Source: Candidatus Nitrosopumilus sp. (lineage in GTDB: Archaea > Thermoproteota > Nitrososphaeria > Nitrososphaerales > Nitrosopumilaceae). Taken from it: DNA of 64,000 bases. Below, piece after piece: positions 1 to 64,000 of this stretch (position 1 is its first letter; each line of letters opens with the position of its first letter). The position numbers and the translations under genes were made by a program. The DNA is taken from contig JAJCXK010000026.1 in the NCBI GenBank assembly GCA_029263475.1, positions 1 to 64,000 of the forward strand. Reading direction: 5' to 3'. A model generated the notes under the pieces. That model did no database searches. It was given only the letters and a program-made list of their open reading frames with translations, and was not told the origin of the DNA.

Positions 1-123
1 CCAAACGAGATTATTACGATTAGAAACTTCATCTGGGCCGCGCTATCGACGCTGGCCGTAATCGCATCGCACAATACGTTTCACAAGATAATAGACTATC
101 AGTTCAAGGGCAAGCCCATCTGA
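1..123 (+). CDS. C-terminal end of an unknown protein (partial)
   Basis: An open frame runs from the window edge to the TGA at 121-123 and encodes the last 40 residues of a protein that begins upstream. It contains a hydrophobic stretch (FIWAALSTLAVIA) followed by a polar, basic tail ending KGKPI, so it may be a membrane-associated end. Its stop codon abuts the stop of the convergent gene at 124, leaving no intergenic DNA. The family cannot be recognised from this fragment. Confidence 0.5.
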   Translation, partial: PNEIITIRNFIWAALSTLAVIASHNTFHKIIDYQFKGKPI

Positions 124-555
124 TCATCTGTTGTTTTTCAAGATCTTCAACATGTCCTGTTTCGACTGAGTTGATGTATCCTTCATTTCATTTTTCTTTT
201 GTCTTTGCTGCCACCACTCTGATACTGCAATCCCTCCTGCAAGAACTACAAGTCCAATCAGGAACCAAATTATGGGGTTGTTCCAGTTAAAGTTGCTTCC
301 AATATCGACTCCTTTTGTTTGTAGTATGTACTGTCTAACATCCTCATGAGGTTTGTCTCTGAATTGTGGTAGGTTCTTCATTGTATGTAATGGAAAGTTT
401 CTGGGTTTGCTGTCCTTTCCTCTTTCTCTGCTACGCTTCCGTCTTCCACTTGCAGGATATTCTGTACTATTCTCGGTTATCAATCCGGTATCATCATTTA
501 TCAATCCGGCATCTTGATTTATCAATCCGGTATCATCGTCTATCATTCCGGTCAT
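124..555 (-). CDS. Small membrane protein with repeat-derived N-terminus
   Basis: The protein has 143 residues and no recognised family. Residues 1-30 are low complexity, built from repeats of the type TGLINDD/TGLITEN that come from a 21-bp DNA repeat. A basic segment (GRRKRSRERGKDSK) follows, then one membrane segment near residues 93-112 (NPIIWFLIGLVVLAGGIAV), then a charged tail. The ATG overlaps the TAA of the upstream gene as TAATG, so the two are probably translated together. The basic stretch before the membrane segment suggests a cytoplasmic N-terminus. Function unknown. Confidence 0.6.
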   Translation of the reverse strand: MTGMIDDDTGLINQDAGLINDDTGLITENSTEYPASGRRKRSRERGKDSKPRNFPLHTMKNLPQFRDKPHEDVRQYILQTKGVDIGSNFNWNNPIIWFLIGLVVLAGGIAVSEWWQQRQKKNEMKDTSTQSKQDMLKILKNNR

Positions 556-615
556 TATTTCATTATCACCTCCGATTCAATCATGCTTTCACTATCAATC
601 CGGTTATCAATCCGG
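479..615. repeat. 21-bp tandem repeat plus extra copies across a gene junction
   Basis: The 10-mer ATCAATCCGG recurs at 479, 500 and 521, with a one-mismatch copy at 542, all exactly 21 bases apart. Two more exact copies lie at 594 and 606. The array starts in the 5' end of the gene at 124-555, crosses the stop/start overlap and ends in the 3' end of the gene at 555-1340. Because 21 is a multiple of three, copy-number changes would keep the downstream frame. Confidence 0.85.
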
Positions 616-1340
616 AAATTTACCGAGACAACGTTGGAAAATGCCTTTTGCAACTTTTTGATGGTGCCTTTCTGGAGTTTTACCTGCGAGTCCTTGCATT
701 TGATTTTCTTTTGGATTGCAATCAGGTTGCTTCTGGATATTCCAAATCTGTGTGAATCCCTCGGTCTAATCCCAAGTATCCTCTCCTCGAGATTGTCATA
801 GACGGTACAACTACCAGAATCTCCTGTAACTCCTAGGATGTTGGAAGCATCAAGATTTGCCACCTCCTTTCCCACATATTTTATCAGATTTTTGCCTATT
901 TTCATGCGTAATCTGGGCAACAATCCAACTTCCCCGCCTGACTTTGACTCCTTGTGGCAGGCATATTCATCCAATGTTTTATTCAGTGGTTTCCAATATG
1001 GAACGGTATCCACAGCGTCTGAATATGTCTCACCTGTAGGGTAACTCCTAAACGGCATGTACTGGATGCATTCCCTATTTTTTGCATCAAGATGTGGCAA
1101 GGTTGGAATTATCACGTTGCCATGGTCATCGCTTTTGTATCCTGCACCGACAAGTATTTTGTCAAACGGTCTGAGTTTGGAAAATCTGTTCAGCACGTTT
1201 GGCGTCGTGATGCTCATCTCAGAGACTGCATACTTGTCATCATACCTGTCAAGTATGTCCTGCTTGTTTTCTGGAAAGTAATGCATTGCAAGTATGTTGT
1301 CCCACCATTTTTCTGCATCAATGTCTAACAGATGGGCCAA
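555..1340 (-). CDS. Possible trypsin-like (GDSGS) protein
   Basis: The protein has 261 residues and probably starts at a TTG inside the small upstream membrane ORF. Around residues 173-178 it reads TGDSGSCTVYDN, followed by ILGI and then SRSNLIAIQKKI. That order (GDSG, a strand with GI, a helix with NxIxxIxxxI) is the layout at the end of trypsin-like serine peptidase domains. I cannot point to a convincing catalytic His and Asp, so an active protease is an inference. The C-terminal 18 residues (RIDNRIDSES) come from the same DNA repeat that begins the next gene, read in a different frame. Confidence 0.5.
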   Translation of the reverse strand: MAHLLDIDAEKWWDNILAMHYFPENKQDILDRYDDKYAVSEMSITTPNVLNRFSKLRPFDKILVGAGYKSDDHGNVIIPTLPHLDAKNRECIQYMPFRSYPTGETYSDAVDTVPYWKPLNKTLDEYACHKESKSGGEVGLLPRLRMKIGKNLIKYVGKEVANLDASNILGVTGDSGSCTVYDNLEERILGIRPRDSHRFGISRSNLIAIQKKIKCKDSQVKLQKGTIKKLQKAFSNVVSVNFRIDNRIDSESMIESEVIMK

Positions 1341-1437
1341 ACCATGAGATTATGCCACCTACAATCCCTCCAAAAACAGGAAGAACATACCATAAGTTAT
1401 TGCGGATTCGCGTAGAGGTGTGGTTAAAAGAAGACAT
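1318..1437 (-). CDS. 39-residue single-span membrane peptide
   Basis: A short frame starts at an ATG (1435-1437) and ends at a TGA (1318-1320), encoding 39 residues: a polar N-terminus, then a hydrophobic, glycine-rich span (LWYVLPVFGGIVGGIISWF) and a short tail. Its 3' end overlaps the TTG start of the next gene by 23 bases, so it would be the first gene of a three-gene operon. Short Trp/Gly-rich spans of this kind are familiar in thaumarchaeal proteins, but its independent existence is an inference. Confidence 0.45.
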   Translation of the reverse strand: MSSFNHTSTRIRNNLWYVLPVFGGIVGGIISWFGPSVRH

Positions 1438-1637
1438 AACACTTACTCTTAGTGCCAGTGATTAAAAAATATGTTATTTCTTGTTACAAATAAAATCCGG
1501 AGAGTGGACCCGATATACGGGCTCCAATCATTGCCCTGAACTGGTAGAGCAAAGATTTGATGCAGACAAAACACATTATCGTTGCATGTATCATAGGTAA
1601 CGACGGCAGAAAAACCACGTATGTTAAATTGTCTTAA

Positions 1638-1853
1638 TTATGGCGAACACACTATGCGACCAAATGCATCTGACGAACACTTTACGTTGCTAGACACGCT
1701 TTTCTCTTGTTTATGCAAGTCTAATTCTATTGCAGGAATCGTTTTGTTTTTTATTTTTTCAACTGATTCCGAATCCATTAAAGACAGTCCTCCAAGTACG
1801 GCAATTGACAAAACAATTATCCCAATTCCAACCAGCATAGCAGAACGCTTCAT
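1638..1853 (-). CDS. Small exported or membrane-anchored protein
   Basis: The product has 71 residues, with a basic start (MKRS), a hydrophobic core at about residues 6-25 (LVGIGIIVLSIAVLGGL) and a hydrophilic tail containing two cysteines (VKCSS...IVCSP). This fits an uncleaved signal anchor or a secreted peptide with one disulfide. It stands alone, with an AT-rich gap to the pentapeptide gene downstream. No family recognised. Confidence 0.5.
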   Translation of the reverse strand: MKRSAMLVGIGIIVLSIAVLGGLSLMDSESVEKIKNKTIPAIELDLHKQEKSVSSNVKCSSDAFGRIVCSP

Positions 1854-1918
1854 ACTTCTAAATGATCAATTGGAGTTCATAAAGGTATGAGACGATTTAT
1901 TTTAGTTGTCAAGTACTC

Positions 1919-2875
1919 TCAACATTTGTTGTAAATAGCTCCTCGTCCTATTGCCTCTTCTTTTGAGACGGGAAAATTTTTGACCTCATGAATGATGTCA
2001 GCCACACATGTGCTGAGAATAACATCTCTTAGATCAGTCAAATCAAGATCAGCATTAGACAGGTTGGCATACGATAGGTTAGCCTGACTTAGCATGGCAC
2101 CTGAGAGGTCAACTCCAAACAACCTGGTCCCAGAGAGATCAGCATTGGTCATATCGGCACCAGACAGGTTGGCGTCAGAAAAGAGTGCATTGGTCAAGTC
2201 TGCGCCGGTTAGATCAGCATTGGTCAAGTCTGCGCCGGTTAGATCAGCATTTCCAAGATCAGCATTGGTCATATCGGCACCAGACAGGTTGACATGTTTA
2301 ATATCAGCAGTAGGCATGGTGACGTTTGAAAGGTTGGCCCCTGATAGGTCGGCATTAATTAGTTCAACACGAGTCATGTCGGCACCAGACAGGTTGGCGT
2401 TGGATATGTTAACGCCATTCAGTTCAGCACTTGTCAAGTCAGCACCAGACAGATCTGCGCCGGTTAGATCAGCCTTTTTCAGTATCGTCTTTGACAGATC
2501 AACATCAAGTAGAACAGAATTTGTCATATCGGCACCAGACAGGTTGGCATCTGTGAGAACCCCTGAAAATTTCATACCGTGCAAGTTTGACTCAACAAGC
2601 ACAGTTCCGATAAGGTTAGAGTTTGTAAATTCAACTGATTTCAAATTTATTCCGGCAAGGTTTATTCCGGCAAGATCAATGTCTGCAAATTCAAGTTTTC
2701 CATTCCAGTCCTTTCTCAGTTCATTGAATTTTGCCACCTCACCTTCTTTCAACAAGTCTGCAAAGGTTTGCGTAGTAGTTTGAGATGGTTTAGAATCTGG
2801 ATATGTAAATAAACCCAAGACTAATACAATTGCAGCAATTCCGATAACCAAGCCTGCTATTTGTTTTGAAAGCAT
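1919..2875 (-). CDS. Membrane-anchored pentapeptide-repeat protein
   Basis: The protein has 318 residues. Residues 5-24 form a hydrophobic anchor (QIAGLVIGIAAIVLVLGLF). From about residue 60 to 290 the sequence is built of A(D/N)Lxx pentapeptides (NLSGADMTNADL and variants), which fold as a right-handed quadrilateral beta-helix. The anchor puts the helix outside the membrane. Some pentapeptide proteins mimic DNA, but a secreted one more likely acts as a scaffold or binding surface. The repeats are visible in the DNA as recurring blocks near 2150-2290 and 2450-2550. Function unknown. Confidence 0.88.
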   Translation of the reverse strand: MLSKQIAGLVIGIAAIVLVLGLFTYPDSKPSQTTTQTFADLLKEGEVAKFNELRKDWNGKLEFADIDLAGINLAGINLKSVEFTNSNLIGTVLVESNLHGMKFSGVLTDANLSGADMTNSVLLDVDLSKTILKKADLTGADLSGADLTSAELNGVNISNANLSGADMTRVELINADLSGANLSNVTMPTADIKHVNLSGADMTNADLGNADLTGADLTNADLTGADLTNALFSDANLSGADMTNADLSGTRLFGVDLSGAMLSQANLSYANLSNADLDLTDLRDVILSTCVADIIHEVKNFPVSKEEAIGRGAIYNKC

Positions 2876-3030
2876 TAATCTCCATCATCATAATTTGTAC
2901 AAATAAGTATTGTGAAGCATTCAACAAGTATCGTCCTCAGATGAATAACTATATGATTTTACAATTGCAAAATAAAAAATACACTTTTAAAAATAGATTA
3001 GAAAAATATTGAGAAAGAGGATTTATCTTC

Positions 3031-3255
3031 CTATTTTCTCAACTTCAGTGCCAATTTTGCAGCTAATGCCCATGACAGTACGGTCATTCCGATTGGAAAT
3101 ATTCCGCTTGTGAGGATTTGTGGGATTTGTTCCAGTGCCACGGATCCTGAACTGTGCATTGCAGCTGCAACTGGTAAGGCTACCAGTCCGACTACTCCGA
3201 GTTTGGTCTTAGTCTGCTCGGAGACGACGTTTTGCTGTATGTTGTATGTACTCAT
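3031..3255 (-). CDS. Small two-span membrane protein
   Basis: The product has 74 residues if translation begins at MSTYNIQ (an upstream ATG at 3264 adds three). Two hydrophobic segments (about VVGLVALPVAAAM and ILTSGIFPIGMTVLSWALAAKLAL) end in a basic LKLRK tail. It has its own intergenic spaces on both sides, and the family is not recognised. It could be a small membrane subunit or a stress peptide. Confidence 0.5.
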   Translation of the reverse strand: MSTYNIQQNVVSEQTKTKLGVVGLVALPVAAAMHSSGSVALEQIPQILTSGIFPIGMTVLSWALAAKLALKLRK

Positions 3256-3433
3256 TGTAATCATAAGTTGTAAGGGGTCTGTAGTACTTAGATGGGGCCC
3301 AACTTTTTTGGATGGTTTTGTTCAGTTATTGATGTGGGTTACCCGTGGAATGGTTCAGTTTCTGAACTGTCGTACCTGATTTTACGATGAAATGAACTCA
3401 TATTGCATGAAAATCAGTGTCTTTTTCCAGATT

Positions 3434-4300
3434 TCATTTAATTTTCAAAAGAACTTTTTCATACATTTTAGGAGTTTTACCCTCAGAGAAATTCTTTTTG
3501 ATATGCCACAATGTGGATTTGTTGATTCCCAATCTTCTCATTTCTTCTGGAGTCATATTTGAAATCTTTTTTCTTAATTCCAAATTATCATTTCTGTTTA
3601 TTTTCATTTTGGGTATGACAAATTCAAACTCGTCTTTTTTCTCTACTATGAAGTTGGATAACTGTTGTAAATTATTCTGCAAGATAATTTGATAAGAATA
3701 TTGTTTGTTATTTTTGTAATCATATTTAGAATTAAAGTTTGAATTTATTTTTTCAATGAGTAATTTAGCAACATCTTCTCCCAACCTAGTGTGATAATTC
3801 TCTGTAATGATGAAATCAGACTTTTTGATCTTCTTTTCTTCTAGTAATTGTATCACAGAAACATCGATGAGCCATCTGAATAATTCTTGTACATCATAGA
3901 CTAATGGCGTTCTGCTCTGGTTAATCTCATGTAGAAACCCTATTGAATAATCTAATCCTATTGCATTGATTGCCTTTCTAATCTCTGATTCCAATATGGC
4001 ATAACCATAATTCAACAAAACATTGATCTCATCAGATGCATTATAGTTTCTAGAATTTTTCTTGTTCTTTCGTCCTGTAAAGTTAAACTCGGGATTCAAT
4101 TGATTGAATATTGTAGTCATACTATCATGGCAGATTCCTGCAATTCTTCCCTCGTATGTCATCAGTTGCTTGATTGATTTTGAAATGTCCTGCTTCTCAT
4201 TGTTCTTCATTATACCCAACAAAAACAAATCTTCCTTTTCTGCTGCTTTTCTAATTTTGACAAAATCCACAGACTCATAAAATCTGGATAATTCATCCAA
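3434..4300 (-). CDS. cas1: Cas1 C-terminal (catalytic) part of an interrupted gene
   Basis: These 288 residues match the alpha-helical catalytic domain of Cas1, the integrase that inserts DNA into CRISPR arrays or, in casposases, transposon ends. The metal-binding triad is visible: Glu in LNYGYAILE, His in GFLHE and Asp in LVYDVQELF. The last 45 residues form a helix-turn-helix-like tail (MTPEEMRRLGINKSTLW) typical of some archaeal Cas1 and casposases. The frame is continuous with the upstream Cas1 N-terminal part but is separated from it by one TAA at 4328-4330; this fragment could start only at the TTG at 4298-4300. No cas2, other cas gene, array or family-B polymerase is nearby. Confidence 0.85.
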   Translation of the reverse strand: MDELSRFYESVDFVKIRKAAEKEDLFLLGIMKNNEKQDISKSIKQLMTYEGRIAGICHDSMTTIFNQLNPEFNFTGRKNKKNSRNYNASDEINVLLNYGYAILESEIRKAINAIGLDYSIGFLHEINQSRTPLVYDVQELFRWLIDVSVIQLLEEKKIKKSDFIITENYHTRLGEDVAKLLIEKINSNFNSKYDYKNNKQYSYQIILQNNLQQLSNFIVEKKDEFEFVIPKMKINRNDNLELRKKISNMTPEEMRRLGINKSTLWHIKKNFSEGKTPKMYEKVLLKIK

Positions 4301-4327
4301 TAGATTCAGGGAATGTTCTACCTTAGT

Positions 4328-4666
4328 TTATACAATTTTCAGGGCAATCTCAAATCTATCCGTAGAATCAAGGTACTTTTGATACTGTTTTACGCGTAAT
4401 TTACCTGATTTTGGCTGCTCTGGCATGACATTTGCTAATAACTGGCCATTCCAGTTAAGCAACGTCAGGTTGATGTTGTGCTTTGAGAGCCATCTCATTG
4501 CCTCAAAAGTGATGTTGCCAGTATGACCGTCAATGATGATTCCGTCATGGTTAATCTTGTGAGCGAAAAATTCCAGTCTTGTCTCCTTTAGTCTGTTAGT
4601 TATGATCAGCTTTCTCTTATCCACATTGATTGATGTTCCAAAACCTGTAATCAAAATTGGATTCAA
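4328..4666 (-). CDS. cas1: Cas1 N-terminal domain, cut off by an in-frame TAA
   Basis: These 112 residues correspond to the beta-strand N-terminal domain of Cas1 (start MNPILITGFG; LEFFAHKINHDGIIIDG; WLSKHNINLTLLNWNGQLL). The frame ends with FEIALKIV then TAA, and continues in the same phase as TKVEHSLNLLDELSRFY, which is how intact Cas1 proteins continue at this helix. The stop therefore replaces about one residue of a protein of about 410 residues. The most economical reading is a nonsense mutation in an orphan cas1; two separately translated halves, or readthrough, are less likely alternatives. Confidence 0.8.
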   Translation of the reverse strand: MNPILITGFGTSINVDKRKLIITNRLKETRLEFFAHKINHDGIIIDGHTGNITFEAMRWLSKHNINLTLLNWNGQLLANVMPEQPKSGKLRVKQYQKYLDSTDRFEIALKIV

Positions 4667-4717
4667 AGTACAGTTAATGTTATTTTATGATACAATAACT
4701 TTGTGCAGAATTATTAT

Positions 4718-5263
4718 TTATTTATTTTTTAGTTTTTTCTTTTTTCTGTAAACAATAGTTGTAATTATGATTACTGAAACTATTCCCGCAATTATCAAAA
4801 ACAATGTAATGGGATACAAAGATGCAGATGTAGGATAATTCTTCAAGACAGATTCATCCATCATTAATGGAATGCCGCTAAATCCTAAATTCTTGTTACC
4901 ACTACACAGTCCAGTTTCCAATGTCTTTTGATTCTTCTCACCGTATGTATGCACCAGATATCTTGTATTTTCTTCAAAACTATATCCGCATGCAGAACCT
5001 TGTGCATGTGTTATAACAACAAGTTCAGTGATGCCATCTTCAATGTTCTTTATTGGTCTTTCAACCTGAAATGTAACAATGTTGTTAAAACCTGATGATG
5101 GCTCTATCTTGACGGAAGTGCCAACAAAGGATGTCGATGATCTTTCAACTGCCTGCAATTCTGTAGTTTCAATACAACTGCAAGCGTGTGCATCATGAGA
5201 AGTACTGATCAAAAAGAATCCGACAATCAAAAACATTATGATTGGAAATGTTTTGGTTTTCAT
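4718..5263 (-). CDS. Secreted TIMP/NTR-like protein with C-terminal anchor
   Basis: The protein has 181 residues. A signal peptide ends near HDAHA, so the mature protein would begin Cys-Ser-Cys. An N-terminal CxC followed by an OB-like barrel and further cysteines (GSACGYSFE, GLCSGN) is the signature of the tissue-inhibitor-of-metalloprotease/netrin fold. A C-terminal membrane span (ITLFLIIAGIVSVIIITTIVY) with a lysine tail anchors it outside the cell. Its ATG overlaps the end of the beta-propeller fragment by four bases, suggesting one transcript. Whether it inhibits a protease is unknown. Confidence 0.75.
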   Translation of the reverse strand: MKTKTFPIIMFLIVGFFLISTSHDAHACSCIETTELQAVERSSTSFVGTSVKIEPSSGFNNIVTFQVERPIKNIEDGITELVVITHAQGSACGYSFEENTRYLVHTYGEKNQKTLETGLCSGNKNLGFSGIPLMMDESVLKNYPTSASLYPITLFLIIAGIVSVIIITTIVYRKKKKLKNK

Positions 5264-6276
5264 TTCAGAATATCAATAAAACCGCCAGTACGCTCGTCGA
5301 GTTTTATCGAGTTTATCTCATTGCCTATGTCTTGGAGGTCGTTCATCTTTAGGTAAACATCAGATACCGTGTATAGGACGTCCTCTATGTAAAAGGACCT
5401 TGGACTGGTGTGCGAATACGGCCAAGAATCATTTCCCATGGTATGCTGTATTCTTCCCTTGAAATCAAATCCTTTTGATGTGTCAAGGCCATATACGTAG
5501 AATCCGTGCCACTGCTGATTGCGTGAGACATCTGAGGAACTGTATGTATCATCAAGTGCATCTGCCCTTCCATGTATGGGAATAGATAGAATGTCCTTGT
5601 TTTTGTCAAACAAAAATGCCCTGTGATCATCTAATGCCATGGAATCTGTCCTCTGGTTTCCTATGACTACCTCATCTACGACTAGGGGGTTATGGACATC
5701 AAATACGTCAAATAGTGCAATCTTTACTCCAAGCTGCCTGACCCGATTATCTTTTTCTATTGTATCTCTTCCAATTCCAATGACATGATCCTCATCGTAT
5801 GGATGCAGATAGTTTGAAAACCCCGGAATCTTCAATTCTCCAAGAATCTTTGGTGTGTTTTGTGACAGGTCAATTACAAAGAAAGGGTCAATTCTCTCAA
5901 AGGTTACCAGGTATAATCTGTCCCCCATGAATCTTGCAGAAAAGATGCTTTCATCAAGTGCAATCTTGTCCAAACTTCCGATTATTTTGAGATCCTCATC
6001 AAGTACGTATACTGCATTGTATCTTACGTTGCCGGTATTGTGGGAATAGTACTCGTTTGTCGTGGCAACCCTGAACTTGCCATCATGTTCATCCATGGAA
6101 AATTGGTTTAACAAATTTCCAGGAACTGAGCCTTTTGCAGAGTATTCCAAGTTCTCTTTGTTTAATGATATCTTGTGAATGATTGTCTTTCGTGATTCTT
6201 CTTGTATCTTGTTGTCATACTCGTACAGTTTTTCATTTATTGCAGAGAATAGTTTTTGCCTGTTGCTCTTGTCCAT
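5260..6276 (-). CDS. Beta-propeller protein (COG4880 type), C-terminal part of an interrupted gene
   Basis: These 338 residues continue the secreted beta-propeller begun upstream, with repeated blade strands such as NEYYSHNTGNVRYNAVYVLD and RLYLVTFERIDPFFVIDL, ending near SPRSFYIEDVLYTVSD. The reading phase is identical to the upstream fragment, from which only a TAG at 6301-6303 separates it. The first ATG is at 6274-6276 (MDKSNRQKLF). Alone it lacks an export signal, so it would be useless unless the stop is read through. It overlaps the TIMP-like gene by four bases. Confidence 0.75.
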   Translation of the reverse strand: MDKSNRQKLFSAINEKLYEYDNKIQEESRKTIIHKISLNKENLEYSAKGSVPGNLLNQFSMDEHDGKFRVATTNEYYSHNTGNVRYNAVYVLDEDLKIIGSLDKIALDESIFSARFMGDRLYLVTFERIDPFFVIDLSQNTPKILGELKIPGFSNYLHPYDEDHVIGIGRDTIEKDNRVRQLGVKIALFDVFDVHNPLVVDEVVIGNQRTDSMALDDHRAFLFDKNKDILSIPIHGRADALDDTYSSSDVSRNQQWHGFYVYGLDTSKGFDFKGRIQHTMGNDSWPYSHTSPRSFYIEDVLYTVSDVYLKMNDLQDIGNEINSIKLDERTGGFIDILK

Positions 6277-6300
6277 TTTGTTGTATGTGTCTTGTAGTAT

Positions 6301-7527
6301 CTAAGATACCGTTATCCATTTGTCATGCCAGTCAATTGATGAGTCATTTTGGATTCCGTTTATTTTGGATTGAACCGGTTCTGGCAACAGGGGGACTATC
6401 ACATCAAAGAACCTGTCACGTTTTACGGAATCAAAATACCCGTGTGGGCTATCTTGCTGGTATGTAAGATAGAGAGAGTCTTCTGAAACGTATATTGTTC
6501 CAGTCCCTCCCATGAGGAATGTCTCAGAGTTTAAGGTATCTCCAAAAACATCTATCGCGGTAATCGTGTTAAAGTTGTAGTTTCTGTCAAAGTTGTCAAA
6601 ATAATACACATCAGGGTTCATTGTAAATCCAGAATCGTCTGTGATCATTGGAATCACTGGATATCTGTAATCAACTCCAGATACAGTGACAAGATAGACA
6701 TAGTCTCCAATCATCCTGGCATTGTGAAAGGAACCATCAATTTCATAGTCTCTTACTATTTTTGGATCCTGCTTGTCTGAAATATCAATTATCTCTGCAT
6801 GAGTTGTTTGGCTGTGTCTGGACCTTGGCTGAAAGTCAAACTCTGGAATTATCTCTTGCTGGCTTGTCCCATAATAGAACACTACCAATCGGTCATCGTT
6901 TAGAAACATGTTCTGAAGGTTCTGAGGCTCTATGTCAAATGCAGTCTTGAAAACTATCCTGGCATCCTTTGCAGGATATGCATCCGTAATAGTGAGCCTA
7001 TTCTCAGAGACAATGTAGACATATTTTCCGTCCGTCTTTAGAAAGTCAGGCTCGTCTACCCCCTTTACCTGCACGTTTGTCTCAGAGTATTCTGGACTGT
7101 GTGATTCTCCTGACTGCAGTTCCAAATTTTGCACTCCGGAATGAGGTGGTTCTGGTTCTGGCATGGGAACTGGAAAAACTGTCCTGTCAAGTGATATTGT
7201 ACCAGTATTTGCACGGAATCCTTGAGCATCTCTCATCGTAAAATCTTGATCTGCATATGACCACTTATCTACCGAATAGTCATTTGTATTGCTTGTTGAC
7301 ACGGCCATCATGAATTTCTGAACATCCTCATGAGAAGAGAATTTTTTAATCTCCTGAGTTCCTTCAAAAAACTTTGATAATTCTTCGTCTACAAAAACCA
7401 GTCTCTCTGGGATGTAACGAGACTGCTCATATCGAAGCTGCTGTTCGATGTCGATGATATAAAAAATAGTAACAGATGAAATGATGATAGTCACAGCAAT
7501 AATTGGTATCATTATTTTGTAATTCAA
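6301..7527 (-). CDS. Membrane-anchored beta-propeller (COG4880 type), N-terminal part ending at an in-frame TAG
   Basis: The fragment has 408 residues. Residues 4-25 are a signal anchor (KIMIPIIAVTIIISSVTIFYII). A stalk of about 110 residues follows, then the family hallmark TNVQVKGVDEPDFLKTDGKY near 150-168 and propeller blades with YVYLV-type strands. It ends WITVS-TAG and continues in phase as ILQDTYNKM. The whole protein would be about 755 residues, reasonable for this family. The stalk shares two motifs with the divergent regulator at 7677. Likely an extracellular sensor or binding protein; the ligand is unknown. Confidence 0.78.
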   Translation of the reverse strand: MNYKIMIPIIAVTIIISSVTIFYIIDIEQQLRYEQSRYIPERLVFVDEELSKFFEGTQEIKKFSSHEDVQKFMMAVSTSNTNDYSVDKWSYADQDFTMRDAQGFRANTGTISLDRTVFPVPMPEPEPPHSGVQNLELQSGESHSPEYSETNVQVKGVDEPDFLKTDGKYVYIVSENRLTITDAYPAKDARIVFKTAFDIEPQNLQNMFLNDDRLVVFYYGTSQQEIIPEFDFQPRSRHSQTTHAEIIDISDKQDPKIVRDYEIDGSFHNARMIGDYVYLVTVSGVDYRYPVIPMITDDSGFTMNPDVYYFDNFDRNYNFNTITAIDVFGDTLNSETFLMGGTGTIYVSEDSLYLTYQQDSPHGYFDSVKRDRFFDVIVPLLPEPVQSKINGIQNDSSIDWHDKWITVS

Positions 7528-7676
7528 TTTTTTTTATTCTCCGAGATTCCTTCGAACCAGAATTGCAAATGTTCTAACCAAAAATTGAATCAATATCAAA
7601 CGTCTTGTAAAAATGCATAAAACCTTTGATTAAATTTAGATTTTACCTAAAAAAATCATAAAGGTTATTTCCTCAG

Positions 7677-8600
7677 GTGCCGATTGCAAATAGAAAAGAC
7701 ATTATGAAAAAAACTGAAGATGAAAACAAAATAGATTACAATATCGATATCGAGAAAAATGAGAAAAATAATGAAATTAGAGTTTTATCGTCAGACGATG
7801 AAAAGATCAAAGTAGTAGGCGAAGTGCTGGCAAATGAATCAAGCAGAACTATACTAAAATTATTGTCAAGTAATGATGAGATGACCATCAACCAGATGGC
7901 ACAAGAAATTAGTTTATCAATTCCACTAGTTTCACATCATCTGAAAAAGATGCAAGATGCAGGAGTTGTAAAAGTAAGCAGGGTAGGCACATCCGTAAAG
8001 GGACAGAAGATGAAATATTATTCTGCGACAAACCAATCATTTCTAATTACACCTCCAGAAAGGCAAGGCCATTCAATTTTTAATTCACTTAGAACCTTTT
8101 CAAAATTTGCAGCAATCGGCATGGCAGGTATTGTGTCATGGGCAATGTTAAAACCTACAGAATCGATGCCTCTGCAGACATCTCAAAGAGAAGGACTCAG
8201 CGCTGGTCCTGAAGCATCAACCATAGATGAATGGAGTTCTGCTTCTGAGATGGATTTGGATTTAGATGGTGGATCAGTTTCGCCAAGTGAGAATGCCGTA
8301 GAGTCCCAAAAAGAATCCATCTCAGAACCTGAACCTGCTCCAGAACCTGAACCGTCTCATTCTGGAGTGCAAGATTTTGCATTACAATTAAGGGATTCAG
8401 CATCTGCAAATACAGGATCAGTATCACTTGACAGGACAGTGTATCCCGAACCGTTTACAACTATTGGAGTAGATTCAGCAGAGCCGTTGATATTGCCCAT
8501 CATAATTCCAATTGCAGTGGTTGTAGGAGGCATAATCCTTGAGAGATTGCTGACACGGCGGTACAACAACAAAAAGACCAAGAAATTTCTTGTAAAATAG
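7677..8600 (+). CDS. Membrane-spanning ArsR-type winged-helix regulator
   Basis: The protein has 307 residues from a GTG start (an ATG at 7704 is possible). Residues about 45-120 form a winged helix (SRTILKLLSSNDEMTINQMA, then IPLVSHHLKKMQDAGVVKV). A first membrane span lies near 142-157, a Pro/Glu/Ser-rich loop near 165-268, and a second span near 270-288 with a basic tail. The DNA-binding domain is thus cytoplasmic and the loop probably outside. The loop carries PEPEPSHSGVQ (222-232) and ANTGSVSLDRTVYP (244-257), both shared with the divergent propeller. A membrane-bound regulator paired with that propeller is the simplest reading. Confidence 0.8.
   Translation: MPIANRKDIMKKTEDENKIDYNIDIEKNEKNNEIRVLSSDDEKIKVVGEVLANESSRTILKLLSSNDEMTINQMAQEISLSIPLVSHHLKKMQDAGVVKVSRVGTSVKGQKMKYYSATNQSFLITPPERQGHSIFNSLRTFSKFAAIGMAGIVSWAMLKPTESMPLQTSQREGLSAGPEASTIDEWSSASEMDLDLDGGSVSPSENAVESQKESISEPEPAPEPEPSHSGVQDFALQLRDSASANTGSVSLDRTVYPEPFTTIGVDSAEPLILPIIIPIAVVVGGIILERLLTRRYNNKKTKKFLVK
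8340..8447. repeat. Two short segments shared, inverted, with 7114-7212
   Basis: Bases 8340-8387 and 8406-8447 are near copies of the reverse complements of 7114-7161 and 7171-7212. The second pair shares 19 identical bases (TATCACTTGACAGGACAGT). The order of the two segments differs between the two genes, so this is not one simple inverted duplication. The similarity is at DNA level as well as protein level. Confidence 0.8.
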
Positions 8601-8796
8601 AACTGTCGAGTATTTTGATTCTCATGAATCATGACATTTTCACGGAATTTGGGATTTATTTTTTTTGGTGATTTGTTTAGTATTTCCAATATATTTCCAG
8701 TATCAATTCGGTAGTTCGATTATCAATTCAGTATCCATTTAGATAATCAAATGAAAACTAGCAATTCTTAAATTTAACAAAATTAAAAAACTCTTT

Positions 8797-9078
8797 TCAG
8801 AGTTCCAGCCCGAATGACTCTGCAATATCTGAGAATTTTTGATATGATTTTAGATACTGACTTCCCTTCTGCGTAATTACAAAAGCGTTTTTCCTGTCTA
8901 TCTCCTTTGTGGCAATCAGTCCTGTACCCATCAGGTTCTCCATGAATCTGGACAGTCTTGAGTGAGACAGGTTTGCCTTTGCCAGCAGCGATGTGGTATT
9001 GATACCTTGCTGGCCAGTCTGTTCAGTGCATGCAAGTATGTCCCCTACTATCTTCGTGCTGTTTCGATATGCAAGCAT
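8797..9078 (-). CDS. HTH_45-type winged-helix regulator
   Basis: This compact archaeal winged-helix protein has 93 residues. The recognition-helix region reads LLAKANLSHSRLSRFMENL, followed by a wing (FVITQKGSQYL) and a C-terminal helix ending FGLEL. It is closely similar to the protein at 28453-28734 and more distantly to the one at 49397-49693, so three paralogues occur here. Such proteins are abundant in Thaumarchaeota, with targets largely unknown. It is divergent from the CPBP-type gene, so it may regulate it. Confidence 0.85.
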   Translation of the reverse strand: MLAYRNSTKIVGDILACTEQTGQQGINTTSLLAKANLSHSRLSRFMENLMGTGLIATKEIDRKNAFVITQKGSQYLKSYQKFSDIAESFGLEL

Positions 9079-9121
9079 ATGTGCCGTATTGACAGTCAGG
9101 TATAAAAAATATTGTCAGATT

Positions 9122-9823
9122 ATGTGTTTGGAGAAAAAGAAAATGATTCCTGAAATTCATGACATTAATCCGAAATCATGGTTAAAACCATTTCAAAGAA
9201 CCGGCATATTCTATCTTGTCAAAATGGGCTTGTTCTATCATGGATTGAGCCTGATTTTGATGTATGCGGGCTCTTTTCTTGCAACAAATGTAATTTCTGA
9301 CTACGAGATACCTGAATTTCCAGTATCTATTTCTCTTGCGCTCAGTTCAGGATTATTGGAAGAATCCGTATTTTTTGGAATTCCATATTATTTGACTGGC
9401 AATCCCCTCATACTTTTTGGTACTGGGATAGTTTGGTCTGTAGCTCATTTGTTTAGTTCTGGTGTGTTTTCAATTGAGACGTTAGCATATGGTGGATTTT
9501 TGCTCACCATTCCGCACATATTTTTTAGCATAAGGGTCTGGATTAGCAAAAAAGGTTGGTTTGCAATTCTGTTTCATTCTGTATGGAACTTTGCATTTTT
9601 AATTCTTTATTGCATGTGGGGTCTGCGTCAATGCAGTATCATTAATGATATGTTTGATATTCTAAATGTTGTAATGGCAACTTCTGTCGGTGTCATTTTA
9701 TATCTTGCATATCAAAATAAGAAAAAACGTATTAATCGATTTTTATATCTTGTTCCAACTGCATTGATAATGTTTGTAATCATTCTTTCATATTCGGATC
9801 AGATTATCCGAGATTTTTCTTAA
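9122..9823 (+). CDS. CPBP-family-like intramembrane protein
   Basis: The protein has about 233 residues from ATG 9122 (another ATG lies at 9143) and about six to seven hydrophobic spans. Three conserved patches match CPBP (Abi/Rce1-like) intramembrane proteases: an EE pair in SSGLLEESVFFG, a His in IVWSVAHLF, and HxxxN in LFHSVWNFAF. The usual Arg after EExxx is missing, so activity is uncertain. CPBP proteins process prenylated or bacteriocin-like peptides in other organisms. The 3' end overlaps the convergent regulator by 20 bases. Confidence 0.7.
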   Translation: MCLEKKKMIPEIHDINPKSWLKPFQRTGIFYLVKMGLFYHGLSLILMYAGSFLATNVISDYEIPEFPVSISLALSSGLLEESVFFGIPYYLTGNPLILFGTGIVWSVAHLFSSGVFSIETLAYGGFLLTIPHIFFSIRVWISKKGWFAILFHSVWNFAFLILYCMWGLRQCSIINDMFDILNVVMATSVGVILYLAYQNKKKRINRFLYLVPTALIMFVIILSYSDQIIRDFS

Positions 9824-10421
9824 ACTCTTTGTATGACTTTATCATGGTTTTCATGTATTCCTCCAGGCTTTTTTGCATTCCCGGAAGTTCCTTGTATAGC
9901 TCTGTCCAAAGTTTTTGATATTGAGGATCTGATGACAACATCATTGAACTGAAGAATATCTGCATGTCGCGAGATATGGGGTCTTCTCCACTTTTCATCT
10001 TCTCCACCTGTTCTTCCACTGCACTAAAATAATTCATATATTTTCTAAACACGTGTTTTGATTTCTTTAAATTTTCAATTGATGCATCAAACCCCTCTCC
10101 CTCTAGATCTTTTTGAAATTCCTTATTTTCAATCCATATGAGATAATAGTTTTCGATTTTTTCTGCAATCTCTTTGTCTTGCTTGTAAAAACTGACAATC
10201 CCGTACATCGTAGGTCCATACTCTATCTTTTTCCTGCCTTGGTCTTTTGATTTGTAGACTCGAATCTTGCCTGATTTGCTTAATTGCTTAAAATGCCTGT
10301 GAATCGTGCCTATCGGTATTCTTGTCTTGCTGTTTGCAGAGTAGAGTGTAAGCGGACCATGGTCCATTATTGCTCTGAATATATCCATCGAGGTGTGCGC
10401 TGCTGTGGATATATCCGCCAT
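9804..10421 (-). CDS. Winged-helix transcriptional regulator, probably autoregulated
   Basis: The protein has 205 residues. The N-terminal 75 residues form a winged helix (MDIFRAIMDHGPLTLYSANS, then PIGTIHRHFKQLSKSGKIRVYKSKDQG); the rest is helical and charged, as in regulators with a C-terminal dimerisation domain. It is divergent from the secreted protein at 10474, and an exact inverted repeat lies between them. Two further half-sites of the same sequence (TATCCA/TGGATA) lie within its first codons, which suggests it represses itself and its neighbour. Confidence 0.75.
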   Translation of the reverse strand: MADISTAAHTSMDIFRAIMDHGPLTLYSANSKTRIPIGTIHRHFKQLSKSGKIRVYKSKDQGRKKIEYGPTMYGIVSFYKQDKEIAEKIENYYLIWIENKEFQKDLEGEGFDASIENLKKSKHVFRKYMNYFSAVEEQVEKMKSGEDPISRDMQIFFSSMMLSSDPQYQKLWTELYKELPGMQKSLEEYMKTMIKSYKEFKKNLG

Positions 10422-10444
10422 ACTCTATGTATTTGAAAATAATG

Positions 10445-10470
10445 AATATATCCATTTCTATGGATATATT
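10445..10470. promoter_or_regulatory. Operator: perfect 11-base inverted repeat
   Basis: AATATATCCAT (10445-10455), four bases, then ATGGATATATT (10460-10470). Related half-sites occur at 10377-10388 and 10404-10416 inside the regulator gene. The repeat sits directly before the ATG at 10474, so bound protein would block a leaderless or short-leader transcript, and perhaps the divergent regulator as well. Confidence 0.75.
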
Positions 10471-10473
10471 AGT

Positions 10474-11616
10474 ATGAAATCCGTGATTTTTGTAATAATG
10501 CTGGTTGCAGGTATCGTACCCTATGCGTCAGCTGCACAACTTGATGGCGCAATACTCTATCAGCAAGAGTCAACAGAACCGTCATTTCAATTTTTGAGGA
10601 TTGTCTACATTGAATATCCTAACGGTGGTGATCTGTCCGAATCACTACGTGGAAAAAATCAAATCATTTCCTTTGAAGCAGACTCTGATACCCCCGGAAT
10701 GGGCGAACTTGTATCGTCACTTAACAAGAACCTAAAAGAAATTTCAAGTAGTGCTGTTGTTACTGACGCCAAGATAAACTATGATGTAATATTGCAGGGA
10801 AATGAAAATTATGCAGTAATTGAATACAAGATACAACTAATTCCAATGATTACAAACCATGTTCTGACAACTGGGTTTGAGAAAAGTACTGTTGATGCAA
10901 ATTGGAGGGGAATCTCAATTGATGAGCCCATAGTTCTTCAAACCGCTTATGGAAAAGTTGATGTGAATAATCCAAAATCTGCACTTGATATTATGATTCC
11001 AGATATTTCAGAAAATCTCAATGTTTCAATAATGGAAATGCCGTTGATTGACGCAAGTGGAATACTGAAACTTCCATTATACAAATGGCATTCTCTTTTT
11101 GACAACACTGCAATAATTCCTGGTGCCGTGGAATACAAGTACACTGGAGAACATGTCATCACTCACTATTCCATGGGAGAATGTCGTATAGGAATTGGTC
11201 CATGCGGTGACAGACTGTGGACTGAAGATATTGAACTTGACAAAAAATATACCATAAGAATGGTAGAATCAAGTGATGATGCAACAATTTCATTTGAAGG
11301 GTATGTGGATTCTACTCATCTTGACGGAGTTGAAGTATTTCATACCAACTTGAAATCTCCAGTGACCCAAAAGCCAGACACTGATGAGTTTCCTGCAACT
11401 GTCATGTATGGGATGGCAGGATTTGCAGTAATTGGCGGTACAGTGATGTTTGTGATGAGTGATAGAAAACTGAAAAAAGACAAGAATGGGGGTCAAACAG
11501 GCGTGGATCCTACACATCTTGTAGCCTATGATACTAGCAGTTCTTCTGGAGGGTACAAAACAAACCGTGGAGAATCTTATTTGGTCTCAAATGAGAAATC
11601 CAAAACACCTCTTTGA
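10474..11616 (+). CDS. Secreted protein with C-terminal membrane anchor, unknown function
   Basis: The protein has 380 residues from ATG 10474, chosen because it gives a clean signal peptide (MKSVIFVIMLVAGIVPYASA). The ectodomain is beta-rich with one cysteine pair (GECRIGIGPCGD). A membrane span lies near residues 309-328 (VMYGMAGFAVIGGTVMFVM), then a basic, Ser/Gly-rich cytoplasmic tail. The proteins looks like an archaeal surface protein of the thaumarchaeal conserved-hypothetical sort. Control by the divergent winged-helix protein is likely from the operator just upstream. Confidence 0.7.
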   Translation: MKSVIFVIMLVAGIVPYASAAQLDGAILYQQESTEPSFQFLRIVYIEYPNGGDLSESLRGKNQIISFEADSDTPGMGELVSSLNKNLKEISSSAVVTDAKINYDVILQGNENYAVIEYKIQLIPMITNHVLTTGFEKSTVDANWRGISIDEPIVLQTAYGKVDVNNPKSALDIMIPDISENLNVSIMEMPLIDASGILKLPLYKWHSLFDNTAIIPGAVEYKYTGEHVITHYSMGECRIGIGPCGDRLWTEDIELDKKYTIRMVESSDDATISFEGYVDSTHLDGVEVFHTNLKSPVTQKPDTDEFPATVMYGMAGFAVIGGTVMFVMSDRKLKKDKNGGQTGVDPTHLVAYDTSSSSGGYKTNRGESYLVSNEKSKTPL

Positions 11617-11835
11617 CTTTGAGAGTTATTTTACATAATCAATCTTGTGTACTTGATAATTTTTTCTTATCAAGTTCCATGTGAGTCTTTTATTTTGCTT
11701 TCTAACTATATTCCTTCACAGGTTGTGATGTGGATGTAGTGAGAGAGTTGGTTTCAATACCCTCGTGGAAACAACTTGTTTAAAAAAATTAAGAAAAGCT
11801 TATCTGAACATTTGATGGACATTCGCCATACTATC

Positions 11836-12038
11836 ATGAAAAAACTTTTTTTGTTTTGTTGTTTCTGATTATCCTGTTTCCCACAACGGCATGGGCACAT
11901 CCATTTACAGAAGACACCGTCCCTGAAAATCTTTCAACTCAACCTGCAGGACTAACTACGATCATAACATGCTATTCAGAAGGAATGGAGATTGATTTTA
12001 TCAATGAATTGAAAAAAGAATTTTTCAAAATGAACTGA
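11836..12038 (+). pseudogene. Broken and truncated copC-like copper protein gene
   Basis: From ATG 11836 the frame reads MKKLF and then stops. Adding one T to the T7 run at 11846-11852 gives MKKLFFVLLFLIILFPTTAWA followed by HPFTEDTVP, a perfect signal peptide with a mature His. The next part (PENLSTQPAGLTT, then YSEGMEIDF) resembles the start of CopC, which binds copper through its N-terminal His. The frame ends after about 60 residues, whereas CopC domains need about 100, so the gene is truncated as well as frameshifted. Confidence 0.6.
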
Positions 12039-12309
12039 AGTTATTTGATTTTTGTAAATATGTTTTTAGAAATTTCTTGTGTATTTGAGTAACGTGTCGA
12101 ATCGCCATGAGTTGTAAGCAAATTATGGCATCAAGTGAAAACCACGTATGATAACGATGCCCGATTTCCTCATAATGTTATAATGAAGATACGTTGATAT
12201 TTTTTGTAATTGCCCGATTTCCTCAAAATTTGATGCAGAAATTATAGAACAGTTTGACAAGACCGCTGAGAATTATTCAAAGGATGACCTCTTCTCAAGC
12301 GAATATGAC

Positions 12310-12978
12310 TTGGATATCCTGTTGAAACAGGTACACCCCAATCCAACTATGACTGTTCTTGACGTGGCAACGGGTGCAGGTCATGTTGCCATGAAGATTG
12401 CACCTTTTGCAAAAAAAGTACATGCCATAGACATTACGCCGAAGATGATTACACTGCTTCAAGATGGCTTGGAATCCAAAAGTATCAAAAATGTGGAGAC
12501 ATCCATTATGCATGCCGATAATTTGGAATTTGCAGATAATTCTTTTGATGCTGTCACATGCAGATTTGCAGCCCATCATTTCTTAGATGTGCCAAAGTTT
12601 CTATCAGAAATCAAACGTGTGCTAAAACCTCGCGGAAAATTAATACTGGAAGACATCATTGCGCCTTCCTCTAAACCCATGGGAGAATTCGTGAATCACA
12701 TCAACAGGCTGCGAGATCATACGCATGTTCGGGAATTCAGCGAATCAGAATGGGAATCGATGTTTCAGGAACAGGGTTTTCTAATGCTAAGAAAACGTGA
12801 TAATCCACTAAAACATGAATTGGATGATTGGTTCAAAAGAGCAAAAACCAGTCATGAAGATAGGGAAAATGTTGTGGAAAAGTTTAGAGATTCATCTGAA
12901 GCTCAAACCCAATTCCAAGTGCATTCTTCAATGACGTCATTTGTAGAAGACAGCATGATCTTCACTGTCCGAATTTAG
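12310..12978 (+). CDS. Class I SAM-dependent methyltransferase, 5' end unclear
   Basis: The protein has 222 residues from a TTG at 12310. Motif I (VLDVATGAGHVA), the acidic strand-2 end (VHAIDIT), motif post-I and IV (ADNLEFADNSFDAVTCRFAAHHF) and LKPRGKLILEDI mark a UbiE/Methyltransf_11-type fold. The frame is open further upstream and encodes a plausible start (KFDAEIIEQFDKTAENYS) back to about 12208, but no ATG, GTG or TTG is in phase there. A one-base loss near 12215-12225 would put TTG 12210 in phase. It may be a decayed or frameshifted gene; substrate unknown. Confidence 0.72.
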   Translation: MDILLKQVHPNPTMTVLDVATGAGHVAMKIAPFAKKVHAIDITPKMITLLQDGLESKSIKNVETSIMHADNLEFADNSFDAVTCRFAAHHFLDVPKFLSEIKRVLKPRGKLILEDIIAPSSKPMGEFVNHINRLRDHTHVREFSESEWESMFQEQGFLMLRKRDNPLKHELDDWFKRAKTSHEDRENVVEKFRDSSEAQTQFQVHSSMTSFVEDSMIFTVRI

Positions 12979-13029
12979 CCTTACTTCAAGGTCTTTTTTG
13001 ATATTATTTTATGCGTAATTTGACTTGTT

Positions 13030-13167
13030 TTACTGTCCTGAAAAGATGCTGATTAGTGGTTGATCCTTCCAATTCTGTGGTATGGAATTGATGTTGTGGT
13101 TTGAGATCCTTGGCATTGTCTTAAACATGATATTGCAGTATGTTGTATTGGTGATTCCATCCTCCAT
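13030..13167 (-). CDS. Possible 45-residue protein
   Basis: Within the otherwise empty 375-base gap 12979-13354, a minus-strand frame from ATG 13167 to TAA 13030 encodes 45 residues (start MEDGITNTTYCNIMFKT, end ISIFSGQ). It is hydrophilic with one cysteine and looks like the tail of a larger protein, so a gene remnant is as likely as a real small gene. Nothing else was seen in the gap. Confidence 0.3.
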   Translation of the reverse strand: MEDGITNTTYCNIMFKTMPRISNHNINSIPQNWKDQPLISIFSGQ

Positions 13168-13354
13168 AATCTTGTCTGGTTAGAGTGTATGTCTGTTGTT
13201 TTTGAGTTTGCTGATTACGACTATTTTTGTTTATTCGCATTAATTGATGTCGAATATCTGTGACAAGTGAAAGATTCAAGGTATTGAAAATATAATTTTG
13301 TGCTGCACAAACTATGCAGAAATAATCTGTGGCATATTTTCTAAAATATTCTTG

Positions 13355-13966
13355 TTATTTTTGGGATATGGAATTAAACACAAAGCTGTCTTTTAGAAAT
13401 CTGTTTTGCATCTTTACGCTCACTGACAATCCCTTGTCTTGCACGTCAAATGTTGCGCGATTAAACGTTGTAGCATATTCAGTTACCTTTCTGCCGTCTG
13501 TTGCATTTGTATGTCCTGCCGTTGTCAGCAATCCCTCTTGTATAAGCTCCTTTGCCCTTCTATACGCTGATGCTTGTGGAAGTTTGATTTGTGATATTGT
13601 CTCCGGAATGGATTTGGGTTGTTTTAGAAGCAGTTCAAGAATTATTTTCTTGATTGGATCCCCGTATGCCTCAAAAATCCTCTTTGCCGTATCTGGATCC
13701 TTGATCAGTATCGACGGCTCTTCCCTTCCTTTTTTTTCCACGACAATGACCTTTCTGAAAATCCTTGATTCAATCTTTGCAGCGTTGTTTCCAAAGAACT
13801 TTCGCAGCACAAGATCAAACTTTGGAAAGTCAGATACCGCATCCAATACGGAAATATCATGAGTCTCGCTGATCTCCTTTTCTATCTTCTTGTAGGAATG
13901 TTTTCCAAGGTCCTTCTCCAGAACTTCCCTTACACTTTGCGCCACAATCTTATCCAAGGGATTCAT
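13355..13966 (-). CDS. Winged-helix transcriptional regulator
   Basis: The protein has 203 residues from the ATG at 13964-13966 (an upstream ATG adds 13 residues that look unlike coding sequence). Residues about 60-110 contain an alpha/beta segment (IFRKVIVVEKKGREEPSILI). The C-terminal half is a winged helix (DPIKKIILELLLKQPKSIPE, then LPQASAYRRAKELIQEGLL and a wing before VTEYATTF). It is divergent from the secreted protein at 14068, with AT-rich dyads between them. Ligand unknown. Confidence 0.75.
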   Translation of the reverse strand: MNPLDKIVAQSVREVLEKDLGKHSYKKIEKEISETHDISVLDAVSDFPKFDLVLRKFFGNNAAKIESRIFRKVIVVEKKGREEPSILIKDPDTAKRIFEAYGDPIKKIILELLLKQPKSIPETISQIKLPQASAYRRAKELIQEGLLTTAGHTNATDGRKVTEYATTFNRATFDVQDKGLSVSVKMQNRFLKDSFVFNSISQK

Positions 13967-14067
13967 GTTTCTTGTACGCAAGGGTGATATTTTAATGAAT
14001 AACATAAATGATAATCAGATCATTAATTATCAATACTGATTAATAGTAGATGATAGTAACAGTATCA

Positions 14068-14562
14068 ATGACTAACACAATCATGGCAATTCTTGCAGTA
14101 CTGTCTGTGGGTATCATTGCCTCAGTCGGAACTGCTCCAGCATTTGCCGAATCTTCATCATTGTCATTTCAGGGCAGTTTTGAGGGATATGACACTGATG
14201 GAGACGACTACAGTGGTTCATTCGTTGATTACGGACTGTTTTCCGTGTTTGATGGGATAGTTGAGACACAAGGCGTGTATGAGTTCATCGAGGACCCCGC
14301 ACATGAGGAAGGGGGATACTATGCAACCACATACACGATTTCTGATGAATCTGGAAATAACTTGTCGTTTTACGACGTTGAGATATCTTTCCTGGAATAC
14401 GGTCAGGGCAAATATGGAATGAGTCAGACTGAATGGACAATCACCGGAGGAGAAGGCAAGTTCAGTGACGCTTCTGGGGAAGGACAATCACGAGTATGGT
14501 TTAACCTAGAGGATTGGACATACAAGGGCATTACATCTGGCACAGTAGTGTTGCCCTCTTAA
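14068..14562 (+). CDS. Secreted single-domain beta-barrel protein
   Basis: The product has 164 residues from ATG 14068, chosen because it gives a standard signal peptide (MTNTIMAILAVLSVGIIASV, ending APAFA); ATG 14050 is an alternative. The mature part is acidic, lacks cysteine, and ends with ITGGEGKFSDASGEGQSRVW and SGTVVL, a pattern seen in allene-oxide-cyclase/dirigent-like eight-stranded barrels. That fold assignment is by eye. It is divergent from the regulator at 13355, which may control it. Confidence 0.65.
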   Translation: MTNTIMAILAVLSVGIIASVGTAPAFAESSSLSFQGSFEGYDTDGDDYSGSFVDYGLFSVFDGIVETQGVYEFIEDPAHEEGGYYATTYTISDESGNNLSFYDVEISFLEYGQGKYGMSQTEWTITGGEGKFSDASGEGQSRVWFNLEDWTYKGITSGTVVLPS

Positions 14563-14641
14563 TTTTTTTTAATCAAAATGAACTTGTTTCATGGTGATAA
14601 TGAAGATATTGTTTTTAGTCCAAAGGGGATAGTTTGTTAAC

Positions 14642-15409
14642 ATGAAGGCAGTCTCTGAAAAGATCCAGTTCCCATACGTTATTCCATTGGTTATTGTTCT
14701 GATGATGGGTGCGTTTCATGTATTCTTGGAATCTCAAACCCCTACTGATGATCTGTATTTTGGAATCGGAGTACTTTTGATTGTAACGCCACTTGCATCT
14801 TCTGCATCATGCTTTGTCGTGTCAAAAATTTACGGCTATTCCAGAATTTTTGGATTGTCCTATCTGATCTTGGGTGCGGGTTTTCTTTTTACTTTTTTGG
14901 GCGAGCTCACGTTTGTTTATTATGTAGACTTGCTGGGTGAAGAATCTCCGCCAATCATAGCTGAAGTCTCTTTTCTGATTCAATATGTTTTGATGCTGAC
15001 GCATATGGCAATAAACATACGATACTTTGCAGACCGTCTTCTCCCTTATCAGAAGGTCTTGTTAGCTGTAATTCCAATCGTAATGATTCTGTCATATTCT
15101 GTTCTTGTACTTGGTACAGGTGATGTTGATTATTTGGAATTTCCATACACTCTTGTGGCAATCACTTTCTCCTCGCTGACCGTATCTTTTGCAGTGGTTG
15201 GGTTTACGCTGTTTAAGAAGAGTAAGTTAATCATTGCATGGCTATTTCTTTTGATAGGCATGTTTTCTGGAGCCGCAGGCGACATGGCAAACTATTATCT
15301 GGTGGCATTGGGAGATTTTTACACCATCAGCAACTATTCGACGACATTATGGGTCGCCTCATATGCAATCATAATATATTCACTGTATAGGCACCAAAAG
15401 GCAATATGA
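14642..15409 (+). CDS. Seven-span membrane protein of unknown function
   Basis: The protein has 255 residues and about seven hydrophobic spans, for example VIPLVIVLMMGAFHVFL, FGIGVLLIVTPLASSASCFV and IAWLFLLIGMFSGAAGDMAN. Conserved-looking polar residues sit inside the spans (His in GAFHVF, Glu in FLGELTFVYY, Asp in GAAGDMANYY), suggesting a sensor or a transporter. A protein with similar layout lies at 49805-50446. No family name can be given. Confidence 0.65.
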   Translation: MKAVSEKIQFPYVIPLVIVLMMGAFHVFLESQTPTDDLYFGIGVLLIVTPLASSASCFVVSKIYGYSRIFGLSYLILGAGFLFTFLGELTFVYYVDLLGEESPPIIAEVSFLIQYVLMLTHMAINIRYFADRLLPYQKVLLAVIPIVMILSYSVLVLGTGDVDYLEFPYTLVAITFSSLTVSFAVVGFTLFKKSKLIIAWLFLLIGMFSGAAGDMANYYLVALGDFYTISNYSTTLWVASYAIIIYSLYRHQKAI

Positions 15410-15446
15410 TATTTTATTCCTAAAAATATGATAATTATTAATATAA

Positions 15447-15462
15447 TTATCAAAATTGATAA
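15447..15462. promoter_or_regulatory. Candidate operator upstream of a small secreted protein
   Basis: TTATCAA, two bases, TTGATAA: a perfect 7-base dyad 24 bases before the ATG at 15487. A degenerate version (TTATCAA, three bases, TGATTAA) lies at 14027-14043 between the regulator at 13355 and its divergent neighbour. A shared regulator is possible, but in DNA this AT-rich the match is weak evidence. Confidence 0.3.
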
Positions 15463-15486
15463 ATATGTTACTTGGTATGAATAGTT

Positions 15487-15741
15487 ATGAAAGGCAAATC
15501 ATTCCAGATAGTCGTACTTGCATCGATAATTGCCATGGGTGTCATAGTCACTTCTGTCACTCTTGTTACAGCAGAGTCCGAAGAAACAATGTCTGAAAAG
15601 CAGTCTGTCGTGCCAAGGTATTCTGAAACCTGTGCGCATGGACACAATGGTTTTGATTGCAAACCCTCTGCATATCGTGTGGATATATCTGATCTGCAAG
15701 AAAGAGTCACTGCACTAGAAAAACGCATATCCAAACCTTGA
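15487..15741 (+). CDS. Small secreted protein with C-terminal coiled coil
   Basis: The product has 84 residues. A signal peptide or anchor (FQIVVLASIIAMGVIVTSVT) is followed by a short segment with a Cys pair and two His (CAHGHNGFDC), which may bind a metal, and a C-terminal heptad-like helix (ISDLQERVTALEKRI). Exported small proteins with a coiled-coil tail recur in thaumarchaeal genomes. Function unknown. Confidence 0.6.
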   Translation: MKGKSFQIVVLASIIAMGVIVTSVTLVTAESEETMSEKQSVVPRYSETCAHGHNGFDCKPSAYRVDISDLQERVTALEKRISKP

Positions 15742-15815
15742 TCCATTTTCCCTCATTCTCTTTTTTTTATTTTGTATTTGACGACAAATTAGAAAAACAA
15801 CATCTGCATAGTTAG

Positions 15816-18131
15816 CTATTCCAAGTTGTGCATGGATGCAAAGTCCTTTGAGAATGCAGACAGGCTCTCTGGTACTGATATTGAAATGGAGTCCTTTAGT
15901 GACAGGTCCTTGCCTTTCTTTTCGTTCCATACGTTGGAGTTAAACTCGGTAATCTCTTTTGTAAATCGTGTGAGATCTTCAGGGGATTCTACTTCTACTT
16001 GTCTTTCCTTGTGGATGCTTTTATCTGAATACAGGACCTTCCAGAGGTGTTCGGTGATGAACGGAGTAATCGGTGCCAACAGCTTCAGAATTGTCGACAG
16101 TGTCTTATGAAGGGTAAATATTGCACCGTCTCTTTCTTCGTCGGTAAAGCCGATTCCGTAGGCCCTTGCCTTTGCCATCTCGATGTAATGAGCTGCAAAC
16201 AGATTCCATGTGAACTCCCTGATTGCAATTGCAGGAATGAAAAAGTTGTAATCGTCATATCCTCGCTTGCATTCCTTGACCAAGTTGTCAAGCTCTGACA
16301 AAATCCACTTGTCTGATGCGGAAAGTATAGCCGATTCTATCACCGGAAAGCTTGACAGGAATCTTGAGACATTCCACAGCTTGCTGAGGAATTTTTTGGT
16401 TGACTCTATCTTTTGCTCGTTGCACCTAAAGTCATATCCGTGGTTGATTTCACTTGCACTCCAGAATCTGAATGTGTCAGCACCTGATTTCTCAATTACA
16501 GGTAATGGATCTATTGCGTTTCCCTTGCTCTTGCTCATCTTCATTCCCTTTTCATCAAGACCGTATCCCATTATCCATGCCTCAGACCAAGGTTTCTCTC
16601 CTGTGATCTGCTCACATCTCAAAAGGGTATAGTACAGCCATGTCCTGACAATGTCTTTTGCCTGGGGCCTGATTGAGGCAGGGTATACCTTTTTGAAAAA
16701 TTCATCATCACGGTTAAACTTGGAAATGAAAAGTGGTGATACGCTAGAGTCCATCCATGTATCGAAGGTTCGCTCCTCACCTACAAATTCTGTGGAATCA
16801 CACTTTGTGCAGTTATTGATTGGGCATTTTTCCATCCATGGCCTGTAATATTTTCCTGGTTCTGGAACATGGGGTTCTGAGCAGTTCTTGCAGTACCATA
16901 TTGGGATTTCAGTTCCATAGTATCTCCTTCTTGATATCGGCCAGTCTATGTTTATTGATTCCAGCCAGTTCATTAGGATCTGCTTGTGCATGGTTGGATG
17001 GAACGTGACTTCCTGGCCCAGTTTCTTTATTTTTGATACTGCCTCTTTTTGCTTGAGATAGTACTCTTCCATTGGAATAATTTCAATTGGTATCTTGCTT
17101 CTTTCAGAGACTGGCGTTCTGTGTATGATGTCTTCAGTTTTTTCCAGAAATCCTTTTGTTTTCAGGTCTTCGATGATCTTTGTTCTTGCTTGTTTTGGTT
17201 TCAGTCCTGCATATTCTTCTGCGACTTCTGTCATTCTTCCGTCCAGTCCTATCGCAACAATTTCTTCCAGTTGCATTTCTCTAAACAGTGCAACGTCGTT
17301 TTGATCACCGTAGCTGCATACCATTACTGCCCCTGATCCGAATTCCTGTTTTGCAGAATGATGTGTCTTTAGTTCAACTTCGGTATTGGTAATTGGAACG
17401 ATTATTTTCTTTCCGATGTATTGTGTGTACCTTTCATCTTCTGGATTTACGATGATGGTTCTGCATGCGCAAAGTAGCTCCGGCCTTGTACTTGCAATGA
17501 CTATCTCTTTGTCAGTGTCTTTGATTTTGAATTTCATGTAGACCAGCTTTGTGGAAATGTCCTCGTAGATGATCTCCGCATCGGCAATGGTGGTACCTGA
17601 TACCCAATCATAGTTGTTGGGTCTGTTTGCAAGATACACCTGTCCCTTTTTCCACAAGTCAATGAACGTTGATTGGGTCAGTGTCCTGTATTCCTCAGAG
17701 TCTGTCCTGTAGTAGTTTGCAAAATCGCCGCTGAGTCCGAGGCTTTTCATAATGAGGATCATCTCTGCCTCCAAATCATCCAACGCATCTCTGCACAGGC
17801 TCAGAAATTCACCCCTTTCTGTTTCCCTCATCCTGATCTTGTGCTTTTTTTCTGTGTACAGCTCAACTGGAAGCCCGTTTCTGTCAATCCCTATCGGAAA
17901 GTAGACGTTTTTTCCTGCCATTCTTGCCGTACGGGCAATCATGTCAATTTGTGAATAGTGTGCTGCAGCACCAATATGCCAAGGTCTGCCTGATGGATAT
18001 GGTGGTGGGGTGTCTATCGTAAAATTGTCTTCTTGCGGAATGAAATCATATATTTTTTCTTCTTGCCATCGCTTTAGCACGTTCTTTTCCAGCTCTGGAT
18101 TCCATGCCTTTTCTGATATTTTGGGGTCCAT
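15816..18131 (-). CDS. valS: Valyl-tRNA synthetase
   Basis: This class I aminoacyl-tRNA synthetase of 771 residues charges tRNA-Val. The HIGH-type motif appears as HIGA near residue 57 (PSGRPWHIGAAAHYS) and the KMSKS loop as KGMKMSKSKGNA near residue 528. Zinc-type cysteine pairs occur in WYCKNCSEP and INNCTKCDS, as in archaeal ValS. The editing-domain region and anticodon-binding helices follow the usual order, and the length is normal for archaea. The ATG is 11 bases from the stop of the upstream PTPS gene, so the two may be co-transcribed. Confidence 0.95.
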   Translation of the reverse strand: MDPKISEKAWNPELEKNVLKRWQEEKIYDFIPQEDNFTIDTPPPYPSGRPWHIGAAAHYSQIDMIARTARMAGKNVYFPIGIDRNGLPVELYTEKKHKIRMRETERGEFLSLCRDALDDLEAEMILIMKSLGLSGDFANYYRTDSEEYRTLTQSTFIDLWKKGQVYLANRPNNYDWVSGTTIADAEIIYEDISTKLVYMKFKIKDTDKEIVIASTRPELLCACRTIIVNPEDERYTQYIGKKIIVPITNTEVELKTHHSAKQEFGSGAVMVCSYGDQNDVALFREMQLEEIVAIGLDGRMTEVAEEYAGLKPKQARTKIIEDLKTKGFLEKTEDIIHRTPVSERSKIPIEIIPMEEYYLKQKEAVSKIKKLGQEVTFHPTMHKQILMNWLESINIDWPISRRRYYGTEIPIWYCKNCSEPHVPEPGKYYRPWMEKCPINNCTKCDSTEFVGEERTFDTWMDSSVSPLFISKFNRDDEFFKKVYPASIRPQAKDIVRTWLYYTLLRCEQITGEKPWSEAWIMGYGLDEKGMKMSKSKGNAIDPLPVIEKSGADTFRFWSASEINHGYDFRCNEQKIESTKKFLSKLWNVSRFLSSFPVIESAILSASDKWILSELDNLVKECKRGYDDYNFFIPAIAIREFTWNLFAAHYIEMAKARAYGIGFTDEERDGAIFTLHKTLSTILKLLAPITPFITEHLWKVLYSDKSIHKERQVEVESPEDLTRFTKEITEFNSNVWNEKKGKDLSLKDSISISVPESLSAFSKDFASMHNLE

Positions 18132-18142
18132 TTCTTAATCAT

Positions 18143-18958
18143 CTATCTTAAAATATTTGAAATAATATGGGAGCCCTTGTTGTAGCCTTCATAGATGTAT
18201 ACTCCTACCGCCTCTACGTTTGATGGCATCTTTGGAACTAGTAGTTTGATAATTTCACTTGAGAGGTTCTCAACGGTAGCTTCTCCTTCCAACAGATAAG
18301 TTGTATTTTTAGGAACTTGTAGTTCAAACATTCCTTTGGGTCCTTCAAACTGAATGTGATAGTGCGAGTCGTCTTCTTTTTTTAGATATTTTCTGTTGAT
18401 GAAGAATTTATGATCAAACACGTTTACGACTTCCTTGATGATTTTTTTTGCCTCTCCAAAATCTAAAAGCAAGTTGTCCTTCATTTGTCCGACAAGCTCT
18501 ACCATTACAGATGATGTGTGTCCGTGCAGGATGGAACATTTTTCAACCAGTGGTAGTATGTGTGCATAGTCAAATGAAAATGATGCATCTTCTAAAAATA
18601 TGGAACCTGTCTGCGGTGTCTTGTCATAAAATACGACGTCTTGTAATTCTTTAATCTGTGCAACATACTTTGCATGTCCTATTGCCATAACTTTGTCTTG
18701 AGGAAAGTCTTCCTTGACTTGCTTGTATTTCTCAATGTCCTCGTCTGTGTCAATCACCTCGATCAGTCCTTTTTCTGTTTTAAAATCGATAGAAACCTCA
18801 TTTTCATTCTTTAATGTTATTTTGTGATTGTACTCATACTCTTGTTCTAGAAATGTGAGCATTTGAGCAACTGTAAGCTCAGTTCTGGTCTTGAGCAGAT
18901 TTCCCTTTTTATCGATATACCGAAAGTCTGAATCTAAAATTGTAGGACTTGATTCCAT
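18143..18958 (-). CDS. 6-pyruvoyl-tetrahydropterin synthase-family protein with extra N-terminal domain
   Basis: The protein has 271 residues. The C-terminal 145 hold the PTPS/QueD fold: zinc ligands in FDYAH and the HGHT motif (ILHGHTSSVMVEL), then LLLDFGEAK and FDHKFFINRK. The N-terminal 125 residues (strands, then GLIEVIDTDEDIEKYKQV) are additional to the usual 120-residue enzyme and not recognised. The PCD gene at 19028 lies upstream on the same strand, so a pterin role is likely; QueD-type deazaguanine chemistry (archaeosine) is the alternative. Confidence 0.8.
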   Translation of the reverse strand: MESSPTILDSDFRYIDKKGNLLKTRTELTVAQMLTFLEQEYEYNHKITLKNENEVSIDFKTEKGLIEVIDTDEDIEKYKQVKEDFPQDKVMAIGHAKYVAQIKELQDVVFYDKTPQTGSIFLEDASFSFDYAHILPLVEKCSILHGHTSSVMVELVGQMKDNLLLDFGEAKKIIKEVVNVFDHKFFINRKYLKKEDDSHYHIQFEGPKGMFELQVPKNTTYLLEGEATVENLSSEIIKLLVPKMPSNVEAVGVYIYEGYNKGSHIISNILR

Positions 18959-19027
18959 GTGAAGTCAGTTGACTTTGGTTATAATATAAATTCTGTAATA
19001 TCTGTGCCTAAAATCCTTCATTTGCAT

Positions 19028-19306
19028 CTAAATCAAAGAATTTAGGATTCTGGCCAGATTGACATCGTTATCTGTAATGCCTCCCGTGTCATGCGTAGTT
19101 AATTCTATGGTGATCCGGTTGTATACGTTAAACCACTCTGGATGATGATTCATTTTTTCTATTTCCATGGCTGCCCTGGTCATAAACCCAAAGGCCTGAT
19201 TGAAACTGTCAAATTGGAATTCTTTGTGGAGCTTTTCATTTACGACACTCCATCCTGGTAGATTTTCCAGTTTTTCATCAATGTCTATTTGTGATAATCG
19301 CATCAT
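19028..19306 (-). CDS. Pterin-4a-carbinolamine dehydratase
   Basis: The protein has 92 residues and the full PCD/DCoH signature: [39 protein letters not shown], and a final helix. The conserved histidines (NHHPEW and THD) that dehydrate 4a-hydroxytetrahydropterin are present. It lies 69 bases upstream of the PTPS-like gene on the same strand, which suggests a pterin recycling pair. The start is one of two adjacent ATGs. Confidence 0.92.
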
Positions 19307-19378
19307 GCTGTTCTAGTTCTGGCATCAAATTAAAAGATTGATTCATTACCCTTTGTAGAATTTGTGGGGTGAGATACA

Positions 19379-20134
19379 TTGGATGAAATGAAACAACAGT
19401 TGTTTGATAACATAAAAAATTCAATTTCTGAGACTGTACACACAAAGAAGATCGGCATTGCTTATTCTGGCGGTGTTGACAGTACACTGATTTCGAAAAT
19501 CTGCCATGACATGGACTATGATGTTATTCTGCTAACCGTTGGATTTCCTGAATCACATGATATCTTGTTTGCAAAAGAAGTCAACGAATATCTAAAGTAC
19601 CAACACCATGTTTTGGAAATTGATTCTGAATCTTTTCCCAATGTTGCATCAAAAATTAACCAAACTATAAAGACTGACAACTTATCCTGGAATGAAAACT
19701 CTATTGCCTTTCACTATGTTTCTAAACTGGCAAGCAACTTGGATCTTGATACTGTGATTACTGCTAACGGAATTGATGAGCTGTTTTGCGGCTACAATGC
19801 ATACCGGGAAGTATTTTCTGGAGGGGAGTCTCAAATCACCGAAGTGATGCTTGCCAAACTGGACAACGAGTTAAAAATGATGAAGGCCATAAATCTGGTT
19901 ACATCCGAATTTGGGGTAACGTTGTTTCAGCCCCTTCTCTCGCCAAAATTCATAGAATATGCAAAAACTGTCCCAATATCTGAAAAAATTCACAGCTCCG
20001 AAGATCTGTATCGAAAGCATATCATACGAAAATTGGCCGTCGAAGTCAATGTTCCTGAACTTTCTTGCACCAAACGGAAAAAGGCATTACAGTATGGTTC
20101 CAAGATTCACAAGGCTTTGTTAAAAACTAGATGA
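19379..20134 (+). CDS. Asparagine-synthase-domain (PP-loop) protein without glutaminase domain
   Basis: The protein has 251 residues. The PP-loop ATP-binding motif SGGVDST lies near residue 30 and a second nucleotide-binding stretch, ANGIDELFCGYN, near residue 130, as in the synthetase half of asparagine synthase B. No N-terminal Ntn glutaminase domain is present, so it must use ammonia or another partner. TTG 19379 is preferred over ATG 19388 because GGTGAG ends six bases before it. Its 3' end overlaps the convergent purB by eight bases. The substrate may not be aspartate. Confidence 0.8.
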   Translation: MDEMKQQLFDNIKNSISETVHTKKIGIAYSGGVDSTLISKICHDMDYDVILLTVGFPESHDILFAKEVNEYLKYQHHVLEIDSESFPNVASKINQTIKTDNLSWNENSIAFHYVSKLASNLDLDTVITANGIDELFCGYNAYREVFSGGESQITEVMLAKLDNELKMMKAINLVTSEFGVTLFQPLLSPKFIEYAKTVPISEKIHSSEDLYRKHIIRKLAVEVNVPELSCTKRKKALQYGSKIHKALLKTR

Positions 20135-21488
20135 ATTTCTTGACTGTCTTTTGAACTGTTCTTTCCACGTTTTTTATGATTGCAGGTGATGCTCCAAGGT
20201 GCTTTTCTGGTGAAAATATGGAATCTATTTCCTTGACGGTAAGCTGTGAAGTAAACGCCTTGTCGTTCTTGATTGCGTCGATATAGAACATTCCCTTGTC
20301 GTTTGCCTCAAATGCCACTCTCTGCACATCTTTGTATGCCACAAATCTTGGAATGCCTTTTCTGATCAGCGCTTCTAGGACAAACTCTGCAAAGATTTGA
20401 CCCTTTGTAATGTACAGGTTATCTACAATTCTTTTTTCATTAACCATCAAATTTGAAACTATTCTTGTCATGGTTTCTAGCATCTCATCAACTAGGATGG
20501 ATGCAGTTGGAATCGTGAACCTCTCGTTGGCTGAGTTTGAAAGGTCTCGCTCGTGCCATAATGGTATATTTTCAAATGCAACTGCCACCTGACTTCTAAC
20601 TAATTTTGATAATGATGACACGCGTTCACTCTTGATTGGATTTCTTTTTACCGGAACTGCACTGCTTCCCATCTGTCCCTTCTTGAACTGTTCAGCAACC
20701 TCTCCGATCTCCGTCCTTTGCAGGTTTCTAATCTCTATTGCTATCTTTTCTAATGTAGTTCCAATCAATGCAATCTGAAATGCATATTCTGCATACCTTT
20801 CTCTTGGAACAACCTGGGTGGTGACTTCTGCGGGGAATAATTTCAACCTCTTTGCAGCTCTTCTTTGCACCTCTAGTGACTTGGCACCCATAAGAGAACC
20901 AGTCCCTACAACTCCCAATGTCTTGCAAATCAAAATTCTCTTCTTAATCTCCTCTATTCGTTCTACGTGTTTTGCCATCTCTGCTGCCCAATTTGCAAAC
21001 TTTAACCCAAATGAAATGATACTTGCATGCTGACCGTGCGTTCTTCCAACTGCTGGAATCTTTCCATGTTTTACTGCCTTTTTTGCAAGAATTGATGCCA
21101 TCCTTGCAACTTTTGGTTCAATGATTTGCAACGCATCTCTCATCTGCATTGAATTGCTTGTATCTACCAAGTCGTTACTAGTAAGGCCATAATGTATCCA
21201 GGGCCTTGCTTTTTTAGAGCACTTTTCACTTAGTGACTCAACGAGCGCTGCAGTATCATGATCACTCTTCGCCTCCAGCTGCTTGATTCTTTTTGCAGTG
21301 ATTTTTCCAGATGTTGCAGCCCTGTGAATTTCTTTTCCGACTACTTTGGATATGATTCCTATTTCACTTTGGGCAATTGCGGCTGCACCCTCAATTTCCA
21401 GCTGATAATCAACTTTCTTTTGCTCGCTGAAAATGTCCATCATTTCTTTTGTGCCATAACGGCCATTATCGATAGGTAAAATTGCCAA
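20127..21488 (-). CDS. purB: Adenylosuccinate lyase
   Basis: This fumarase-superfamily enzyme of 453 residues cleaves SAICAR and adenylosuccinate in purine synthesis. The signature loop reads GSSAVPVKRNPIKSE near residue 275. The catalytic His region is GRTHGQHA near 150, and the substrate segment HYGLTSNDLVDTSNS near 95. It starts with TTG (no ATG is in phase nearby). purA is encoded about 31 kb away, so the AMP branch genes are not clustered. Confidence 0.95.
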   Translation of the reverse strand: MAILPIDNGRYGTKEMMDIFSEQKKVDYQLEIEGAAAIAQSEIGIISKVVGKEIHRAATSGKITAKRIKQLEAKSDHDTAALVESLSEKCSKKARPWIHYGLTSNDLVDTSNSMQMRDALQIIEPKVARMASILAKKAVKHGKIPAVGRTHGQHASIISFGLKFANWAAEMAKHVERIEEIKKRILICKTLGVVGTGSLMGAKSLEVQRRAAKRLKLFPAEVTTQVVPRERYAEYAFQIALIGTTLEKIAIEIRNLQRTEIGEVAEQFKKGQMGSSAVPVKRNPIKSERVSSLSKLVRSQVAVAFENIPLWHERDLSNSANERFTIPTASILVDEMLETMTRIVSNLMVNEKRIVDNLYITKGQIFAEFVLEALIRKGIPRFVAYKDVQRVAFEANDKGMFYIDAIKNDKAFTSQLTVKEIDSIFSPEKHLGASPAIIKNVERTVQKTVKKFI

Positions 21489-21568
21489 TATTTTCAGTCA
21501 TCACGCATTGAAAATAAATCTACTCATGCTCATTGACGGGCTGTTCTGTTTTATTTTTCGTTGATGAT

Positions 21569-21734
21569 ATGACTCACAAGCTATTTTTTTGAAAAACTGG
21601 GAGTTTTTGAAGCGGTTTATTCCAAGTATGGTGGATCTAGATGGTTCATGAACGTGACAAGTGTTGAAAAATGCAGTTGCCTTGCTAACTTTTCAAATGA
21701 AAAACACTGCTTGTCCAATTTTCAAGAACTATGA
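21569..21734 (+). pseudogene. Frameshifted small Cys-rich ORF
   Basis: From ATG 21569 the frame reads MTHKLFF then TGA. Removing one T from the T7 run (21584-21590) gives about 54 residues: MTHKLFFEKLGVFEAVYSKY, then RWFMNVTSVEKCSCLANFSN and EKHCLSNFQEL. The CxC and KHC cysteines look like a metal site or disulfides, and the codons look protein-like throughout. It could be a recently broken gene, a slippage-decoded gene or an assembly indel. It occupies most of the gap between purB and the next gene. Confidence 0.45.
21672..21694. repeat. 23-base direct repeat (second copy at 21833-21855)
   Basis: TGCAGTTGCCTTGCTAACTT plus TTC occurs exactly at 21672-21694, inside the broken Cys-rich ORF, and at 21833-21855, antisense within the lysine-rich protein gene. 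A related CAGTTGCCTTGC lies at 22057. An exact 23-mer 161 bases apart is not expected by chance and indicates local duplication. Confidence 0.8.
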
Positions 21735-21769
21735 ATTGAGGTCTGATAAAATGGGTTTTAGAAGAGTTT

Positions 21770-21970
21770 CTAACTTCTGGTTCTCTTCTTTACGGCTGCA
21801 ACCTTTTTTGATGATCTAGTCTCTTTCGTTTTTGCAGTTGCCTTGCTAACTTTTCCCTCAGTCTTGATACTTTTTCCGCTTCTTCTGTCTGCACGAGAAG
21901 CTTTAGCCCTGACCTTCTGCTCGTCATTTTGTTTTTCCACTTCTTTTTCCGTTAGTTTTTTTCTTACCAT
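21770..21970 (-). CDS. Small, highly basic Lys/Ala-rich protein
   Basis: The product has 66 residues from ATG 21970 (MVRKKLTEKEVEKQNDEQKV); an upstream start would add 22 atypical residues. More than a third of residues are Lys or Arg, with Ala/Ser/Thr between them, much like the tails of histone H1 or other nucleic-acid-packing proteins. There is no folded domain. A nucleic-acid-binding role is an inference from composition only. Confidence 0.55.
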   Translation of the reverse strand: MVRKKLTEKEVEKQNDEQKVRAKASRADRRSGKSIKTEGKVSKATAKTKETRSSKKVAAVKKRTRS

Positions 21971-22251
21971 GTGCAATGAAACTATACATGATAAATAAAT
22001 CAGATCGTCTATTTGATTTCTGATTGTTTTTTGCAAATGATTTTTCGATGATGCGTCAGTTGCCTTGCAAAATCTGCTCTAAACGCTTGAAATGCTCTTG
22101 TCTGATTTTTTTGGTTGTTTAATTTTGAATGTCTTTTGTAATCCGTTGTTTTTTCTGATGAGTCTTTGGATGATTTCTGTTTGATTTGAAATTATTCTCA
22201 AAATTCTTCTGATGATTTAAATTGGATTGAAAGAAATTTTCACCAATACTC

Positions 22252-23700
22252 ATGTCTTTTACTTCCCCTAGAAAAATTGGAGAAAATCAATATCAGATAG
22301 ATGCTGATTCTAATCTTGGAATGAAAGTTCCCGTGAGAATTTATGCTGATGAGCCATTGATGCAAAAGATGCTGTCTGACAGAACAATCATGCAGGCACG
22401 AAATGTTGCCTCGATTCCAGGTATAGTTGGTCATAGTGTCGTATTGCCTGATGGACACGAAGGATATGGATTTCCAGTTGGCGGAGTTGCTGCAATGGAT
22501 GCCGAAGAGGGAATGATTAGCCCTGGCGGTGTCGGATATGATATTAACTGCGGCGTCCGATTACTTCGTTCAAACTTAACAGAACAAACTGTTCGTTCAA
22601 AATTAAAAGAACTGGTAACTGATCTTTTCAGTTCCATTCCTTCTGGTGTAGGTTCCAAAGGGGCAGTAAAACTGACCCATTCGGAACTTGATGAAGTTTT
22701 GGTAAAGGGAGTAAACTGGGCAATTGATCATGGCTATGGAACATCTGATGATTCTGATGTATGTGAGGAAAATGGACAGATTCAAAACGCTGATCCAAAC
22801 AAAGTTTCTGACAAGGCAAGAAAAAGGGGTGCGCCTCAACTTGGAAGTCTGGGATCTGGAAATCATTTCCTTGAAGTGCAAAAGGTTGCAGAAATACATG
22901 ATGAGGAAGCGGCAAAGAGAATGGGTATAGAAGAGGGAACAATTACAATTCTAATTCATTGTGGATCCAGGGGATTTGGACATCAAGTGTGTAGTGATTA
23001 TCTTAGGGTTGCAGAACAGGCAATGCAAAAATATGACATTAACTTGCCTGACCGAGAACTTGCTTGTGTGCCAAATAATTCTGAAGAGGGAGAGTCCTAC
23101 AGAAAGGCTATGTTTTCTGCATTAAATTATGCTTGGAGTAACAGGCAAATGCTGACTCACTGGACTAGGAATTCATTTCAGCGTGTGTTTAACCAATCAG
23201 AATCTGATCTTGATATGAAATTGGTTTATGATGTTGCACATAACATTGCTAAAGTAGAAAAGCACAAGGTTGATGGGCAAGATCGTAATTTGGTGGTGCA
23301 TCGAAAGGGGGCTACAAGGGCATTTCCTGCAAACCGACAAGAGATACCCTCAAAATATCGTGATTTAGGACAACCCGTTTTGGTTCCGGGTTCGATGGGA
23401 ACTGCAAGCTGGATACTGCTTGGACAACCAAATTCAATGAACTTGAGCTTTGGTTCTACTGCACATGGTGCGGGGAGGACCATGTCGCGTTCAAAGGCTA
23501 GAAGAAACTATACCGAAGAAAATGTAAAAAAATCACTCAATGACAAGGGCATATTTATCAAAGCGTTAACGCGAGACGGGGTTGTGGAGGAAACTCCTGA
23601 GGCCTACAAGGACGTTGATGCCGTAGTCAACGTGTCTCATAATTTGGGAATTGCCACAAAAGTTGCAAAGCTGGTGCCTATAGGTGTGATTAAAGGTTGA
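22252..23700 (+). CDS. rtcB: tRNA-splicing RNA ligase RtcB
   Basis: This GTP- and metal-dependent RNA ligase of 482 residues joins tRNA exons. Signature segments: PDGHEGYGFPVGGVAAMD, SPGGVGYDINCGVRLL (metal Cys), GSGNHFLEVQ, HCGSRGFGHQ and GSTAHGAGRTMSRSKA, which contains the His that becomes guanylylated. The full length is normal for archaea and no intein is present. It overlaps the PDCD5 gene by four bases, a linkage that probably forms one operon with the gene at 24131. Confidence 0.96.
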   Translation: MSFTSPRKIGENQYQIDADSNLGMKVPVRIYADEPLMQKMLSDRTIMQARNVASIPGIVGHSVVLPDGHEGYGFPVGGVAAMDAEEGMISPGGVGYDINCGVRLLRSNLTEQTVRSKLKELVTDLFSSIPSGVGSKGAVKLTHSELDEVLVKGVNWAIDHGYGTSDDSDVCEENGQIQNADPNKVSDKARKRGAPQLGSLGSGNHFLEVQKVAEIHDEEAAKRMGIEEGTITILIHCGSRGFGHQVCSDYLRVAEQAMQKYDINLPDRELACVPNNSEEGESYRKAMFSALNYAWSNRQMLTHWTRNSFQRVFNQSESDLDMKLVYDVAHNIAKVEKHKVDGQDRNLVVHRKGATRAFPANRQEIPSKYRDLGQPVLVPGSMGTASWILLGQPNSMNLSFGSTAHGAGRTMSRSKARRNYTEENVKKSLNDKGIFIKALTRDGVVEETPEAYKDVDAVVNVSHNLGIATKVAKLVPIGVIKG

Positions 23701-24134
23701 GCGAAGAAGATTCTGAACTTGAAAGACTAAAGGCAAAGCGACTTGCCGAAATGCAGAAAAATATATCGATTAAACAAGATGTTGAGTCTGCACCCGAACC
23801 CGCGAAAGAAACAGTTTCTGAAATTACTCCTAGGGATTCTTTGATCAAGGTGCTTGGGTTTAGGGGATTGGAAGTTTTAGAAAAAGCTGAATCCCAACTC
23901 CCTAACGAAACCAAAATGATCGTAGAAAAATTGTCTGAACTAATAAAGACTGGAGAAATCAATGAAAACACTGAAAGTCTTGATGGTGGAAAATTATTGG
24001 CATTGTTTAGATCCGTTGGACTGAATGTCCGAATGGATACAAAAATCAATGTAGAGCAGGACGGAAAATTTGTATCTTTGAGTGACCGGTTCAGCAGTAA
24101 ATCCTCCAATGATCCTGACGGTGATGAGCAGTGA
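23697..24134 (+). CDS. PDCD5/TFAR19-family DNA-binding protein
   Basis: The protein has 145 residues from a TTG that overlaps the rtcB stop. The N-terminus (SEEDSELERLKAKRLAEMQK) is the conserved start of archaeal PDCD5 proteins, which have a helical-bundle core and bind double-stranded DNA. The later part is longer than usual and less conserved, ending acidic (SNDPDGDEQ). The match rests mainly on the N-terminal helix. Confidence 0.65.
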   Translation: MSEEDSELERLKAKRLAEMQKNISIKQDVESAPEPAKETVSEITPRDSLIKVLGFRGLEVLEKAESQLPNETKMIVEKLSELIKTGEINENTESLDGGKLLALFRSVGLNVRMDTKINVEQDGKFVSLSDRFSSKSSNDPDGDEQ

Positions 24135-24442
24135 ATGTAGTTTTAGAAGTCGGAACAAAAAATTATGTTGATGATCTTCTGTCTATCAAAAAAGCACTTT
24201 CGCACATGGAAAGTCTGGTGGGTTGTTACAACGGGTATCTTTTCAGTGAACCGTCATCCAAATTTGGATGGACATTTTTCAAATTATCTTTTAAACCTAA
24301 TTTACAAAATGGTGTAAGGGAAAAATTCTCTGACATGATTGCAAGGTATGACTCTCTTGATCAATCGCAAAAATTTGCTAAGTTCATGACAGATTATTTT
24401 ATTTCTAGAGGCTGTGATGTTAAAATAAAAATGTCTGACTAG
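24131..24442 (+). CDS. Conserved small protein of unknown function
   Basis: The product has 103 residues from GTG 24131, overlapping the PDCD5 stop by four bases. The sequence is mixed alpha/beta with no membrane span (start [31 protein letters not shown]; end [11 protein letters not shown]). It is the last gene of the rtcB operon and overlaps the convergent rps11 by four bases. No family recognised. Confidence 0.65.
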
Positions 24443-24975
24443 ACTCTTCTTCCTCTTTTTCCACCTTTCTTTCTGGTGGTATCATGAGGGATGGGTGTGA
24501 CATCATCAATCCTTCCAATCTTGAATCCGCCTCTTGCCAATGCTCTAATTGCAGCTTGGGCACCTGGACCTGGAACTCTGGAGCCAACTCCACCTACTGC
24601 GCGAACTCTGATGTGGAATCCTGTAAACAGTTTAGTTCTTGCAGCATCAACAACAGCGTTTGCTGCCTTCATTGCTGCAAATGGTGATGATTCGTATCTG
24701 TCAGCGTTAACATGCACGCCACCAGAACTGATGGCTACAGTTTCTGCACCTGTAAGATCGGTCATGTGAATAATTGTATTATTGTAACTGCTGTAAATGT
24801 GAGCAATTCCCCATTTATCGGGAGCTTGTTTTTTGGTCTCTGGTTGGGCTTTCTCCTCCGCAGCAGCAGCCTCAGTTGTTACTTCCTCCGCAGCAGCCTC
24901 AGTTGTTACTTCCTCGACTAGCTCTTCAGTCTTCTCTACTGGTGCTTCTACTACTTCGGTTTCGACTTCTGACAA
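24439..24975 (-). CDS. rps11: 30S ribosomal protein uS11 with acidic N-terminal extension
   Basis: The protein has 178 residues. The last 128 are uS11 ([19 protein letters not shown], then [20 protein letters not shown], ending [15 protein letters not shown]). The first 50 residues are a Glu/Ala/Thr extension with an EEVTTEAAA repeat, absent from most archaeal uS11. uS11 sits in the small-subunit platform next to 16S helix 45 and the mRNA exit. The extension arises from a short DNA duplication at about 24863-24913. Confidence 0.95.
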
Positions 24976-25092
24976 TGAATATTGAGCCCTTAAAGGGTTT
25001 AAAATACATTCATTTTCTTACCATGAACTAATTTGTCTCTGGGAGTGTGAATCGATCACTATTCATATACTGTTTATCCATGGTTGCATTGA

Positions 25093-25413
25093 ATGGCGTC
25101 GATTCTGTTAATGGCCATCGGGGTTGGTGTTGCGACTGCTTTGCTTGCTTCAGTAGCATTTCAATTCCTAATACCTGGTAATGATTCTGGCATGTCTCCA
25201 TTGGAAAAAGACTGTCAGGAGATTGCCAATGAGGGATACAAAATACATTCGATTTATCCTGATTTTGGTCTTGATGAACTTCCTCATGATGATTTCAAGC
25301 GCATAGAATATCTGGATAAACTGTGGATGGAAAAATGTGTCGCCGTCTTACCAACAGAGTCAATCATAAGTATTGCAAATAATGTCGAAAGAGATGTCCT
25401 GCACGGAGAATGA
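25093..25413 (+). CDS. Membrane-anchored small protein
   Basis: The product has 106 residues. An N-terminal span (MASILLMAIGVGVATALLAS, ending FQFLIP) is followed by a soluble segment with two cysteines (KDCQEIANEGYKIHSIYPDF and WMEKCVAV). It is divergent from rps11 and abuts the convergent thiL with a two-base gap. No family recognised; an extracytoplasmic soluble part is likely. Confidence 0.6.
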   Translation: MASILLMAIGVGVATALLASVAFQFLIPGNDSGMSPLEKDCQEIANEGYKIHSIYPDFGLDELPHDDFKRIEYLDKLWMEKCVAVLPTESIISIANNVERDVLHGE

Positions 25414-25415
25414 TA

Positions 25416-26366
25416 TCATCTGAAATGATCCCACCCCAGATCTTTCAAACGCATTAAATTGCTTTCACTTTCTACAAAAACACCTTTGCCTTTGGTGACA
25501 TGTCCAATTTCAATGATTGGAGTTTTGCACATTTTTGCATTCTTCTTAATCCTGTTTCTGTTTTTGGGATGTGTTGTAAACACAAATTCATATTCTTCAC
25601 CGCCATGAAAAACTAAATTATTAAGGTTTGTTTTTTGAGACTTTGCATAGTCTACAACGTCTTTCATGGCCGGTATGTTGTTGATGACGAATTTAGTTTT
25701 ACTCTGTTTTGACATTTCGTTTAGTGTGGTGGATAACCCGTCACTGGAATCCATTGACGATGAAAAATATTTTTTATTTTTCAAACCAAAATTGAGTCTG
25801 GGTTTAGGATTGATTACTGAACTGATGGATTTTTTGCCAAAACTTCCATTTTCTTTTTTCTTGTCAAGCAGCATGTTTAATCCTACAGATGTGTATCCAA
25901 ACGGACCCGTCACAAATATCAGATCTCCATTTTTGGAATCTCTTCTGGTTACTATGGTGTCTACTGTTCCAAAAAGACACACGTTAAACACGATCTCCTT
26001 GCCCGCATTTGTATCTCCTCCAAGAATTGCTATGTCGTATTGGGCACATGCTTTTTTGAAACCTGACGCAATTTGATTAATTTTTGAGCGCGAAATTGTC
26101 TTTGGCAGGTTGATTGAAATAATTCCATATTTGGGTTTGACCCCTTTTGCGGCAAAATCACTCACGCAAGACATGACACTCTTTCTTGCTGCATCAGACA
26201 CTTTCATGCTAGGTGGGATGTCTGTGCTTTCCACCATGGTGTCTGTTTTTGCAACAATTCTGGTTTTGCCCAAATTGAACACTTCTACATCCTCAGAATC
26301 AAAGTTCCTTTTTCCTAATTTACTTTGAAAAATTTTGATTATTGCGGTCTCATCTAACTTTGTCAT
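25416..26366 (-). CDS. thiL: Thiamine-monophosphate kinase
   Basis: This enzyme of 316 residues phosphorylates thiamine monophosphate to the pyrophosphate. Typical ThiL/PurM-family features: KTDTMVESTDIPPSM, ISINLPK, AILGGDTNAGKEIVFNV, SSMDSSDGLSTTLNEMSKQS and VFHGGEEYEFVFT. It overlaps the downstream end of the phosphomutase gene by 17 bases, so the two are probably co-transcribed. Confidence 0.93.
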   Translation of the reverse strand: MTKLDETAIIKIFQSKLGKRNFDSEDVEVFNLGKTRIVAKTDTMVESTDIPPSMKVSDAARKSVMSCVSDFAAKGVKPKYGIISINLPKTISRSKINQIASGFKKACAQYDIAILGGDTNAGKEIVFNVCLFGTVDTIVTRRDSKNGDLIFVTGPFGYTSVGLNMLLDKKKENGSFGKKSISSVINPKPRLNFGLKNKKYFSSSMDSSDGLSTTLNEMSKQSKTKFVINNIPAMKDVVDYAKSQKTNLNNLVFHGGEEYEFVFTTHPKNRNRIKKNAKMCKTPIIEIGHVTKGKGVFVESESNLMRLKDLGWDHFR

Positions 26367-27648
26367 AGCATTTGTTAACTAGTTCAAGTGTGTTCTTGAC
26401 GATCTCCCTACATTTTGCCTCGTTGTTTGATTCTGCTGAAACTCTTATGATGTCTTCAGTATTTGATTTTCTGATCAGCACCCAGCTGTCTTCATCAATT
26501 ATTCCTTTGATTCCATCCATCGAAACTGTCTCGGAATAGTCCTTTGAGAATCTGGATTTCACTTCCTCGATTACTTTGTCATGAAAATCTGCGTCAATAG
26601 GAGTTTTGTCTCTAATCTGACTGTAGCTTTCCATGTAGTTTAAGATCTCGTTAAATTCAGGAGTTCCCAGCATGGATGCAATTAGTCCACTGGTCAATAT
26701 CCCTTCTCTGCAATAGTTGAACTCTGGTAAAATAAACCCGCCACTGCTCCCCTCTCCTCCGGCTTGCGCATTATTCTTTAGCATAAGATCAATCACGTTT
26801 GCCTCTCCAACTTTAGATCTCTGCACTGATCCGCCTCTCTCTACAATGAATTTCTCAACTGAGACACTTGTGTCTATACTTAGAACAAATCTTTTGTATC
26901 CTAGATCTAATGATTTTGCTACTCCCAAACCCAATGTGACATCTGCTGTCTGTTTTTTTCCATTTCTAACCACAACCAGTCGATCTCCGTCCAAATCAAA
27001 TGCAAATCCTATCTCTTTCTTGTTGGATGCTGCAACCAAATCTGATAATTCATCATATGTGGGATCCGGCCCTCTATTACATCCCTCCAGATTTTCATTA
27101 ATTACTTTCACAGTGCATCCAATTTTCTCTAATAGTTCTGGAGCAAAACCCTTGGCTGCTCCCCCTCCTATGTCCACCACGATATCAGGCTTATTTTTTA
27201 TGTCTCCAATGATCTTTTTTGCATCTTCAATGTATGATGATGATATGTCCCTCTCAACTCCTATAGTTGACGTCGGAATTTCTTGATGTTTGATGATCTG
27301 AGGAAGTTCCTGTTCATTGATTCCTCTACCCTCAATGATGAATTTCATTCCATTCCATTCTATTGGATTATGTGATGAAGATATGACTAGACCTGCTCCG
27401 TACTTTCTTGCTTCCCTAAAAACAACCGGTGTCGGTACGGTTCCTAAGTTAAAAACATCGATTCCATTTTTCATTAGTGATGCGCTGGCTGCCTCTTGTA
27501 CAATCGGACCTGACGGTCTTGTATCCTTTCCTATCACGCATTTTTTAGATTTGACTAATGATGAAAAATTGTTGGCAAACTCCAGTACGTCCTTCGGGTT
27601 GAGATCATCTCCAAATATTCCTCTGATTCCTGAAATGGTTTTTTTCAA
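26350..27648 (-). CDS. glmM: Phosphohexomutase (GlmM/ManB-like)
   Basis: The enzyme has 432 residues. The phosphoserine loop is SSSHNPIEWNGMKF, the metal loop DLDGDRLVVV, the sugar-binding loop GEGSSGGFILPEF, and the C-terminal phosphate loop region RVSAESNNEAKC. It starts MKKTISGIRGIFGDD as archaeal phosphoglucosamine mutases do. The product would feed UDP-GlcNAc synthesis for glycans; phosphomannomutase activity is possible too. It lies upstream of thiL. Confidence 0.88.
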   Translation of the reverse strand: MKKTISGIRGIFGDDLNPKDVLEFANNFSSLVKSKKCVIGKDTRPSGPIVQEAASASLMKNGIDVFNLGTVPTPVVFREARKYGAGLVISSSHNPIEWNGMKFIIEGRGINEQELPQIIKHQEIPTSTIGVERDISSSYIEDAKKIIGDIKNKPDIVVDIGGGAAKGFAPELLEKIGCTVKVINENLEGCNRGPDPTYDELSDLVAASNKKEIGFAFDLDGDRLVVVRNGKKQTADVTLGLGVAKSLDLGYKRFVLSIDTSVSVEKFIVERGGSVQRSKVGEANVIDLMLKNNAQAGGEGSSGGFILPEFNYCREGILTSGLIASMLGTPEFNEILNYMESYSQIRDKTPIDADFHDKVIEEVKSRFSKDYSETVSMDGIKGIIDEDSWVLIRKSNTEDIIRVSAESNNEAKCREIVKNTLELVNKCYDKVR

Positions 27649-27701
27649 CTAGTCCAACTCTGAAAGGCTTTTTATTAACTCTGACGTTTTCATCCAAACG
27701 T

Positions 27702-27775
27702 GCCTTGGTAGCTCAGCCTGGTAGAGCGAACGCCTCGTAAGCGTTAGGTCGCGGGCTCGTATCCCGTTCAAGGCT
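27702..27775 (+). tRNA. tRNA-Thr (anticodon CGU)
   Basis: A cloverleaf of 74 bases: acceptor GCCTTGG pairs with TCAAGGC, D arm around AGCTCAGCCTGGTAGAGC, anticodon stem AACGC/GCGTT with loop CTCGTAA (anticodon CGT), T stem GCGGG/CCCGT, discriminator T. CCA is not encoded. The T loop reads CTCGTAT, where the near-universal T54 and A58 would be C and T, which is unusual. Confidence 0.92.
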
Positions 27776-27980
27776 CTAAAATTTTTAAAATTACTAAATA
27801 ATTACTAATTTGTTTCATCAAAGGATTCGATATCTGTTTCCAATTCTTTTCCTAAACCTTTCCACCATTGTTTTGTTTCTCCTGTCAAATAATCCACTTG
27901 CAATTAGATTGGAATTGTCCTTTATAGATCTGCCGATTGATCAATCTTTGATCAACATGTGATGAATTATAAAATTACTT

Positions 27981-28175
27981 TTAGCTCTTTTCTTCATCTT
28001 CTTTTTGCTTTCTCTTCATTTTTCTGTAGATGATTATCATCAGTGTGCCACCTGCACATCCCCAAAACAATTCAGACGTTCCATTTTTTATTCCGTATGG
28101 CTCAAGTACACCTACGAAACCCAGTGTCATCACTGCCAGGAAACCCAATCCTGCAATGTCAAGAATTTTTGTCAT
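27981..28175 (-). CDS. Small two-span membrane protein
   Basis: The product has 64 residues with two hydrophobic segments (ILDIAGLGFLAVMTLGFVGV and LFWGCAGGTLMIIIYR) and a Lys/Glu-rich cytoplasmic tail (KMKRKQKEDEEKS). It is divergent from another small two-span protein at 28237 with a similar charged tail; the two may share the intervening promoter. Family not recognised. Confidence 0.55.
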   Translation of the reverse strand: MTKILDIAGLGFLAVMTLGFVGVLEPYGIKNGTSELFWGCAGGTLMIIIYRKMKRKQKEDEEKS

Positions 28176-28236
28176 GTTTTTCTATGCTTGTTTTATCATA
28201 TCAAAAAGATATATGGTTTTGTAAAACAAGCAATCT

Positions 28237-28449
28237 GTGGACAAGTATCTGATGGTAATCTTGGTTTTCATGGTTGTAAGCATACCTATTTCATTTGTAA
28301 ATCCAATTAGTGGGGAATTTAGAGATCCGCCGTTTATCGGATTGTTTTATCTTGCGGTTGCCGGCATTGCAATAATCGTTCTTTACAGCTCGTACAAGGA
28401 AAGAAAAGAAAGACAAAAGGCTAATGCTAGAAGAAGATCTAGAAAATAA
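28237..28449 (+). CDS. Small two-span membrane protein
   Basis: The product has 70 residues from a GTG. Spans near residues 4-20 (YLMVILVFMVVSIPISF) and 31-50 (FIGLFYLAVAGIAIIVLYSS) are followed by an Arg/Lys-rich tail (YKERKERQKANARRRSRK). It ends three bases before the stop of the convergent HTH gene. The basic tail could contact nucleic acid or lipid; function unknown. Confidence 0.55.
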   Translation: MDKYLMVILVFMVVSIPISFVNPISGEFRDPPFIGLFYLAVAGIAIIVLYSSYKERKERQKANARRRSRK

Positions 28450-28452
28450 AAT

Positions 28453-28734
28453 TTAAAGTTCTAATCCGAACGATTCTGCAATACTTGAAAAGTTTACGTA
28501 AGAATCCAAGTATTGTCTGCCTTTTGAAGTAATCACGAAAGTATTCTTACCGTCAAACTCTATTTTATAGATTAGACCTGCACCTGTCAAATTCTCTAGA
28601 AACTTTGATAATCGTGAATGTGATAGGTTTGCCTTTGTTAACAGAGACGTTGTTTTGATGCCATCCTGGCCCTGTTCTTGTGTGGCGTTTAGTACATCTG
28701 CAACAATTTGCATGCTTGTTCTGTAGGATGCCAT
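28453..28734 (-). CDS. HTH_45-type winged-helix regulator
   Basis: The protein has 93 residues and is a close paralogue of the protein at 8797-9078; both contain TTSLL(A/T)KANLSHSRLS and end SIAESFGLEL or DIAESFGLEL. The identical length and ends suggest duplication within the lineage. It is divergent from the gene at 28819. Target unknown. Confidence 0.85.
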   Translation of the reverse strand: MASYRTSMQIVADVLNATQEQGQDGIKTTSLLTKANLSHSRLSKFLENLTGAGLIYKIEFDGKNTFVITSKGRQYLDSYVNFSSIAESFGLEL

Positions 28735-28818
28735 ATGTACATAATCCTAAAACTATGATATAAGGGTATTACCATCAATTCAGATCAGATAAATAAGCTC
28801 TGACATGATTTTCGTGCA

Positions 28819-29406
28819 ATGTCATCCTCACAATCATCTGTTCCATGGTTTGATGGCTTTGTCGGTGTGGCTTACAGGTATTATGATCTAAGAATGAATG
28901 TTGTTCCGTTATTTACTGATCGAAAAGAAGCCACTTCTATCTGGCATGATATAATTCATCCGTGGATAGATCCATCGATCAAAATTAGGTTTCTGGAAAT
29001 TGATGACAAGTACTGGTTTATCATGGGTTCTGATTCTCAAAAGAATGATACGAATCTATCTTTTTTTAAAGAATTGGAAAAGTCTGAAAATTATGAGCGA
29101 TTCAAGAAAGGTCATGATGGTGAGGCATATTTGAGGTTGGGGGTATATGCAAAAAAATCTCTTGACGATGTTAAAAAAGACGCAGTGTGCAGCTGTACTC
29201 ATGAAGCTCGAGATCACGATGAGGGTGATGGCGATGCGTGTTTGTTCAACACATGTACTTGTAAAACATTTTCTAGTTTCCAAGTAAACTTGCTAAAGAA
29301 GAAGAAGATCATTACTGACATTGAATTTTTGGAAGAAAAAGATGTGAAAAAAGATCCTCTTGTTTGGAATTGTATTAATGCAAATAAATTTTCAAAACTG
29401 GATTGA
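28819..29406 (+). CDS. Conserved protein with Cys/His zinc-type motif
   Basis: The protein has 195 residues with no membrane span. The middle part is helical and charged. Near residues 122-152 it has CSCTHEARDH, then CLFNTCTCKTF: a CxC-H-H-C-C-C pattern that fits one or two zinc sites and recurs in thaumarchaeal proteins. The N-terminus (PWFDGFVGVAYRYYDLRMNV) is aromatic-rich. It is followed, after a two-base gap, by the convergent zinc-ribbon gene. Function unknown. Confidence 0.65.
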   Translation: MSSSQSSVPWFDGFVGVAYRYYDLRMNVVPLFTDRKEATSIWHDIIHPWIDPSIKIRFLEIDDKYWFIMGSDSQKNDTNLSFFKELEKSENYERFKKGHDGEAYLRLGVYAKKSLDDVKKDAVCSCTHEARDHDEGDGDACLFNTCTCKTFSSFQVNLLKKKKIITDIEFLEEKDVKKDPLVWNCINANKFSKLD

Positions 29407-29408
29407 TT

Positions 29409-29576
29409 TCAGTCTAGATGTTTGTTGACTCTGACATGTTCTCCTGGATAGTGTTCGCTTACTCTTTTTGAATAGCAATCTCCACACATCGCTCCGTCTA
29501 TACCCCATTCTTCCATTGGATTGTAATGGAGTTCTATATTTCCACTACAAACGGCACAGTTTTCTTTTTTACCCAA
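29409..29576 (-). CDS. 55-residue zinc-ribbon protein
   Basis: A TTG-started frame encodes 55 residues with two CxxC pairs: NCAVCSGN near residues 6-12 and AMCGDCYSKR near 32-41, spaced as in a zinc ribbon, then a His-containing tail (HYPGEHVRVNKHLD). The Cys spacing and clean coding sequence make a real gene likely despite its size. It is convergent with the gene at 28819. Confidence 0.65.
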   Translation of the reverse strand: MGKKENCAVCSGNIELHYNPMEEWGIDGAMCGDCYSKRVSEHYPGEHVRVNKHLD

Positions 29577-29739
29577 AGTGTTTTAGATCTTTTTAGTCTA
29601 TATAAAAAACATTCTGGAATTAATCATGCTCAAAAAAATCATGTTAAATAATACCGCATTATATTGAATCTAGGTAGACGGTCTGACCAATGTAAACCTC
29701 CTGCAAGATTTTTACTTGGTCGGATTTCTACCCTTTAAA

Positions 29740-31491
29740 TTAAAACAAGTTACTGGTTAGTTTTTTCAAAGCTAAAATCTCTTCTTCTTCTTGCCTGATT
29801 TTCTTATCAATAACACGGAGCATAGAATCATTCCACACGTGCTGAGAAAAGAAATTATGTTTAGTATTTGCCAGTTCAATTTCATCATCTACTACTGTGT
29901 CTTCTAGAAATTTAGTCACAATTACATCCGTAATTTTTAAAATTCTGGAATTAAGTTTGAAACTACGGAAAATAGGCTCAAGTTTTCTTATGTCTCCCTT
30001 GAAATCTCCTTTTGACTCTAGAATTTTTTTATGAAGAATCCTAAAGTAGACTGAGACAAAAAATAGTGTCGCATATCTTTTTGTTTTATGTCCTCCCTGT
30101 TTTCCATATTTCAGTGATTTTTTTGCAAATTCTTTAACGAGATACGGATATAGCAAAATTCTATAGTCATCTTTTAGATTATCGTTGAATACGTCATCGT
30201 ACTTGCTTCCTCTTGGGAGAAATTGAGCTGGTGAACTATAAGCTTCGGTTGGTCTTTGTTCAATCCCTGCAACCAACGCCTGTATTGCATCTTTTGCCAC
30301 GATAACTTTCTTGTGGTTGTCTGGGAGATAATTATTGTATATCATGTCCCCTCCGTATTCTGATTGCTTGGACTTTGTTTTTGTATCAAAAGAACCGGCT
30401 TGAATTTCATAAAAATAACCGCAGTTTTTTAGCTGTGATTTGATGGATTTATGAAAGTCCATTAATGAAACTAGATCTTTTCCTCTTACTGAGTTCTGAG
30501 AATTTCTGTACTTTGTAATGTTGTTTTGTTCTTGTTCGTCATCAGCTTTGATAATTGTAACTGTCATAGAACCTTCCATGTTCTTTGTCCTCTTCGAATG
30601 ATCAAGAATAGAGTTTGATGTTTGTGCCCCGTTGACAATTTGAGGGGCGTGAAGCTCGATCATATTTTCACCCAATTCTGAAAAGTCACTTACTACGATG
30701 GTAATTCCATTATTGTAAAAGAAAAATTTATTTGGATTGGTTTGCAATGTTTCACGCAATCCTTTGTTGACTGTAGTTTTGAATTGCATCCATTGTCTAA
30801 TATTGGATTCAAATACATAATCTCTGTTCGTACTAACAAATTCTGTTAGTTCACGTAATTTCAAAATTCCAAGTATTGTATTTTCATGTCTCAGCATCCT
30901 CTCTAGTTTGATGGATGATTTTTTGCCTGCTGCAGGTTTTTTAATTCTGTCCCATAGTTTTTGAATTATTACTTTTTGATCTATTATTTCCACTATGTCA
31001 TCTTCATACTCTACCTTTTGATCTGTCACGTAACAACATTTTATTTTGAGATTCTTTTCCTTGATTTTTGTGACAAGTTGTGCTAATTCGGGTCTCATTT
31101 TTGTTACATCTTTTGCAAGCAATCGTTTTGCATCTTCTTTGAATTTGGCTATGGATTCTAGTGAATGCGATGTGCCATATTTTGATTGAAATAATCTAAC
31201 GGTATTATCTGAAAAGTCTACTGGAAGATAGGCATCAATCCCAAGATCGTTTGCTCCGTCAACAATCGCATCTGCCGCATCATCTTCTGTAGCCTCAAAA
31301 ACTCTTGTTAAAATCCACTGAAGAAAATTATTTCCTTTCTCTACCTCACTTTTTGAATTTTCTGCATATTCGTGAATGCTTCCCTCTACATTTTCTGCAA
31401 AACCTTCTAGAGGTGTGCTTGAATTTTTTTGTACTAATAGCGTACGTGAACCAGGTATGAATTCTAATAGACTATTTTCATTTTGAGACAT
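29740..31491 (-). CDS. AIPR-family protein with PD-(D/E)xK-like N-terminus
   Basis: The protein has 583 residues. The centre (FFFYNNGITIVVSDF and APQIVNGAQTSNSILD) is the AIPR (abortive infection phage resistance) signature. N-terminal to it, NDLGIDAYLPV (Asp86) and VRLFQSKYG (Gln102, Lys104) match the D...QxK core of restriction-endonuclease-like folds. AIPR proteins are linked to phage defence, often alone. It stands alone here, with no methylase beside it. A solo defence nuclease is the likely role; the trigger is unknown. Confidence 0.82.
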   Translation of the reverse strand: MSQNENSLLEFIPGSRTLLVQKNSSTPLEGFAENVEGSIHEYAENSKSEVEKGNNFLQWILTRVFEATEDDAADAIVDGANDLGIDAYLPVDFSDNTVRLFQSKYGTSHSLESIAKFKEDAKRLLAKDVTKMRPELAQLVTKIKEKNLKIKCCYVTDQKVEYEDDIVEIIDQKVIIQKLWDRIKKPAAGKKSSIKLERMLRHENTILGILKLRELTEFVSTNRDYVFESNIRQWMQFKTTVNKGLRETLQTNPNKFFFYNNGITIVVSDFSELGENMIELHAPQIVNGAQTSNSILDHSKRTKNMEGSMTVTIIKADDEQEQNNITKYRNSQNSVRGKDLVSLMDFHKSIKSQLKNCGYFYEIQAGSFDTKTKSKQSEYGGDMIYNNYLPDNHKKVIVAKDAIQALVAGIEQRPTEAYSSPAQFLPRGSKYDDVFNDNLKDDYRILLYPYLVKEFAKKSLKYGKQGGHKTKRYATLFFVSVYFRILHKKILESKGDFKGDIRKLEPIFRSFKLNSRILKITDVIVTKFLEDTVVDDEIELANTKHNFFSQHVWNDSMLRVIDKKIRQEEEEILALKKLTSNLF

Positions 31492-31569
31492 TCATGATTT
31501 CTAATATGCTATATATTTAGAGAATTTGGTAACTATGTAATAACTCTGTATAGGATATGATGATGTAAA

Positions 31570-31980
31570 TTGTTGAAAAAAATGATTATTGTTGGGATGA
31601 CTGTTCTAGTGATTTTACTTATTACCGGATTGGTTATTTCCAGCTATCCTATAGAGGAAAAAACCGATGATGCAGAGTTATCTGTAAAAGGTGATGTGGT
31701 AATGCCATCCAAGGTTTCTAGACCTGGATGTGAGGAAATTGACCGATGTTACATCCCATCTTCAATTGTAATTGAGTCTGGAAAAGAAATCATCTGGATT
31801 AATGAAGATTCTGCGTTTCATAGTGTCACTTCTGGCTTCTATGACTCTCCTACAAATCTATTTGACAGTGGGCACCTGGATCCTTTTGAATCGTATACTC
31901 TTGCTTTTGACGAAAAAGGTACTTTTGATTATTTCTGCACTCTTCATCCTTGGATGATGGGACAGGTAATAGTTGAATAA
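31570..31980 (+). CDS. Membrane-anchored cupredoxin (plastocyanin-like)
   Basis: The protein has 136 residues from a TTG (a second TTG and an ATG follow at 31573 and 31582). After an N-terminal anchor (MIIVGMTVLVILLITGLVI) comes a blue-copper domain: His in DSAFHSVTSG and the CxxHxxM loop YFCTLHPWMMG supply the type 1 copper ligands. Such proteins are numerous in ammonia-oxidising archaea, where they replace cytochromes as electron carriers. Electron transfer outside the membrane is the expected role. Confidence 0.88.
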   Translation: MLKKMIIVGMTVLVILLITGLVISSYPIEEKTDDAELSVKGDVVMPSKVSRPGCEEIDRCYIPSSIVIESGKEIIWINEDSAFHSVTSGFYDSPTNLFDSGHLDPFESYTLAFDEKGTFDYFCTLHPWMMGQVIVE

Positions 31981-31995
31981 ATTAATTGTTAAATG

Positions 31996-32067
31996 AGGTA
32001 CCCGAGGGAGTCGAACCCCCTTGTATAAGCTTTGCAGGCTCACGCATAACCGTTCTGCCAGAGTACC
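31996..32067 (-). tRNA. tRNA-Cys (anticodon GCA)
   Basis: A cloverleaf of 72 bases on the minus strand: acceptor GGTACTC pairs with GGGTACC, anticodon stem TGAGC/GCTTA with loop CTGCAAA (anticodon GCA), T arm GGGGG-TTCGACT-CCCTC, discriminator T as expected for tRNA-Cys. CCA is not encoded. Confidence 0.94.
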
Positions 32068-32106
32068 GTTTTGAAAAACACAAAATGAACAATTAAACTC
32101 TTTAGA

Positions 32107-32328
32107 TTAGAATTTGTTAAATGGCTTTGAAGCCAACTTTACATCCTCGCCTTTTACCGTCTTTCTACTTGCGTGAGATGCCATGTCTACTGCATTTTTA
32201 GCGATACTATCTGCAATCTCCTCGATTACTCTCCTTAGTTCATCAGCTGATTCGTCACTAACTCTTTCCGCCCCCGCTTTTTTTAAAATTCTGTACATTG
32301 CAGATAATCCTAGTTCAGATGATTTCAT
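32107..32328 (-). CDS. Archaeal histone
   Basis: The protein has 73 residues from ATG 32328 and a single histone fold: helix 1 [18 protein letters not shown], the long helix 2 ([20 protein letters not shown]), then [15 protein letters not shown], which supplies the loop-2 DNA contacts. It would dimerise and wrap DNA in the HMf manner. It lies between tRNA-Cys and the divergent tatD. Confidence 0.93.
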
Positions 32329-32423
32329 AAAATACATTTCAGTTTTTTCCGAAAAAAGATAACGAGTGAAAAAATATCACCCAGGAATCGATTTATACAG
32401 ACTATTTTAAAAATTGATTAGAC

Positions 32424-33185
32424 ATGACCTGGCATTTTGATTCCCACATACATTTATCAGATCCTGCTTATGCTTCTGATATGAAATTTATCTCAAAACA
32501 AATGGAATGTCTTAAGATTAAAGCATGTTGTGTGTCAACAAATTATGAAAATTCATTACAGACTTTAGAACTTGGGAAAAACAGTGAATTGATTTTGCCT
32601 TTTATAGGAATTCATCCAGAATTTGCAAATGATGATCTTGAAAATATGGTGAATTTAATTGAAGACAATCATGGTTCTATTTCTGGAATTGGTGAAATAG
32701 GATTAGATCCAACTTATGAAAGTGAATGTGAATGTGGTGATGTTGCAAGACAAAATCATGTATTTGAAACGTTCTTGTCACTAGCTGAAAAACTTAACAA
32801 ACCTGTCTCAATTCATTCACGAAAAAGCCTAGATGACGTTCTTCAAATCATGACTTCTTATAATCCAAATCGTGCATTATTGCATTGGTTTGATGGAAGC
32901 AAAAAGCAGCTACAAAAAGCCATGGATATGGGATTTTTTGTCTCCTATGGACCTGTCACGATTTATGCTAATGATAAGCAAACCTTACTCTCTAAAACCG
33001 ACGAATCTAAAATCCTTGTTGAAACTGATGGTCCCGTAAGATTTTCTAGATGTTTTGAAATGAAATCTGGACAAGTCAGCTTTATTCCCAGTGTGATTTT
33101 TTGTGCTTCAAAGATTTTGGATAAGTCCTTTGATGAAATGGCATCCTTATTGGAAATAAATTCAAAATCCTTTCTTGGAATATAG
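32424..33185 (+). CDS. TatD-family metal-dependent hydrolase
   Basis: The protein has 253 residues. FDSHIHLSDPAY supplies the first HxH metal ligands, then GIHPEFA, ISGIGEIGLDPTYE (Glu), VSIHSRKSL, LHWFDGS and VETDGPVRF (final Asp), in the TatD order. TatD proteins are 3'-5' DNases or other phosphoesterases. Beyond it the integrated element begins, so this may be the last core gene before the insertion. Confidence 0.87.
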   Translation: MTWHFDSHIHLSDPAYASDMKFISKQMECLKIKACCVSTNYENSLQTLELGKNSELILPFIGIHPEFANDDLENMVNLIEDNHGSISGIGEIGLDPTYESECECGDVARQNHVFETFLSLAEKLNKPVSIHSRKSLDDVLQIMTSYNPNRALLHWFDGSKKQLQKAMDMGFFVSYGPVTIYANDKQTLLSKTDESKILVETDGPVRFSRCFEMKSGQVSFIPSVIFCASKILDKSFDEMASLLEINSKSFLGI

Positions 33186-33241
33186 GTATCAAAATCCCTA
33201 CTTTTGCGGTCTTTTAATATATCCTCAGGACTATATCATTC

Positions 33242-34408
33242 GTGATTGATTACATCAATGAATTGTTGAATCGGGAGGAGTTTTTTGAGAAAATTTATGC
33301 AAAAAGCAATTCAAATGATTCAAGAAACGCCACACAATCAGCGATCATAAATCTTGATTTTTACTGTGAAGACGTTTACAAAAAAAGTTCTGATATGATT
33401 CTAAAAGATCTCAAAAAAGACCTGGATGGGACAAACAATCCTGGCAAAGTACTGCGATTTCTTGACAAATTCAATATTTGGCTAAGGGAAGATCATCCCC
33501 AAATTGTTCTTACAAACAAACGAAATCAGGCTAGAAGGCCACTAGAGGCCAAAAACCCTACATCCATCAAAAATTATTTCAGTAGAGTAAGAAAATTCAT
33601 GAAACTTTGCTATGGGATAAGGATTACTGATGATGATGTTAGGGATTACATTACATTTCCAGTGTCTGAATCAGATGATGAGGACGCAGAACCATTTGAA
33701 TCAAACGAACTTCGAAATGTGATAGATCACGCCAAGCCCAAACGAAAGACAATGTACATGTTCATGAAAGATACTGGTGCACGACTGATTGAAACAATCA
33801 GGATAAAGAAGAAAAATATTGACTTTACTCATGATCCACCAATTGTAACTTTTCCAAAAGGAATAGTAAAAGGAAAAACAAAAACTCGAATCAACTATCT
33901 TACAAAAGAAACTGCACCGCGTGTATCATTGTTAATCAAAAGTATGGATGATGATGATTTTATTTTTAGAGACAATAACCAACAAACAGAACATCAGGCA
34001 AGAAAGAATGAACAAAGTGCATTTCGTAGATTATGTGATAATCTGGGTTATTTGGAAAGATACGAACACAACAAGCGAAACAAGAAAAACATACACAGTA
34101 TTCGTGCATTTTGTTGTACAAAGTATGAAGAAGGTACAAACAGCGAAAGATTGGCACATGGATATATTGGCCATAAGAGATACCTTGAACAATATCTAAG
34201 ACAGTCCGATGAAAAAAAATCTCAAAAATTCAGACAAGCTGAATCCTATCTTTCATTATATGATAACATGGTAATTGTACAGGAAAACAAAGATGAAAAA
34301 ATGGATGCTATGGAAAAACAAATGGAATTGCAAGGTGTAATGTTACGAGAACAACAAAAGTTTATTGAACAATGGAAGAAAGAAAAAACTCCAGATATTG
34401 AAAACTAG
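33242..34408 (+). CDS. Tyrosine recombinase (integrase 1)
   Basis: The protein has 388 residues, starting TTG or GTG-like at 33242. Catalytic residues: Arg181 in KDTGARLIETI, Lys in the KGKTKTRINYL hairpin, His285-x-x-Arg288 in HSIRAFCCTKY, His in HGYIGHKRYLEQYL and its following Tyr. The N-terminal 130 residues form a SAM-like core-binding domain. The C-terminal 60 are a coiled coil (EKMDAMEKQMELQGVMLREQ). It lies 56 bases after tatD, reading away from it, as an element integrase near an attachment site would. Confidence 0.9.
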   Translation: MIDYINELLNREEFFEKIYAKSNSNDSRNATQSAIINLDFYCEDVYKKSSDMILKDLKKDLDGTNNPGKVLRFLDKFNIWLREDHPQIVLTNKRNQARRPLEAKNPTSIKNYFSRVRKFMKLCYGIRITDDDVRDYITFPVSESDDEDAEPFESNELRNVIDHAKPKRKTMYMFMKDTGARLIETIRIKKKNIDFTHDPPIVTFPKGIVKGKTKTRINYLTKETAPRVSLLIKSMDDDDFIFRDNNQQTEHQARKNEQSAFRRLCDNLGYLERYEHNKRNKKNIHSIRAFCCTKYEEGTNSERLAHGYIGHKRYLEQYLRQSDEKKSQKFRQAESYLSLYDNMVIVQENKDEKMDAMEKQMELQGVMLREQQKFIEQWKKEKTPDIEN

Positions 34409-34442
34409 TTTTTGAATTCAATTAAAATAAATCAAAAAATAA

Positions 34443-34802
34443 TTATTTCTTTTTTATGGTTATTCCATGTTTTTTATAAAATATCTCGTTCTGTTTTTTC
34501 TTTAATTCCAACCTTGTCTGTCTTGTCAGATTTTCTTCAGCACTTGTAGCCCATTGACCGAAATATTTTGTAATGTCTTTTTCTGAAAACTTTCCATTTC
34601 TAATTAAATCTGCTAAAACTGTATCCATCGATTGTTTTTTCCCAGATTGAATACTCAAATATTCATTAATTGCTTCTGTAGCAAATTGAGCCTTTGAATG
34701 ATAACCTAATGCTTTTGCCGTATCTGTTTTAAGCCATTTGTCTAATCTTCCCCAAAGATTTGCATTGATTTTTACTGGTTTTTGACTTGATTCCCCTTGC
34801 AT
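34443..34802 (-). CDS. Ribbon-helix-helix-type regulator of the element
   Basis: The protein has 119 residues. KINANLWGRLDKWLK, then YHSKAQFATEAINEYLS, fits a ribbon-helix-helix DNA-binding fold, followed by a helical C-terminal half rich in Lys. It is divergent from the small-gene/primase operon, and copies of GTATCCTA lie in front of both starts. It probably represses itself and the replication operon, as copy-number regulators do on plasmids. Confidence 0.7.
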   Translation of the reverse strand: MQGESSQKPVKINANLWGRLDKWLKTDTAKALGYHSKAQFATEAINEYLSIQSGKKQSMDTVLADLIRNGKFSEKDITKYFGQWATSAEENLTRQTRLELKKKQNEIFYKKHGITIKKK

Positions 34803-34876
34803 AGTATCCTATAGGGATCATCTTACATTAATACTCTTTTTCATCTCTAGGAATCCTCAAGGTAATGTTTAATATC

Positions 34877-34898
34877 TAGGATACCTCTTAGTATCCTA
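34877..34898. promoter_or_regulatory. Operator: TAGGATAC / GTATCCTA inverted repeat
   Basis: TAGGATAC (34877-34884), six bases, GTATCCTA (34891-34898), ending on the first base of the ATG of the small gene. A third exact copy, GTATCCTA, is at 34804-34811 beside the RHH start, and a looser TAGGAATCC lies at 34849-34857. This is a good candidate binding site for the divergent RHH protein. Confidence 0.7.
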
Positions 34899-35062
34899 TG
34901 TCAAATCCCAATAAATTTTGGCCAACAAAAATCAAAACATATGACAAATTACGTGCTAGTAAATTTGTAGGTGAAGCCCCAAAACCATACACTAGTTTAC
35001 AAGATCTAGTATGTGCAGTTGTTACCGAAAAACTAGACAAGTTGGAGAATTCAAAAAATTGA
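34898..35062 (+). CDS. 54-residue protein, first gene of the replication operon
   Basis: The frame from ATG 34898 to TGA 35060-35062 encodes 54 residues (start MSNPNKFWPTKIKTYDKL, end VVTEKLDKLENSKN), hydrophilic and basic with one cysteine. The operator overlaps its start. The next gene begins at a TTG overlapping its stop, which supports translation. Family unknown. Confidence 0.55.
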   Translation: MSNPNKFWPTKIKTYDKLRASKFVGEAPKPYTSLQDLVCAVVTEKLDKLENSKN

Positions 35063-35226
35063 CTTCTCAACAATACGTGCCAGATTATACTTGTCCACAT
35101 CCAAATCCAAAAGAATTTTCTATTTTTGATTGGTTGGGTTCTAAAATTAAAATACATCTCTGTGCGGAATGTCAAAAAATTCCAGAATTTTCTGAAGTTT
35201 TGAAGCGTAAAGGAAATTCTGAATAA
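35059..35226 (+). CDS. Small protein with possible zinc site
   Basis: The product has 55 residues from TTG 35059, which overlaps the previous TGA; the frame is open upstream to 35011, but that part overlaps the first gene. Cys and His residues (YTCPHPNP and HLCAECQK) can form a C-H-C-C zinc site. It lies two bases before the next gene. Function unknown. Confidence 0.55.
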   Translation: MTSQQYVPDYTCPHPNPKEFSIFDWLGSKIKIHLCAECQKIPEFSEVLKRKGNSE

Positions 35227-35228
35227 TA

Positions 35229-35429
35229 ATGCCTCATAGAATTGGATTTGATTTTACAATGGATGATGTGATTCATACAGCCCTTGAAGTTGCAGAAAGG
35301 GTATCCATAACAAAGGAAAATTCTATAATGGAAATTCCAATTGCCGGAAAGTTGATTCTTAATTTCTCTGGAGAGGAACGTCGATCCATAATAATTGAAA
35401 TTGATGAGGAAAAAAATGAACTGTCGTAA
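35229..35429 (+). CDS. Small acidic protein of the element
   Basis: The product has 66 residues (start MPHRIGFDFTMDDVIHTALE; core AGKLILNFSGEERRSIIIEI), with an N-terminal helix and a C-terminal beta hairpin and no cysteines. It is two bases from the upstream gene and in the same operon as the primase. No family recognised. Confidence 0.55.
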   Translation: MPHRIGFDFTMDDVIHTALEVAERVSITKENSIMEIPIAGKLILNFSGEERRSIIIEIDEEKNELS

Positions 35430-35473
35430 TTTTTGTTTCAGTTTAAGGAAAAAAATAAAACTTGAAGAAGTGA

Positions 35474-35686
35474 TTGGACCCTTTCTTCAAGTCTCTAAAA
35501 CCAACCTCGGAGTTGATGTTATTGTCATATGACGATCTGCAAATAAATGATTCTGATCTAATTTTGTGTGAATACTGTATTAAACTGAAAAGACGATCAA
35601 AAAGATTTGTTTCGGTTCACGCCAAAAAATGGCATCTAAAAAATATCCATGAAAATGAAAAAAATGTTCAGGAGTTTGGCTTCTGA
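35474..35686 (+). CDS. Single C2H2-type zinc-finger protein
   Basis: The product has 70 residues from a TTG. The C-terminal half has LCEYCIKLKRRSKRF, then HAKKWHLKNIHEN: a CxxC followed by a helix with His residues, as in C2H2 fingers of archaeal viruses and plasmids, with a basic patch between. It overlaps the next ATG by one base. Probably a DNA-binding accessory protein of the element. Confidence 0.6.
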   Translation: MDPFFKSLKPTSELMLLSYDDLQINDSDLILCEYCIKLKRRSKRFVSVHAKKWHLKNIHENEKNVQEFGF

Positions 35687-35829
35687 TGGTTGTCTGTTCT
35701 TGTTGCAAAAAATCAATAGACGTTGTTACAGAAGCAAAACAAAAATTTACTCGACTTGGAAATGATTACTTTCATTCAAGATGTTATGTTCACATGATAA
35801 ATAATTCTAATTTGATGGAGTTTTGCTAA
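35686..35829 (+). CDS. 47-residue Cys-rich protein before the primase
   Basis: From ATG 35686 (overlapping the previous TGA) to TAA 35827-35829, just before the primase ATG at 35830. It has CSCCKKSIDV near the start and HSRCYVHM in the middle, a CxCC...HxxC set that could bind zinc. Perfect fit between two genes with no spare bases supports it being real. Confidence 0.6.
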   Translation: MVVCSCCKKSIDVVTEAKQKFTRLGNDYFHSRCYVHMINNSNLMEFC

Positions 35830-38025
35830 ATGTCTGAAAACAAAATTGACTATGTAAGAAAATTCAGAAATGGGTTTTCATTTAATGTCATTCCGATACG
35901 CAATGACAAAAAGGCAATAGCTGACTCTGAATATTCAAAGTGGTTTTCAGAGGTTTATGATAATCCAATTGATACAAAAAACATTGGTGTTGTTCTTGGT
36001 AGAACTTCAAATAATCTTGTCTGTTTTGACATTGATGCTCATGAATTGTATTCTTATCTAAAACATTGGGAAAATAGGACATTGATTGTAAAGTCTGGAA
36101 AGAAGGGATATCATGTTTATTTCAGATTGATGGAACTTCCGAAATTCAATAATGCAAATATGATAAAAGATGGCAAAACCATCGAATTCTTTGCACAAAA
36201 GCGACTCATGGTCTTACCTCCGTCATTTATTGAGGATGAAAGCATTCAACCTTATGGGATTATCTCAGATATTGAGCCTAAGTCTATCTCAAGAATAGAA
36301 TTCGAAGGAATCTTTCAAAAACTCAAAGATGATGGATTTAAGATTGAGCTTGGAGGACAAACTGAAAATAATCTCAGAATTGAAAAAGCCAAAAAATCAA
36401 CTAATGACCTGAAAAGTGAAGATTGGCCTGAAGGGTGTAGATATCCTAATGGTCGTGATTTGGCACTAAGAAGATTTCATGAGGGATGGGATTATGATCG
36501 AGTGCAACAAGAGGCATTAAAGAAAAATGGCACTTTGAGTAATCCTGCTGACTATGACCATGTAATAGAATGGGTCGATGCAGGACAATCCATCTTTGAG
36601 AAAAACCAAGAGGAAAACAATAGTTTTTTCAAATCAACTGAAGAATTTCAGAAGCAGAAAATAAAATCAAACACTGATGAAAAAGATGTGATTGACAATA
36701 CTGCATTAGAGATAATGAAAAATCAAAAATTCATTACATTGAGAAAAAGTGAAGAGACACTAACCCATAATGGGAAAATTTACAGTAAGGATGATGCAGA
36801 AAGTATCATCAAGGAAGAGACTGAAAAAATTATCTTCAATTGCAGTACCCATGAAAGAAATGAAGTTGTAAACAAGATCAAGGTTCTAACTTATGTGAAT
36901 ATTGAGGAATTTGACAAGGATCCGAAATTGATCACTTTGGAGAATGGGATTTTAGACTTGGAAATATTGCAATTAAAAGAACACACACCAGAACATCTAA
37001 GTCGTGTGTTATTGCCTGTACAATATAATAATCCAAAATATGAGATTAAAGAGAATACAATTTTTGCAGACATTGAAGAAAATCTCAAAGATACCTTGTT
37101 TTGGAAATTTCTTAAATCGTCCTTTACAGTTGATGGAATTTTCAGAAAAAAAGATTTTGAAACCATTCTAGAAATGATGGCATCCGTATTTGTTAAAAGA
37201 CAGATTGATGACAAGGCATTCATGAATTTGGGTAAGGGTGAAAATGGAAAATCTGTGTTGCTTGAATACGTTGAATCATTTCTGGGAAAAGACAACGTAT
37301 CGCGCATTCCATTACAGGATATAACAGAAGATCGATTCATGTGTGCTGAACTTGATGGCAAATCCGCCAATATCTTTACGGATCTTGAGCAGTACGAACT
37401 AAGGAGAACAGGTAAAATCAAGGCAATAACTTCTGGTGAGGGAATTCAGGTACAGAAAAAGCATCAGCACCCCTTTGAACTGTATCCTTTTTGCAAACTG
37501 ATGTTTTCATGCAATCGATTTCCCAAAGTCTATGACCAAACACAGGGATTTTTCAGAAGATGGATAATCATTCAATGGGAAAGAAACTTTGAGAATGATT
37601 CTCAAAGAAACGAGCATCTTGAGGAAAAATTAATGTCAAATCAAGATGAAAAGAATCTTGTTTTTTCATGCCTAATTCATTTGTCGAGGAATTTAAACCA
37701 AAATGGCAGATTCACTCATTCTAAGGACTGGAAAACCATTCAGCAAGAATGGAATGCAAATGCAGATTCCATTGATGATTTTGTAAATAATTACATTATT
37801 GACAGTGAAAGCAATACGTCAGTTCGAGAAACTTATCATTTTTACAAGGATGTCATGCTTGAAAAGAGTGAAACTCCTCTCACCATAGGCAGATTTGGTA
37901 AATCTTTTGCAGAATATTATGATCAAGACAGGGTCAAGGAATCTGGTAAAACAGAACGTGTATGGCTGAACATTGCCCTCAAAAGATCTGTTCAGACATC
38001 GATGGAGCATTATGATCATGCCTGA
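35830..38025 (+). CDS. Primase-polymerase / SF3 helicase replication protein
   Basis: The protein has 731 residues. The N-terminal 180 resemble the Prim-Pol domain (VVLGRTSNNLVCFDID, then VKSGKKGYHVYFRL with catalytic acid and His). After a linker, residues 468-475 (GKGENGKS) are a Walker A, followed by NIFTDLEQYE (motif B) and LMFSCNRFPKV (sensor/motif C) of a superfamily 3 helicase with a D5-type start. Combined, it would prime and unwind the element's replication origin, like RepA-type proteins of pRN1-like plasmids or P4-type phages. Confidence 0.87.
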   Translation: MSENKIDYVRKFRNGFSFNVIPIRNDKKAIADSEYSKWFSEVYDNPIDTKNIGVVLGRTSNNLVCFDIDAHELYSYLKHWENRTLIVKSGKKGYHVYFRLMELPKFNNANMIKDGKTIEFFAQKRLMVLPPSFIEDESIQPYGIISDIEPKSISRIEFEGIFQKLKDDGFKIELGGQTENNLRIEKAKKSTNDLKSEDWPEGCRYPNGRDLALRRFHEGWDYDRVQQEALKKNGTLSNPADYDHVIEWVDAGQSIFEKNQEENNSFFKSTEEFQKQKIKSNTDEKDVIDNTALEIMKNQKFITLRKSEETLTHNGKIYSKDDAESIIKEETEKIIFNCSTHERNEVVNKIKVLTYVNIEEFDKDPKLITLENGILDLEILQLKEHTPEHLSRVLLPVQYNNPKYEIKENTIFADIEENLKDTLFWKFLKSSFTVDGIFRKKDFETILEMMASVFVKRQIDDKAFMNLGKGENGKSVLLEYVESFLGKDNVSRIPLQDITEDRFMCAELDGKSANIFTDLEQYELRRTGKIKAITSGEGIQVQKKHQHPFELYPFCKLMFSCNRFPKVYDQTQGFFRRWIIIQWERNFENDSQRNEHLEEKLMSNQDEKNLVFSCLIHLSRNLNQNGRFTHSKDWKTIQQEWNANADSIDDFVNNYIIDSESNTSVRETYHFYKDVMLEKSETPLTIGRFGKSFAEYYDQDRVKESGKTERVWLNIALKRSVQTSMEHYDHA

Positions 38026-38160
38026 AATAGGTGACATTTTTAGTTCATTAATTTTTCTGCTTAGGTTTTTTCAAATATACTACTATGATAACAGTGAAAA
38101 AAGTTCTCAGCTAAAAATGTCACCTATTTTTTCCATCACAATTTATCAAAGTGAGGATCT

Positions 38161-39081
38161 ATGACTGCAGTAGAGCAAAAATTAGATGAAATACTCTCTG
38201 ATCTAGACGTAATCAAAAACTATCTAAAAATAGTACCTAACAAAAATTCTAAAATTACTGATATGAAAGCAAGTATATCTGAATATGAAATATTTGCAAA
38301 GACTGAACTAAAACTGGATGAATCCACGATAACCAATCATCTTTCTACAATCTCAAAGTTTCTTGTACATTCCAAAGGAGTAATCACAAAAGATACCGTG
38401 AAGCAGTATCTGGAATCAAATGATTCTGGGTCCTGGAAGTCAAATCAGGTAAAGGCACTGAGAAAATATATCCGAGACTATCTTAAACTTGGAAACTGGA
38501 TTGAGGAGTTCAAGTTCGCAAAGACCAAAACCAAGATAAAGGAAATTCCATCTGATGAACAATTGGTAAAATTCTGCAGTTTGCTTTCATATCCAGTACA
38601 GATGATATTTCTTGTACTGCATAGTTCGGGACTGAGAATAGGTGAGGTACTTAGTCTGAAAGTAAGTGATGTTGACTTTGATGATAATTCCATAGATGCA
38701 TCAAAAATACATGAAGGAACCACAAAGTCATCATGGGTCAGTTTTATCACCAAACAAACAGCAGAATTTCTTGCTAGCTACATGAATGATCTTGATGAGG
38801 ACCAGAAAATATTCTCAATTTCACAAAGGTCCGTACAACAAGAATTCAAAAACATATCTGATATCATGGGTTTGTCGCTAAATCCTCATCTTCTAAGGAC
38901 CGTATTTGCAGAAAAATGTACTACTGCTGGAATGAAAGACAAGTACATCAATGCGTTATGTGGCAGGGTGTCACAAGGGATACTTGCCAAGAACTACAGC
39001 GATTATTCTCCAAAGTCTCTAAGAAATCAGTATGATGTAGCAGAACCATATCTGACGTTAGATGGCATAACGTCGCAGTGA
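38161..39081 (+). CDS. Tyrosine recombinase (integrase 2)
   Basis: The protein has 306 residues. Catalytic set: Arg159 in HSSGLRIGEVLSL, Lys in the hairpin near KSSWVSF, His243-x-x-Arg246 in NPHLLRTVFAEKC and the Tyr region in LAKNYSDYS. A core-binding domain spans about residues 35-110. It is unlike integrase 1 in sequence. It points at a 390-base inverted-repeat zone shared with integrase 3. It may resolve element multimers or integrate. Confidence 0.88.
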   Translation: MTAVEQKLDEILSDLDVIKNYLKIVPNKNSKITDMKASISEYEIFAKTELKLDESTITNHLSTISKFLVHSKGVITKDTVKQYLESNDSGSWKSNQVKALRKYIRDYLKLGNWIEEFKFAKTKTKIKEIPSDEQLVKFCSLLSYPVQMIFLVLHSSGLRIGEVLSLKVSDVDFDDNSIDASKIHEGTTKSSWVSFITKQTAEFLASYMNDLDEDQKIFSISQRSVQQEFKNISDIMGLSLNPHLLRTVFAEKCTTAGMKDKYINALCGRVSQGILAKNYSDYSPKSLRNQYDVAEPYLTLDGITSQ

Positions 39082-39472
39082 CTAGTTTCTTGCTACATTA
39101 TTTCTTTGAGTTACTATATGAGATAACTTTGCTACTAAAACCATCAATCATCTAGTATCTCTTGTAGCATGCTACAACTGTCGCTACTACAATTCGCTTG
39201 TCGCCATATCTGTCGTGAGTAGCAATACGCTACATAATGGAATCGTCACACATGAAATTGTACTTGTAGCCATAATATCTACAAGTAGTTCGTAACTAAA
39301 CAAAAATAAGCGACAAACCTGTCACAACACTACTACCTGATACGTGAAAATACCCTCGATTTAGTGCGTGATTATTAGATACGTTTCTTCGTAATCCTAG
39401 TTAGGATTACGCAAGAGTAGACAATGTATTGATACTTGAAAAATTTATCCAACCTTTTCTCAGAGATACAAA
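39082..39472. repeat. Inverted-repeat zone between two convergent recombinases
   Basis: This non-coding stretch is full of GCTAC/GTAGC words. Clear dyads: TTGTAGCATGCTACAA at 39162-39177 (perfect 16-base palindrome), GTAGC-5-GCTAC at 39219-39233, TACTTGTAG-9-CTACAAGTA at 39261-39287, and CGTAATCCTA-2-TAGGATTACG at 39390-39411. Such clustering beside recombinase genes fits a recombination site with arm and core sites, or an iteron-type origin. The last dyad may also end transcription. Confidence 0.75.
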
Positions 39473-40669
39473 TTACATTATCATTTTAGTTTGAATGTTT
39501 TCAATAATGAACTCTGGTGACATTTCACCATAACTATTCTTTAACTCATCAATTGTATGCCATCCCCCAATCTTTGCAACTATGCCATAGTTGTAGCCAG
39601 TCTTTTCAAGCCAGTAATGCGCTCCAATGTGTCGCAATGCATGAAATGAATTTGTGTAGAAATAGTCATCTGTCTTACCGACATGCTTGTAAATCTCTCT
39701 TAGATTATCTCGTAGTTCAATTGTTTTGGATTCTATGTTAGAATGATCTTCGATAATTCTTGAAAATCCTTTTGATTTATGTCGCTTCAGACTTTGCTGA
39801 GTATCCTTTCTGGTTACGTACTTGAGCCATTGACCATTCTTGATATAATTTGTCTTGGATTCGACAGCCTTCATGACAAATATTGTGGTGTTTTTATCGT
39901 TGTTCTTTTGCTCAATCCAGTCGCATTTCATGTTGAGCAATGCCGTCTTTCTTGAGCATGACTCTACACCAATCCAAAAGACTCTGAAAATATCCGAATC
40001 TTTTCCCCATTTTTTCTTGATGAATCTATTTGCAATCATTATTTCATCTTGCGTAAATCTGATGTGTGAGTATTTGCCGTGACCTACTATCTTTCCTGAC
40101 ATGATGCTTGAAGTTCCTCTTGGCCAGGATATTCCATGAAAGGCACAAAAACTTCGCACTGCCATAACTCTTGTGTGGATTACTCCTTCTAATGATGACT
40201 CAAAATCAATATTTTTTTGATTTCTAATCGTGATTTCTCCTGTCTTGTACATCTCTGCAAAATTCTTTACAATCTTTTCTGTGGTTTTTCTGTCAACGAT
40301 AAGTTGTTCAGCGTTAATTCTACACTTGTTGCACAAGAATCTCAAACTGGAAAGCAAATTCTTCCATGTTCTTATTGGCATGCCGTTTCTCCTGGAGCGT
40401 AGGTCTTCCACCCACTCCTTTACAAGAAGATCGTCTACAAACTCGTTTTTCTCCAAAAATACATAATCTTGCAACTGTTTAGTCTGTTCTGAAATCATTT
40501 CTCTTCCATTTTCATCAACTTTTATCATGCCTAATTCTATTGCAATTTTTCGATATCTGAACATGGTTTCTAGTCCCATACCTGTTTTTTGCTTGATTTC
40601 ATCCCATGTCATTGGAATTCTTCTTTGAAGAATGCCGTTATGTCTGAGTCTTACGATCTCGTTTACCAT
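39473..40669 (-). CDS. Tyrosine recombinase (integrase 3), 5' end frameshifted
   Basis: The protein has 398 residues from ATG 40669. The C-terminus has FHALRHIGAHYWLEK (HxxR), AKIGGWHTIDEL (His/Trp) and NSYGEM (probable nucleophile Tyr); the first catalytic Arg is in SCSRKTALLN. Near the start, TWDEIKQKTGMGLETMFRYR is a helix-turn-helix-like part. Upstream of 40669 the frame stays coding-like (KCTRKRLYGRRATVGD) up to 40761; with one A fewer in the run at 40758-40763 it would start at ATG 40766 (MKNLSLIQNEIEIDLQ). Confidence 0.8.
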   Translation of the reverse strand: MVNEIVRLRHNGILQRRIPMTWDEIKQKTGMGLETMFRYRKIAIELGMIKVDENGREMISEQTKQLQDYVFLEKNEFVDDLLVKEWVEDLRSRRNGMPIRTWKNLLSSLRFLCNKCRINAEQLIVDRKTTEKIVKNFAEMYKTGEITIRNQKNIDFESSLEGVIHTRVMAVRSFCAFHGISWPRGTSSIMSGKIVGHGKYSHIRFTQDEIMIANRFIKKKWGKDSDIFRVFWIGVESCSRKTALLNMKCDWIEQKNNDKNTTIFVMKAVESKTNYIKNGQWLKYVTRKDTQQSLKRHKSKGFSRIIEDHSNIESKTIELRDNLREIYKHVGKTDDYFYTNSFHALRHIGAHYWLEKTGYNYGIVAKIGGWHTIDELKNSYGEMSPEFIIENIQTKMIM

Positions 40670-40835
40670 ATCTCCAACTGTGGCCCTTCTTCCGTAGAGT
40701 CTCTTTCTTGTACATTTTTGAAGATCAATCTCTATTTCATTTTGTATTAATGACAGATTTTTTCATGACAGAATTTTGTTAAAAGATACGTAGTTTCATT
40801 GAATTGTTAATTTTGTATTCTCAAATGGAATCACA

Positions 40836-40859
40836 CAATAATCCTAGGTATGATTATTG
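40836..40859. repeat. 24-base dyad with CCTAG core (second copy 41695-41718)
   Basis: CAATAATC, eight bases, GATTATTG at 40836-40859; the same arms with a near-identical core (CTAGTTAT against CTAGGTAT) occur at 41695-41718. The two copies bracket the secreted-protein gene at 41002-41664. The dyad at 39390-39411 has the same AATCCTAG core, making a family of three. Confidence 0.75.
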
Positions 40860-41001
40860 GAATCTGACTGTTGAGAACTATGACTGAAATTAAAAAATTT
40901 GAACCCTTTTTGATGCATATTTTGTGGTATGATGTATGGACACGTACTTGAAATCCGAGTGTTTTCTTTAATAATGCTTGAAGACGTCTATATTCATCAA
41001 T

Positions 41002-41664
41002 ATGGATAACCCTTCAAAAATAATCTTATTTGCTTTTCTGATTGCCATGTTTTCCACTTCTTTTGTTTTTGATCAAAGCACTCTTGCATATCATGAAGAA
41101 AGGCAAAATGAAGACTTTATGAAATATTATAGTGGACTGATGAATCTTGATGAGACTGTCGGAATCCAGATACCCACAATTGAAAAACAATATCTTGTAC
41201 GTGTGTCGTTGCAAGAAGAATCTGGACTGACAAATTCGACTGCTAATGTTGCTTACGATTATACCATGTTGGAGAAAATATCTACAAAGTTAGTAGATAG
41301 ACCGTTTTATGCCGTGGGAAATGATGCCAAAGAATCAATCAAAATTACGGATGAGGTGAATTTTGATTTGGATGATATCACGTTTCCACATCTTGTTAGT
41401 TTTCCCATTATTTTTGATGTGCCTGGAGTCTACAGGGAATCCATTTACACAACAGTCTATGAATCTGGTAAAGATAAATCTGGTTCACGACACAATGGGA
41501 TTGTTGCCGTGGTATCTGAATACAGCAAAGCAATGGATGAAAATGGACATTGTAAAAATAAATATTTTGAACCCCTTCCAAAACATGACTTGTCAACGGT
41601 CATATGCGTATCTCCGTACGTATCTCATGAATTGATCACACGAGGATGGTCACTGATGCCATGA
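41002..41664 (+). CDS. Secreted protein of unknown function
   Basis: The product has 220 residues from ATG 41002, which gives a signal peptide (KIILFAFLIAMFSTSFVF, cut near TLAYHE). The mature part is beta-rich, with late cysteines in GHCKNKYFE and TVICVSPYVS. It is bracketed by two near-identical 24-base dyads. A TTG at 40978 in phase would add eight residues. No family recognised. Confidence 0.6.
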   Translation: MDNPSKIILFAFLIAMFSTSFVFDQSTLAYHEERQNEDFMKYYSGLMNLDETVGIQIPTIEKQYLVRVSLQEESGLTNSTANVAYDYTMLEKISTKLVDRPFYAVGNDAKESIKITDEVNFDLDDITFPHLVSFPIIFDVPGVYRESIYTTVYESGKDKSGSRHNGIVAVVSEYSKAMDENGHCKNKYFEPLPKHDLSTVICVSPYVSHELITRGWSLMP

Positions 41665-41887
41665 TTAAACCAATTTTGACACGTTAAGGTATTCCAATAA
41701 TCCTAGTTATGATTATTGAATTGTAACTATTTTCTATGTGTGACTATTGTTTCCAGTTCTGTTATTCGGGTAACATGAATTATTCATTTTTAACAATAAT
41801 TTCATAGTTTATCAATCTCGATTTTATTTATAATCTTGATGAAATGTTTGAAAATTAAATGATGAGATATAGTAAACAGGATTTAGA

Positions 41888-42232
41888 TTATGGTGATATT
41901 ATTTTAATGGCAATCGTAGTAATTGCTGTAAAAATAGAAGCTATTGCATATGGCTTAAGGGTATCAAAAACAGATGACAACTTATAAACTTCAACGTCAG
42001 TAAGACCTTTTTTCTCAAGTGCGTTTTTTAAATTATTCATCTCATGTTTCGATTTTAATGCTGCAGTTCCAGTAAAACTATCGCCATGTGCAGGAGTTGT
42101 GGCATCACTGTATTTTGTGAAATTTGTTTCCTCTGCAAATCTTACACCTGTAACTTTTTTAATTTCTCTTTCAAGTTTTTTTACGTTAGAACTGTTATGT
42201 TTACCGATGAATTCTACCAATATTTCGCCCAT
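41888..42232 (-). CDS. Small protein with C-terminal membrane span
   Basis: The product has 114 residues. The start (MGEILVEFIGKHNSSNVKKL) suggests a small alpha/beta domain; the C-terminus is a hydrophobic helix (LKPYAIASIFTAITTIAIKI). It lies 14 bases after the gene at 42247 on the same strand, so the two form a pair. Function unknown; a small membrane effector is possible. Confidence 0.55.
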   Translation of the reverse strand: MGEILVEFIGKHNSSNVKKLEREIKKVTGVRFAEETNFTKYSDATTPAHGDSFTGTAALKSKHEMNNLKNALEKKGLTDVEVYKLSSVFDTLKPYAIASIFTAITTIAIKIISP

Positions 42233-42246
42233 TTTTTGGACTCAAC

Positions 42247-42537
42247 TCACGAACAAGGATTGCCATTATTTGTAGGGGAACAATGACAATTTACTTTTGA
42301 GATGCCCAATATTTGAGCAAGTTTCCCTCTACTTTCATCTAATTGATGTTCAGTTATTCTTTCTAAACGAATTACAATGGATGGCGTATTCTTACCAATA
42401 CTTGATTTTTTATTTACTTTGTGAACAGATTTGAAACCAGGTATTCGTCTAGCAGAAACTAGAAGGACACGAAGTATGGCCAAAAAATGACCATCAACAT
42501 ACCAAGTACTGTTCATAAAATCAGGCATACATTTCAT
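42247..42537 (-). CDS. Small protein paired with 41888-42232
   Basis: The product has 96 residues, with a hydrophobic N-terminal part (FLAILRVLLVSARRIPGF), a charged middle and a Cys-rich end (VNCHCSPTNNGNPCS). It precedes the membrane-tailed protein by 14 bases. Neither is recognised. A toxin-type pair cannot be shown. Confidence 0.5.
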   Translation of the reverse strand: MKCMPDFMNSTWYVDGHFLAILRVLLVSARRIPGFKSVHKVNKKSSIGKNTPSIVIRLERITEHQLDESRGKLAQILGISKVNCHCSPTNNGNPCS

Positions 42538-42865
42538 CCGTTACTAGATAAACAATCCTGTCTGAAAATCATAGTAAGCATAAGATTGTTGAGGTTGGAA
42601 AATAAATGTAATGGATAAAGAGTTAACCATGGGAAACAGATCTTTGTTGTCTTTATATGTTTTAACACTTATGATTGAATAATCTACAAAATTTGTAATC
42701 ATTTTGTGTTTTTTGTAAGAAATATGTGCTTAAAAAAATTTGTCTATGTTGGAGTTCAAAATAAGGTCATTGTCATTTCTCAAACACATGCTCAGACTTG
42801 CACTCCAAAATAGATTTCCTAATTATTTGATACATTAAATCTCTTGAATAATTAAATAATTGATA
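42538..42865. other. AT-rich gap with no feature seen
   Basis: No coding frame, tRNA or clear dyad was found here on either strand. The stretch is AT-rich and probably holds the promoter for the minus-strand pair at 42247-42537. Confidence 0.4.
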
Positions 42866-43102
42866 TTATACAATTTTAGGTTTAATTGTATTGTTTAAGG
42901 TAAGTGTGGGAGGAGGGATGTTTTCTCCATATGTCTTAATTATAGAATAGGTTCGCTCAAAAATATTTCTGCATTCTATAATTATATTTTCCAATTCCGA
43001 TTTTTTATCTTGATACCACTGCTCTGTATTTTGTCCATCAATAATTCGTGCATATCGTCCAATTTGTTCATGGGGATAAGTAGAATTATTTTTAATATAA
43101 AT
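42866..43102 (-). pseudogene. Decayed ORF in front of the OLD gene
   Basis: A minus-strand frame of 78 residues with good coding character (HEQIGRYARIIDGQNTEQWY, then ELENIIIECRNIFERTY) has no start codon. Directly upstream in the same phase is a TGA (43103-43105), beyond which the frame again looks coding-like for about 25 residues to a TAG. This resembles the end of a gene that acquired stops. Family unknown. Confidence 0.4.
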
Positions 43103-43220
43103 TCAAAGATGTGTTATGTCCTGATAAGTAATGATTTGTTTAATGACATCTTCTAGTAAATAATGGAATTTCTTCTAATTTGTAGAAAGTATTATGACCT
43201 CCTTCAGTTTTTATCTTATT

Positions 43221-45164
43221 ATGAAATTAATTGAATTAAAACTAAAAAATTTTAAAAAATTTATGGATGTAACTATTCCATTAAACCGTTCTCTAACTGT
43301 CTTTGTTGGACGTAATAATGCTGGAAAAACTAGTGTGTTACAGGCTATTGGTTTGGCATTGGATGTTCCAATTTCATTTACTGGGAAATATCTGAATAAA
43401 AAATGTGGTGATACAGGTACTTCTGAAATTAAATTATTTGTTCAGCTTACTCCTAAAGAATGGCTTAATGCAATTCATTTAGTTCAATATGATGTTGAAA
43501 CTACTGATGTAAATCTTGAACAATTATCTGAACGTGTATCTGTATTTCAAGTATCTGTAGATAGAATAATTTCATACGTTGACGGTATACAGACTGAAAA
43601 TAGAAAAATAATTCAATTACCAAATAAAGAATCATTAGAGTCTCTAGACATTTCGGAACAAAGAATTATTACTTTAGCCGTTGCTAGATTGCCTAATCAA
43701 AACCTCTCGATTTTTTCGGGAACGTTACATATTCCCGTAGAGAGAAAATTTAGTAAATCTGAATCTTTTATTCCCTTTGATAACTTAGTTGGAAGAAATG
43801 ATTATCAAGAATTAATTCGAAACATTTTATATCATTTAAAAAGAAAACGACCCGAAAAATATGCTGAATTAATTGAACAAATTACGAGTGTTTTTGAAGA
43901 TATAGATAATATTGATACGTCACATAACGAAGATAGTGGACAAATAAATTTCACTCTTAGACAAGAAGGAATCCCTGCAGATGTGGGGGAAATGGGTAGT
44001 GGAATTCAATCTGTCATCTTAATTCTGTCACAAATTCTGTCTCCAAATAAACGATTAGCTCTTTTAGATGAACCTGATGTTACTTTGCATCCCGGGTTAG
44101 TTAAACAACTTGTAGATTTTTTAAATGAAATTTCAAAAGATACACAAATAATTATCTGCTCTCATAATGAAACTTTTGTTAATGTCTTAGACAGATCAAA
44201 TATCTTACAAGTAAAAGGTGTTGATAGTTTAGAATCTACTGTCGTTGAATTAACTGAATCTAGTCAAGAGTTGGAAATTTTAGAAGATCTAGGTGTATCC
44301 ATGCAAAATTTTGATAAAGCTGAAGCTGAAACAAGTGAAGTGATTTTACTAGTTGAGGGTTCTACGGATTGGCATTATCTAAAAAAATTATTTAATATAA
44401 CAAAAATTTCACAACATCATAAATCTATCAGGATTAAAGAATTTCCATTACATGGAAAATATAGGAAAATAGATTCAAACTTACTGGATGAGATTAAAGG
44501 TTCAAGAACTCCCTTTTTATTGATTCGAGATAGAGATGAATCTTCTATTCCTGAAATTAACAAATATCATGAAACTTTGGGCGAAGACAGAGTTCATTTT
44601 CTTAGTAAAAGAGAAATTGAAAATTATACATTGGATTATGATGCAATATTAAAAACAATATTGGAAAAATCAAAATCAAAATCCTTAGAAATACAATCTG
44701 TTGTTAATAGATTATCTAAAGAAGGTGTAGCTGTTAAGGTAAAAGAACTGTCTACATCACTCATGCAAAAAGTTTTGTTGTTACGGTTGATCCATAATAT
44801 GCCTTTTAAATTACTAACATTCCCAGAATTAGGTGATTTTGTAGAAAATAACTTAAACAAAAATATTGATGAAATTGTGGGTTATTTCTCTACAAATTTA
44901 CTAAATAAAATGTTAGAATTAAATCCTCAAAAAATCAAAGACTTTCTAACTGAAGAAAATCAAAAACTTGAATCTGAATGGAATGATGAAAATTTCTTAA
45001 ACATATGTCCTGGTAAAGATCTTCTTAAATTAATTAATAAATGGACTGCCAAAGATTTTGGAATAAACATAACTTGTGATGATCTAATAGACAATTTAGA
45101 TAATGTTGATAATGATATTGCTAAACTTTCTGAAAAAATAATCAAATTGGGAAAAACATCATAA
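43221..45164 (+). CDS. OLD-family nuclease (ABC ATPase + TOPRIM)
   Basis: The protein has 647 residues from ATG 43221 (MKLIELKLKNFKKF is the typical start). Walker A is GRNNAGKT at residues 30-37, the signature region is GEMGSGIQSVILIL and Walker B LALLDEPDVTLHP, then SHNETF. The C-terminal half starts a TOPRIM domain: VILLVEGSTDWHYL (Glu) and LLIRDRDESS (DxD). OLD nucleases act alone or with a GajB-type helicase (Gabija). No such partner gene is adjacent, so this is a class 1-like solo OLD. Defence or DNA repair is likely. Confidence 0.87.
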   Translation: MKLIELKLKNFKKFMDVTIPLNRSLTVFVGRNNAGKTSVLQAIGLALDVPISFTGKYLNKKCGDTGTSEIKLFVQLTPKEWLNAIHLVQYDVETTDVNLEQLSERVSVFQVSVDRIISYVDGIQTENRKIIQLPNKESLESLDISEQRIITLAVARLPNQNLSIFSGTLHIPVERKFSKSESFIPFDNLVGRNDYQELIRNILYHLKRKRPEKYAELIEQITSVFEDIDNIDTSHNEDSGQINFTLRQEGIPADVGEMGSGIQSVILILSQILSPNKRLALLDEPDVTLHPGLVKQLVDFLNEISKDTQIIICSHNETFVNVLDRSNILQVKGVDSLESTVVELTESSQELEILEDLGVSMQNFDKAEAETSEVILLVEGSTDWHYLKKLFNITKISQHHKSIRIKEFPLHGKYRKIDSNLLDEIKGSRTPFLLIRDRDESSIPEINKYHETLGEDRVHFLSKREIENYTLDYDAILKTILEKSKSKSLEIQSVVNRLSKEGVAVKVKELSTSLMQKVLLLRLIHNMPFKLLTFPELGDFVENNLNKNIDEIVGYFSTNLLNKMLELNPQKIKDFLTEENQKLESEWNDENFLNICPGKDLLKLINKWTAKDFGINITCDDLIDNLDNVDNDIAKLSEKIIKLGKTS

Positions 45165-45346
45165 CAAATCTAAAACTTCCATAATCTGATCAATGGTGGT
45201 CTAAATTCACTTTTACAATGAACTAAAACCTAGAATCTTTGTTTAAACTCACTTCAATCACGTGCTAAAACCAGGGGAATGGAGGCAAATCAGCCATGTC
45301 CCTCGAGGGAATTTCATTAAATTTTTTAAATATTGGGCGTCAAAAT

Positions 45347-45384
45347 TTTGGATTCGAACTTTATCGTGGCAGGTCCGGTCGAGT
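45347..45384. repeat. 38-base direct repeat (second copy 46496-46533)
   Basis: Both copies read TTTGGATTCGAAC, a variable middle, then CAGGTCCGGTCGAGT; 33 of 38 bases agree. They bracket the channel-like gene at 45450-46406. A 12-base palindrome, TCCCTCGAGGGA, lies just before the first copy (45299-45310). They could be remnants of an insertion or a duplicated regulatory site. Confidence 0.7.
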
Positions 45385-45449
45385 CCGTAAATTCATTTTT
45401 CATGAATGCTGAGTCTTGATTTATAATCCTAAAAAACGATCTTCTTGTA

Positions 45450-46406
45450 TTGAAATCCGCATTTTTATTTTATGGGGTACTCATGTCCATTCTATTTTTA
45501 CCGCTTCTCGACGAATCTTGGGCTCAAGAATCATCAAATACCGATCCTTTTCCAACAACATATGATTCTGGGATCAGCTTGATGAACATTGGAGAAATTG
45601 ACAAAAAAGCTGGAACCTATTGGATGGACTTTTTCTTTTACATGGAGTCTGACTCCGTAGATTTTACTCAAGACATTCCTGAAATCGTTTTCATGAATGC
45701 TAGGGATATTGAAATAGACGAACCTCACGTTACGCCAAACTATTTTGAAATCCGAGTTAAGGGGGACTTTGCCACCAAATTAGACTTTGAAAAATTCCCT
45801 TTTGAAAAACATGATTTGGTTATCGAGATTGAACCAAAATTACCACATGATACAAGTAAGTTTGTTTTCAGAGAGAATCCTGAAAATTCAATTGACTCCG
45901 AAATGAAAATATCTTCAAATTTGAAAATGTTTGATTCTGATGCTAAAACTACCTCTCATACGTATTTTGATGGATTGGAGTTTTCTAGAATTGTAGTTAC
46001 TTATACCGTTGGACCGGAACCTTTTGGAAGTGCATTCAAAACATTTCTTCCTGTAAGTATTATAGTTGGAATTTCTCTAATAATATTTTTCATCCCTGGA
46101 CACTATACCCCTAGAATTTATCTTACTGCTCCCTTGTTGCTTGCGGCAGTTTACTGGCATCAGAGTAGTCTGGCACATTTACCTGCACTTGGCTATGTTA
46201 CAAGTTTTGATAAACTAATGATCTTGTACTATCTTCTTTTTGTAAACAGCATTCTGTCTTTGGCTATTCAGATGCGAGTTTCTGAAAAAGACAAAAATGA
46301 CATCCGTGTAAAAAAATACAATAAGATTTTTACATTTTCTACAATTGGACTGATCCTTTATGCGTTAGTTCGTATTCTGACAAACGAAGATACTTGGTCT
46401 GTATAA
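45450..46406 (+). CDS. Pentameric ligand-gated ion channel-like (Cys-loop superfamily) protein
   Basis: The protein has 318 residues. A signal peptide (MKSAFLFYGVLMSILFLPLL) precedes a beta-rich domain with YWMDFFFYME and the FPFEKHDLVIEIE stretch, which matches the FPFDxQ-type motif of pLGIC ectodomains. Four hydrophobic segments follow in pLGIC order: FLPVSIIVGISLIIFFI, a second with LTAPLLLAAVYWHQS, LMILYYLLFVNSILSLAI, and a last one near IGLILYALVRIL. The Cys loop is absent, as in prokaryotic members. Ion selectivity and ligand cannot be inferred. Confidence 0.65.
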   Translation: MKSAFLFYGVLMSILFLPLLDESWAQESSNTDPFPTTYDSGISLMNIGEIDKKAGTYWMDFFFYMESDSVDFTQDIPEIVFMNARDIEIDEPHVTPNYFEIRVKGDFATKLDFEKFPFEKHDLVIEIEPKLPHDTSKFVFRENPENSIDSEMKISSNLKMFDSDAKTTSHTYFDGLEFSRIVVTYTVGPEPFGSAFKTFLPVSIIVGISLIIFFIPGHYTPRIYLTAPLLLAAVYWHQSSLAHLPALGYVTSFDKLMILYYLLFVNSILSLAIQMRVSEKDKNDIRVKKYNKIFTFSTIGLILYALVRILTNEDTWSV

Positions 46407-46642
46407 TTTCTGATGTTGATTGTGACTGATGGGTTTCTCTCTCAGGCATGAGTCATGTCTGAAATTCTTTAATGATGTTAAATTTGGACACGATTTTTGG
46501 ATTCGAACCTTATTGCCACAGGTCCGGTCGAGTTTACAAACGTGTATCTGTTATGTAGGCTTTGAACTAAAATCAGAAATCCTTCTCCCTGTATTGTTTC
46601 GATTTCTTTAGATTCATAATAAACCTGAGCCCAAAGTTTGAC

Positions 46643-46861
46643 ATGGTTTGTAAGGGTACATGTGATAGATACAAGGCTGGTAAACCGTTTGGAATTAATG
46701 GACGATATGGGATTGGACAGAAAAGATGTTCGATATGTGAAATTTTCATGAATTGGGACGGTAAACATTGTCCATGTTGTGGTTATACATTAAGAACAAA
46801 GCCAAAGGGAACTCAGACCAGACAAAAATTAATGATAATACAGCAAATAAGAAGAATCTAA
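46643..46861 (+). CDS. Thaumarchaeal zinc-ribbon protein
   Basis: The product has 72 residues. CKGTCDRYKA, then GQKRCSICEIFMNWDG and HCPCCGYTLRTKP give three CxxC-like pairs separated by basic residues. This pattern recurs as a multi-copy family in Thaumarchaeota. It is basic overall, so nucleic-acid binding is plausible. It lies alone between the channel-like gene and rps17e. Confidence 0.75.
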   Translation: MVCKGTCDRYKAGKPFGINGRYGIGQKRCSICEIFMNWDGKHCPCCGYTLRTKPKGTQTRQKLMIIQQIRRI

Positions 46862-46987
46862 ACCTCTCTATGATTAATTGCACATTACATTACAAATTGT
46901 AAAAAACTTCTTTTGGGCTTGTGACTGTATACTGGCTCATTCTTTGCCAGTTATAGGTATAAAATACCCCCATCCTTTAGACGACCA

Positions 46988-47332
46988 GTGGATAGAATAA
47001 AGCGATTAGCATATGAGGTTCTAGATGGGCACAAATCTAAGTTTGGTGTGGATTTTGCTGATAATAAAAAGGCCTTGAATCAGATTTCTATTGTACGTTC
47101 CAAGACTTTAAAAAACAAAATTGCTGGGTATATTACTAAATTTATTAAAAAAGAAATTCGTGAAGAAAAAGCTAAACAATCAAGAATTGAATCTTCTAGA
47201 TCTGAACAAGTTGAGATTGAAGTTCCTGAATCCCCTGATTCTGTCGAAGAGATAACTTTGACTAATGAATCCCCTGATTCTGTCGAAGAGATAACTTTGA
47301 CTAATGAAACTGACGAACAAAAAACCGAATAA
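46988..47332 (+). CDS. rps17e: 30S ribosomal protein eS17 with acidic repeat tail
   Basis: The protein has 114 residues from a GTG. The first 60 are eS17 (IKRLAYEVLDGHKSKFGVDF, then SKTLKNKIAGYITKFIKKE). The tail is acidic and contains an exact 13-residue duplication (ESPDSVEEITLTN twice). Most archaeal eS17 end near residue 65, so the tail is an addition. It lies 35 bases before the Cgi121-fusion gene. Confidence 0.88.
   Translation: MDRIKRLAYEVLDGHKSKFGVDFADNKKALNQISIVRSKTLKNKIAGYITKFIKKEIREEKAKQSRIESSRSEQVEIEVPESPDSVEEITLTNESPDSVEEITLTNETDEQKTE
47228..47305. repeat. Exact 39-base tandem duplication in rps17e
   Basis: Bases 47228-47266 are repeated without change at 47267-47305. The unit is 13 codons, so the frame is kept. 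Absence of any third-position difference points to a recent event. Confidence 0.9.
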
Positions 47333-47367
47333 TAAACTAAATATTATTTTCTAAATTGCGAATAGGT

Positions 47368-48141
47368 ATGTTTACTGTAAAGTTTATTGGAGGTGCCAAA
47401 AAATCATTTCCAATCGAATATTTGGAAATTGATAAATCTGATATATCTATTCGAGAATTAGTTGATTTATTATTAGATCTAAAACCTGTAGGTTCTCCAA
47501 AGCTTGATACTGATAATGTCTTAATTGCAGTAAATGGATCTGATTCGTCCGCAATGGATGGAAAAGATACAAAAATAAAAAATAATGATGTTGTGAGTAT
47601 TATTCCAGTAATTCATGGAGGTTCATCTAAAAAAATTACTTTTGAATGTGCTAAAAAACAAATTCAAGTAATTGAGATTCAAGGTAAAAAATCAATTAAT
47701 GTAGAGTTCATTGATAACCTGCGAAAAAAGTACCCAAAACTTGTACTTCAAGCTGTGTCCAGTAATTTCATTTTAAACAACTATCATTTGAAAAAAATTA
47801 TTTCGTTGACTTTTGCCTCTAAAAAAAATGATATTTTACTTTCAAATAAACTTGAAATTGATCTTCTTATGAGATTTGCATTAACAACACAAATTTCTCG
47901 TGCGATAAAACAAGTTGGAATTAAACCTAATTCTAATTTCGTTTTAATTGCAATTGGTGGAAAAACAACTTTGAATTTACTGTATCGTGAATTGTCGTCA
48001 ATGTCTGTATCTTTATTTTCAAAAAATCATGATTTGTATTTAAAAAAACATTTTAAAATAACAAAAAACCATGTTGATTCAATTCATTCGAAGACTCCTC
48101 TGGAGGATATTTTGATAGAAAAAGCAGCAATCTTATTCTGA
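47368..48141 (+). CDS. Ubiquitin-like (MoaD-type) domain fused to Cgi121
   Basis: The protein has 257 residues from ATG 47368 (a TTG at 47356 is in phase). Residues 1-85 form a beta-grasp domain of MoaD/ThiS/SAMP type (MFTVKFIGGAKKSFP, then NVLIAVNGSDSSAMDGKDTK and VVSIIPVIHGG) with a Gly-Gly at 84-85 exactly where free family members end. Residues about 88-257 match Cgi121, the KEOPS subunit that recruits tRNA for t6A synthesis (KLVLQAVSSNFILNNYHLKK, then LLMRFALTTQISRAIKQVGI). Sua5 lies 0.5 kb away, supporting the t6A link. Confidence 0.72.
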   Translation: MFTVKFIGGAKKSFPIEYLEIDKSDISIRELVDLLLDLKPVGSPKLDTDNVLIAVNGSDSSAMDGKDTKIKNNDVVSIIPVIHGGSSKKITFECAKKQIQVIEIQGKKSINVEFIDNLRKKYPKLVLQAVSSNFILNNYHLKKIISLTFASKKNDILLSNKLEIDLLMRFALTTQISRAIKQVGIKPNSNFVLIAIGGKTTLNLLYRELSSMSVSLFSKNHDLYLKKHFKITKNHVDSIHSKTPLEDILIEKAAILF

Positions 48142-48657
48142 CATACTTCGTTTAGTCTTTTCAGTACTTAGTATGTCTGTTTTTTTTAATATTGAAATCC
48201 CAGTTACGCTGCCTAAGATTTCAATTAAGAGAATTTTGTCTGGAAAATCAAGTGAGACTTTATTTTTTACTTTGTTTGCAATTCTTGTAATTATGTCTTG
48301 ACTTGACACGTTTGAGTTTCTTTTTTCAATCAATATCCTGTATGTTTCATCCTCTTGAATTTGTCTGGATATGTCTGTGACATTTTTTTCTATATATTCA
48401 ACCTTGGTTTCCACGACTATTTGTATTGGTATCCATCTTAGGCAATATCTGATACTCCACGGTTCATCCAGAAGCATTTCTCTAATTTTACCTATTATTT
48501 CAATGGGATCAATTTTAGTTTCGGCTGTTAAGATTCCTGACATGTTTGATATTGAAACCTTGACATTTGAATCTCCAAATTGGTCTAAAATGTCTATAAT
48601 TTCTTCCTCGGCATCAGATTCAAAATGTCTGGCACATGTGATTATCAAGTTCATCAT
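48133..48657 (-). CDS. THUMP-domain protein
   Basis: The protein has 174 residues. MNLIITCARHFESDAEEEI is the usual start of archaeal Tan1-like THUMP proteins, and the C-terminal half (RILIEKRNSNVSSQDIITRI, then VSLDFPDKILLIEILG) is the THUMP core that grips the tRNA acceptor end. No catalytic domain is attached, so it is probably an adaptor for tRNA cytidine acetylation or another modification. It overlaps sua5 by four bases and the Cgi121 fusion by nine. Confidence 0.8.
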   Translation of the reverse strand: MMNLIITCARHFESDAEEEIIDILDQFGDSNVKVSISNMSGILTAETKIDPIEIIGKIREMLLDEPWSIRYCLRWIPIQIVVETKVEYIEKNVTDISRQIQEDETYRILIEKRNSNVSSQDIITRIANKVKNKVSLDFPDKILLIEILGSVTGISILKKTDILSTEKTKRSMSE

Positions 48658-49262
48658 CCCAAAATTTCCTTTTTAGTCAAATAACCTTCACGTATGATTT
48701 CGATCCTTCCATTTTCAATCTCTATTATTGTCGATACTGCTTTACTTGTAATTGTTCCCCCGTCAATAAAAACATCGTAATCTTGTAAATTTTTAAAACA
48801 TTCATCAGGATTCGTATATGGAGAATGTCCTGAAATATTTGCACTAGTACCAACAAGGAAATTACATTTTTTCAATAGTTTTAATGTGCATTTGTGATTG
48901 GGAACTCTAACTGCAATTTTATCATTTAAGTTAAGCGATTTTTTCAAATTTTTATCTGTTAATTTAAGAATTATTGTTAATGGACCTGGCCAACACCTCT
49001 CGACAATTTTTTTGGTAAATCCATCAATATGACAAATTTTGCTAGCTGTTTCTATTGAATACGTTAAGATTGGAACTGATTTTCCAATGTCTCTGGATTT
49101 TATTTCATAAATCTTCTCTACTGATTCCTTATTGTACGGATCACACCCTATTCCATACACTGTATCGGTTGGAAATACCACGATCCCTCCAGCATTAATT
49201 ATTTCGTTGACATCTTCAATTGCTTTACTATTGCAATTTGTTTTCAATGCTTTTGTAGTCAT
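48654..49262 (-). CDS. sua5: Threonylcarbamoyl-AMP synthase (Sua5/YrdC)
   Basis: The enzyme has 202 residues and makes threonylcarbamoyl-AMP for tRNA t6A37. Motifs: GGIVVFPTDTVYGIGCDPYN, KSRDIGKSVPILT, CWPGPLTIIL, AVRVPNH and LVGTSANISGHSPY. Only the YrdC domain is present (no C-terminal Sua5 domain). It overlaps the THUMP gene, and the Cgi121 fusion follows convergently, so tRNA-modification genes cluster here. Confidence 0.92.
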   Translation of the reverse strand: MTTKALKTNCNSKAIEDVNEIINAGGIVVFPTDTVYGIGCDPYNKESVEKIYEIKSRDIGKSVPILTYSIETASKICHIDGFTKKIVERCWPGPLTIILKLTDKNLKKSLNLNDKIAVRVPNHKCTLKLLKKCNFLVGTSANISGHSPYTNPDECFKNLQDYDVFIDGGTITSKAVSTIIEIENGRIEIIREGYLTKKEILG

Positions 49263-49396
49263 TTTTGTTTAATCACCATTTATTTTTGAACTGTCTTTTA
49301 CATTACAATGTATTCTTTTAAAAATATGTTTGGTGCTCATGATTGCGATAATATGGGTTTGATCATCATCTAAATACAAATTTGATATTTTGACAG

Positions 49397-49693
49397 TTAT
49401 ATGCTCAATCCAAAATTATCTGCAAAATTTGTAAATGTATTGTATGCTTGTAAAAATTCTCTACCTGATTGACTAATCTTGTATTTATTTGAGCTTTGAT
49501 TGTCGACTTTTTCTAATAGTCCTTGTGATACAAGAGTTTTCAATATTCTTGAAATTCTAGAATGTGAGATGTTTGCTTTTCTAATTAAATAGGTGATTGT
49601 TGCCCCATCTTCATCTTGAAGATCATCTCTTGTAGTTGATAGAATATCGCCAATAATTTTCATATGCGTTCTGTATTCTGTCATTTGTGTCAT
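49397..49693 (-). CDS. HTH_45-type winged-helix regulator
   Basis: The protein has 98 residues and is the third member of the family in this window: TYLIRKANISHSRISRILKTLVSQ, a wing (YKISQSGREFL) and a C-terminal helix ending NFADNFGLSI. It is less similar to the other two than they are to each other. Isolated between sua5 and a membrane gene; target unknown. Confidence 0.82.
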   Translation of the reverse strand: MTQMTEYRTHMKIIGDILSTTRDDLQDEDGATITYLIRKANISHSRISRILKTLVSQGLLEKVDNQSSNKYKISQSGREFLQAYNTFTNFADNFGLSI

Positions 49694-49804
49694 TGATTGA
49701 TATTGTAATTTCTATGATAGGGCGTTGATATTTTCCAATATACTAAAAAGACAAAAGAATTTGACCCCTTTATGATTTATCAATATTTTGAGCCTGAGTG
49801 GAAA

Positions 49805-50446
49805 TCATTCTAAATCTTTGTCAAAGTTTATTTTTCGTAATGGCACTTTACTTACTGGAACAAATAACGATAGTAATCCTCCTATTTTTATTATCATTGA
49901 TATTGGATACATGATTGATTCTGGAAAAACGAATGAATACCATCCTAAAAATTCCCCTAATGCTAGAAGTCCTAAACCTGCAGAAACCCAAATGGTTCCT
50001 TTGTTTCGATTTTCAAAATATGATAGCATTGTTTCAATTGCGCCATATGCTAGTAAAATGAATGAAATTGATCTAAAAACATGTTCTATTTGAACAGATG
50101 AAACTAGAAACAATGGGAATATTCCAACTGATCTAAAATAGCTGGATTTTGGAAAAAATGATTTAATGCTATGTGAGAATGCAATGAAAAAATATCCTAT
50201 TGTTTGAATAACAATTCCAACTGTCTGAATCCATTTTTCTATACTTCCTGATTTTGTGACAAAATCCTCTATCATATAGCCTGTCCAAATGACAAAAAAT
50301 CCCAAACTAATTGAAATAAACGCGATTGTTAATCTGAATAATGTTGGACTTCCTGTATTTCTAAACCCAATAAATGATATCATTCCTATGGAAAGTCCAA
50401 CCAAAAATCCTACCAAATTAAGAATATTTTCAAATAAAAATTCCAA
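49805..50446 (-). CDS. Multi-span membrane protein
   Basis: The product has 213 residues and about seven hydrophobic segments (for example NLVGFLVGLSIGMISFIGF, LGFFVIWTGYMIEDFV, and IYPISMIIKIGGLLSLF-like at the end). The layout is close to that of the protein at 14642-15409. No catalytic or transport motif is visible, so the function is unknown. Confidence 0.65.
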   Translation of the reverse strand: MEFLFENILNLVGFLVGLSIGMISFIGFRNTGSPTLFRLTIAFISISLGFFVIWTGYMIEDFVTKSGSIEKWIQTVGIVIQTIGYFFIAFSHSIKSFFPKSSYFRSVGIFPLFLVSSVQIEHVFRSISFILLAYGAIETMLSYFENRNKGTIWVSAGLGLLALGEFLGWYSFVFPESIMYPISMIIKIGGLLSLFVPVSKVPLRKINFDKDLE

Positions 50447-50505
50447 TGATGTTTAGCAATGAGTCAATCTAATTATTTTAATCTGGTGAATGACTTCATA
50501 CGTTG

Positions 50506-50715
50506 TTAATCCCATTCGTCAAGTGAACCTGAAGTATGGCCTTCTGTACTTCCAGTATAGTCTCCTAGGATGTCTGAATACTTTGATTCGTTATGAGCTA
50601 TAAATTTTACATATTCTCCATAACTCATGTCTAGATCACAGGAGCTACATTTTACCAGAGAATAATCCATTGTTAATTCCGCATTTTCTTTACATTTTGG
50701 ACATTTGATCTTCAT
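50506..50715 (-). CDS. Small zinc-ribbon protein
   Basis: The product has 69 residues from ATG 50715 (an ATG five codons upstream is possible). KCPKCKENAELTMDYS, then VKCSSCDLDMSYGEYV form a classic C-x2-C...C-x2-C ribbon, followed by an acidic, Ser/Gly-rich tail. Probably a nucleic-acid or protein-binding adaptor. No partner is evident. Confidence 0.7.
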   Translation of the reverse strand: MKIKCPKCKENAELTMDYSLVKCSSCDLDMSYGEYVKFIAHNESKYSDILGDYTGSTEGHTSGSLDEWD

Positions 50716-50772
50716 GCCTAGCAATGCCAATCATAACTATTATTACTTTACATTTGAAAAATTGGATTCATA

Positions 50773-51147
50773 CTAATCTCTAAAATTATGTATTAAACTG
50801 AGTACTTTTTTGATAATGCTTGTATGATCTGCATTGATTTCCATTGTAAGTAATAGCATGTGTTTTTCATTTATTGGAAATGTAATTCGTTTTAGTTTTT
50901 CATACTCTGCCATGGCGTATTTGGTATTGCCTAGTTTATGTTCAATATTTTTCCTAGTATGCCATCTTTGGCTTGCATAATAATGCATCATTTTAAGTTC
51001 ATCATTGTTGAGAATTGGAATGATATTTTCTTTGAATCCTCCACAGATTTTTTCACCAGTGTCACTTTGAATTACGGCATAACGAATAGTTGAATCTATT
51101 TCCATAACATTTGCATATAATTTATCAAAATCCAATATTGACTTCAT
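50773..51147 (-). CDS. Conserved thaumarchaeal protein (possibly roadblock-like)
   Basis: The protein has 124 residues. RYAVIQSDTGEKICGGFKEN and HMLLLTMEINADHTSIIKKV alternate strands and helices in a way compatible with a profilin/roadblock-type fold. Families of this kind (annotated as DUF6659 elsewhere, to my recollection) are multi-copy in Thaumarchaeota. That name is not verified here. Confidence 0.6.
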   Translation of the reverse strand: MKSILDFDKLYANVMEIDSTIRYAVIQSDTGEKICGGFKENIIPILNNDELKMMHYYASQRWHTRKNIEHKLGNTKYAMAEYEKLKRITFPINEKHMLLLTMEINADHTSIIKKVLSLIHNFRD

Positions 51148-51223
51148 CTATATCTATTATTAAAATTTAAATCTAAAATTTTAATTATTTTTACACTATT
51201 GGAAAATAAGAATTCGATTGGCC

Positions 51224-51351
51224 ATGTATGTATGTGATGTCTGTTCACAGTATTTGAAACGCTTCTTTGTCTGGATTGGCATTTACGTGTTCATCAAATG
51301 ATAAAAAATGACTTTTATTGTATGTCAACATGTGAGGCTTTACATTATTAA
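51224..51351 (+). pseudogene. Frameshifted C2H2 zinc-finger mini-gene
   Basis: From ATG 51224 the frame reads MYVCDVCSQY and then leaves the finger. Adding one T to the TTT at 51252-51254 gives MYVCDVCSQYFETLLCLDWH, then LRVHQMIKNDFYCM: C-x2-C, Phe, Leu, H-x3-H, a canonical C2H2 finger, ending TCEALHY at TAA 51351 after 42 residues. An indel in a real gene or in the assembly is likely. Confidence 0.5.
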
Positions 51352-51408
51352 TCGGATCTTGTTTTATACTCAAAAAAAGATAAAAGGAGTTCATTATTGA
51401 GATGATCT

Positions 51409-51690
51409 ATGAGTCGTAATTGTACAAAATGTAAAAATTCAATTCCTGATGGTGAACAACTTGGAGTTGTTGCTGAAAAGTACCCTACTTGTAACAAATG
51501 TTGGGCAGAATGGAAAGAATACCAAATAATGGTAATGAATGAAATGAAACTTGACATGTCGATGCTTGATCACAGAAAATTATTAAAAAAACATGAGAAA
51601 ATCTTTGTGGGTGTGTTGTCACCTGAAGGTGAGGTGATAGATTATTCCAACGAGGATAATCGTAAACCTGATGAGCCTACAGGCATCTAG
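51409..51690 (+). CDS. Zinc-ribbon protein with YggX-like C-terminal part
   Basis: The protein has 93 residues. NCTKCKNSIPDGEQLG and YPTCNKCWAEW form two CxxC pairs. The segment AEWKEYQIMVMNEMKLDMSM, then DHRKLLKKHEKIF is very like the C-terminal half of YggX (Fe(II) trafficking/oxidative protection), with its W, NE, L and HRK positions. YggX itself lacks the cysteines. A role in Fe or redox protection is an inference. Confidence 0.65.
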   Translation: MSRNCTKCKNSIPDGEQLGVVAEKYPTCNKCWAEWKEYQIMVMNEMKLDMSMLDHRKLLKKHEKIFVGVLSPEGEVIDYSNEDNRKPDEPTGI

Positions 51691-52166
51691 AATTTTAAGT
51701 GTTTTTTAGCGTTATCTGGCACCACTAACAACATTCTTCTCTTTGAATTTTCGTCTAGATTGATTATGATTTTTTTGACCGTATTGGCGATTATCTGTTT
51801 CTCACTATCTTCCAATGTCAAAAATATTTCTAGAATACCATCTAAATTGAATGTGATTAATTTTTGGGGTGAACGTGCAACTTCCGTAATATATGCAGAA
51901 AAAATTCCTTCTCTTTGCTCTTCAGACAGCGTAGTTAGAATTTTTAGCCATGTTTTGAATAGTTTTGAAAAGTTAGGAAATGGAATTGTAGGGCCCGCCT
52001 CTAATGCATTGTTGATGACTTCAGTTCTTTCGGATTCTCCCAACGTAAAAAATTCAATCATTCTTTTTTTTAAAATTGGATTTCTCAAAAAATCTGGTAA
52101 ATTCGCTAAGTTGACTATGATGTTGCCCGCAAAATTTTCTCCTGCCATTAACAAAAACCTGCTCAT
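51687..52166 (-). CDS. Conserved all-helical protein, unknown
   Basis: The protein has 159 residues from ATG 52166 (an ATG six codons upstream exists). It consists of amphipathic helices with HEAT-like spacing (LRNPILKKRMIEFFTLG; SKLFKTWLKILTTLSEEQRE; KQIIANTVKKIIINLDENSK). It is convergent with the gene at 51409 (four-base overlap) and divergent from purA. No family recognised. Confidence 0.65.
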   Translation of the reverse strand: MSRFLLMAGENFAGNIIVNLANLPDFLRNPILKKRMIEFFTLGESERTEVINNALEAGPTIPFPNFSKLFKTWLKILTTLSEEQREGIFSAYITEVARSPQKLITFNLDGILEIFLTLEDSEKQIIANTVKKIIINLDENSKRRMLLVVPDNAKKHLKF

Positions 52167-52228
52167 TGTTGAATATAAAATCATGCGAGAGCACTTTAGC
52201 TTAAATAAACGAAATGGAAGTTAATTGT

Positions 52229-53230
52229 ATGACATCCACTGTAGTTGTTGGCGGATTTTTTGGCGATGAGGGAAAGGGAAAAATTATTTCATATTTGGCA
52301 ATCAAAGACAATCCTAAAATTATAGTTCGTGGTGGTGCTGGCCCGAATGCTGGACATACAATTAGAGATGGTGATAAAGTCTACAAAGTAAGGATGCTTC
52401 CAAGTGGGTTCTTGAATAAGAACGCCAAAGTTATGATTGGACCCGGTGTTGTAGTTAATCCAGATGTACTAAACAAAGAAATTCAGGATTTTGATGTTAC
52501 GGGACGTGCATTTATTGATAAACATTGTGGAGTAATTGAGGAAACCCATCTAGTTAGGGATTCTAAGGGTGATTTAAAAGAGAAAATTGGAAGCACCGGT
52601 TCTGGTACTGGTCCTGCAAATGCTGATAGGGCAATGAGGATCTTGAATCTTGCAAAAGACTTTGCTTCTTTATCTCCGCTTATAGTGGATGTTCCTTTAG
52701 AGGTTAATTCGGCAATTTCTGCAAATGAGCCTGTATTAATAGAAGGCACGCAAGGAACTTTTCTATCTTTGTGGCATGGAACATATCCATTTGTAACATC
52801 TAAGGATGTGACTGCATCTGGAATTTGTGCAGATGTTGGAGTTGGACCTACTAAAATTGATGAAGTAATCGTAGTTTTCAAATCGTATGTCACACGTGTC
52901 GGAACTGGACCTCTTGACAAAGAACTTTCTGTTGGGGATGCAGAAAAAAAAGGTTGGTCTGAATTTGGCACTGTTACTGGTCGTCAAAGACGTGCTGCAG
53001 AATTTGATTTTGATTTAGCTAGGCGTGCAATTATGCTTAACGGTGCAACACAAATTTCTATCACGAAGCTAGATGTACTCTTTACCGATTGCGCTGGAAA
53101 AACTTCATTTGACGAATTATCTGATGGTGCAAAAGTATTCATTAAAAATATTGAAACCGAATTAAATACACCAGTTACCATTATTGGAACTGGTCCTGAA
53201 GTCCATGACGTTATAGATAGACGAAACTAG
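52229..53230 (+). CDS. purA: Adenylosuccinate synthetase
   Basis: The enzyme makes adenylosuccinate from IMP, Asp and GTP; 333 residues from ATG 52229 (MTSTVVVGGFFGDEGKGKII, with the GDEGKGK GTP/Asp loop); an ATG at 52214 would add five. GGAGPNAGHTI, then GSTGSGTGPANADR, EGTQGTFLSLWHGTYPFVTS and TVTGRQRRA confirm it. The archaeal short form (about 335 residues) is normal. The product goes to PurB. Confidence 0.94.
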   Translation: MTSTVVVGGFFGDEGKGKIISYLAIKDNPKIIVRGGAGPNAGHTIRDGDKVYKVRMLPSGFLNKNAKVMIGPGVVVNPDVLNKEIQDFDVTGRAFIDKHCGVIEETHLVRDSKGDLKEKIGSTGSGTGPANADRAMRILNLAKDFASLSPLIVDVPLEVNSAISANEPVLIEGTQGTFLSLWHGTYPFVTSKDVTASGICADVGVGPTKIDEVIVVFKSYVTRVGTGPLDKELSVGDAEKKGWSEFGTVTGRQRRAAEFDFDLARRAIMLNGATQISITKLDVLFTDCAGKTSFDELSDGAKVFIKNIETELNTPVTIIGTGPEVHDVIDRRN

Positions 53231-53279
53231 GCTCCTAATTTTTGGATAAGTTTAATTTGATAATTAATAGTAAATTTGT

Positions 53280-53960
53280 GTGGACAAGTCACAACCTGCT
53301 GATAAATTACCACGCTACATCCAAGTAAATTCAATTTTGGAGTTCACTAGGCTTGTGTGCGCACTAGAGCGAGCACCTCGTGTTTCTTTTTTACATGACT
53401 ATAATGGCAAAAAAATTTTATCTGTACAAATGGATGTTTTAAAAGAAAAACCAATTGTGTACTATACCCATTTAGAAAATCACGGACACTATCTTTGCTA
53501 TGGGCTAAATGGGGGTAAGGAGCAATCTGAAATTGTCAATACTACTTCTGATGCAAGCAAACTTTATTCTCCTATTGTTCGAATAAAATCTCTGCCTAAA
53601 ACTTTACAACCTGGGAATGGGACTCTGGATAGGTATCAACCAATTGAGTTAGAAGATATGTCGAGTTTGGCAAAGCTCACTTGGGGGTTTGAGGAAATTC
53701 CATTTCCTTTATTTTTATTTCCACATGATGACAAGTGGTTAATTGGAGTTTTTATGAATTTTAATGATGAAGGAATATCCTATTTTTGCCATGTTGTTTT
53801 AGACCTTGATCCACAAATGCCTTTCTTGAAATTTTCTACTACAAATGGATCTCAGCCTACATTTGTGGAAAATCCTTCAAAACATGGGTATTCTTATATC
53901 AAAATAATAAAGCTTAAAGATACTCATCCCCTTGTTGATTATGACCACCTTCAAAACTAG
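53280..53960 (+). CDS. Conserved protein upstream of pyrF
   Basis: The protein has 226 residues from a GTG. It is soluble, beta-rich, with aromatic patches (VYYTHLENHGHYLCYGLNGG; FEEIPFPLFLFPHDDKWLI). It overlaps the pyrF start by 20 bases, so the two are co-translated. No family recognised, and nothing ties it to pyrimidine synthesis beyond position. Confidence 0.65.
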   Translation: MDKSQPADKLPRYIQVNSILEFTRLVCALERAPRVSFLHDYNGKKILSVQMDVLKEKPIVYYTHLENHGHYLCYGLNGGKEQSEIVNTTSDASKLYSPIVRIKSLPKTLQPGNGTLDRYQPIELEDMSSLAKLTWGFEEIPFPLFLFPHDDKWLIGVFMNFNDEGISYFCHVVLDLDPQMPFLKFSTTNGSQPTFVENPSKHGYSYIKIIKLKDTHPLVDYDHLQN

Positions 53961-54681
53961 ACTCAAAAAGATCTCAAAGATTAATGGTAAAGTCATTCTT
54001 GCCAATGATTATGATCTTTCCGTTAAAAATTTGGAAACAAAAACGATTCAAAACATTAGACAACTACACCCCTATCTGTGCGGCATTAAACTTAATTTTC
54101 ATTTGCTTCTTCCTTTGAGTGGAAAAGAAATTCTCAAAATAAACAAAACTGCTCATAGATATGGATTACAATCAATTGCTGATATCAAGCTTAATGATAT
54201 CGGAAATACAAATAAAATAACCTTAGAAAATTTGTGGAATTTGGGATTTGATGCAGTAATTGCAAATCCGATAATGGGTCTTGATAATTTGAAAAGTTTA
54301 GTGAAAAATGCTCATAAGAATGAAAAAGGTGTTATCACTTTGTGTCACATGAGTGCACCTGAGGCTAAATTGTCATATGATCTGGAATTAAGAATGAAAA
54401 AAAAGCAACGGCTATATCATCTATTTTTGGATTGGGCTCTTGCTGCCAATGTTGATGGAATTGTGGTGGGAGCTACATTTCCAAAAATTATCCAATATTG
54501 TTCTCAAACTGCAAAAAAAAATTTAAGTATATTTTCTCCTGGTGTCGGCACTCAAGGTGGTAATGCCACTGAAGTAATTTCATCCGGAACTGATTATCTG
54601 ATTGTTGGTAGGACAATTTTAAATTCAAAAAATCCGGTTGCTATGGCGCAAGCATTGCAGCTAGAGAGTTTTGGAAAGTAG
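53941..54681 (+). CDS. pyrF: Orotidine 5'-phosphate decarboxylase
   Basis: The enzyme makes UMP; 246 residues from ATG 53941 (a TTG at 53932 is also in phase). The catalytic stretch is SIADIKLNDIGNTN (the D-x-K-x-x-D motif), followed by GVITLCHMSAPEAKL, FSPGVGTQGGN and IVGRTIL. The overall order fits archaeal PyrF. It overlaps the convergent NUDIX gene by 21 bases. Confidence 0.9.
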   Translation: MTTFKTRLKKISKINGKVILANDYDLSVKNLETKTIQNIRQLHPYLCGIKLNFHLLLPLSGKEILKINKTAHRYGLQSIADIKLNDIGNTNKITLENLWNLGFDAVIANPIMGLDNLKSLVKNAHKNEKGVITLCHMSAPEAKLSYDLELRMKKKQRLYHLFLDWALAANVDGIVVGATFPKIIQYCSQTAKKNLSIFSPGVGTQGGNATEVISSGTDYLIVGRTILNSKNPVAMAQALQLESFGK

Positions 54682-55080
54682 TTTCTGTGCTTTTGTCAAA
54701 ACTGTTTTTGCATTATCGAATGTTGTTTTTTTCATTGATGTATTGTAATCCATCCATGTGTAACCTTGATGCTCATGTGAAATAGTGATATCTTTAGTTT
54801 TTGTTTCAGCCAAGAAAAATACCACTTTTTTGTTAACCAATTCACCTTGATGTTGAAAACTGTATTCTATCCATTCTTCAAAACTTTCTAAAAATGAAAT
54901 GTCTCTGATGCCCGTTTCTTCTTTTGTTTCTCTGATTGCCGTCTCACGAATTGATTCCCCTCTTTCCATTTTCCCCTTCACAAAATCCCAATGCCCAGAC
55001 GGGTAATGTAAAAGTAAAAACAAATTTTTTGATTCTTCTTTTCTGAATAATATGATTCCTGCTGATGTTTCTTCGATCAT
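54661..55080 (-). CDS. NUDIX hydrolase (Ap4A-type)
   Basis: The protein has 139 residues. The Nudix box is GKMERGESIRETAIRETKEETGI with the GX5EX7REXXEETG pattern. The start (IEETSAGIILFRKEESKNLF, then LHYPSGHWDFVKG) matches diadenosine-tetraphosphatase-like members. The stop of the upstream uppS overlaps its ATG, so the two share a transcript. Confidence 0.88.
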   Translation of the reverse strand: MIEETSAGIILFRKEESKNLFLLLHYPSGHWDFVKGKMERGESIRETAIRETKEETGIRDISFLESFEEWIEYSFQHQGELVNKKVVFFLAETKTKDITISHEHQGYTWMDYNTSMKKTTFDNAKTVLTKAQKLLSKTL

Positions 55081-55850
55081 TTCCCTATTCTTCTTTTCCT
55101 CTCTTGATATGTTCTAATTGCCCTCATTAAATCTATTTTTCTAAACTCGGGCCAAAAAATATCCATAAAAACTAATTCGCTATATGCACTTTGCCACATA
55201 AGAAACCCGCTCAATCTTTTTTCTCCCGAAGTTCTCAGAATCATGTCTGGGGATGATTGTGGTAAATGTGATGTGTATAGATTGGATTCGATTTCTCCTT
55301 TGTTGATGTCTTCTATGTTGAGTGTGCCGTCTTTTATTTTTACACCTATTTTTTTTATCGCATCTACTAGTTCATTTTGTCCCCCATATGCTAATGCTAT
55401 ATTCAGGAAGTGCTTATCATAATTTTTTGTTACGTCATCTAATTGTTTTAAAATATTTTTGATAGATTCAGGAAGCAATTCAATTCTTCCGATGGCTTTG
55501 ACTCTCATTTTATTTCTATGTATTCTAGGATCGTTGAATAATTTCTCTAGTCTGATGCGGATTAACTCGAAAAGATCCTCCAATTCTGCATCATTCCTAT
55601 CTAAATTTTCTGCCGAAAGTGCGTATAAAGTGATGATTTTAATGTCAAATTCTTCACACCAGTCAAGAAGATTTTCTACTGCATCCGCTCCTTTCAAATG
55701 TCCTTTTTTTGGCATTGTTAACTGCCTTTTTGCCCACCTACGGTTTCCATCTAAAATTAATGCCACATGGTTTGGAATGTCTCCATTTTGAATTTCATGT
55801 TCTAGTCTTTTTCCATATATTTTGTAGAGTCCAGATATTTGACACATCAC
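55077..55850 (-). CDS. uppS: cis-Isoprenyl transferase (UppS family)
   Basis: The enzyme builds long cis-prenyl diphosphates, the archaeal glycan-carrier lipid; 257 residues. Motif 1 is NHVALILDGNRRWAK, then LYALSAENLDR, LNIALAYGGQNELVDAI, and ILRTSGEKRLSGFLMWQSAY with SELVFMDIFWPEF. It starts at one of two adjacent ATGs and overlaps the NUDIX gene by four bases. Confidence 0.92.
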   Translation of the reverse strand: MMCQISGLYKIYGKRLEHEIQNGDIPNHVALILDGNRRWAKRQLTMPKKGHLKGADAVENLLDWCEEFDIKIITLYALSAENLDRNDAELEDLFELIRIRLEKLFNDPRIHRNKMRVKAIGRIELLPESIKNILKQLDDVTKNYDKHFLNIALAYGGQNELVDAIKKIGVKIKDGTLNIEDINKGEIESNLYTSHLPQSSPDMILRTSGEKRLSGFLMWQSAYSELVFMDIFWPEFRKIDLMRAIRTYQERKRRIGK

Positions 55851-55953
55851 ATCTATTATCTTACTAATGACTGTTCACCATTTGATGATTCATATATCAT
55901 TAAAGATATCAGTGTTTTTCAGTAATCACATTAGTAATCTGGAAACATTGGAT

Positions 55954-57099
55954 TTAGTCTGAAATCATTTCTTGATCTTTATGCTTCCTGTATTTCTTGA
56001 AGAGTATTGTGGCCGAAACTAATGTTGCTGCTAGTCCTCCTAATAACGGTGGAATCAAAGTTAGTGATGGCTCGTCATGTATCATAATATTTGTAAATTG
56101 AATAATCGTTGGATACAGTGCTGCTAAGACTATTATTCTTAAGATGTCGCTTATTTGTCTTGGAATTTCGCCTATCCAATTACTGAGTAATGTCCCGACA
56201 AATATTGATCCCATCCCAATCCACAGAATTGGCAATGAGCCTGCAACAAATTGCCCAACTATCACTTTGTCTGATATTATAGTAATTAGTTGCATGTCCG
56301 ATTTAATTAATCCCGGATCTAAAGAACTGATTCCTGCTGGTACGGATGAAAGTATTAGTAATATCCCTGCTGCCATTGTAAACATTCTGATGAAACCCAT
56401 TGGAGTTGGTTTTGACCAGTTTGACCAGACTCTGTCTATGTCAAATGCTCTAATCAGGAATGCCCCTCCCAAAATGCTTACAAGAACTGCAAATATTTCT
56501 GCCGTATAACCGAATACCGTGGCAACTCCGCCAATTAACAAAAGGATTCCTGGAACACCTAAAAAGAACTTTGAATATTTTGAATCATAAGCAAGCATTT
56601 TTAGATATTTTCCAAAAACTGCGTAAGAATATTCTACACTTCTACTTACTTTCATTACCACACGTTGAACTGAAACTACTGGTAGGACATTTTGAATTAC
56701 TGGAATGACGCTCTCATCATCTTCACCGTCGGAAACTATGACTGCTCCATTTGCAGAGAATTTCTCCAAAACTTTTCTAGTTTCAGAAAGAATTTTTTCA
56801 TCAGCCTGAACTCCTCTATTTTTGACTCCTGCAACCGTGATTACTTCTACTTGGTATCCTTTACTTATCAAGTCTTCATATGTTTTAATTGCCGCAAAAA
56901 TAGAATTTGAATCTGCATCTTCGGGATCTTCTAATGCTAATCTCTGTGCTGCCTCAATACATGCATCCCTGCCTATAACCGGTGTAACAATTCCAGCTTT
57001 TTCACCTACATCGTCATCTCTGTCAATACAAATCACCAGCAACTTGTTGGCTGTGGATGCATTGACATCTTTTTCAACTTTACCTGTTCGTTGGGACAC
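55954..57099 (-). CDS. DUF373 family membrane protein
   Basis: The protein has 381 residues. The N-terminal 150 form a soluble domain (LLVICIDRDDDVGEKAGIVT, then GAVIVSDGEDDESVIPVI) and the rest holds six to seven membrane spans (FFLGVPGILLLIGGVATVF, then ILGGAFLIRAFDID and others). This is the standard DUF373 layout, found widely in archaea. The conserved acidic loop could bind metal or nucleotide; function unknown. Confidence 0.85.
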   Translation of the reverse strand: MSQRTGKVEKDVNASTANKLLVICIDRDDDVGEKAGIVTPVIGRDACIEAAQRLALEDPEDADSNSIFAAIKTYEDLISKGYQVEVITVAGVKNRGVQADEKILSETRKVLEKFSANGAVIVSDGEDDESVIPVIQNVLPVVSVQRVVMKVSRSVEYSYAVFGKYLKMLAYDSKYSKFFLGVPGILLLIGGVATVFGYTAEIFAVLVSILGGAFLIRAFDIDRVWSNWSKPTPMGFIRMFTMAAGILLILSSVPAGISSLDPGLIKSDMQLITIISDKVIVGQFVAGSLPILWIGMGSIFVGTLLSNWIGEIPRQISDILRIIVLAALYPTIIQFTNIMIHDEPSLTLIPPLLGGLAATLVSATILFKKYRKHKDQEMISD

Positions 57100-57166
57100 T
57101 GTTTTTTATTGCAGAATTAGTTTTTAACAATTTCCAATTTTGTTGGTTAGTAAAATTCAGTTTTTA

Positions 57167-57667
57167 TCAGTTTGGTCTTGATTGTTGTGAAATTTCAATT
57201 AATTCTGTATATTCGGCCTTTATCAGTTCAATTTTTTCTGAAATTTCATCTATTTCATCTTCAGAACTTCCTTTTTCAATTAAATTTGCCATGACCTTGG
57301 TTTCTAAAATGTATGAATTGAATTTCTTCATGGCATCCATGTAATTGATGTAGCTGGCTTGCCATTTCTCTGGTGGCTTTGATGTTACAAACTCACTAAT
57401 CTGTGTAGTTACCTGTGATGATGTTACTTCGGTAATTGCGATATATCTATCGGGAGTAATTTTTCCAGCACGAAGATTTTGAAATTCTATATTGATTGAA
57501 CCCTCTAAAATTTCATGTATGTTTTGAACTCCGTTTAGATATCCCTCGTAATCAGATACGACAAATGTGGCTTCATAATCTTGTGGAATCATCCACAACA
57601 AAAAACTTGCACTTGTAATTGCGGCCAAAATTATTATAGTTACTATGATTCCTTTTTTTGAAGCCAT
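57167..57667 (-). CDS. Membrane-anchored helical protein, unknown
   Basis: The protein has 166 residues, with an N-terminal span (GIIVTIIILAAITSASFLLW) and an outside part of long amphipathic helices (IHEILEGSINIEFQNLRAGK; KVMANLIEKGSSEDEIDEI). A DYEATFVVSDYEGY stretch follows the anchor. It lies before the DUF373 gene on the same strand. No family recognised. Confidence 0.6.
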   Translation of the reverse strand: MASKKGIIVTIIILAAITSASFLLWMIPQDYEATFVVSDYEGYLNGVQNIHEILEGSINIEFQNLRAGKITPDRYIAITEVTSSQVTTQISEFVTSKPPEKWQASYINYMDAMKKFNSYILETKVMANLIEKGSSEDEIDEISEKIELIKAEYTELIEISQQSRPN

Positions 57668-57906
57668 TTGACAGTTTTAGTATCAACGAGTTTATAATTC
57701 ATAATATTTAACAAAATCATCATTTATTAAACAAATTTTAAAAAAAATGTTTTTATTTTATAATTAACTGGGATTTCTTTAAAAACACTTGTATTTTTTG
57801 AAATTTCCTTTTTTAATTCATCAATAAAATTTACCTCTATCTAGTCTGTAGTGAATTATTTTTTACAGCCTCTTCCTAAATACTCCCAAGTTAGACAAAT
57901 TTCATA

Positions 57907-58059
57907 ATGGTTCAAGCATATTGCGTAAAATGCAGAGCAAAAAGGGATGTTAAAGATCCCAAAGAAGTAACATTGAAGAATGGACGCCCTGCCGTAAAAG
58001 GCACATGTCCTACTTGTGGAACTAACGTATTCCGAATTGGTGCAATGCCAAAAGAGTAG
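57907..58059 (+). CDS. 50-residue zinc-ribbon protein (DUF5679-like)
   Basis: From ATG 57907 to TAG 58057-58059. MVQAYCVKCRAKRDVKDPKE gives the first CxxC, GRPAVKGTCPTCGTNVFRIG the second. Small proteins of this pattern are known across archaea and some bacteria as DUF5679-type ribbons; they are thought to bind nucleic acid. It precedes aIF2-beta on the same strand. Confidence 0.85.
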   Translation: MVQAYCVKCRAKRDVKDPKEVTLKNGRPAVKGTCPTCGTNVFRIGAMPKE

Positions 58060-58128
58060 GCCATTCAAAAGTTCACACGATTCCTCTTTTTCAAAACCCA
58101 TATAGGGTCCACCTTCCACGTTTTTTTA

Positions 58129-58551
58129 GTGACTAAAACAGAATATGAACATCTGCTACAACGAATTCAGGATAAACTAGGTGCTGCTGATAAAGAATCT
58201 CAAACTAGGTTTGAACTGCCTGTTGTGGATGTAATGTGGGAAGGGCAAAAGACATTCTTACGTAATTTTTCCGAGTTTCCAAAAATTCTTCGAAGAGATC
58301 CTGATAAAGTTCTCCAATATCTCTCAAAAGAATTTGCGGTTCCTGCAGAGAGACTAGGTGATAAGGCAATGTTTGTGGGACGTAGAGCTCCTGATGATTT
58401 TACAAGATTATTTCAGATTTATGTAAAAGACTATCTTGAATGTCCTACGTGTAAAAGTCCTGATACTAAAATTCTTAAAGAAAATAGAATATCCTTTTTA
58501 ATTTGTGAAGCATGTGGTGCAAAATCCACGTTAAAAGGCAAATATGCATAA
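58129..58551 (+). CDS. Translation initiation factor aIF2 subunit beta
   Basis: The protein has 140 residues from GTG 58129. The N-terminal helix and core (KTFLRNFSEFPKILRRDPDK, then LSKEFAVPAERLGDKAMFVG) precede a zinc ribbon (LECPTCKSPDTKI, FLICEACGAKSTLKG). It helps bring initiator tRNA to the small subunit. It overlaps the DUF424 gene by one base (TAATG). Confidence 0.94.
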   Translation: MTKTEYEHLLQRIQDKLGAADKESQTRFELPVVDVMWEGQKTFLRNFSEFPKILRRDPDKVLQYLSKEFAVPAERLGDKAMFVGRRAPDDFTRLFQIYVKDYLECPTCKSPDTKILKENRISFLICEACGAKSTLKGKYA

Positions 58552-58847
58552 TGAAATTTTCAGTACGAGTTTCTGAATATCAAAAAAATGTCATGCTCAA
58601 TATTTGTGATGTCGATCTAATAGGGGAGAAAATTGTGCAAGATGCGTTGACTATACATATCAGTGAGGCGTATTATGGCAAAAAAATTGTTGAGATTGAT
58701 GAGGCTAAAACTTTATTGAAAAATTCTTCAATCATTAATATGGTTGGAAAAGATACTATTTCTCTAGCAGTGGATCTTGGAATTGGTTCTGAAAACGGTG
58801 TTAAAGTAATTTCTGATGTTCCTTTTCTAATTGTTTTTAATACCTAG
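58551..58847 (+). CDS. DUF424 family protein
   Basis: The protein has 98 residues from ATG 58551. MKFSVRVSEYQKNVMLNICD, then SEAYYGKKIVEIDEAK and a C-terminal ISDVPFLIVF mark the archaeal DUF424 family. The aIF2-beta stop overlaps its start, an arrangement conserved in archaea and suggesting a link to translation. Molecular role unknown. Confidence 0.85.
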   Translation: MKFSVRVSEYQKNVMLNICDVDLIGEKIVQDALTIHISEAYYGKKIVEIDEAKTLLKNSSIINMVGKDTISLAVDLGIGSENGVKVISDVPFLIVFNT

Positions 58848-58930
58848 AATCGTTTAATTTGATTTTTACTTTACACGTTTTTCTAATTTTTGAAGTAATC
58901 CCTTTTATCTAGTGGATGTATGTTAATTCG

Positions 58931-59722
58931 ATGACTGATGTAATTAGCAAAAAATTAGAATCCAAAATAGATAATAAATTAAATTCAAAACGAAAACGAA
59001 AACAAAAACATTTGGAAGATGGTTTCAAAAAAGGAAAAGTCGTCAATGAAGTTTTAGATAAACCTACTGTCATGACTCTTTACAAAATGATCACGGATCA
59101 TATTATTGAATATGTCAATGGGTCTGTTAGTGCTGGAAAGGAATCCGTTCTTTTTTGGGGTGTTGATGAAAATGATGCTGATGTTGCATTGAAAATTTAT
59201 CTGGTGAGCACTTCAAATTTTAAAAAACGTGAGCCGTACATAACAGGAGATCCAAGATTTTCTCATCTTAAAAAAGGTACAAAGAACATGGTTTATCTGT
59301 GGGCAAAAAAGGAATATCGTAATTTGTCTCAATGTTATGATGCTGGTATACCTGTACCCGAACCGTTACATGTCACAAATAACGTTCTGGCTATGAAATT
59401 TATTGGAAATAATGGCACTCCTTGCAATTCTTTGCTAACTTCAGAAGTTGATGAACATGATTATGATCAAGCAATTTCAATCATCAGAGATCTGTACCAG
59501 AAAGTAAATCTTGTACATGGTGATTTTTCAGAATATAATATTTTTAAGACTGAAAATGGGTTGATGGTTTTTGATTTGGGTTCTGGCGTTGATCTCAGAC
59601 ATCCTAATTCTCAAAATTTTCTTAAAAGAGATATTAATAACATTACGAGATTCTTCAGTAAACGAGGAATTCTTTGTGCAGATACAGATAACATATTTGA
59701 GGAAATTGTAAATGATCTTTGA
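58931..59722 (+). CDS. RIO1-type serine kinase
   Basis: The protein has 263 residues from ATG 58931 (an ATG five codons upstream is possible). Key features: the ATP Lys in DADVALKIYLVST, YLWAKKEYRNLSQCYDAGIP, the catalytic VHGDFSEYNIF (Asp, Asn) and MVFDLGSGVDLRHPN (metal Asp). RIO1 acts in the last steps of small-subunit maturation. It overlaps the KH gene by 11 bases. Confidence 0.92.
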   Translation: MTDVISKKLESKIDNKLNSKRKRKQKHLEDGFKKGKVVNEVLDKPTVMTLYKMITDHIIEYVNGSVSAGKESVLFWGVDENDADVALKIYLVSTSNFKKREPYITGDPRFSHLKKGTKNMVYLWAKKEYRNLSQCYDAGIPVPEPLHVTNNVLAMKFIGNNGTPCNSLLTSEVDEHDYDQAISIIRDLYQKVNLVHGDFSEYNIFKTENGLMVFDLGSGVDLRHPNSQNFLKRDINNITRFFSKRGILCADTDNIFEEIVNDL

Positions 59723-60284
59723 AAAATCAATCCGTATTCCAAATGATCGAATTGCTGTTTTGATTGGTAAATCAGGTGTTGTAAAATCCAAAATTGAAAT
59801 TGTATGTCATGTTTCTTTACAAATTGATGGCGATACAGGGGAGATTTTTATAACGTCTCAAGGCGATGTTGAAAAAATTCAACCATTTAAAGCTGTAGAG
59901 ATTGTCACGGCTATTGGCAGAGGATTTTCACCAGAAACTGCAATGACTTTGTTAGATGGTGAAAACACATTACATGTTATTGATTTGAGAGAATTTGCTG
60001 GAAAGTCCAGTGCTAATGTTGAAAGGATAAAAGGGAGAATTATTGGAGAAAGTGGTAGAGCTAGACGAAATATGGAAAATCTTAGTGGCACTAATATCTC
60101 AGTTTATGGCAAAACAGTTTCGATCATTGGTGATTCTAGTAAATTACGTTTAGTGGTTGATGCTATCTCTTCTATATCTAGTGGAAGTATGCATGGTGCG
60201 GTTTATGATAAATTGGAAGCGGCAAATAGGCGAACAAAGCAAGAAAAAATGCAATTATGGGAAGATCAAGATGTCTTCTATTAA
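59712..60284 (+). CDS. KH-domain protein (PNO1/Krr1-like)
   Basis: The protein has 190 residues with two KH domains: residues about 5-60 (SIRIPNDRIAVLIGKSGVVK) and about 100-160 (RIKGRIIGESGRARRNMENL, the usual GxxG-like loops). In archaea it works with RIO1 in 30S assembly, and both overlap here. It overlaps the topoisomerase VI B gene by 14 bases. Confidence 0.9.
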   Translation: MIFEKSIRIPNDRIAVLIGKSGVVKSKIEIVCHVSLQIDGDTGEIFITSQGDVEKIQPFKAVEIVTAIGRGFSPETAMTLLDGENTLHVIDLREFAGKSSANVERIKGRIIGESGRARRNMENLSGTNISVYGKTVSIIGDSSKLRLVVDAISSISSGSMHGAVYDKLEAANRRTKQEKMQLWEDQDVFY

Positions 60285-62142
60285 AGAAAAATTCAATCAG
60301 ATTTCTCCTAGTGAATTTTTTTATAGTAATCGTGATTTAGCTGGATTTAGTAATCCCACGCGATCTTTGTATACAGCTGTAAGAGAATTTGTTGAAAATG
60401 CGCTGGATGCATGCGATCAAAAAGGAATTCTTCCAGACGTTCATCTCACAATCAAAGCAGTTGATCCTGAAAAATCCGATCCTAAGCCCTATATTTTGAC
60501 TGTCAAAGATAATGGTCCTGGCATAGATGCCGAACATATTCCACTTGCCTTTGGAACGGTTCTTTACGGTTCTAAATTTGGACTAAAACAGGCTAGAGGT
60601 ATGTTTGGACTTGGCGCTACCATGGCGATTTTGTATGGACAAATTACAACAAACAAGCCTGTTACAGTAAAAAGTTCTGTCGATGGAAAAACTCAAGATG
60701 TATTTGAACTGCTGCTTGACATTCAAAAAAATAAACCTGTGATTGTAAAACATACTAATAAAGAAATTTCAAAAAAAGGACTATCTGTCAGTATTTGTTT
60801 AGAAGGTGATTATTCAAAAGCTGGAAACAAGATACGAGATTATGTTTATGAAACTTCTTTAATTACTCCATATGCGTCAATAACTTTTGATGATCCAAAA
60901 GGACAAAAATTTAGCCATCCTAGATTTGTAAAAGAAATTCCTCCTCCTCCTACAATAATTCGACCGCATCCTCACGGTATTGATGTGGAAAGAATACGTA
61001 GGATGATAGTTGAATCCCAATTTGAAATTCCCATCATTGATGATGTGATGATTGAAAAAGTTAGAAAAGATCTGGGATTGTCTGTTAAAAAATTAAGCTA
61101 TACCTCAATTATGGAGAAAGCGAAGAAAAAATGGAAAAATCTCCCACGACAGGTTCGTGTGGTGATCTCTTTAATGTCATTTCTAAAAATGGATTTTGAA
61201 AAACTAAACAAAATTCGAATTGAAGACATTGATATGCCTAACAAAAAATTATTTTATTGGGATTTTGGTGATTCACAATCAAAGTCAATAGATATGGATC
61301 CTGAAAGTCAATATTACAAACAATTGACTAATACTGTTCAGGGTGAGCCCCTTACCACATTTTTGACGAAAAGATTTCAACGTATTGGTCCAACTACTGC
61401 GATAAAATTTGCAAAATTTGCAGGATTTAAACCTGAAAAAAGAATGGGTGCTTTGACAAATCAGGAATTGGTGAATCTAAGTGATTCACTTCAAAAATTT
61501 GATGATTTTATGGCTCCTGATTCTAGTTGCCTTGCTCCATTAGGTGAGGAACCTTTGGAGAAAGGAATCAAGAAATTTTTCAATCCTGATTTCACTGCAG
61601 TTATTCAACGTCCAGCATCTGCATATTCTGGATTTCCTTTCATTATAGAAATGGGTATTGCTTATGGTGGTGACATCAAATCTGGTGGACCTCATGTCTA
61701 TAGGTATGCAAATAGAATTCCACTACTTTATGATGAGGGTAGTGATGTTGTCATCAAAGTTTCACATGATACTGATTGGGGCCGGTATAAGATAAAAGGA
61801 GAACCTCCATTCATTATTGTATCTCATATCTGTTCTACCCGAATCCCATACAAAACCGCGGGGAAAGAAAATGTTGCAGATAGACCTGAAATTGAACGAG
61901 AATTGAGATTGGGGTTGCAGTTTTTATCAAGAAAACTGGCTGCGTATATGTCAAAAAGAGGTCAAGCTGACATGGCAAAAAAGAGAGCTAACCTTTATGC
62001 AAAATACCTGCCTTTGATTGCGGAGTTTTGTACAGAACTTGCTGGCAAGAAAAAAGAACCAAATTACAAGAAAATATTAGAAGAAAATGCGGTTGAATCT
62101 GTGAACGTAGAGAAGGAGGAAGATAAGATTGAAAACAAATAA
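60271..62142 (+). CDS. top6B: DNA topoisomerase VI subunit B
   Basis: The protein has 623 residues from ATG 60271 (MSSIKEKFNQISPSEFFYSN). The GHKL ATPase domain shows FVENALDACD (N-box), VKDNGPGIDAEHIP (G1) and ARGMFGLGATMAILYGQ (G2), then the H2TH and transducer parts with the switch Lys later. It dimerises on ATP and drives DNA crossing by subunit A. The 3' end overlaps top6A by 14 bases. Confidence 0.95.
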   Translation: MSSIKEKFNQISPSEFFYSNRDLAGFSNPTRSLYTAVREFVENALDACDQKGILPDVHLTIKAVDPEKSDPKPYILTVKDNGPGIDAEHIPLAFGTVLYGSKFGLKQARGMFGLGATMAILYGQITTNKPVTVKSSVDGKTQDVFELLLDIQKNKPVIVKHTNKEISKKGLSVSICLEGDYSKAGNKIRDYVYETSLITPYASITFDDPKGQKFSHPRFVKEIPPPPTIIRPHPHGIDVERIRRMIVESQFEIPIIDDVMIEKVRKDLGLSVKKLSYTSIMEKAKKKWKNLPRQVRVVISLMSFLKMDFEKLNKIRIEDIDMPNKKLFYWDFGDSQSKSIDMDPESQYYKQLTNTVQGEPLTTFLTKRFQRIGPTTAIKFAKFAGFKPEKRMGALTNQELVNLSDSLQKFDDFMAPDSSCLAPLGEEPLEKGIKKFFNPDFTAVIQRPASAYSGFPFIIEMGIAYGGDIKSGGPHVYRYANRIPLLYDEGSDVVIKVSHDTDWGRYKIKGEPPFIIVSHICSTRIPYKTAGKENVADRPEIERELRLGLQFLSRKLAAYMSKRGQADMAKKRANLYAKYLPLIAEFCTELAGKKKEPNYKKILEENAVESVNVEKEEDKIENK

Positions 62143-63253
62143 CGATAAAGAGAAAAATAGGATTAAAGAACGAAAGAAAAAAGCTGATGAAAAGCAAAAG
62201 AATATTCTCGAGATGCTTAAGAGCCATGGTGCAAAAATATATGATGATTTAGACAATGGGCAGTTTCCAAAATTTTCTATTCCTAGTAGATCTGTAGGTA
62301 ATATCGTTTATGATAAAAAATTAAGACAGTATATTCTTGGAAATAACGCTGCTTTAAGGAGTTCGAGAAATTCTGCACAGCTTAGATCTTTCACACAGTT
62401 AATGTGGTTGGCATTTTTTGCAAATAGATTAACTCATGAAAAAAAATCATCTACTCTGAGAGATGTATATTATTCCTCACAAGCATTCGCCATTGAATTC
62501 GAAGATCAATCTGAATCTGATAATATCATTGTAGATTTAGAAGCTGTAACTTCTAAACCTAGAGAGGATTTTCATATATTTCCAGAAGAGAGAAGCTCTA
62601 TTTTTGGAGATTTGAATATTGAGTATACCATTCCCGGCTATGAGGGAAAAACCATGAATTTATCCAATCATCCTGATGGATATTCCATAGGTCCAAGTTT
62701 AACTACTGCAGAATTAGTTGATACAAGTGCAGAAATTGTTATTGCAATTGAAAAAGGTGGACTTTTTACACGATTTGTTGAAGAGCAAGTTGATAAAAAA
62801 TTTAAATCTATAATTATTAACACTGGTGGACAAGCACCACGTTCTACTAGAACTTTATTAAAAAGACTTCATGATGAAATGAAATTACCTGTAATTGTTC
62901 TTACTGATGGTGATGTGTATGGGGAACATATTGCTATGGTGATAAAATCTGGTTCTGCAAACGCTGCACATCTCAGAGAATTAACTGTACCTGATGCAAA
63001 ATGGGTTGGAGTTTGGGCTACTGATATTGAAAAATACAAGTTGCCTACTATTCCCATGACTGAATCTGATATCAAGAGATGTTACGATCTCCAAAAGGAT
63101 CCTAGATATCAAGATGGGGTTTGGAAAAAAGAACTTGATGTATTTTTGAGATTGAAAAGAAAAGCTGAATTGGAGGCTTTCTCAAAATATGGTCTGACAA
63201 ACATTACTGATAAGTACTTGCCACAAAAATTAGAATTGGCAAAAAGTCTCTAG
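62129..63253 (+). CDS. top6A: DNA topoisomerase VI subunit A
   Basis: The protein has 374 residues from TTG 62129. The 5Y-CAP region holds the catalytic Tyr in LRDVYYSSQAF, and the TOPRIM domain has IVIAIEKGGLF (Glu) and VIVLTDGDVYGEH (DxD). The N-terminal 40 residues are a Lys/Glu-rich helix. Spo11 is the eukaryotic relative. It is the last gene of the RIO1-KH-top6 operon and ends next to the convergent HSP20-like gene. Confidence 0.95.
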   Translation: MKTNNDKEKNRIKERKKKADEKQKNILEMLKSHGAKIYDDLDNGQFPKFSIPSRSVGNIVYDKKLRQYILGNNAALRSSRNSAQLRSFTQLMWLAFFANRLTHEKKSSTLRDVYYSSQAFAIEFEDQSESDNIIVDLEAVTSKPREDFHIFPEERSSIFGDLNIEYTIPGYEGKTMNLSNHPDGYSIGPSLTTAELVDTSAEIVIAIEKGGLFTRFVEEQVDKKFKSIIINTGGQAPRSTRTLLKRLHDEMKLPVIVLTDGDVYGEHIAMVIKSGSANAAHLRELTVPDAKWVGVWATDIEKYKLPTIPMTESDIKRCYDLQKDPRYQDGVWKKELDVFLRLKRKAELEAFSKYGLTNITDKYLPQKLELAKSL

Positions 63254-63712
63254 TTATTTAATTCTGAGAGTTAAAACGCCGTTTCTATACTTAAAATCAA
63301 ATATTTGCATTGTATTTGCTCCTTCGATGGGAATTTCTTTAGAAAATCCTGATGTTCCACGGATGTACAGAATTCCATCAACCAATCTAACCGCAATTTT
63401 GTCTTCAGGTCCCGGAACTTCGGCAACAAAAACAAACTCATCTTTATCTTTGATAAGATCATATATCCAATTCTTTGTTTCCGGTTCTCTGCCTTGTGTG
63501 TATGATTGTTTTTGCTCATTTGTCATTTTCTTTAGAACTTTGACCCAGTAAACCATTGTAATCGCTGCTGCACCGATTAATATGAAACTCACAAAACCAG
63601 AATCTGCTCTTTGTGACATAATGTAGATAATTCCTAAAAATAAGATCACAATGATAGGTATTACAAAATTCACTGATTGATTATTTGAATATGTTCCCTT
63701 GTAGCTTGACAA
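63254..63712 (-). CDS. Membrane-anchored HSP20/CS-like protein
   Basis: The protein has 152 residues. Two spans (VNFVIPIIVILFLGIIYIMS and FVSFILIGAAAITMVYWVKVL) are followed by an HSP20-type beta-sandwich: DEFVFVAEVPGPEDKIAVRL, then FSKEIPIEG and YRNGVLTLRI. Free small heat-shock proteins lack the spans. A chaperone role at the membrane is inferred; oligomer-forming tails are absent. Confidence 0.72.
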   Translation of the reverse strand: MSSYKGTYSNNQSVNFVIPIIVILFLGIIYIMSQRADSGFVSFILIGAAAITMVYWVKVLKKMTNEQKQSYTQGREPETKNWIYDLIKDKDEFVFVAEVPGPEDKIAVRLVDGILYIRGTSGFSKEIPIEGANTMQIFDFKYRNGVLTLRIK

Positions 63713-63847
63713 ACAATTAAAATCTCAGCCTACCAAATATAAAGTTGGCATATTTGGTTTTTATTACCATTTTTAAAATTCTGGGTGTTGACGGATAGTA
63801 CACAGTCTAGACTATCAATACGGGAAATTACGTATAGGGGAACAATA

Positions 63848-64000
63848 ATGGCAATCATTATTACTGTTCCATCTCTATTGTCGCTTGTAATTGTTTGGAC
63901 TATTTTGGATAATTTACTTTATGCAATAATTATGGGTGCAATAGTTCATTTTATCGCGATGGGCTTCTCTTTGAATATTTCTAAAAAATTGCTTGTGAAA
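63848..64000 (+). CDS. Membrane protein (partial, runs off the window)
   Basis: From ATG 63848 the frame is open to the window end (51 codons). It begins with a hydrophobic segment (IIITVPSLLSLVIVWTILDN) and a second (LLYAIIMGAIVHFIAMGFSL), then a Lys-rich start of a loop. Probably a multi-span protein; family cannot be given from this part. Confidence 0.55.
   Translation, partial: MAIIITVPSLLSLVIVWTILDNLLYAIIMGAIVHFIAMGFSLNISKKLLVK

Follow-up and report, generated by a model that had tools for sequence, protein, structure and literature searches.

A system of mobile gene cassettes with an Xer-like recombinase of its own, distinct both from integrons and from the pdif modules that depend on host Xer, is probably present in Candidatus Nitrosopumilus sp. 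(GCA_029263475.1; G000), in the 64,000-nucleotide stretch analysed here (contig JAJCXK010000026.1, C26, positions 1–64,000; the window). Recombination at short palindromic sites is strongly supported by comparison of sequences, and from the same comparisons we infer that the recombinase Int2 would be the catalyst, that matching of spacers would be the rule of compatibility and that the system may be active at the present day. For the Nitrosopumilaceae we lean, with somewhat more reserve, towards a cassette system of a third kind, additional to the integrons and the pdif modules of host Xer, characterised by a mobile, self-contained Xer-like recombinase, sites of 11-6-11 geometry, 6-bp spacers acting as genus-wide compatibility classes, and ordered slots exchanged between elements and species.

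The island that carries the system in the window spans 13.8 kb (33181..46960) between tatD and a gene read as ribosomal protein S17e. These neighbours are adjacent in 9 of 9 long syntenic loci and in 21 short loci, and the distance from tatD to the S17e gene, 13.8 kb in the window, is about 33 bp in relatives. The sole 9-mer common to both island junctions is TATAGGTAT, which forms the attL core at 33181..33189, where it contains the tatD stop codon TAG, and the attR core at 46952..46960, where it is followed by TATAAAATA upstream of the S17e gene and sits before the TATA-like sequence of that gene. Since the core holds the tatD stop codon and precedes this TATA-like sequence, both genes are left intact by the insertion. 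The earlier note had recognised an integrated element, placed it at 33242–40766, and proposed empty sites in sister genomes as the means of defining its ends; the empty site CTTGGAATATAGGTATAAAATACCCCC is present in 21 relatives (the short loci) and fixes the ends at 33181 and 46960, so position 40766 is internal to the element. The note further held that genes scattered among different elements in relatives, with no unit ever excised, would speak against a single element; the genes are indeed combined differently among relatives, yet empty sites exist. A tRNA-Cys gene (31995–32067) was considered as the integration target and rejected, the break falling after tatD. A tandem or nested second element was likewise rejected, as a third att core is absent inside the island, and an Rfam scan of the island gave nothing above any gathering score.

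As such the island represents a known type of integrated, plasmid-like element. It has a tyrosine integrase, flanking direct repeats, an empty site and no recognisable capsid or conjugation genes, and the absence of structural virus genes remarked on before holds as far as recognisable matches go. In common with the thaumarchaeal cryptic integrated elements (PMC6563490) are the integrase, a ribbon-helix-helix protein, a primpol-S3H fusion, short att repeats, and insertion at a gene 3' end or in an intergenic region. Cassette sites and arrays, which are present here, are not described for those elements.

All three tyrosine recombinases listed in the earlier note are present where it had placed them. 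Int1 (33242..34408, + strand; PF00589 35.5 bits) starts 53 bp inside attL, the usual position of an integrase gene, and judged by this position it is probably the integrase of the element, as had been supposed for one of the three. Its conserved residues are R181, K210, R216 and Y318, with H285 nearly invariant. There follow a ribbon-helix-helix-like small regulator on the opposite strand (34443..34802, −; assigned by reading of the sequence, with weak similarity in L140 and no Pfam match), and, from the ORF list, five small ORFs (34898..35829, +), two with CxxC-type motifs, which are the tiny proteins with zinc-type motifs noted earlier; one of them (35474–35686) has a homologue in other elements (L119, L170 and L178). 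The replication protein (35830..38025, +) was confirmed as a Prim-Pol/SF3 helicase by TIGR01613 (137.6 bits), D5_N and DUF5906. It is followed by Int2 (38161..39081, +; PF00589 49.1 bits), which is convergent with Int3 (39473..40669, −). The succession of an Int1-type gene and Int2, with order and orientation preserved, is also found in L107 of the same genome and in L113, L114, L117 and L118. The three recombinases had been called unrelated; Int3 does not align with Int2, but Int1 and Int2 are distantly related (hhalign 98.3%, E 2e-14).

The best family match of Int2 is archaeal XerA (NF040815), although its 97.6 bits lie below the cut-off of 220, so that Int2 does not qualify as a XerA orthologue. 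Against the integron integrase model TIGR02249 it scores 36.8 bits, with a cut-off of 265, and thus falls outside the IntI family. Its AlphaFold model (pLDDT 85, pTM 0.58) has XerA structures as the best PDB matches by Foldseek E-value, with the integron-integrase structure 2a3v below them. The residues R159, K189, H243, R246, R269 and Y279 are invariant and include the catalytic R, K, HxxR and Y of tyrosine recombinases; Arg269 occupies the usual His/Trp position.

When the stretches that follow Int2 homologues were compared, a common palindrome emerged, with the core CRTAATC-N8-GATTAYG. In some 180 exact sites the arms lengthen to TTTCRTAATCY and RGATTAYGAAA, giving a 28-bp site of two 11-bp arms and a 6-bp spacer, which is the 11-6-11 geometry of dif (PMC2958812). 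The invariant 7-bp half-sites are 8 bp apart, and a relaxed scan that allowed 7 to 9 bp found 8 in nearly all Int2-locus sites. Exact cores number about 190 in 22 of the 95 congeners, from 2 to 41 per genome, and the reversed pattern, run as the control of this genus scan, matched a single palindrome in a single genome. Several genomes from other genera of the family also carry sites; beyond the family, sites were seen only as singletons. Host control loci (120 kb) contained no core at 13/14 or better, on which ground general host repeats were rejected as an explanation of the palindromes. A conserved 60-bp tail after the core was dropped as a defining part because it was not significant in the window once the window sequences were left out of the profile (E 0.2). 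Carriage by viruses was also rejected, viral contigs giving no match for four spacer classes.

The spacers fall into classes. The 172 tabulated sites have 69 spacer types; when spacer columns were shuffled, the types numbered 157 or more and the biggest class had 5 members. The largest class, CTATACAA, comprises 25 sites in 13 genomes, followed by CTATCTAA (18 sites, 8 genomes), TGTAGTTA (14 sites, 7 genomes), TTACTATG (13 sites, 8 genomes), CTAATGGA (12 sites, 7 genomes) and CTTAGGTA (7 sites, 7 genomes). Are these classes simply relics of duplicated arrays? Among 770 testable pairs with the same spacer, none had both flanks similar, 14 had one and 756 had neither, and this explanation was rejected because no such pair is alike on both sides. 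A conserved set of spacers fits a region of strand exchange, which needs it, unlike an operator, which would not. The reading of these palindromes as regulatory operators, as terminators or as miniature transposons, which their intergenic position and the T-rich tails behind some of them might suggest, is very improbable in view of the exact spacer classes in unrelated flanks, the breaks of homology inside the palindromes, and their lack of a longer repeat unit or target duplication.

Ends of similarity coincide with the sites. Of 303 alignment ends between loci, 23 lie at a site in each of the two partners, where 500 circular shifts gave 0.054 on average and never more than 2. The genomes are mostly MAGs, in which contig ends at repeats can arise from fragmented assembly. 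In G071, a pair of contigs agrees at 99.7% over 1,924 bp and then diverges at the end of a site, and loci of G071 and G032 are 92% identical over 1 kb, with similarity stopping at a site. In four cases a whole cassette is delimited, all four alignment ends being at sites. One of these is shared by this genome (contig C54) and G016; there, one bounding site is inverted and the spacer of the other is retained. A typical cassette holds one or a few ORFs, in mixed orientation, and one-gene cassettes recur between genomes. Neither a circular cassette nor a read of an excision was encountered.

The array in the window is small and partly degenerate, with one exact site and two degenerate outer ones. 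Site 1 (39387..39414; CTTCGTAATCC-TAGTTA-GGATTACGCAA) has an exact 22-bp core at 39390–39411 (14/14) and lies directly downstream of Int2 and an accessory region (39082..39389) with eight GTAGC/GCTAC motifs, where 0.3 are expected; these motifs are enriched in L114 and L115 too. Site 2 (CAATAATCCTAGGTATGATTATTG; 40836..40859; 12/14 to the core, with perfect 10-bp arms) and site 3 (CAATAATCCTAGTTATGATTATTG; 41695..41718; 12/14) are probable sites, 84% identical to each other over 37 nt. Int3, between sites 1 and 2, is probably the first cassette, and the lone ORF between sites 2 and 3, which encodes a secreted-type protein of 228 aa (40978..41664, +) occurring in few congeners, is probably the second. 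The palindromes beyond Int2, at 39390, 40837 and 41696, had been overlooked in the earlier note.

For the window alone, it is a possibility of some weight, though the lesser one, that this is an ordinary cryptic element that gathered recombinases, in which the palindromes at 40837 and 41696 arose by chance and Int3 is no cassette. Both score 12/14, a level seen six times in the 120 kb of control DNA, or about once per 20 kb, and none of the five Int3 homologues compared with Int3 has sites nearby. Against this, sites 2 and 3 form a near-identical pair of 24-bp palindromes that enclose precisely one gene, and an exact site, site 1, stands right behind Int2. On the reading that we prefer, Int3 is probably a captured recombinase and a cassette of the small array. 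It is a divergent tyrosine recombinase with a PF00589 score (19.8 bits) below the curated cut-off, and catalytic residues are conserved in its family. In L108 and L280, recombinases about 36% identical to Int3, its more distant homologues, belong to provirus-like units with a packaging-ATPase-like gene. The suggestion that a third recombinase drives inversion found no sign in Int3, whose gene simply lies between two probable cassette sites.

Of the 7 Int2-positive genomes, 6 carry sites, against 16 of the 88 others (Fisher p 5e-4). Sites lie downstream of Int2 in 10 of 12 Int2 loci, two of them (L271 and L275) fetched after the motif had been defined, and the arrangement of a primary site followed by an array is that of integrons. 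The other two loci, L107 and L113, have no canonical site downstream, and a search for alternative sites of their Int2 subfamily gave nothing convincing. It is unlikely that Int2 and its adjacent site serve cer/dif-like resolution of dimers of the element's circle, the arrays being a by-product of the shared site as pdif is of dif. Such a function would suit an Xer-like recombinase with an 11-6-11 site in an element that has its own replication protein, in thaumarchaea, from which xerA is reported missing (PMC2958812). However, Int2 loci have several sites of differing spacers and not one, one-gene cassettes recur between genomes, and resolution of multimers does not explain why relatives of Int2 head arrays of cassette sites.

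Rather more improbable is that Int2 is no more than a neighbour of the sites, which would be the substrate of another recombinase, of Int1 type, of Int3 type or encoded by a gene at some other place in the cell. Sites do occur where Int2 has no match (16 of 88 such genomes), and other integrases are present on many site-bearing contigs. Two of the 16, the complete genome G022 with 11 sites and G110 with 7, have no PF00589 gene at all, so some arrays appear to be stranded or reliant on a recombinase in trans. On contigs with exact sites, however, a consistent downstream site, about 0.1–1.2 kb away, is a property of Int2-type genes only; the remaining integrases show no regular distance from a site and may stand on either side of it, and the five Int3 homologues compared with Int3 have no sites nearby.

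With Int2 as the preferred catalyst, the following scheme may be proposed. A crossover at TATAGGTAT, made by Int1, would bring the element into the chromosome, and the Prim-Pol/SF3 protein presumably replicates the excised circle. The cassette platform would consist of Int2, the adjoining accessory region and the primary dif-like site, followed by genes parted by further sites. Int2 most likely binds the 11-bp arms and exchanges strands within the spacer, from which it would follow that sites with equal spacers recombine. Pairs of sites in direct orientation would excise or insert a cassette and pairs in inverse orientation would flip it, and cargo genes could thereby be swapped between elements, within and between species.

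How does this arrangement compare with known systems? Integrons (IntI/attI/attC), including the archaeal ones known from the literature (Ghaly et al. 2022, PMC9668308), share with it a tyrosine recombinase beside a primary site, an array of small cassettes and varied mobile cargo. Integron attC sites, however, are longer, folded as single strands, and have R-box/L-box motifs and a GTT triplet, whereas the sites here are short palindromes with class-specific spacers; unlike in integrons, the platform is carried by an integrated element that encodes its own replication protein, and cassette orientation is mixed. With archaeal XerA/dif (PMC2958812) the system has in common the closest recombinase family of Int2 and the geometry of the site, but XerA/dif resolves dimers at one chromosomal site, and here every genome that carries sites has 2 to 41 of them, for the most part in mobile DNA. 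The pdif (dif) modules of Acinetobacter plasmids likewise consist of genes between 28-bp 11-6-11 dif-like sites with differing spacers. Such modules are exchanged between plasmids. They use the host XerC/XerD, whereas the array here begins with an Xer-like recombinase of its own, in archaea from which xerA is reportedly absent (PMC2958812), and G022, with sites and no PF00589 gene, does not conform to the action of a host chromosomal XerCD at a host dif. A pdif-type system in archaea was not found in the open-access papers searched, and in that literature, which yielded archaeal integrons and Acinetobacter pdif modules but no system like this one, the cassette system appears to be unreported.

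The ammonia-oxidising archaea rank with the most abundant marine microbes, and little is known of their gene exchange. The system would show that cassette capture in archaea arose on an Xer-like and not an IntI base, and archaeal tools for exchanging cassettes at several sites could be derived from it; genomes and metagenomes can already be scanned with the pattern of the site. In 149 cassette ORFs scanned, the commonest families were response regulators (8), histidine kinases (5) and DUF6659 (4), and two each were found of a cobalt transporter subunit, multicopper oxidase, methyltransferase, AsnC and OLD-type ATPase. Such cargo, which ranges from regulators and sensor kinases to multicopper oxidases, metal transporters and defence-type ATPases, would account for a large part of the variation between strains. 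In the window, two small ORFs separate site 3 from the remaining cargo, which comprises an OLD-type AAA ATPase/nuclease (43194..45164, +; AAA_15 82 bits), a ligand-gated-channel-like protein (45450..46406, +; TIGR00860 E 1.2e-6, under the cut-off) and a 72-aa zinc-ribbon protein (46643..46861, +). The OLD-type ATPase has a distant homologue within a cassette of L197, and the homologues of the zinc-ribbon protein in L114 and L177 are cassette genes that end 17 nt ahead of a site.

The complete genome G022 has no PF00589 gene, yet it carries 11 copies of the palindromic cassette site (core CRTAATC-N8-GATTAYG), six of them in the 20 kb that lie upstream of the tatD gene. The array at G022:C1:1612916-1632583 (loci L242 and L243) appears to be a stranded one. 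Five sites of the same kind as those linked to Int2, the Xer-like recombinase of the island, form an array in another genus of the family (G268:C13:32778-37091), the end of which reads TTACTATG, then CTATACAA, the usual order. Members of the Int2 subfamily having 51-53% identity to Int2 are encoded at L107 (contig C10 of the same genome as the island) and L113 (G071:C29). No canonical site was found downstream of the subfamily genes at these two loci, and their products may use different arms.

A recombinase of the Int3 type, the divergent one, is located close to the right end of a 14,067-bp unit that the complete genome G083 holds in two copies, 99.99% identical (81729-95795, from position 11730 of L280 running on into L281, and 1856133-1870199, L282/L283). 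The unit, which also encodes a packaging-ATPase-like protein and a 339-aa capsid-protein candidate, looks like a provirus. Contig C48 (L108) of the island's own genome has a related unit.

Within the island, palindromic repeats of the AGGATAC/GTATCCT type between the divergent RHH gene and small-ORF operon (34803-34900) are a possible operator. The Prim-Pol gene is followed, ahead of Int2, by an inverted repeat of 32 nt with 84% complementarity and a 41-nt loop (38025-38129), possibly a terminator or origin. Two near-copies of a 45-bp sequence, with the pattern GGATTCGAAC..TTAT..CAGGTCCGGTCGAGT, bracket the channel-like gene (45340-45392 and 46497-46540).
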